IMG/VR virus record: IMGVR_UViG_3300042887_003245
Location: 1 to 21,151 of that record
DNA length: 21,151 bases
Source: a virus
Strand: one strand, 5' to 3'
Shown here in pieces: positions 1-21,151 of the stretch. A program made the position numbers and the translations under genes. The notes beneath the pieces were generated by a model. The model was not told the origin of the DNA, did no database searches, and saw only the letters and a list, made by a program, of their open reading frames with translations. Position 1 is the first letter of the stretch; every line of letters starts with the position of its first letter.

Positions 1-3000
1 GGCTATTCGTCGATGCCGGCCAACGAGGCGCTTGGCGTCAGTACGTTGTATCTGTACTGGCCTGGCTGTCCGTACTCAAACGGGCAGGTCGTGTTCGTGT
101 CGCTGACGACGTTTGAGGTGTCGGAGGAATGTCCGCTGTACATCGATGCGCATCCGGTCGATATCGTCACCGCGATCTGGACGAATGCGCGGATCCTGTA
201 CGACCCGGCCGCCGCGTGGATTGCAGCGGTGCGAAGCCTGATTGGCGACACGGTGCGGCTGGCGCTGCGGTTTGGAAAAGCGCCAATGATCGACGAGTTT
301 TTGCCGTCGGCTATTTATGGACCGTTTGGCGTGGCGGAGCGCACCAATAGCGCGGGAATGCTCGAGCTCGTGCCGACGCGGATCAAGACGACGACGGCGC
401 CGGCGTTGACCTTGACGGCGAATAGCTTGCGCGGCGCGGATGAGGTGGTGTTTGACGTGGATGAGAGCACGGCCGTGAGCGCGATCGCCCTGACGCAGCA
501 GGTGCTGTCGCCGACGTTCTATGTGGCGGCCAATCGCAACAACAGCGTGCAAAGCTCGCAGAATAGCGGGCCGGTGGGCGGCGTCACGACGCAAACGATC
601 ACGCAAACGGCGCAGTATATCGACGCCAGCCTTGCGGTGTTTGCGGGCAAAACGCTGACGTATACGGTGCCTGGCATGATCCACACGTCGGCCGACTTTG
701 TGCCAAACACGCAAACGCAGCTTGACGCGATGGCGATCGGCACGTTTGATCGGTTCGGGCGCGGATGCCCGAGCGCGGAGGTGGCCGTGCTGGCGACGGA
801 TGCGGTCGCGGCGGCATTGGTCGGCGATGAGGTGTACCTCGAGGCGCCGCACTACCCGAACAAAGGCTACCGGATCGGCGAGAGCACGGTCGGGGCGCGC
901 ATCATGCAGGTCGTGCGGCGGACGGAGACACCGAGCGGGCCGATGTTGCGGTTGCTGGACTCGGGGCTTGCGGCGCAGCCGGTGTCACCGGCGGTCACGC
1001 TCACGATCGCGCAGAGCCCGACGGCGGCGAGCAGCATTGCCCGATTCACGATTACGAACGCAGCCACGATTAACGCGACGGGCGTGTTGCAGGTGCGGGT
1101 GGAGCAGGCGACGGGCACCGTGACGCCGACGGGCAACGGAGCCGACTTCGCGTTGTACGCGGCAGGGCAGGTGCCGACGGGGGCGGTGGACCTTCCGCCG
1201 GTGGTGACGCCTGGCGTGGTGCAGTATGTGCGGGCGCGGACGGAACAGGCGGGGCGGCGGCCGTCGGCGTGGTCGGCGTGGGCGTCGGTGACGCTGGCAA
1301 ACCTGCCGGCGGTATCGGGGCTGACGTCCTCAAGCATACGGCAGACGGCCGCAACGATCTCGTGGACCAATACCTCAACGGCGTTGCCGCTGGCGATCTT
1401 CGCGTATCAGGGCGCGTCGGCACCGGCGAATTGGTCGCGGTTCCGGGTCGCGACGGTGCCGGCTGGCACGACCTCGACGATTGTGCGGGCGCTGTCGGGG
1501 CCGTCGGTCGCGTGGACGCTGGGCGTGGCGTACGAAAGCGCGCAGAGCATTGGGGCGGTGACGGCCGTGTCGTTGACGACGAATAGCACGCTGGATACGC
1601 CGTCCCGGCCGGCAGGGCTCGCGGTTATTCCTGGCGTGGATGACGCGACGTTGACGCAAGGCGTGGCGCTGGCGTTGTGGGCGTCGGATCAGACGTTGGA
1701 TATCGTCATTCAGCGGAGTACGGTCAGCGGATCCGGATTTGCGACCATTGCGACCGTAGCGGGATCGACGCCGGTCTATGTGGATCAGCTGCCACGCAAC
1801 GGCACGACCTACTATTACCGCATCGCGCATCTGCTGGGCGGCTTTACGACCTCAAGCTATACGCCGGAGGTGTCGGCGATTGCTCGCGGCGTGCCGCCTG
1901 GCGTGGAGCGGCCGGGGGCGGTGGCGCCGGTGGTGCAGGTGGCGACGTCGGAGGTGGGCACGACGGCGACGGTTACGCTGACCATTACGGATCCGCAGTC
2001 GCGGGTCACGCTGGTGCGCTTCCGCGAGCAAACGAACGGCGGCGGGTGGTCGGGCTACACGATCGATACGACGGTACCGTATGCGTATTCGGCCACAATT
2101 CCGGCGTCGGGATTCGTGCAGATCGAGTACGAGGTGCAGGGCTATAACGCGGCCGGCACGGCGTCGCAGGTGTTGGCGGGCGGGGTGGAATCGTTTGACG
2201 CGGATTCGTCGGCGTCGTTAGTGTCGGTGCTCGGGACGTTCACGGCGGCTGGCGTGTTTGATCTGGCGGTCAATGCGGATTCAGATACGCAGTCGATTCG
2301 CGTGGCAACGAGCACGGTCAGTCAACCGACGCTCGGGACGACGCAGGTGGCGCCGGCTATTAATCAGCGCAGCTATGTGACGAGCCTGGCGGGTCCGTTT
2401 TTGAGCGGCGCGACGGTGTATGTGTCGGTACTGGCGTATACGGGATTGAGCGGCGGCGGGCTTGAGTCGGCGCTATTTACGTATCAATTCACGCGGGACA
2501 GCACGGCGGCCGTTGCGTTAACGGCACGGGCGCGGGTGACATCGACCCTCGCTACCACGCAAGTGGTGCGAGTGGCCGTCGCAGATCCGTTGTCGGCGGT
2601 GGTGGCGGTGTCGTCCATTACCGGGTCCGCGGTGACCACGAGCGGCCCGCATAATCAGACCGGATCGTTTACGGTGGTGATTGCCGGCAATAGCAACGCG
2701 GCGTATAACGGGACGTGGACGGCGATTTATGTGAGCCCGACCATTTTTAGCATTAGCGTGAGTTCGACCACGGGCACTGGCGGGACGGCGGCGCCGCAGA
2801 ACTACGTGACGATCGCGTATAGCGTGACGGGGCTGGCGACACCGACGCAGGTCGGCGGGGCGGCGTTGCCGTCGCCGGTGACGGTGACACCGCAAGTGAC
2901 GCTGAGTGAGGCGGCGGGCACGTTCTACGACTTTGAGTTGGCGCGGCCATCTTCGACGCAGCCGCCTGGGCGCATTAATTTCACGGTGACGGCCACCAAT

Positions 3001-3588
3001 CGGTCGCCGGCGGCGCCAGCGGCATCGGTGGTGGCGCAAGATATCATTGGGCCGAGTTTGCAGGTCGTGACCACGCCCGGCGCCTCGAGCTATTCGTTGG
3101 TCATTACGTATACGGGTACGATTACCTATGTGCTAGACGGCGTCACGCAATCGGTCAGCGGGTGGACGTCGCCGCATACGGAAACGGTGACACGCGGCGA
3201 GATCGGGGCGAATACGAAGGTGGCCGCTTTCTCGGTGTTGCGGGACAGCTCGACCACGTCGGAGTCGGTCAATATTCCGCCAAAGGATATCACGTCCGCG
3301 TCAATTATTATCGGCACGCAAACGGGTGACGACACCACGGAGACGTACGAGTTCGATTGGACGACCTCCGGATTCCCAAGCGGCACCACGTACGATCTGA
3401 ACTACCGCACGGTCACGACCGCTGGCGACGTGGAGGAAGGCTATTTCACGGGGCTGACGGTGACAAATCAGGACGTGGTGAGCGGCTTTAATATTGGCGC
3501 ATCGCCGACGTATCAGATGACCGTATCGGCGGTGCTCAGTGGTTCGGTGCTGATGTCGCGGAGCCGGACTGGAACGTTCCTAACCTAA
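1..3588 (+). CDS. Tail/baseplate protein with fibronectin type III domains (5' partial)
   Basis: The frame is open from base 1, so the gene starts upstream and about 1195 residues are visible. The first 330 or so residues look like part of a tail-tip or baseplate hub, with a segment reading HPVDIVTAIW near residue 50 of the visible part. From about residue 430 onward the chain is built of Thr/Ser/Val-rich beta modules. At least two resemble fibronectin III domains: roughly 430-525, and 530-625, the latter ending in a typical TTYYYRIAH strand. Further modules near 650-730 and 870-925 have an NGTWTA turn seen in phage tail modules. This fits a distal tail protein of the gpJ/host-specificity kind that contacts the host. 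The exact role (hub, tip or fibre) is inferred. It ends 18 bases before a glycosyltransferase, which might act on it or on the host surface. Confidence 0.75.
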   Translation, partial: GYSSMPANEALGVSTLYLYWPGCPYSNGQVVFVSLTTFEVSEECPLYIDAHPVDIVTAIWTNARILYDPAAAWIAAVRSLIGDTVRLALRFGKAPMIDEFLPSAIYGPFGVAERTNSAGMLELVPTRIKTTTAPALTLTANSLRGADEVVFDVDESTAVSAIALTQQVLSPTFYVAANRNNSVQSSQNSGPVGGVTTQTITQTAQYIDASLAVFAGKTLTYTVPGMIHTSADFVPNTQTQLDAMAIGTFDRFGRGCPSAEVAVLATDAVAAALVGDEVYLEAPHYPNKGYRIGESTVGARIMQVVRRTETPSGPMLRLLDSGLAAQPVSPAVTLTIAQSPTAASSIARFTITNAATINATGVLQVRVEQATGTVTPTGNGADFALYAAGQVPTGAVDLPPVVTPGVVQYVRARTEQAGRRPSAWSAWASVTLANLPAVSGLTSSSIRQTAATISWTNTSTALPLAIFAYQGASAPANWSRFRVATVPAGTTSTIVRALSGPSVAWTLGVAYESAQSIGAVTAVSLTTNSTLDTPSRPAGLAVIPGVDDATLTQGVALALWASDQTLDIVIQRSTVSGSGFATIATVAGSTPVYVDQLPRNGTTYYYRIAHLLGGFTTSSYTPEVSAIARGVPPGVERPGAVAPVVQVATSEVGTTATVTLTITDPQSRVTLVRFREQTNGGGWSGYTIDTTVPYAYSATIPASGFVQIEYEVQGYNAAGTASQVLAGGVESFDADSSASLVSVLGTFTAAGVFDLAVNADSDTQSIRVATSTVSQPTLGTTQVAPAINQRSYVTSLAGPFLSGATVYVSVLAYTGLSGGGLESALFTYQFTRDSTAAVALTARARVTSTLATTQVVRVAVADPLSAVVAVSSITGSAVTTSGPHNQTGSFTVVIAGNSNAAYNGTWTAIYVSPTIFSISVSSTTGTGGTAAPQNYVTIAYSVTGLATPTQVGGAALPSPVTVTPQVTLSEAAGTFYDFELARPSSTQPPGRINFTVTATNRSPAAPAASVVAQDIIGPSLQVVTTPGASSYSLVITYTGTITYVLDGVTQSVSGWTSPHTETVTRGEIGANTKVAAFSVLRDSSTTSESVNIPPKDITSASIIIGTQTGDDTTETYEFDWTTSGFPSGTTYDLNYRTVTTAGDVEEGYFTGLTVTNQDVVSGFNIGASPTYQMTVSAVLSGSVLMSRSRTGTFLT

Positions 3589-3606
3589 AGACACGAGGCG
3601 CACCAG

Positions 3607-4713
3607 ATGCGTTTACATGTGTTGGGCATCCCGCATACGGTCACCCATCCCGAGTGGTCGCATTGCGCGTTCACCCAAAAGGTGCGCCGCTTTGCGCCGA
3701 TGATGCGGCCGTATGGATGGGAGGTGATCCACTACGGGGTCGGCGGGTCGGTGACCGGCGCGACCGAGGACGTGGTGCTGATGGATCAGGACGAGCATGC
3801 GGACTTGCTCGGGCATCCGTACCGGCATCATGAACTCTACGGCGCGGACGCGGTGGACGGATCCGCGTTGTATCGGCAGTGGAATATGTACGCACGGACG
3901 GAGCTGCAGGAACGCGTCGTGCCTGGCGACCTGATCCTGCTCCCGTTTGGGCATGCGCACGCGGCGGCGGTGCGGGGGTTGCCGGTGTTGTCGGCCGGCG
4001 CGGGCGCGATCGAAAGCGGGATTGGGTACTATGAGACGTTGCTCCCGTGGCGGATCTGGGAAAGCTACGCGGCGCGACATGCGGCGATGGGGCGCGAGGG
4101 TCGGCACGGCGTGTCGATGGAATCGTCACGGCTCGAGTTCGTGGTGCCGAATTACTACGCGGCGAACGAATGGCCGAGCACGGTGGGCGACCGATCGACG
4201 GCGCCGGTGGTGTACATGGGCCGGCTGACCGAAGGCAAAGGCATCGCGACGGTGTTTGACGTGGCACGGCGGCGGCCGGACGTGCGGTTTCAGGTGATGG
4301 GGCAGGGCAATGCGTACGCTTGGGACGTGCCGGATAACGTGGAGATATTGGGGTCGATGGGGCCGGAGCGGGCGGCCGTGTTGGGCGCGGCGCGGGCCAT
4401 TATCGCGCCGAGCCGGTATGTGGAGCCATTCTGCGGGTCGGTGGTGGAGGCGCAGTTGTGCGGCACGCCAGCCATTACGAGCGACTTCGGGGCGTTTGCG
4501 GAGACGGTGCAACACGGCATTACCGGGTTCCGGTGCCAGACGGTGACGCAGTTCACGGCGGCGGTGGATCGGGTGCTGTCGTTGGACCGGCCAGCCATCG
4601 CGAAGCGGGCGCGGCGGCTGTATGCGATGGAGCGGGTCGGCCGGCTGTATCACGACGCGTTTGAGGTCGTGCGGGAGCGGCTGGCCGACGGCGGGTTCCC
4701 GAGCGGGTGGTGA
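3607..4713 (+). CDS. GT-B fold glycosyltransferase, GT4-like
   Basis: A protein of 368 residues with the C-terminal half of a GT4 glycosyltransferase. The strand and loop VVYMGRLTEGKG near residues 200-212 begin the nucleotide-sugar-binding domain. The E-x7-E motif is present as E273 and E281 in EPFCGSVVE, followed by AQLCGTPAITSDFGAFAE, which normally binds the sugar nucleotide. The N-terminal half is unlike standard bacterial GT4 enzymes and has HTVTHPEWSHCAFTQKV near residues 10-26. The ATG is preceded by GAGG at 8 bases. The gene sits between the tail protein and the holins. It may glycosylate a virion tail protein, a host surface glycan or DNA; the position favours the first two, but the substrate is unknown. 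There is no signal peptide or membrane segment, so it should be cytoplasmic. Confidence 0.8.
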   Translation: MRLHVLGIPHTVTHPEWSHCAFTQKVRRFAPMMRPYGWEVIHYGVGGSVTGATEDVVLMDQDEHADLLGHPYRHHELYGADAVDGSALYRQWNMYARTELQERVVPGDLILLPFGHAHAAAVRGLPVLSAGAGAIESGIGYYETLLPWRIWESYAARHAAMGREGRHGVSMESSRLEFVVPNYYAANEWPSTVGDRSTAPVVYMGRLTEGKGIATVFDVARRRPDVRFQVMGQGNAYAWDVPDNVEILGSMGPERAAVLGAARAIIAPSRYVEPFCGSVVEAQLCGTPAITSDFGAFAETVQHGITGFRCQTVTQFTAAVDRVLSLDRPAIAKRARRLYAMERVGRLYHDAFEVVRERLADGGFPSGW

Positions 4714-4793
4714 CTTGTCTCGCGCTCTTGCCTACGGATGAGTCGGCAGCAGATTACAAGCATCAGGCATTTTCACACTTTGAGGGCCAGTCG

Positions 4794-5069
4794 ATGACGA
4801 TTGACCATACGATCAGCGCGACGGTGGCGATCGTCAGCGGCGGGGCGTCGCTTGCGATTCAAGCGGTGGCGGTGCCGTCGGTGCTGCCGATGGTGGCCCT
4901 GACGATTACGACGCTGTCGATGGTGATCGGTGGCGCCATTGCGTACGGGATGATGAAGAAAAGCACGATCATGCTCGAGAAGGATCTCCGGCACTTGTCG
5001 GGTCAAATGGTCGAGCTGATTAGCCGTATAGCGACCATTGAGGGCGAGCTCAAAGCTCGAAACCATTAA
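4794..5069 (+). CDS. Small membrane protein, putative holin or lysis accessory
   Basis: A protein of 91 residues. I chose the ATG at 4794 because GAGG lies 8 bases upstream. The in-frame GTG at 4707 would overlap the glycosyltransferase and add a non-hydrophobic leader. Two hydrophobic stretches, about residues 6-28 and 31-52, are followed by KK and a charged amphipathic tail (about 57-88) with heptad-like hydrophobic spacing, suggesting a short coiled coil in the cytoplasm. Position directly before another small membrane protein and an endolysin supports a role in the lysis cassette as a class II-like holin or partner. No family is recognised with certainty. The 80 bases between it and the glycosyltransferase hold no other visible gene. 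Confidence 0.6.
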   Translation: MTIDHTISATVAIVSGGASLAIQAVAVPSVLPMVALTITTLSMVIGGAIAYGMMKKSTIMLEKDLRHLSGQMVELISRIATIEGELKARNH

Positions 5070-5081
5070 GCGAGGTGCGCG

Positions 5082-5396
5082 ATGCGTAATCTGATTTTGA
5101 CGGCGGCGGTGCCGCTCCTGCTTGGGCCGCTGACGTTTGTCGTCATGCAGCAGCTGAAGATCCTGAGCACGATGGTGGACACGCTGCCGGTCACGGCCAA
5201 GCGGTTTGCGGTGGCGGCCATTGCCGTGTTGCTGACGGTGGTGTCCAAGGCGGCGGGGGTGGAGCTCGCATGTGATGCCAACGCGGTCGAATCCTGCTTG
5301 ACGACCTTAGATCAGGACGCGGTGCGGGCGGCGCTGGCGACGGGCGTTGCGTACCTGCTGCACGTCGGGCGCAAGAAAACGACGCCGGATGCCTAA
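5082..5396 (+). CDS. Putative holin, three hydrophobic segments
   Basis: A protein of 104 residues with hydrophobic segments at about 3-23, 42-60 and 82-96 and a basic C-terminus (RKK near the end), the layout of a class I holin. The ATG has GAGG about 7 bases upstream. The 3' end overlaps the start of the endolysin gene by 8 bases, giving translational coupling of holin and endolysin. Between the second and third segments lies a polar loop with two cysteines (C64, C72 region) that could form a disulphide if exposed to the periplasm. A holin role is inferred from size, topology and neighbours, not from a recognised family signature. Confidence 0.65.
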   Translation: MRNLILTAAVPLLLGPLTFVVMQQLKILSTMVDTLPVTAKRFAVAAIAVLLTVVSKAAGVELACDANAVESCLTTLDQDAVRAALATGVAYLLHVGRKKTTPDA

Positions 5397-5907
5397 GTTC
5401 GGGGCGCTGCCGGTCCCGGTGGCGGTGGATCGGCGGCTCGAGGTGCTGGCGCCGGCGTTCCGGCGGGCAATCGACGCGGTGCTCAAGGCGGTGCCGGACG
5501 CGGTGGTCGTGGAAACACTGCGAACGAACGACCGCCAAGCGTATTTGCACGGCTTCGGCCGCCAGTACGATGACGGCCGGGGGATCGTCACGCATAGCGA
5601 GACGGCGCTGGATACGTGGCACCACTACGGGCTCGCGGCGGATCTGGTGCATAAGGTGAGCCGGTGGGGCGCGCCGGTGAGTTGGTGGCAGACGCTTGGC
5701 GCGGCGGCGCGAGCGCATGGGCTCGTATGGGGCGGCGACTGGTCGTTTCGGGATTATCCGCACATTCAGTGGGGCGCGCCGATGCGGCGGAGCCCATCGC
5801 CGTCGGCGGCGGCGATCCTGGCGGCGGGCGGGTTGCCGGCGGTGTGGCGGGCCGTCAAGGCGGCCGATGTTGCTGTTGACACCGGCCGCGATGCGCATAC
5901 ATTGTAA
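5389..5907 (+). CDS. Endolysin, M15-family peptidoglycan peptidase
   Basis: A protein of 172 residues from the ATG at 5389, the first start that keeps the overlap with the holin short. It carries the zinc-peptidase M15 signature. TWHHYGLAAD at residues 76-85 corresponds to the S-x-H-x-x-G-x-A-x-D motif, giving ligands H78 and D85. The third ligand is H125 in YPHIQW, with an acidic residue just upstream (D122 or the GDW aspartate) as candidate general base. LRTNDRQAYLHGFGR near 44-58 is also typical of phage VanY-like and L-alanyl-D-glutamate peptidases. It should cleave peptide cross-links in peptidoglycan at lysis. No signal peptide and no recognised wall-binding domain is seen; the last 45 residues are alanine-rich. 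Release therefore probably depends on the preceding holin. Confidence 0.85.
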   Translation: MPKFGALPVPVAVDRRLEVLAPAFRRAIDAVLKAVPDAVVVETLRTNDRQAYLHGFGRQYDDGRGIVTHSETALDTWHHYGLAADLVHKVSRWGAPVSWWQTLGAAARAHGLVWGGDWSFRDYPHIQWGAPMRRSPSPSAAAILAAGGLPAVWRAVKAADVAVDTGRDAHTL

Positions 5908-5974
5908 GGCATCGGTCGAGGCAATGCTCCTCCCGACGGTGTCCGCCTAGCATAGCAGAAGCGTAAGCGACTGC

Positions 5975-6008
5975 CACAAAGCCCTCAGAGTGCGCTGGGG
6001 GCTTTGTG
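5975..6008 (+). terminator. Strong hairpin after the lysis genes, likely transcription terminator
   Basis: A 14-base arm, CACAAAGCCCTCAG (5975-5988), pairs with CTGGGGGCTTTGTG (5995-6008) with one T:G wobble around a 6-base loop. It lies about 70 bases after the endolysin stop and at the border between late (lysis) and early genes. The run of U expected of a simple intrinsic terminator is poor: CTATCCGGTATTT follows. It may therefore be weak, factor-assisted, or an RNA-processing or stability element. Confidence 0.6.
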
Positions 6009-6388
6009 CTATCCGGTATTTACTTTCTGGGCGGGTCGCGGTACTGTAGAGGCGAGGTGACGGGAAACGCACTTGCCGTCACTTGGTCGGGCCTAGTTTC
6101 GCTCTCCCGACTGCGCTATGCGGACCCTGCGCACATCAATCCTGAGCGTCCCGGATCGAGCGTTCTACAAAAGTCCCAGCTCTGCCGCACTGCAACTGGG
6201 CCGGTCATCATGCTCGAAGCCGCGTCACACGGCACCGTATCCCTGCCGGCACGTACCCTCTGAGGGCGTCACTTGCACTGCCAAGCAAGGACGGGACAGA
6301 GCGCGAGGGATAATCAGTCCGCAGAAGCTGGGCACACATCACCTTTGAGACATCCTTAAAAGCAGGGGATGACCGGGAATGTGTTGGC
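6009..6388. other. Non-coding region with several inverted repeats
   Basis: No convincing gene is present. Frames are short, start with GTG or lack ribosome sites, and do not resemble proteins. Perfect inverted repeats are visible: GTGACGG/CCGTCAC (6057-6063 with 6076-6082), GTCGGG/CCCGAC (6086-6091 with 6106-6111) and CCCAG/CTGGG (6175-6179 with 6196-6200). A weaker CTTGC/GCAAG pair lies near 6273-6290. The first two hairpins are adjacent. The base composition looks more even than in the flanking genes. It could hold a small RNA, a replication origin or a control region. I see no tRNA cloverleaf. Confidence 0.4.
6019..6047 (+). promoter_or_regulatory. Possible weak sigma-70-like promoter
   Basis: TTTACT (6019-6024) and TACTGT (6042-6047) are separated by 17 bases, directly after the terminator hairpin and just before the two adjacent stem-loops. 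The match to consensus is only partial (4/6 and 3/6). It could drive a small structured RNA from this region, but chance cannot be excluded. Confidence 0.2.
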
Positions 6389-6422
6389 CTATTGCATTTT
6401 GTAGGTATAGGCGGTATTCTAG
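6389..6422 (+). promoter_or_regulatory. Early promoter P1
   Basis: CTATTGCA (6389-6396) contains a -35-like TTGCAT. After a 17-base spacer comes TATTCT (6415-6420) within GTATTCTAG (6414-6422). The same two blocks at the same spacing occur at 8299-8332, which is the main support. The site ends about 45 bases before the first gene of the early module. The predicted start of transcription, near 6427, falls on a short inverted repeat. Confidence 0.6.
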
Positions 6423-6425
6423 GGG

Positions 6426-6440
6426 GTGCGCTAGACGCAC
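6426..6440 (+). promoter_or_regulatory. Inverted repeat at the P1 transcription start
   Basis: GTGCG-CTAGA-CGCAC forms a perfect 5-base-pair dyad with a 5-base centre, beginning 6 bases after the -10 box. It is followed by a pyrimidine-rich TATTCTTTTCTCT. It could be an operator for a repressor or a 5' RNA hairpin that stabilises or attenuates the early transcript. It is absent from the second promoter. Confidence 0.3.
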
Positions 6441-6466
6441 TATTCTTTTCTCTAGGCGGAGATACC

Positions 6467-6655
6467 ATGATGGACGACATCAACGACCTGATCGCCAGCG
6501 CCAGCGACGCGCAGCTCGCGCACCTGGCGCTGTTCTTTGCGGACTGGATGCAGACGCCGGACGCGGACGACGCGGTACGTCGTGCGGCGTTGCGGATCGT
6601 GCAGGAGATCCGGTTTCGTGCGGTTGAGGACCGCATGATGGAGGTGGCGGCATGA
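6467..6655 (+). CDS. Small hypothetical acidic protein, first early gene
   Basis: A protein of 62 residues starting at the ATG at 6467, with GGAG 5 bases upstream. The longer reading from 6392 would begin inside promoter P1 and is rejected. The sequence is acidic and probably all alpha-helical (INDLIASASDAQLAHLALFF, then a charged C-terminal helix). No family is recognised. It is the first gene after P1 and overlaps the next gene by 4 bases, so it is likely made very early in infection. First-position early proteins in phages are often host take-over or anti-defence factors, but nothing in this sequence shows such a role. Confidence 0.6.
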   Translation: MMDDINDLIASASDAQLAHLALFFADWMQTPDADDAVRRAALRIVQEIRFRAVEDRMMEVAA

Positions 6656-6963
6656 GCGGCGACGTCGCGCTCGTACAGCACCGGCTTGAGACGATGGCGC
6701 ATCGGCTGAAGCAGCTGCGGAGCGGCACGACCGCTGCCGCGTTGCACCTCGAGTACATGCTTGAATGGTGCGATGATATGGTCGCGGCCGCCGAGTCGGG
6801 TATGACGACCGAGGCGTTTTTTTACGCGCTGAGCGACACGCGGGCGGCCGTCATTGCGGCGCAAATTGATCTTGAGGACGCCGATCACGCGATCGAGACG
6901 GCGCAGCTGCGCGCCGCGCACACTGTCCGGCTTGTGCCGGGCTTCACCACATCGGGGAAATAG
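6652..6963 (+). CDS. Hypothetical helical protein
   Basis: A protein of 103 residues starting at an ATG that overlaps the previous stop (ATGA), with GGAGG 7 bases upstream. It is predicted by eye to be almost entirely alpha-helical, with charged and alanine-rich heptad-like stretches around residues 5-50 and 55-90. No motif or family is recognised. It lies directly upstream of the ERF recombination gene, so a link to recombination or to host take-over is possible but unproven. It contains a run of seven T at 6817-6823 in a GC-rich context, read in frame as Phe-Phe. Confidence 0.6.
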   Translation: MSGDVALVQHRLETMAHRLKQLRSGTTAAALHLEYMLEWCDDMVAAAESGMTTEAFFYALSDTRAAVIAAQIDLEDADHAIETAQLRAAHTVRLVPGFTTSGK

Positions 6964-6966
6964 CAC

Positions 6967-7692
6967 ATGAAACATAGTGACAGCATCGCGGCGATCGCGC
7001 CGGCGTTGGTCAAGGCGGGCGCGGCGCTCGGGCCGGTCGTCAAGGACGCGACGAACCCGGCGTTTCGGAACAAGTACGCGACCCTCGACGCGATCATGGA
7101 GCAGGTGCGGCCGGTGCTCGCGGCGCACGGGTTGTGCGTGCTGCAAGGCGTGACGCATCCGGAGACGGTGGACGGCCGCGTGATTGGGCTGTCGGTCGAG
7201 ACGCGGCTCCTGCACCTGTCGGGCGAGTGGGTCAGCACGGTGGTGACGCTGCCGGTGGAGAAGGCGACGGCGCAGGGCGCGGGATCCGCGATCAGCTACG
7301 GGCGCCGCTACGGGTTGTCCGCGATCCTCGGGTTGACGGCCGAGGACGATGACGGGAACGCGGCCAGCACGCGGCCGGCGGCGTCGGCGGCACCGGCTCG
7401 AGCGTCTGCGCCAGCGGCGGCACCGGCCGTGCCGGCGGGCCAGCGGATGCACGATCGCGTGCCGGAGACGCCGGCGTCGGCGATGTCGCTCGCGAAAGCG
7501 GAGACGGTGGAACTCAAGGGCAAGCGGCTGGCGGATATGGAGCCGGAGCGGCTGGCGTCGGTGCGGGCGTGGGCGGTCGAGAAGGCGAACAACTACGTGC
7601 TCGCGGCGTGCGATGCGATCATGGCGGCGCGGGCGGCCGGCGGTGATGAGGACGACGACCACGCGTTTGACGATGACCAGGTGCCGTTTTGA
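6967..7692 (+). CDS. erf: ERF-family single-strand DNA annealing protein with SSB-like C-terminal tip
   Basis: A protein of 241 residues. The first 135 residues match the ERF superfamily: NPAFRNKYATLDAIMEQVRP near 36-55, then ETRLLHLSGEW near 78-89, then QGAGSAISYGRRYGLSAILG from residue 103. ERF proteins anneal complementary single strands for phage recombination, genome circularisation or replication restart. Residues about 135-165 form an Ala/Pro-rich linker and the rest a short helical region. The chain ends in an acidic tail finishing DDDQVPF, strikingly like the C-terminal tip of bacterial SSB (DDDIPF type) that recruits repair and replication proteins. No separate SSB gene is seen in the window. 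The ATG has a GGGGA site 8 bases upstream. The stop overlaps the next start (TGATG). Confidence 0.9.
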   Translation: MKHSDSIAAIAPALVKAGAALGPVVKDATNPAFRNKYATLDAIMEQVRPVLAAHGLCVLQGVTHPETVDGRVIGLSVETRLLHLSGEWVSTVVTLPVEKATAQGAGSAISYGRRYGLSAILGLTAEDDDGNAASTRPAASAAPARASAPAAAPAVPAGQRMHDRVPETPASAMSLAKAETVELKGKRLADMEPERLASVRAWAVEKANNYVLAACDAIMAARAAGGDEDDDHAFDDDQVPF

Positions 7693-8111
7693 TGCACTGC
7701 ACGCGGAGACTGCCGTCACGTCACACGACGTGCGGCAGCGCGCTGGATCCGGCGGGACGGTGCGAACGGTGCGACCGGCGAGCGGCCGGTGATTGCTGGG
7801 CATGTGGGGCGCGGCGCACGAATAGCCGAGGGCGCGGGTTGCTCTGCGCGGCGTGTGCGGCGGCGGAGGTGGTGGCGTCGCAGGCGCGATACGCGGCGCG
7901 TGAGGACGCTCGAGCACGGCGGCGGGAGCGGGCGGCGGTGGTCAACCAACGGCCGGAGGTCAAGGCGCGGCGGGCACGGCTGCTCTACGCCTGGCGTCAC
8001 GCGGATCCGGAGCGGCTGCGCACGATGGCCGCAAAGGCGCGGGCGCTGTATAGCAATCGGGTACAACATGCGACCGGCGCGAAGGCGTCACGGCGGGTCA
8101 ATGAATCCTGA
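7692..8111 (+). CDS. Zinc-ribbon protein, putative DNA-binding
   Basis: A protein of 139 residues from the ATG that shares its first base with the ERF stop. The N-terminal third holds three CxxC pairs, C24/C27, C35/C38 and C52/C55, plus C3, H11 and C14, enough for one or two zinc sites. After residue 60 the chain is very rich in Arg/Ala with a motif YAWRHADPERLR near 97-108. That style is common in small phage nucleic-acid-binding and HNH-type proteins, but I see no HNH catalytic His-Asn-His set. Function is unknown; a role in binding DNA or RNA is inferred from the charge and the zinc motifs. The coupling to the ERF gene suggests a joint role. Confidence 0.65.
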   Translation: MHCTRRLPSRHTTCGSALDPAGRCERCDRRAAGDCWACGARRTNSRGRGLLCAACAAAEVVASQARYAAREDARARRRERAAVVNQRPEVKARRARLLYAWRHADPERLRTMAAKARALYSNRVQHATGAKASRRVNES

Positions 8112-8298
8112 CGCAACGGCAACCCGCGAGGCGGGGCAACAGTTGGCGGAGGCGGCGCGCACGATGCGTAAAGGCGACACGGTGCGGGCGCTGCATTGGG
8201 TGTGGTTTCGGTGGCGCTCGGCGCCTGATCCGTACGAGCGCGAGGTGCAGGCGGCCGCGACGCGTGTCCTGCTGGATGTGCTAAAGGCTGAACAGTAG
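8101..8298 (+). CDS. Small hypothetical protein
   Basis: A protein of 65 residues from the ATG at 8101, overlapping the previous gene by 11 bases. The upstream extension of this frame is an arginine-rich artefact of the zinc-ribbon gene. The protein is probably helical, with an aromatic patch HWVWFRW near residues 32-38. It is the last gene before promoter P2, so it probably ends the P1 transcription unit or is read through. No family is recognised. Confidence 0.5.
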   Translation: MNPDATATREAGQQLAEAARTMRKGDTVRALHWVWFRWRSAPDPYEREVQAAATRVLLDVLKAEQ

Positions 8299-8332
8299 CT
8301 ATTGCAGATTATATATATATGTAGTATTCTAG
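8299..8332 (+). promoter_or_regulatory. Early promoter P2
   Basis: CTATTGCA (8299-8306) and GTATTCTAG (8324-8332) repeat the P1 blocks at exactly the same distance (17 bases between TTGCAG and TATTCT). The spacer is an alternating AT run (ATTATATATATATGTA), unusual in this GC-rich genome and likely to be flexible. The site lies in the only gap within the early module, 38 bases before the next start codon. Confidence 0.65.
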
Positions 8333-8369
8333 CGGACGCGGGCAGACACCTTACACACGGAGCATGGTC

Positions 8370-8555
8370 ATGGAGCAGGTGCGGCATTTGCTGGATGAGA
8401 CATACGAGCACGTCCCGCTGCGCGAGACGGCAGGGCGCTTTCCGGTGTTGTGCGGGCAGGTGGTCGGGATCGAGGCGGTGACGCGGATTGCGCGCCGGCC
8501 GATCTGCGCGGATTGCCTGACGGCGGCCAATTTGCGCGAGGCGGTGCGGTCATGA
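8370..8555 (+). CDS. Small cysteine-containing protein
   Basis: A protein of 61 residues. I prefer the ATG at 8370 over the one at 8364 because GGAG is then 7 bases upstream instead of 1. It has C28 in VLCGQVVG and C47-x2-C50 in ICADC, so a zinc knuckle using three cysteines plus another ligand is possible. It is the first gene after P2 and overlaps the next by 4 bases. No family is recognised. Confidence 0.6.
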   Translation: MEQVRHLLDETYEHVPLRETAGRFPVLCGQVVGIEAVTRIARRPICADCLTAANLREAVRS

Positions 8556-8881
8556 GCGCGGCACAGCTCGGGCTGCACCTGAAAGAGCGCGGCCAGACGC
8601 AGGCGGAGGCGGCGGAGGATGTGCAAGCCTGGCGCGTGGCGTTTGTCGCGGCGGTCGTGAAGCTGCTGCGCTACAACCCGAATGCGCAGTTTACCAGCGA
8701 GGACGTGCTTGAGCGCGTTGGGTTGCCCCGGCCGGATGGCACGAGCAATGCCAATAACGCGGTCGGGGCGATGATGTCGGGACTTGCTCGGCGTGGGGTG
8801 ATCCGCAAGACGGCGAAGCGACGGCCATCGGTGCGGGCGAGCTCACACGGGCGCGAAATTGCCGTCTGGTGCAAGGCGTGA
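8552..8881 (+). CDS. Putative winged-helix DNA-binding protein
   Basis: A protein of 109 residues from the ATG at 8552 that overlaps the previous stop. From about residue 32 the pattern fits a winged helix. A first helix with FTSEDVLERVG comes before a helix-turn with NNAVGAMMSGLARRGVI, then a basic strand-loop-strand (RKTAKRRPSVRASS) that could form the wing. Small proteins of this type in phage early regions often act as regulators or replication accessories. No exact family can be named. The stop overlaps the next start (GTGA). Confidence 0.6.
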   Translation: MSAAQLGLHLKERGQTQAEAAEDVQAWRVAFVAAVVKLLRYNPNAQFTSEDVLERVGLPRPDGTSNANNAVGAMMSGLARRGVIRKTAKRRPSVRASSHGREIAVWCKA

Positions 8882-9228
8882 GGACGGTCGATCAGATTCT
8901 CGCCGACTTTTTTTTGCATGAGGCGGCGCCACGGCCGTTGCTCGAGCAGCGGTTGCATGTGATGGCGGCGTATTTGCGGGATTACGAACGCAGCTACGAG
9001 CTGTTGTCGCAGACGTTGCAGCGACGCACGCAAATGCTGCGGGACGCCGAGGCGCAGGTGGTGGCGCTGTCGGCCGAGAACGAGGCGCTGCGGATCGCGG
9101 CGGCGCGCAAGGAAGAGCTGGTGCTCGCGGTGCTGCATTGGCACACGGCATTAGGGACGACGAACGAAACGCAGTGTATGGCGGATCTGCGCGAGACGCT
9201 GACGATCTACACGATGAGGGCACGATGA
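8878..9228 (+). CDS. Hypothetical coiled-coil protein
   Basis: A protein of 116 residues from the GTG at 8878, chosen because it gives the same 4-base overlap used throughout this operon. Another in-frame GTG lies at 8869. Residues about 22-85 are rich in Leu, Glu, Gln and Arg with heptad-like spacing (LLSQTLQRRTQMLRDAEAQV), indicating a coiled coil and probable oligomerisation. A run of eight T (8908-8915) is read as Phe-Phe-Leu near residue 11. The neighbouring frames stop quickly, so no frameshift product is expected. Function is unknown. Confidence 0.55.
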   Translation: MRTVDQILADFFLHEAAPRPLLEQRLHVMAAYLRDYERSYELLSQTLQRRTQMLRDAEAQVVALSAENEALRIAAARKEELVLAVLHWHTALGTTNETQCMADLRETLTIYTMRAR

Positions 9229-9422
9229 ACCTAGACGACGGGCACTGGGACACGATGAACGACCGAGATGACGACTGGATTGAGCGCGAGATGTATCAGC
9301 GCGCCGTCGATCGGCATCGCTTTGCGCAGGCGCAGGAAGATCGCGACACCGGGTATCAGCTCGATCCGCTGCTGTTTGAGACGATGGACGTCATGCGGGA
9401 TGACGAGGGCGACGCATTATGA
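9225..9422 (+). CDS. Small acidic hypothetical protein
   Basis: A protein of 65 residues from the ATG at 9225, with GAGG 5 bases upstream and a 4-base overlap with the preceding gene. It is rich in Asp (DDGHWDTMNDRDDDW near the N-terminus), giving a strongly acidic protein. Highly acidic small early phage proteins can mimic DNA, as Ocr-type anti-restriction proteins do. Here the idea rests only on composition. No family is recognised. Confidence 0.55.
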   Translation: MNLDDGHWDTMNDRDDDWIEREMYQRAVDRHRFAQAQEDRDTGYQLDPLLFETMDVMRDDEGDAL

Positions 9423-9583
9423 AAACTGCTCCGGACCAGATCCGCGAGTTGCGCTTGACTTATGCGCTGATCGCCAATGATGCCTGGGCGGCATCGTTTC
9501 AGACCATTGGGCAGTACCGTCGCGCTTTGCTAAAGTCTATGGTCACGATGATTCGGCAATATCGTGAGTTTGACGAATCATGA
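9419..9583 (+). CDS. Very small hypothetical protein between coupled genes
   Basis: A reading frame of 54 codons, from ATG at 9419 to TGA at 9583. It overlaps the upstream stop and the downstream helicase start by 4-5 bases, the same ATGA coupling as the other genes here. It fills what would otherwise be an unexplained 157-base gap. The product is probably helical, with aromatic and basic residues (IRQYREF near the C-terminus). The tidy overlaps on both sides are the main evidence that it is translated. Confidence 0.55.
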   Translation: MKTAPDQIRELRLTYALIANDAWAASFQTIGQYRRALLKSMVTMIRQYREFDES

Positions 9584-10956
9584 GCTATGCATCTTTTCTT
9601 GATAGTAAGACGCATGACACGACGAAGCTCGGGTTTGCGCCGACATATGTGCCGGAGTGGATGTTTGATTATCAACAGGCGCTAGTGCGGTGGGCGGTAA
9701 GCCAAGGGCGCTCGGCAATTTTCGCCGATTGCGGGCTCGGAAAAACGCCGATGGAGCTCGTTTGGGCAGAGAACGTTGTGCGCGAAACGAAGGGCAACGT
9801 GCTTATCCTGACGCCGCTTGCGGTCGGCGCGCAGTTCGTTCAGGAGGCAGACAAGTTCGGGATTGAGGCGCGGCGCTCGCAAGACGGTACCGCACACTGC
9901 GGCATCACGATTACCAATTACGAGCGGCTGCACCTATTTAATCCGCAGGACTTTGCCGGCGTTGTTTGCGATGAATCCTCGATCCTAAAAAACTTTGACG
10001 GGGCGCGCCGGTCAGAGATTACCCAGTTTTTGCGGAAGCGGCCGTACCGGCTCTTGGCAACGGCGACGGCGGCACCGAACGACTTTACCGAGCTTGGCAC
10101 GTCCTCCGAGGCGCTTGGGTACCTCGGTCATATGGATATGCTCAACAAGTTCTTTCGCAACGATCTGAACAACTCGGCAACCGGGCGTATCGGCGGGAAG
10201 TCTATTCAATGGCGCTTTAAAGGGCACGCGGAATTGGCGTTCTGGCGGTGGGTCTGCTCGTGGGCACGGGCCATGCGGCAGCCGTCAGACATTGGGTTCG
10301 ACAACGGCCGGAGCGTGTTGCCGGCTTTGCTTGAGCAGCAGCACACGGTGATTTCGTCGACGCTGGCCGAGGGGATGCTGTTTGCGCTGCCGGCGGTCGG
10401 GCTTAAGGAGCAGCGAGACGAACGTAAGCGCACGATCCCTGAGCGGTGCGACTATGCCGCCGCGCTGGTCAACGCACATACCGAGCCGGCGACGGTGTGG
10501 TGTCATTTGAACGAAGAGTCGGCTATGCTGGCGCGGCTGATTCCGGACGCGGTCGAGGTGTCTGGAGACGATTCCGACGACGAGAAGGAGCGCAAGCTGT
10601 TGGCGTTTCAGCGGGGCGAGGTGCGCGTGCTTGTGACGAAACCGAAGATTGGCGCCTGGGGACTTAATTTTCAGCATTGCGCTCACATGGTCACGTTTCC
10701 AAGCCACAGCTATGAGCAGTACTACCAAAGCGTGCGCCGTCAATGGCGGTTCGGGCAGACGCGCCCGGTGGTCGTCGATGTTGTGTCCAGCGAAGGGGAA
10801 CGGCAGGTGCTAGAAAACTTGCAGCGCAAGCAGCGCAACGCCGATCAAATGTTTGCACGGCTGGTCAACGAGATGACCGCCGCTATGTCTATCCATCGTC
10901 CTGCACGGCAGGCACTGACACTCGAGGTACCGTCATGGCTGTATCCAACCGTATAA
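9580..10956 (+). CDS. SNF2-like superfamily 2 helicase/translocase
   Basis: A protein of 458 residues with the helicase set in order. Walker A is DCGLGKT (residues 50-56, K55). The DEAH-box equivalent is DESS (131-134). Motif III is ATATAAP (160-166). Motif V is TKPKIGAWGLNFQ (353-365). Motif VI, QSVRRQWRFGQ (383-393), holds the arginine-finger candidates R387 and R390. These are features of compact SNF2-type ATPases in phages that couple ATP hydrolysis to movement on double-stranded DNA. Codon use in the first part is less G-ending than in neighbours, hinting at separate acquisition. The gene overlaps a DNA methyltransferase by 22 bases, a pairing that suggests one functional unit in DNA modification, counter-restriction or replication. 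No nuclease domain is seen. Confidence 0.88.
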   Translation: MSYASFLDSKTHDTTKLGFAPTYVPEWMFDYQQALVRWAVSQGRSAIFADCGLGKTPMELVWAENVVRETKGNVLILTPLAVGAQFVQEADKFGIEARRSQDGTAHCGITITNYERLHLFNPQDFAGVVCDESSILKNFDGARRSEITQFLRKRPYRLLATATAAPNDFTELGTSSEALGYLGHMDMLNKFFRNDLNNSATGRIGGKSIQWRFKGHAELAFWRWVCSWARAMRQPSDIGFDNGRSVLPALLEQQHTVISSTLAEGMLFALPAVGLKEQRDERKRTIPERCDYAAALVNAHTEPATVWCHLNEESAMLARLIPDAVEVSGDDSDDEKERKLLAFQRGEVRVLVTKPKIGAWGLNFQHCAHMVTFPSHSYEQYYQSVRRQWRFGQTRPVVVDVVSSEGERQVLENLQRKQRNADQMFARLVNEMTAAMSIHRPARQALTLEVPSWLYPTV

Positions 10957-11933
10957 GCGATCGCTCGGCGATCTATCACGGCGATTGCGTCGAGGTCATG
11001 ACCGCGTTGCCGGAGGCGTCCGTACACCTGTCCGTATATTCGCCGCCGTTTGGTGGACTGTACAACTACAGTAGCGACGAGCGGGATTTGTCCAATAGCA
11101 GCGACTATGATGAGTTCTTCGCGCATTACGAGTACGTTGTCCGGGCGCTGCACCGAATCACCATGCCGGGTCGTATGTCGGCTGTGCATTGCATGGACAT
11201 CCCGAATAGCAACAGCGGGAAAGGCGACACGCTCCGGGACTTTCCCGGCGATATTATCCGGCTGCACGAGGCGTGCGGGTGGAAGTACGTAGCGCGGTAT
11301 TCGGTGTGGAAAGAGCCGCTGCACGTGCGACTTCGGACGATGGCGAAGAACCTTGCCCATAAGACGATCGTAGATGATGCGTCTCGGTGCGGCGTGGCGT
11401 CGGCCGATTACCTGCTTGTGTTTCGCCGGTCTGGGGAGAACCCGGTGCCGATCGTGCATCCGGTCGGGCTGCTGTCGTATGCGGGACGGCGGGAGATCCC
11501 GAAGGACGTGCTTAAGTTTCGCGGGCATACGGGCAAGCAGACGGAGAATCGTTATTCACATTGGATCTGGCGTCAGTATGCGTCGGCATTCTGGGACGAT
11601 GTTCGGATTGAGCGCGTGTTGCCGTTCCGCGATGCGCGAGACGTAGATGACGAAAAGCACGTGCATCCTTTACAGCTAGACGTGATTGAGCGCATTGTGC
11701 AGCTCTGGAGCAACCCGAGCGAGACCGTATTTACGCCGTTTATGGGCGTTGGAAGCGAGGTGTACGTGCCGATCATGCTCGGGCGAAAGGGCGTTGGCGC
11801 GGAACTTAAGCAATCATATTTTCGGCAGGCGTGCAAAAACGTTGAGATTGCCGAGCAGGGCGGGCGCGATGAATCGGAAACGGTGAATCTGTTTGAAAAC
11901 GACCAGCCGTTGCCGGACGAGGTGGACTTATGA
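10935..11933 (+). CDS. DNA methyltransferase, N4-cytosine/N6-adenine type
   Basis: A protein of 332 residues from the ATG at 10935, with GAGG 7 bases upstream; longer readings of the frame are artefacts. The catalytic motif IV is SPPF (residues 36-39). The AdoMet-binding motif I comes late, in FTPFMGVGSE (266-275), giving the order IV, target region, I that is usual for beta-class enzymes. SPP-type motifs are more frequent in N4-cytosine enzymes, but N6-adenine cannot be excluded. The middle (about 100-240) is the target-recognition part. The gene is embedded behind the SNF2-like helicase with a 22-base overlap, and no restriction endonuclease is adjacent. It is therefore most likely an orphan protective enzyme. 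Confidence 0.87.
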   Translation: MAVSNRISDRSAIYHGDCVEVMTALPEASVHLSVYSPPFGGLYNYSSDERDLSNSSDYDEFFAHYEYVVRALHRITMPGRMSAVHCMDIPNSNSGKGDTLRDFPGDIIRLHEACGWKYVARYSVWKEPLHVRLRTMAKNLAHKTIVDDASRCGVASADYLLVFRRSGENPVPIVHPVGLLSYAGRREIPKDVLKFRGHTGKQTENRYSHWIWRQYASAFWDDVRIERVLPFRDARDVDDEKHVHPLQLDVIERIVQLWSNPSETVFTPFMGVGSEVYVPIMLGRKGVGAELKQSYFRQACKNVEIAEQGGRDESETVNLFENDQPLPDEVDL

Positions 11934-12241
11934 GCCCGCTCAAGCAAATCGTCGCGCTGCTGATCTTTGTGTCGGCGGTCGCGGCGCTGTACCGGCGCAC
12001 CTGGCGGATTCTGCGCGAGGCGGAGCAGCGCGAGGCGGCACGGGTCAAGCACGAAGCGATCATGCACGAGATCTACTTTCGGCGCATGGATACCGCGTGT
12101 ACCGATGGCGAGACGTGCGATTTGTGCGGAGCCGTCTCCAAGGTCCGCGAGATGGTGGACCTTGCGGACGACGTGGTCCTCTTGTGTTTGGGCTGCGCGC
12201 CGATGCTCCGCCGGCGGGCAGGGACGGTGACACATGACTGA
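11930..12241 (+). CDS. Membrane-anchored zinc-ribbon protein
   Basis: A protein of 103 residues with an N-terminal hydrophobic helix (about 5-20). A basic and charged helix (22-50) follows, then two CxxC pairs, C63/C66 and C86/C89, separated by 19 residues, a typical zinc-ribbon layout. Its start overlaps the methyltransferase stop (ATGA). The combination suggests a membrane-tethered protein with a cytoplasmic zinc domain, the positive charge after the helix favouring N-out topology. No family is recognised. Confidence 0.6.
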   Translation: MSPLKQIVALLIFVSAVAALYRRTWRILREAEQREAARVKHEAIMHEIYFRRMDTACTDGETCDLCGAVSKVREMVDLADDVVLLCLGCAPMLRRRAGTVTHD

Positions 12242-12800
12242 CGCGACACTTCCGGCGCAGCTAGACGCGGCCGCCGACGGCGCGTTTTCCGGTAAGCTGG
12301 CCGACCCGGCAGACACGCTGACGAAGCGCGGCGGGAAAGGGATCGTCGTCTACGAGGGCCAAGAGTATGACCGGCTCGCATGGACCCGTCGGTGTGCCGC
12401 GCTTGGGTACACGCTGGCGGCTGGGGAAGGAGCGATCCTCAACGCGGCCCTAGTGGAAGTTGAGAAGGAGCGGGATGCGCTGCGGGCTAAGCTTACACGC
12501 TACAAGGGCAAAACACGGCGACTGTACGCGATGTTGAAAGGGGAATTACAAGGGCTGCGCCGTGATCGAGCGAGGGTGGATTGGCTGTCAGATAGCGCGC
12601 AGCTTGAGGCTATCGGGATTGACGATGTGGGCGAGGCTGGCGGATGCGTTGGACTGGACATGTACGAGCACGCATCAATCGTCGCTGACGAGCGAGGTAA
12701 CGAGGGCGACCTTACGGACACCGACTTGAGAAGAGGGTTCCGCCGCATGATCGACGCCGCGATGGCGGTGCAGCCGACACCAACCGGAGACACACCATGA
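12234..12800 (+). CDS. Hypothetical phage protein with coiled coil and C-terminal RVDWL region
   Basis: A protein of 188 residues. Residues about 70-115 form a charged helix, probably a coiled coil (ALVEVEKERDALRAKLTRY). It is followed by DRARVDWLSDSAQLEAI and, near the end, LRRGFRRMIDAAMA. The pair of an R-x-DWL segment and a terminal IDAAM helix recurs in many phage proteins of unknown function, which I recall as a C-terminal module rather than a named family. It starts inside the previous gene (8-base overlap) and its stop overlaps the next ATG. Confidence 0.6.
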   Translation: MTDATLPAQLDAAADGAFSGKLADPADTLTKRGGKGIVVYEGQEYDRLAWTRRCAALGYTLAAGEGAILNAALVEVEKERDALRAKLTRYKGKTRRLYAMLKGELQGLRRDRARVDWLSDSAQLEAIGIDDVGEAGGCVGLDMYEHASIVADERGNEGDLTDTDLRRGFRRMIDAAMAVQPTPTGDTP

Positions 12801-13465
12801 TTACCGCCGACCAAGAGCAGTCAATTCGCGCCACCCTCGCCGCGATGCCGGAACTCGCAGTCGGCGTCGGCACCGCAGAAAAAGCGTGCAGCATCGCCGC
12901 GCTCAATCTCGCGCTGACCGGCACGCTGACCGACAAGGTACCGGACTGCATGAGCCGCGTGATTGGCCGATGGATCATCGGCGTGCAGGACCGGATGCCC
13001 GCGACGATCCGCGATAGTGCCGCGTGGCGTGAGTTGTTGGTGCTGTCGGCTGGCACAGGGCGCGACCACGAAGAAGAGCGGCAAGCACTGGTGATGTCGT
13101 GGATGTGGCACGCGCTGGCGCTGGTGCAGCCGCGTGCGGACGAGAGAGGATACGGCGCGGCGTGGGCGACGATGTTGCGCGAGCGCACGCCGCAGGCAGC
13201 CGCATACGCATACGCAGTCGCAGCCGCAGACGCAGACGCAGCCGCAGCCGCAGCCGCAGACGCAGCCGCAGCCGCAGCCGCATACGCATACGCATACGCA
13301 GCCGCAGCCGGAGCCGCAGCCGCAGCCGCAGACGCAGCCGCAGCCGCAGCCGCAGCCGCAGCCGCATACGAAGAAGCAGTCGCATGGGCAACGGTTGACC
13401 CCGTGGGGCTGCTATGGTGGCTCGTCGCGGTCACGGACGAGCGGGCGCTGGCGGTGCAGCCGTGA
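12797..13465 (+). CDS. Alanine-rich protein with hexamer-encoded AA/AY/AD repeat
   Basis: A protein of 222 residues with three parts. The N-terminal 130 residues form an ordinary folded-looking helical region ending in a Trp-containing helix (MSWMWHALALV near 103-113). Residues 134-191 are composed only of Ala with Tyr, Asp, Val or one Gly, encoded by 29 six-base units. The C-terminal 31 residues (EEAVAWATVDPVGLLWWLV and on) again look folded. The repeat would be largely alpha-helical. The style loosely recalls Ala/Tyr/Asp-repeat phage proteins and putative Imm-5-like immunity proteins, but I cannot assign a family. GGAG lies 7 bases before the ATG. The stop overlaps the next GTG start, so the frame must stay intact for coupling. 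Confidence 0.65.
   Translation: MITADQEQSIRATLAAMPELAVGVGTAEKACSIAALNLALTGTLTDKVPDCMSRVIGRWIIGVQDRMPATIRDSAAWRELLVLSAGTGRDHEEERQALVMSWMWHALALVQPRADERGYGAAWATMLRERTPQAAAYAYAVAAADADAAAAAAADAAAAAAAYAYAYAAAAGAAAAAADAAAAAAAAAAAYEEAVAWATVDPVGLLWWLVAVTDERALAVQP
13196..13369 (+). repeat. Tandem 6-base repeat, 29 units, coding
   Basis: Twenty-nine consecutive GCA-NNC units without interruption. The consensus is GCAGCC; variants are GCATAC (6 units), GCAGAC (4), GCAGTC (1) and one GGAGCC. Every first codon is GCA (one GGA) and every second is GCC, TAC, GAC or GTC. All length changes by whole units keep the reading frame. The pattern points to expansion by strand slippage or unequal recombination, followed by point changes limited almost entirely to the second codon of each unit. 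Confidence 0.95.
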
Positions 13466-13668
13466 CCGATGCACAGTTACGCAAGCACGTCCGCATTCTC
13501 GCACAGCACGCCGAGACGATAGCGGTGCGGTGCCGGGCGATAGAGGAAGTGCTGACCAAGGGCGAGATGTTTAGCGTGCCGGTCCCGCCTCAAAAGATTC
13601 AGACGGCGGTGCACGATATCGAGACGCGCTTTGTGCAAGCCGCCGCCCTGATCGGGATTAAATCATGA
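13462..13668 (+). CDS. Small hypothetical helical protein
   Basis: A protein of 68 residues from the GTG at 13462, which overlaps the previous stop as GTGA. It is predicted to be mainly helical (LRKHVRILAQHAETIAVRC, then VHDIETRFVQAAALIG near the end). It resembles no family I know. The 4-base overlaps on both sides support translation. Confidence 0.55.
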   Translation: MTDAQLRKHVRILAQHAETIAVRCRAIEEVLTKGEMFSVPVPPQKIQTAVHDIETRFVQAAALIGIKS

Positions 13669-14087
13669 CGCAACATCGAGATCGAAACTACGCGACGCGG
13701 CATGATCCGGCGGAGTACACGGTCGCCGCGCTAATGGGTCCGGTCGTGGCGTATGTGATTGCCTACCCTGAGCAGACCATGCCGCAAATCGTGGACGCGT
13801 TCGCACACGTCCCGATCCGGACGATGTACCGCGTGATCGATGCGGCGGCGCGGGATAAGAAGGTGCGGCGCGAACGCATTAAACACGGCACGCGATTGTT
13901 CTGTGTGCATCCCTACACGGCGCCGAAAGCGGCAAAGCCGGCGGCGCCGGTGACGACGCGGGACGGACATACGGAATCGGTGTGGATTCATCCCATCCGG
14001 GCGCGGGCGCTCGGGCTGCCGGTGGCATCTGTGGTGCGGGACGAACCGTCGCCGGATTACGCGCATCCGAACAGGAGAACGGCATGA
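13665..14087 (+). CDS. Putative winged-helix protein
   Basis: A protein of 140 residues starting at an ATG that overlaps the previous stop. Residues about 32-85 fit a winged helix: a helix with MPQIVDAFAHV, a recognition-like helix IRTMYRVIDAAARDKKV, then a basic hairpin RRERIKHGTRLFCVH. The C-terminal 45 residues are Pro/Ala-rich and probably extended. A DNA-binding role is inferred. It lies directly before the C5 methyltransferase and ends in its ribosome-binding region (AGGAGAACGGC), so it may control or assist that gene. Confidence 0.6.
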   Translation: MTQHRDRNYATRHDPAEYTVAALMGPVVAYVIAYPEQTMPQIVDAFAHVPIRTMYRVIDAAARDKKVRRERIKHGTRLFCVHPYTAPKAAKPAAPVTTRDGHTESVWIHPIRARALGLPVASVVRDEPSPDYAHPNRRTA

Positions 14088-15061
14088 TCGTCGGCGATCT
14101 CTTTTCCGGCATCGGCGGCTTCAGCCTCGCCGCGCACTGGATGGGCTGGCGCACCGCCTGGTTCAGCGAAATTGACCCGTACGCCTCCCGCGTGCTGGCG
14201 CATCATTGGCCCGACGTGCCCAACCTCGGGGACATCCGCGCCATCGACTGGACGACGGTCGAACCCGTGGACGTGCTCACAGGGGGCTTCCCGTGTCAAC
14301 CTCACAGCCTCGCCGGCAAGCGGCAAGGCTCCAACGACGAGCGCGATCTCTTTGACGAAATCATCCGATGCGCTGGCGTCCTTCGACCACGAGTCATCGT
14401 GCTGGAGAACGTCCCAGGGCTTTTTACTAGCGATGCTGGACGCTTCTTCGGACGTGTTCTCGGGACCGTGGCCGCGCTCGGGTACGATGCGGAATGGCGT
14501 GTGTTATCCGCAGCCGACGTTGGCGCGCCCCACAGACGCGAGCGGGTCTGGATCGTGGCCCACGCCCAACAGCAGCGATTACAAGGGAGCCATGTCGGTC
14601 GAGGCGTGCAAGACGTGGGAGTTTCGCGGCACGAACCTGCCGGAAGCTGTGGTGACATGGGCCACGCCAACGGTGGACGACGCGAACAACGTGACGCGAG
14701 CCTCGGACAGTCAGCAGTCACTGGCGCGGGATTCGTTCATGTGGGCGACGCCAGCCGCCCACGAAGGGCGGCTGGGCTTTCAGGACCGATCTCGCGGCAT
14801 GAAAGGGCAGCAGGAGTCGGTCACGACGCAGGCGATGTGCTTCACTGGAGACACGCCGTCAGCGTCGAAGGGCACGACAACACCGTCCGACTCATCCCCC
14901 GCGAAGCCGCGGAGGGCGGGCCTGAATCCGCGCTTTGGCCTGTGGCTCATGGGGTATCCGGCCGCGTGGCTCGACTCCGTGGAATCGGGAACTCCATCGT
15001 CCCGCAGTGCGCGCTCCAAATCTTCCGCGACATTGAACAGCACAACGCTCGCAATACCTAA
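14084..15061 (+). CDS. C5-cytosine DNA methyltransferase
   Basis: A protein of 325 residues from the ATG at 14084 with AGGAG upstream. Motif I is DLFSGIGG (5-12). Motif IV is GFPCQ with catalytic C71. Motif VI is LENV (107-110). Motif VIII is HRRER (150-154). A C-terminal motif X is GIGNSIVPQ (300-308), preceded by a motif IX-like RLIPREAAEGG. The enzyme would transfer a methyl group from AdoMet to cytosine in double-stranded DNA. Residues about 158-250, the expected target-recognition region, are unusually rich in Gly, Arg and His. Over the same bases the +1 frame looks more protein-like. The first part uses C-ending codons, unlike the G-ending habit of its neighbours, a hint of separate origin. 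No cognate endonuclease is adjacent. Confidence 0.88.
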   Translation: MIVGDLFSGIGGFSLAAHWMGWRTAWFSEIDPYASRVLAHHWPDVPNLGDIRAIDWTTVEPVDVLTGGFPCQPHSLAGKRQGSNDERDLFDEIIRCAGVLRPRVIVLENVPGLFTSDAGRFFGRVLGTVAALGYDAEWRVLSAADVGAPHRRERVWIVAHAQQQRLQGSHVGRGVQDVGVSRHEPAGSCGDMGHANGGRREQRDASLGQSAVTGAGFVHVGDASRPRRAAGLSGPISRHERAAGVGHDAGDVLHWRHAVSVEGHDNTVRLIPREAAEGGPESALWPVAHGVSGRVARLRGIGNSIVPQCALQIFRDIEQHNARNT

Positions 15062-15104
15062 CGAGGTAGCAATAGGATCCGATGACGCAAATCAAACTGA
15101 CTGA
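14172..15104 (+). other. Long +1-frame reading frame overlapping the C5 methyltransferase
   Basis: An open frame of 310 codons lies +1 to the methyltransferase and runs 43 bases past its stop, into the exonuclease start. The first codon here is a TTG; ATG codons follow at 14433 and 14592 (the latter just after AGGGAG). From about 14450 its product looks like a real protein: SGPWPRSGTMRNG, three spaced W-x-TP blocks (SWPTPN, TWATPT, MWATPA) and LNPRFGLWLMGYPAAWLDS. Sequences of this style recur next to or within phage cytosine methyltransferases, as I recall. Codons in this frame end mostly in G or C, as in neighbouring genes. It could be a separate overlapping gene, a +1 frameshift product giving an alternative C-terminus, or a relic. 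Confidence 0.4.
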
Positions 15105-15789
15105 CCCGGCGCATCCGTTCGCGGAGCGGGAGCCGGTCGTACTGGACATCGAAACCGTGCCGCTGGCCGACGCGCTGACGGTGCCGTATCCGGCCGACGA
15201 CAGGCAGCCGCCGGCGAACTACAAGGATCAGGAGGCGATCTGGCGGTGGCGTGAGGCCGACGCCGTGAAATGGGCGGCGGAGCGCGTGAAGGTGTGCAGC
15301 CTGAACCCGCGACTCGGGCGCGTGCTGTGTATCGGCACCACGCGGGGCGTGCTGATGGCACAGACGCCGGCCGAAGAGGCGAACATCCTCGACGCCGCCT
15401 GGCGTGAACTCCGGCACGCACACGGCAAGGTGGTGACGTGGAACGGCAGCTGGGATCTCCGCTTTATCCTGCTCCGGTCGCTGGCGCTCGGGATTATCGT
15501 GCCGCTACCGCCGTCGGTTATTACGTCGTGGTTCAAGCGGTACAGCACCACGTATCACGTAGACTGCAAGGCCGTGCTGACGAATTGGGAGCCGCCGGTA
15601 AAGGGCGAAGGGCTGAGCGAGTGGGCGACCTTTCTCGGGCTGCCACCGAAAACGGCCGGCGTGACCGGCGCGGACGTGTACGGCATGGCCGAGCGGCAGG
15701 AATGGACCGCGATTGCGGACTATTGCGCGCAGGACGTGGCGACCACGGCCGGGATCTACGCGGCCATCCGGCCGGTGTTCGGCGTCTGA
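15082..15789 (+). CDS. Predicted 3'-5' exonuclease, PolB/DnaQ-like RNase H fold
   Basis: A protein of 235 residues with the three exonuclease motifs of the DEDDy group. Exo I is LDIETVP with D22 and E24. Exo II is TWNGSWDLRF with D125. Exo III is YCAQD with Y214 and D218. The layout matches phage proteins of the predicted PolB-like 3'-5' exonuclease family. It should degrade single-stranded or frayed DNA ends and may work with the ERF annealing protein in recombination or as a proofreading partner. The ATG is preceded by AGGA. Its stop shares a base with the start of the VRR-NUC gene (TGATG), so the two nucleases are co-translated. Confidence 0.83.
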   Translation: MTQIKLTDPAHPFAEREPVVLDIETVPLADALTVPYPADDRQPPANYKDQEAIWRWREADAVKWAAERVKVCSLNPRLGRVLCIGTTRGVLMAQTPAEEANILDAAWRELRHAHGKVVTWNGSWDLRFILLRSLALGIIVPLPPSVITSWFKRYSTTYHVDCKAVLTNWEPPVKGEGLSEWATFLGLPPKTAGVTGADVYGMAERQEWTAIADYCAQDVATTAGIYAAIRPVFGV

Positions 15790-16157
15790 TGCCGAAGCAC
15801 CTTGAGTCGGTGGAGCAGCGGCTGTTCGTGCAGCGGTTCCGTCTGGACCCGAACACGCGGGATCTGCCGGCGTGCGCGATCCCGAACGGTGGCCGGCGGG
15901 GCGCTCGCGAGGCGGGCATCCTTAAAGGGGAGGGCGTCACGGCCGGCGCGCCGGATTGGATCCTGATGGTGCCGCGTGGGCCGTTTTGCGGGCTGGCGCT
16001 GGAGTTTAAGTCGCCGTCCGGTCCCGTCCGCGTCTCGCCGGCGCAGGTGCTTTTCCTCGAGCGGCTTGCGCACCACGGGTGGTCGGTCCACATTGTACGC
16101 AATGCACATGAAGCGTGGCAGCATGTGACGGCATACCTCACACTTCAGATAGCGTAG
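15789..16157 (+). CDS. VRR-NUC domain nuclease
   Basis: A protein of 122 residues, nearly all one VRR-NUC domain of the PD-(D/E)xK superfamily. GAPDW has D56. The catalytic E-x-K is E72-F-K74 in LALEFKSP. A conserved glutamine region follows (VSPAQVLFLERLAHHGW) and the strand VHIVRNAHEAW closes the fold. Stand-alone VRR-NUC proteins are frequent in phages and are thought to cut branched or flapped DNA. Size is normal for phage versions. It is coupled to the exonuclease upstream, suggesting a shared role in replication or recombination intermediates. Confidence 0.87.
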   Translation: MPKHLESVEQRLFVQRFRLDPNTRDLPACAIPNGGRRGAREAGILKGEGVTAGAPDWILMVPRGPFCGLALEFKSPSGPVRVSPAQVLFLERLAHHGWSVHIVRNAHEAWQHVTAYLTLQIA

Positions 16158-16165
16158 GGGCGTGT

Positions 16166-16474
16166 ATGCACGATCCGGATTTATCGGTGGATGAGGTGGC
16201 CGCGCTGTGCGGTGTCACCAAAACGCGGGTGTATCAACGGCTCGCCGACGTGGACAGCCCGTTGGCGTGCGTAAAGCGGGCGATTGGTGCCGGATCGCGG
16301 ACGGTGACGCGTGTGCCGATTAACGCGGCGTTAGCCTGGCGGGCGGAACGGCTCGAGCACGGGCACACGGTCGGGCCGGCATCGTTTGAGCTGCTCGATC
16401 AACTGTTGGCACCGCCAGCCGTGCCGGCCGTGGCGCCGCCAAGTGTAGGACTTCCACGCTTTACTCCTTTCTGA
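16166..16474 (+). CDS. Helix-turn-helix protein, MerR/excisionase-like N-terminus
   Basis: A protein of 102 residues from the ATG at 16166, with AGGGG 5 bases upstream. Residues 7-60 begin with LSVDEVAALCGVTKTRVYQRL, a clear helix-turn-helix of the kind seen in MerR-like, excisionase-like and small-terminase DNA-binding domains. A basic region RTVTRVPINAALAWRAER follows, and the tail is Pro-rich. It may regulate the late genes that follow or take part in DNA recognition for packaging. The distinction cannot be made from sequence alone. Confidence 0.65.
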   Translation: MHDPDLSVDEVAALCGVTKTRVYQRLADVDSPLACVKRAIGAGSRTVTRVPINAALAWRAERLEHGHTVGPASFELLDQLLAPPAVPAVAPPSVGLPRFTPF

Positions 16475-16477
16475 CAC

Positions 16478-16492
16478 TCTGACCTGATCAGA
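16478..16492. promoter_or_regulatory. Inverted repeat before the Cro/C1-type gene
   Basis: TCTGA-CCTGA-TCAGA is a 5-base-pair dyad, with the 8-base palindrome CTGATCAG nested in it, directly before the ATG of the XRE-type protein. A further TCTGAC copy lies 8 bases upstream. It may be an autoregulatory operator overlapping the translation start region. The ribosome-binding site here is poor. Confidence 0.3.
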
Positions 16493-16494
16493 CG

Positions 16495-16740
16495 ATGACA
16501 CGAGATGTACTCGGCAACACGATTGCTGACCGGATCCGGATGGTGCGCCGCGAGCGCAAGGACAGTCAGTCAAGCTTTGCGGTCAAGGTGCAAAGCCAGA
16601 TTAAGCCGATGCGCGAGGTCACCAATATCCACATCTCGCGTTACGAGTGCGGGACGTGTACGCCGCCGCTGGAGATGATTCTGGCGATGGCGCAGGCGGG
16701 CGACGTGGCGCCGGGCTGGCTGGCGTTCGGGGACATCTGA
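16495..16740 (+). CDS. Cro/C1-type (XRE) helix-turn-helix regulator
   Basis: A protein of 81 residues with the XRE fold pattern: helix 1 IADRIRMVRRERKDSQSSFA, a turn and second helix around residues 28-40, then the recognition-like segment NIHISRYECGTCTPPLEMILAMAQA, typical of lambda-repressor-like domains. There is an insertion between helices 2 and 3 (QSQIKPMREV) compared with the shortest family members. No dimerisation or cleavage domain is present, so it resembles Cro more than a full repressor. It lies just before the terminase genes, with a 9-base direct repeat downstream. It may control the early-to-late switch. Confidence 0.7.
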   Translation: MTRDVLGNTIADRIRMVRRERKDSQSSFAVKVQSQIKPMREVTNIHISRYECGTCTPPLEMILAMAQAGDVAPGWLAFGDI

Positions 16741-16742
16741 TT

Positions 16743-16762
16743 GCAAAACAGACGCAAAACAG
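16743..16762. repeat. Two direct repeats upstream of the small terminase gene
   Basis: GCAAAACAG occurs twice (16743-16751 and 16754-16762), 11 bases apart from start to start, about one helical turn. The pair fills the 30-base gap between the XRE gene and the small terminase. It could be a protein-binding site for the neighbouring regulator or for terminase. Confidence 0.45.
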
Positions 16763-16770
16763 GGGGATAA

Positions 16771-17085
16771 ATGCCACCGAAACGGCAAATGCCGAAAGGC
16801 CGACTGTTTGTGAAAGGGCAAAGCGGCAACCCGAACGGCCGGCCAAAGCTGCCAGACTTGCGCGAGGCGATGGCGAAGGTGCTTGCGCACGAAGAGGGCG
16901 GGATGACCGCGCTTGAGGCGACGCTCAACGCGTTGCGCGCTAAGGCGTTAGACGGCGACATTCGGGCGGCCGAGGTGCTGCTCGATCGGGCGTTCGGCAA
17001 GTCGGTGCAGGTGGCTGACATTACGTCGGGCGGTGAGCCGATCCGTGTGGTGCCGCCGATCGCGTGGACTGACGACGCGGGATGA
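16771..17085 (+). CDS. terS: Small terminase subunit, DUF5681-type
   Basis: A protein of 104 residues opening with KGQSGNPNGRPKLPDLREAM (about 15-34), the hallmark of the DUF5681 group found beside phage large terminases. DGDIRAAEVLLDRAFGKSVQ near 60-80 is also typical. It would recognise phage DNA and load the packaging motor. AGGGGG lies 4 bases before the ATG. The stop overlaps the large-terminase start (ATGA). Confidence 0.78.
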   Translation: MPPKRQMPKGRLFVKGQSGNPNGRPKLPDLREAMAKVLAHEEGGMTALEATLNALRAKALDGDIRAAEVLLDRAFGKSVQVADITSGGEPIRVVPPIAWTDDAG

Positions 17086-18338
17086 GTAGCGCGGAAGCCG
17101 TGGCCGGCGCTGAGTCGGTCACGCTGCTGCGCCAGTACCGGCCGCTGTTTACGGCGCGGCCGGCGTGGCGGTATGCGTTTATCACCGGCGGGCGCGGATC
17201 CGGCAAAAGCTTCCACGTCGCGCTGGCGTTGCTGAACTTGACGTACGAGCCGGGCCACGTCATCCTGTTTACGCGGTTTACGATGGTGGCGGCCGATGTG
17301 TCGATCATTCCGGAGTTCCGCGAGAAAATGGAACGGCTCGGCGTGGCCGACGACTTTGCCATCACCGCCCGCGAGATCGTCAACCGCAAAACGAACAGCC
17401 GGATCCTGTTTCGGGGCATCCAGACCTCGAGCGGCAACCAGACGGCGCGCCTTAAGTCCATCCAAGGTGTCACGACGTGGGTACTGGATGAGGCCGAAGA
17501 GCTGGTGGATGAGCGGACCTTTGAGACGATCGACCTCAGCATCCGCCATAAGGAATTGCCGAATCGCGTCATTTTGGTGCTGAATCCGGCCAGCACCGAG
17601 CATTTCCTGCATCGCATGTTCGTGCAGACGCGCCGGCTCGACACGCTGTATGTGCATACGACGTGGCACGACAACCGCGACAACCTCTCCGCCTCCTTTA
17701 TAGAGCGGGCGGCGCAGACCGAAGCGACGGCGCCGGAGCGATATCGGCGGATCTTCCTTGGCGAGTGGGGCACGGACACCGGCGGGCTGCTCTGGACGCG
17801 GCCGGATCTGACTCGCGCACGGCTGGACGTTGGGCCGACCGCCTGGCATCGCGTAGTGGTGGCGATCGACCCCGCGGTCACGGCGAAGGCCACCAGCGAC
17901 GAAACGGGCATCATCGTCTGCGCGGTGGACAAAGAGAAGCGCGGGTATGTGCTTGAGGATCTAAGCGGCCGGTATTCCCCGAACGATTGGGCGTCGGTGG
18001 CGCTGACGGCGGCGCGGAAGTACTCGGCGGCGATCGTGGCGGAAACCAATCAGGGCGGCGATATGGTGACGGCCGTCATCCGGTCGCTTGGCGATCGGGC
18101 GCACGGGGTCCGGATCGTGGACGTCAGGGCGAGTCGCGGCAAGCTGGCACGGGCCGAGCCTATCTATAGTATGTATCAGGAAGGACGCGTGTTTCACGTG
18201 GGACCGTTCCCGGCGCTTGAGGCGCAGATGCTGCAATTCAATCCGGACGCCGTGGGGCAATCGCCTGACCGCGTGGACGCGTTGGTATGGGGGCTGTCGG
18301 CGCTGATGCTGAAGCCATCGACGCCGTTCGTGGTGTAG
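17082..18338 (+). CDS. terL: Large terminase subunit (ATPase and nuclease)
   Basis: A protein of 418 residues, normal for the PBSX/Terminase_3 group. The N-terminal ATPase has Walker A GGRGSGKS (36-43) and Walker B VLDEAEE with D136/E137. A coupling-motif-like VLNPAS follows near 165. The C-terminal RNase H-like nuclease has VAIDPAV with D263, AETNQGG with E321, and DRVDALVWG with D396/D399. All catalytic acids are present. It drives DNA into the prohead and cuts the concatemer. The start overlaps the small subunit stop by 4 bases. A 137-base gap with inverted repeats separates it from the portal gene. Confidence 0.93.
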   Translation: MSSAEAVAGAESVTLLRQYRPLFTARPAWRYAFITGGRGSGKSFHVALALLNLTYEPGHVILFTRFTMVAADVSIIPEFREKMERLGVADDFAITAREIVNRKTNSRILFRGIQTSSGNQTARLKSIQGVTTWVLDEAEELVDERTFETIDLSIRHKELPNRVILVLNPASTEHFLHRMFVQTRRLDTLYVHTTWHDNRDNLSASFIERAAQTEATAPERYRRIFLGEWGTDTGGLLWTRPDLTRARLDVGPTAWHRVVVAIDPAVTAKATSDETGIIVCAVDKEKRGYVLEDLSGRYSPNDWASVALTAARKYSAAIVAETNQGGDMVTAVIRSLGDRAHGVRIVDVRASRGKLARAEPIYSMYQEGRVFHVGPFPALEAQMLQFNPDAVGQSPDRVDALVWGLSALMLKPSTPFVV

Positions 18339-18375
18339 GCAAATCCGGATTCAAGGCACGCGGCTGCAGCCGGAG

Positions 18376-18394
18376 GTGGCGCTTGACTCGCCAC
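18376..18394. promoter_or_regulatory. Hairpin between large terminase and portal
   Basis: GTGGCG (18376-18381) and CGCCAC (18389-18394) are perfectly complementary around a 7-base loop, 38 bases after the large-terminase stop. This is one of two dyads in this gap. A control or RNA-stability role is possible. Confidence 0.35.
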
Positions 18395-18433
18395 ATTGCG
18401 CAGTTGCTTGCTTGCACATACGATTCAGGCAGC

Positions 18434-18449
18434 GCGTGACGCGTCACGC
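18434..18449. promoter_or_regulatory. 16-base perfect palindrome before the portal gene
   Basis: GCGTGACG-CGTCACGC is fully self-complementary and is followed by TTTT. As RNA it would give a 6-base-pair stem with a CGCG loop and a short U run, resembling a weak terminator or attenuator. As DNA it resembles a dimeric-protein operator. It lies 26 bases before the likely portal start. Confidence 0.45.
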
Positions 18450-18475
18450 TTTTGGTCCGCACTGGGGGGTTCAAC

Positions 18476-21046
18476 TTGCCGGACAACAGCACGAGCGACA
18501 GCCGGATCCGTCGCGTTTGGGATATTCTGCGCGGTCGCGGCGCGGTCGGTGCGGGATCGCGGGCGGTCATGATGCCGGGATATCCGAACATGCCTGGCGG
18601 GGCCGGTATGTCGCTGGTGCGGACGGCGAACCCGCAAGAGTTCAAGCCGGAAGGCGCGACGATCCGCGTCAAAGGCTTTAGCGGGCATCCGGTTGTCCAC
18701 GCCTGTATCCGCGTCGTGGCCGATATTGTGGCGTCCGTGCCGCTCGTGGTGCTGACCGAGCGTGGCAATAGCGAGAGCCGCGTCGGTCCCGAGCATCCGC
18801 TGCAGCGACTGCTTGACTATCCGGGGCCACGGATGACGGCGCGGCAGTTTCGTGCGCGGTATGCGGTCGATTTCATGGGGTATGGCAACAGCCTCTTTCA
18901 GATCGAGCGAAAGAACGGCGTCGGGCTGCCGATCGGGCTTCGGCCGATCAATGCGGAGAGCTTGCAAACGGTCTGGGTCGATGAGGAAGGCGACCCGCGC
19001 CGGTACGATTACGGGTCGTGGTCGGGGGTCGTGGTGCAGGTGCCGGTCGAGGACATTTTGCATTTCCGCGACCTTGATATGCCAAAGCCGTTTGTGCCGG
19101 ACGTGTTCGGCTTCCCTCGAGGGGCGACGGCGATCGCGTCGATGGCGGCCGACATGGAGGCAACCAACTACGTGCGGCAGGTCGTCACCAATGACGGCAC
19201 GCCGACGTTCGCGGTGCTGCTGGCCGATGAGGCGACGCAGGATGACGCGACGGCGATGCAGGATCGCTATAAGGCGCGGGTCGTGGACCGGGGCAAGCGC
19301 GGCACGCCGGCGTTCTTCGGGAGCGTGCGCGATATTAAGCCGCTCGGGTTCACGTTGTCGGACCTTGAGTTTCCGGACCTGCGCCGCGTGAGCCGTGAGG
19401 ACATCTGCGCGGCGTATGGCGTGGATCCGCGCATGGTCGGGATCGCGTCGGCCACGTCGGACGCAGGGCTATCCGGTGCGCAGTACGCGGAAGCGCGGAT
19501 GCGGCTGGTGCAGCACACGATTGAACCGATGCTGTCGGCGATTGAGGACGAACTAAACCATTGGCTCGCGCCCGAGTTCGGCAACGTCTTTGTGGCGTAC
19601 GATGTCGACGTGTTGCGCGACTTGGTGGAGAACGACGACGAAACGAGCAAGCGCGTGCAGGCGGAGTTCGGCGCGTCGCTGCGCACGTTTGAGGAAGCGC
19701 GCCGGGCGTTGAAGCTGCCGGCCGTCCCGGTGCCGACGGATGCGCTCCAGGTCACGTCGGGCAGGCAGCTGGTGCCGGCGGCGGTCGCGGTGATTGATCC
19801 GAACGCGACCGCGCTGCCGGCGCCGGTGACGGACGTGGTGCCGCCGACGCCTGGCGGGGCGCTGGAAACGGAAGCCGAAGAGTTGGAGGACACGGAGGAT
19901 GAGGCGCTCGAGGGGCTGGCCGAGAGCAGGACTCTAGCGGCGTATGTCGTGCGGTCGTTTACCGAGAACGCGATGTCGGGCGAGCAGGTTGAGGCGCTCA
20001 CCGAACTGCTGGAAATGGTGATGACGGCCGAGCTCCCGGCGGCAGCGGTGGTGCAGGTCATCTTGGCGGCGTTCCCGCAGCTGAAGCCGGCGGCGGTGCA
20101 GCAGATGGTCGATGCGTGCGTGGAGTTCGCGGTGAAGCCGCGACCGAAGGACGACGACGAGGATGAGCCGGAGGAGGAGCCGGAGCCGGAGTCGCTCGAG
20201 GTCGCGGCGGCGCCCTGGTGGGAGGAAATGGAAGCGGCCGGCACGTTGCAGGACGATGCGCGGTGGCAGTACTGGAAGCGGGCGATGGATGAGCTCGACG
20301 CCGAGGAAGGCGAGTACTATCGGGCGGCGCGGAACACGTTTGCGGCCAATGCGCAGTCGGTCGATGCGCTGTTTGCGGCGTACACGAAGGAAGCGGCGAC
20401 CGCGACGGCGGCACGGCAGCGCAAAATGCTGCGCGAGATTGATCGGCTGATTGCCACCAACTACGGCGCTAAGGGCGAGTATTACCGCGCTTGGAAGGCG
20501 GCGTACGAGGGGCTTGTGTCGCAAACGTATATCCAAGGCGCGAAGCAAGCGGCCGGGTTGAACTTCAACTTTTCGTTGCAGAGCCCGGAAGTGTTGCGCC
20601 GGATCGATACGCGGGTGTCACGGCTGGCCGAACTGATTGGCGAGGACACGGCGCGGCAGGTGACGGCCGCGATTCGTGCGTCTGAACTGTCAGGGTTCTC
20701 CATCGCGGAGACGGCGCGGCTGGTGCAGCAGTCGGTGTACGGCGAGAACATGACGGACGTCCGGGCGACGCGGATTGCGCGGACGGAAGCCGCCGGCGCG
20801 ATGTCGCAGGGGTCGTGGGATCAGGCGCGTGAACTCGGGATCTTTCAGAGCAAAGAGTGGGTCGCGTTTGAGGACGGCAAGACTCGCGAGACGCATTTAG
20901 CGTGTATGGGTCAAGGCCGCATCCCGATGGACGACGCGTTTTCCAACGGGCTGATGTATCCGTTAGATCCGGCGGGCGATGCTGCCGAGGTCATCAACTG
21001 TCGCTGTCAGCCGCTGTTTTACGATGAGCCGGTGCCAAATACATGA
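18476..21046 (+). CDS. Portal protein fused to MuF-like minor head protein
   Basis: A protein of about 856 residues. The first 420 residues match HK97-type portals: GHPVVHACIRVVADIVASVP near 71-90, and FMGYGNSLFQIERKNGVGLP near 133-152. Two acidic, probably flexible stretches follow (about 464-476 and 559-574). The C-terminal part is a MuF-like domain with RTEAAGAMSQGSWDQA from residue 769 and the closing INCRC (840-844). The portal forms the dodecameric DNA gate; MuF-like proteins are minor head proteins linked to head assembly. No ATG fits the start. TTG at 18476 has GGGGGG 6 bases upstream, and a TTG at 18452 is the alternative. Fusion in one chain replaces the usual two adjacent genes. 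Confidence 0.88.
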   Translation: MPDNSTSDSRIRRVWDILRGRGAVGAGSRAVMMPGYPNMPGGAGMSLVRTANPQEFKPEGATIRVKGFSGHPVVHACIRVVADIVASVPLVVLTERGNSESRVGPEHPLQRLLDYPGPRMTARQFRARYAVDFMGYGNSLFQIERKNGVGLPIGLRPINAESLQTVWVDEEGDPRRYDYGSWSGVVVQVPVEDILHFRDLDMPKPFVPDVFGFPRGATAIASMAADMEATNYVRQVVTNDGTPTFAVLLADEATQDDATAMQDRYKARVVDRGKRGTPAFFGSVRDIKPLGFTLSDLEFPDLRRVSREDICAAYGVDPRMVGIASATSDAGLSGAQYAEARMRLVQHTIEPMLSAIEDELNHWLAPEFGNVFVAYDVDVLRDLVENDDETSKRVQAEFGASLRTFEEARRALKLPAVPVPTDALQVTSGRQLVPAAVAVIDPNATALPAPVTDVVPPTPGGALETEAEELEDTEDEALEGLAESRTLAAYVVRSFTENAMSGEQVEALTELLEMVMTAELPAAAVVQVILAAFPQLKPAAVQQMVDACVEFAVKPRPKDDDEDEPEEEPEPESLEVAAAPWWEEMEAAGTLQDDARWQYWKRAMDELDAEEGEYYRAARNTFAANAQSVDALFAAYTKEAATATAARQRKMLREIDRLIATNYGAKGEYYRAWKAAYEGLVSQTYIQGAKQAAGLNFNFSLQSPEVLRRIDTRVSRLAELIGEDTARQVTAAIRASELSGFSIAETARLVQQSVYGENMTDVRATRIARTEAAGAMSQGSWDQARELGIFQSKEWVAFEDGKTRETHLACMGQGRIPMDDAFSNGLMYPLDPAGDAAEVINCRCQPLFYDEPVPNT

Positions 21047-21151
21047 CGCAAACCCGTAACGCGGTGCAGTACCTGCACGCTGAATGTGCGCTTGAGCTGC
21101 GCGCTGACACCGATCTGCCGCCGGGTATTGCCGGCAGGGTGTCCGGTGTCG
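21043..21151 (+). CDS. Probable prohead protease (3' partial)
   Basis: An ATG overlapping the portal-MuF stop (ATGA) opens a frame that runs off the end of the window, with 36 codons visible. The segment LELRADTDLPPGIAGRVSGV resembles the N-terminus of HK97-type (S78) prohead proteases, where an ELR strand and a G-x-(V/I)-SG strand start the fold. Its place directly after the portal gene is also where the protease usually lies. The catalytic residues lie beyond the window. Confidence 0.5.
   Translation, partial: MTQTRNAVQYLHAECALELRADTDLPPGIAGRVSGV

Follow-up and report, generated by a model that had tools for sequence, protein, structure and literature searches.

Our analysis suggests that two short intergenic sites in an uncultured phage, P1 (6392-6420) and P2 (8302-8330), are probably sigma-70-type promoters for the phage early/replication region, with weak -35 boxes. 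The stretch of DNA analyzed, referred to as the window, is an IMG/VR virus record of 21,151 bases. We infer from the sequence that both sites are transcribed, that sigma-70 is responsible and that transcription occurs early, and a regulator common to P1 and P2 is possible. The case for the promoters is carried by their place and their conservation, not by the match of their letters.

Table 1. Coordinates of genes, promoter boxes and RNA features in the window
Feature	Position	Strand	Remarks
Long ORF	13-3588	+	Tail-like, by eye
Glycosyltransferase	3607-4713	+	Followed by two small ORFs
Endolysin	5347-5907	+	Followed by a gap, then the early genes
Terminator-like hairpin	5976-6007	+	Behind endolysin gene, upstream of RNA; by eye, weak T-run
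Promoter-like site TTTACT-N17-TACTGT	6019-6047	+	Ahead of structured RNA
Structured RNA, ~330 nt	6054-6388	+	Aligned part 6084-6388; ends at P1
P1 -35 box TTGCAT	6392-6397	+	Inside CTATTGCA 6389-6396
P1 -10 box TATTCT	6415-6420	+	Inside GTATTCTAG 6414-6422; spacer 17; predicted start about 6427
Predicted stem-loop GGTGCG-CTAGA-CGCACT	6425-6441	+	5' end of predicted P1 transcript
First early gene, 61 aa	6470-6655	+	Shine-Dalgarno GGAG 6458-6461
Erf-like ssDNA-annealing protein	6967-7692	+	Behind P1; Pfam ERF 3.3e-24; PHROG 155 2.1e-39
P2 -35 box TTGCAG	8302-8307	+	Inside CTATTGCA 8299-8306
P2 -10 box TATTCT	8325-8330	+	Inside GTATTCTAG 8324-8332; spacer 17; predicted start about 8337
Small gene behind P2, 61 aa from ATG 8370	8370-8555	+	Shine-Dalgarno GGAG 8359-8362
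HTH protein, 81 aa	16495-16740		Weak repressor-family matches, E about 1e-4
Large terminase	17082-18338	+	

Two candidate promoters and their setting

The element CTATTGCA-N17-GTATTCTAG was found on the + strand at 6389-6422 and 8299-8332, with both blocks exact and with the 25-base offset and 17-base spacer given in the original prediction, and a scan of the window with the two-block pattern found no further copy, even at 3 mismatches, as had been claimed. The near-identity claimed for the two sites holds for the 17 anchored letters but not for the 17-nt spacers and the leaders, which differ. Both sites were also found to be located in gaps before genes, as predicted: P1 is in the gap between the end of a structured RNA (about 6388) and the ATG at 6470, and P2 is in a 65-bp gap between a stop at 8298 and an ATG at 8364/8370, the alternative ATG at 8364 not being retained in the closest relative, L012. 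For the first early gene, the second ATG alone is retained in L012. The reading of the sites as promoters gained support as well, in that both are promoter-like, P1 heads the early operon, P2 is inside it, and the P1 places of several relatives carry sigma-70-like boxes.

Sigma-70-type promoters, as in phage early genes, consist of two hexamers with a 17-bp spacer and a -10 box of the form T-A-N-N-N-T, and precede a Shine-Dalgarno sequence. P1 and P2 resemble them in having two hexamers, a spacer of 17 bp (within the range of 16-18 bp) and a -10 box, TATTCT, that has T1, A2 and T6 of TATAAT, and several relatives keep TTGACA; strand and Shine-Dalgarno distance are correct at both sites. In contrast, TTGCAT and TTGCAG each agree with TTGACA at 3/6 positions and are not close to the consensus, in agreement with the prediction that the -35 part is far from TTGACA, and neither site has an extended -10. 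An extended -10 is a TGn upstream of the -10 box, which could offset a weak -35 box; it was absent from both sites, where GCGG or GTAG precedes TATTCT. The term was misused in the original prediction, which described a -10 extended with AG, although GTAnnnTAG around the -10 does recur at sites of L013, L014, L016, L017 and L023. A generic promoter scanner listed neither P1 nor P2.

Family-library scans, which covered the window ORFs other than 13-3588 and 18452-21046, gave no match in Pfam or PHROG for the first early gene, and the other + strand genes of the early region include a helicase, DNA methyltransferases and a polymerase-exonuclease-like protein. The best relatives among named phages matched at 34% for the terminase and at 48% over 54% of the protein for Erf. 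A single terminase match of 68% in a Burkholderiales metagenome bin was located on a contig of 38,190 bp, which could itself belong to a phage, and was not accepted as proof of a host.

In the mechanism proposed here, the host main RNA polymerase would read P1 and P2 from the predicted starts in Table 1, P1 would drive the operon with the Erf-like recombination gene, and P2, inside the early operon, would re-boost the next gene block. P1 and P2 would be two members of the phage's own matched early promoter set. The sameness of their cores could most simply result from cassette copying, or from selection for one common reading machinery, which would be the host holoenzyme, possibly with a phage regulator touching the -35 region.

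The letters shared by the two sites were also evaluated statistically. Shuffles of the window scanned with the fixed pattern gave 0 expected matches, which is not decisive because the pattern was picked after being seen. When an exact 8-mer and an exact 9-mer at equal offset (8-40) were allowed in 30 first-order resampled windows, 0-11 such pairs were found per window (mean 4.0); since such coincidences are expected by chance, the shared letters alone are not significant post hoc, and the letter identity of the pair was discarded as statistical evidence. The real window had 478 free-offset pairs, and many of those listed came from a repeat tract near 13.2 kb.

Conservation and matched promoter sets in relatives

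In L012, both P1 and P2 recur, and their positions with respect to the Erf gene are unchanged. The P2 gap is identical to that of L012 at 64/65 positions, compared with 155/197 for the upstream gene and 174/192 for the downstream gene, and the P1 gap at 80/86, compared with 145/185 for gene 1. L012 is the same contig as L003. A search with Erf yielded 21 related viral loci, 12 of which (L012-L023) make up one GC-rich family, which, judging from the sequences, represents nine distinct phages. The sites found at the P1 place were TTGACA-N17-TACTGT in L013, TTGACA-N16-TATTGT in L014, TTGACA-N17-TATTGT in L016, TTGACG-N16-TATACT in L017, TTTACA-N17-TATATC in L019 (by eye, with the final T missing), TTGATA-N16-TACATT in L022 and TTGACA-N17-TATTCT in L023, which has GTATTCTAGGG where P1 has its -10; TTGACA itself is present in L013, L014, L016 and L023. 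L020/G009 fits only if the -10 is read in another register, as CATTAT, and in its first promoter stretch CTATTGCA is located at offset 22 instead of 25. Furthermore, TTGACA-N16-18-TANNNT was found at 15 places in 8/12 relative records (some being duplicates of one phage), compared with 3 in reversed controls.

A promoter matrix was built from 14 promoter-like sites of relatives, with the window and L012 excluded. On both strands of the window it ranked 8302 first, 5876 second, 6019 third (some of the training sites being its counterparts in L013, L014, L016 and L017) and 6392 fourth. P1 and P2 scored 17.7 and 15.2 between them, and the top scores in 30 resampled windows had a mean of 13.5 and a maximum of 20.1; because resampled windows reach 20.1, the scores are not individually beyond chance and give ranking support, not proof. 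The second-ranked site is located at the end of the endolysin gene.

The original prediction had also proposed a dedicated early promoter class. In IMG/VR, CTATTGCA/GTATTCTAG was found, besides the window, in the closest relative and in one unrelated group, giving 9 stretches in 2 groups, whereas the reversed control pattern gave 2 stretches in viral contigs. The unrelated group comprises 8 contigs with alike flanks, an N18 spacer and a downstream ORF that is Cro-like by eye. With a looser two-block pattern 12 stretches were found, including four (L033-L036) that had not been seen before. A widespread CTATTGCA/GTATTCTAG promoter class was rejected in view of the reversed control, and what stood of the proposal was a matched set in each of seven related phages, as judged from the permutation tests below.

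Exact repeats on the coding strand were found in several phages: CTATTGCA and GTATTCTAG twice each in the window and G001, CTGTTGACATTA twice in G012, CTCTTTACAAAA twice in G008 and CTTGACAGTT twice in G005 and G002. In addition, CTCTTGCCATTAT occurs five times, exactly, within six cassettes of G009, a 19-nt hairpin leader, GCGCCGTAGCCGCGGCGCC, occurs twice in G007, and the promoter pair of G011 differs by one letter. When the cores of the first and second promoters of seven phages were compared, they were more alike within a phage than across phages. In permutation tests, for which the sites were chosen by eye and which do not tell cassette duplication and co-evolution apart, a value as high was obtained with both blocks in 1/5040 permutations, in 1/720 without the window, and in 1/120 without the window and G009 and likewise without the window and G008; for the -35 block taken by itself the figures were 8/5040, 8/720 without the window and 8/120 without the window and G008. 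The tests omit G001 (a near-copy of the window), G002, G003, G004, G006 and G010 (each closely related to, or a duplicate of, a record that was kept), and any promoters of G005 and G009 beyond the second. The predicted early promoters are a phage's own matched set, with cores alike within a phage and different between related phages.

The repeated units extend into the leaders in some relatives. Each of the six G009 cassettes consists of a promoter, a GGTGT-type hairpin and a start-linked Shine-Dalgarno sequence, which also occurs without a promoter, and in G012 a start-linked sequence is repeated behind both promoters. No such shared start-linked sequence, of the SAS/ESAS type, was present in the window, where the leaders of P1 and P2 differ. 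All of the other P1-type leaders that were folded had a hairpin near the start. For the nine P1-type leaders tested, the number of shuffles that folded as low ranged from 2 to 98 of 200, and only the L016 leader was below 5% when compared with GC-matched genomic 40-mers; since folding energy alone is not unusual, these hairpins count only by their recurring place. The P2 leader lacks this hairpin and is unusually open, with 197/200 shuffles folding as low or lower.

A structured RNA upstream of P1

The RNA that ends at P1 is a more unusual object than the neighboring promoters, which are ordinary in kind, and we are highly confident that it is real and not in Rfam. Its 5' end was placed according to the promoter-like site at 6019, and no terminator defines its 3' end. 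In the window the RNA has no terminator behind it and could therefore be read through into the early genes. In the records viewed, the layout by eye was a terminator-like hairpin, a promoter-like site, the RNA and then P1; the hairpin in the window is absent from an automated listing, and a longer T-run is present at the equivalent place in G002 and G005.

The RNA is present in the window and in 12/12 close-relative records (nine distinct phages). In a structure of 72 pairs for ten sequences, 89.4% of the cells pair, compared with 29.6-43.5% when the partners were slid by 1-3 columns, and 37/72 pairs are changed on both sides. The covariation score was reached by 0/500 shuffles and the count of further pair types by 28/500, statistics that lean toward structure, the prediction having been made on the very alignment that was tested. 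Compared with 20 column shuffles, the fold of the alignment is lower by 8.4 standard deviations. A covariance model of the 5' part matched 12/12 Erf-family records with E values of 2.9e-23 or better, which indicates presence and is not an independent test, because nine of these records built the model and three are near-copies. Among 29 other records (28 terminase relatives of 4.4-21.9 kb and one bacterial bin, with 85/2665 first-look candidates scored), the model gave one weak 19.9-bit match, in G034, and a second match in G008 was as weak. It gave none in 47 more distant records (of 64 listed loci), a search that had no positive control.

The RNA region of the ten sequences contains at least one stop in each of the six frames. 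An 85-aa frame at 6006-6263 was rejected as a gene, as there are stops in L012 and in two of the three L013 frames and the third has no like product; this region is the RNA. With Rfam 15, no match at the gathering threshold was obtained for the RNA in 9 sources, and a loose search gave no weak match in the RNA stretch and one match elsewhere in the window; two sub-threshold matches in L138 (E 0.43 and 1) were read as chance. An RNA pattern had 0 hits in GTDB genomes, but this pattern is narrow, as it fails to pick up the divergent copies of L019, L020 and L022. In blastn searches against named phages, one query had a 40-base match with E 0.3 (one phage, two records) and the other had none, and searches of the open-licence literature found no description of the RNA.

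In the portions of a published account drawn upon here, the phage RNAs GOLLD and ROOL are described as large, structured, of unknown function and often near tRNA islands, with many GOLLD members exceeding 800 nt (PMC12286853). The RNA described here is likewise large, structured and phage-encoded, and differs from what is described there in its length (~330 nt), in having no Rfam gathering match and in being in a window in which ARAGORN detected no tRNA. One might speculate that P1 marks the downstream end of an early-control module that has a structured RNA of a new class at its head. The RNA, transcribed from its own promoter between the lysis genes and the early genes, would influence early transcription, and the promoter set of each phage would co-evolve with a trans-acting factor belonging to that phage, but we regard this as unlikely.

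Alternative explanations and meaning

Several other explanations of the shared sites were considered. The shared letters could be mainly an operator or activator site, extending over the -35 and -10, for a phage-coded regulator such as the HTH protein in Table 1, with which the promoter sets would co-evolve, as in the proposal for ESAS. This explanation, although we judge it to be somewhat unlikely, is the most probable of the alternatives: both sites in the window depart from TTGACA identically, letters outside the hexamers match within the phage (CTA ahead of the -35, with G preceding and AG following the -10), promoter sets differ between phages, and a protein of the HTH type with weak repressor-family matches is encoded. 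However, GTAnnnTAG is also seen around the -10 of several relatives, and therefore the letters flanking the -10 need no phage-specific factor; furthermore, no palindrome was established as common to both sites, and cassette duplication accounts equally well for the sameness in G009 and G012.

It is improbable that P1 and P2 are a chance pair of AT-rich gaps that share 17 letters, one or both without promoter function, because both gaps are better kept in L012 than the flanking genes, distant relatives carry promoter-like sites at the P1 place, and P1 and P2 are on the right strand and at the right distance from a Shine-Dalgarno sequence, even though the coincidences in the resampled windows (about four in each), the range of the resampled matrix maxima and the failure of the generic scanner to list either site would all fit with chance. 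Very improbable is recognition by a phage-coded sigma factor or RNA polymerase instead of host sigma-70, which would explain the non-consensus -35 of P1 and P2. Weak Sigma70_r4 matches were found in 6/12 relative records, but PF04545 was over the Pfam cut-off in 0/12 (the six being below it, in records that may be incomplete), one of the weak matches sits between nuclease-like and ParB-like ORFs (by eye), and several relatives retain sigma-70 consensus boxes. A single-subunit RNA polymerase (PF00940) was found in 0/12 records by a search that was silent in control genomes too. A phage-coded sigma factor or polymerase thus found no support in the 12 relative records.

The sets of predicted promoters may also be compared with the SAS/ESAS elements of mycobacteriophages. 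In the sections of two reports considered here, the cluster K ESAS are imperfect 17-bp inverted repeats whose consensus differs between subclusters and whose role is unsettled; the authors find little support for them as RNA hairpins, and DNA-binding proteins have been proposed (PMC3203893, PMC12699233). Compared with these descriptions, the sites are alike in that an element is repeated before several genes, is the same within a genome and varies in consensus between groups, and a start-linked sequence, ACCTGATCGGGAGAACAG, is likewise repeated in G009. They differ in that the element here can be read as -35 and -10 boxes, behind which relatives have a predicted RNA hairpin, and in that P1 and P2 share neither leader nor start sequence; because P1 and P2 are without a shared leader, the window sites were not assigned to SAS/ESAS-like cassettes.

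With P1 and P2 taken as probable sigma-70-type promoters, this work gives an uncultured phage family an operon layout, with transcription starts predicted at two places. It also presents a case from nature in which early promoters appear to be matched within a phage and to drift between relatives, and therefore co-evolution with a phage regulator is testable. The adjoining RNA, if expressed, would add a family to the large structured phage RNAs.

A structured RNA ahead of P1 and the site preceding it

The conserved structured RNA (about 330 nt) preceding the predicted early promoter P1 is present in the window and in all 12 close-relative records, with strong covariation, and it had no match at the Rfam gathering level. 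It was not found in the genome of the Burkholderiales metagenome bin that holds contig L124 (JAHCLE010000013.1), as searched with one pattern and a partial model scan. This contig, which carries a 68% identical terminase, could be a misbinned phage contig.

Upstream of the large RNA there is an additional site, TTGAC(A/G/T)-N16/17 followed by TACATT, TAGATT or CATATT, then a short stretch and, by eye, a terminator-like hairpin. This arrangement is possibly a second small RNA.

Coordinates of the features in the window and in related viral records
Feature	Record	Position	Remark
Conserved structured RNA, ~330 nt	window	6054-6388	between endolysin gene and P1
TTGAC(A/G/T)-type site + terminator-like hairpin	window	5876-6007	by eye
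Equivalents of this site	G001, G002	1242, 8262	both records reverse-complemented
Equivalents of this site	G005, G007, G011, G012	25934, 9959, 13787, 10688	
Near-identical cassettes	L153 (G009)	7181, 7973, 8516, 10339, 10847, 11293	
12-nt-spaced copies	window	13172-13417	inside ORF 12797-13465

Repeated elements in the window and in other phages

The 12-nt-spaced tract in the window encodes an Ala-rich stretch.

A two-block arrangement, CTATTGCA-N18-GTATTCTAG, is found in an unrelated phage group (L001, L002 and L004-L009; GC 0.48-0.52), immediately 5' of an ORF that by eye looks like a Cro/YdaS-type HTH gene. CTATTGCAT also occurs within the first promoter stretch (~2626-2660) of L020, a relative from the Erf family, 22 rather than 25 bases before the -10 block, which may be due to chance.

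In the related record L153, each of the six cassettes consists of a promoter, a hairpin and a Shine-Dalgarno sequence, and start-linked ACCTGATCGGGAGAACAG, exact or one letter off, also occurs there without a promoter, at 7588 and 8290.
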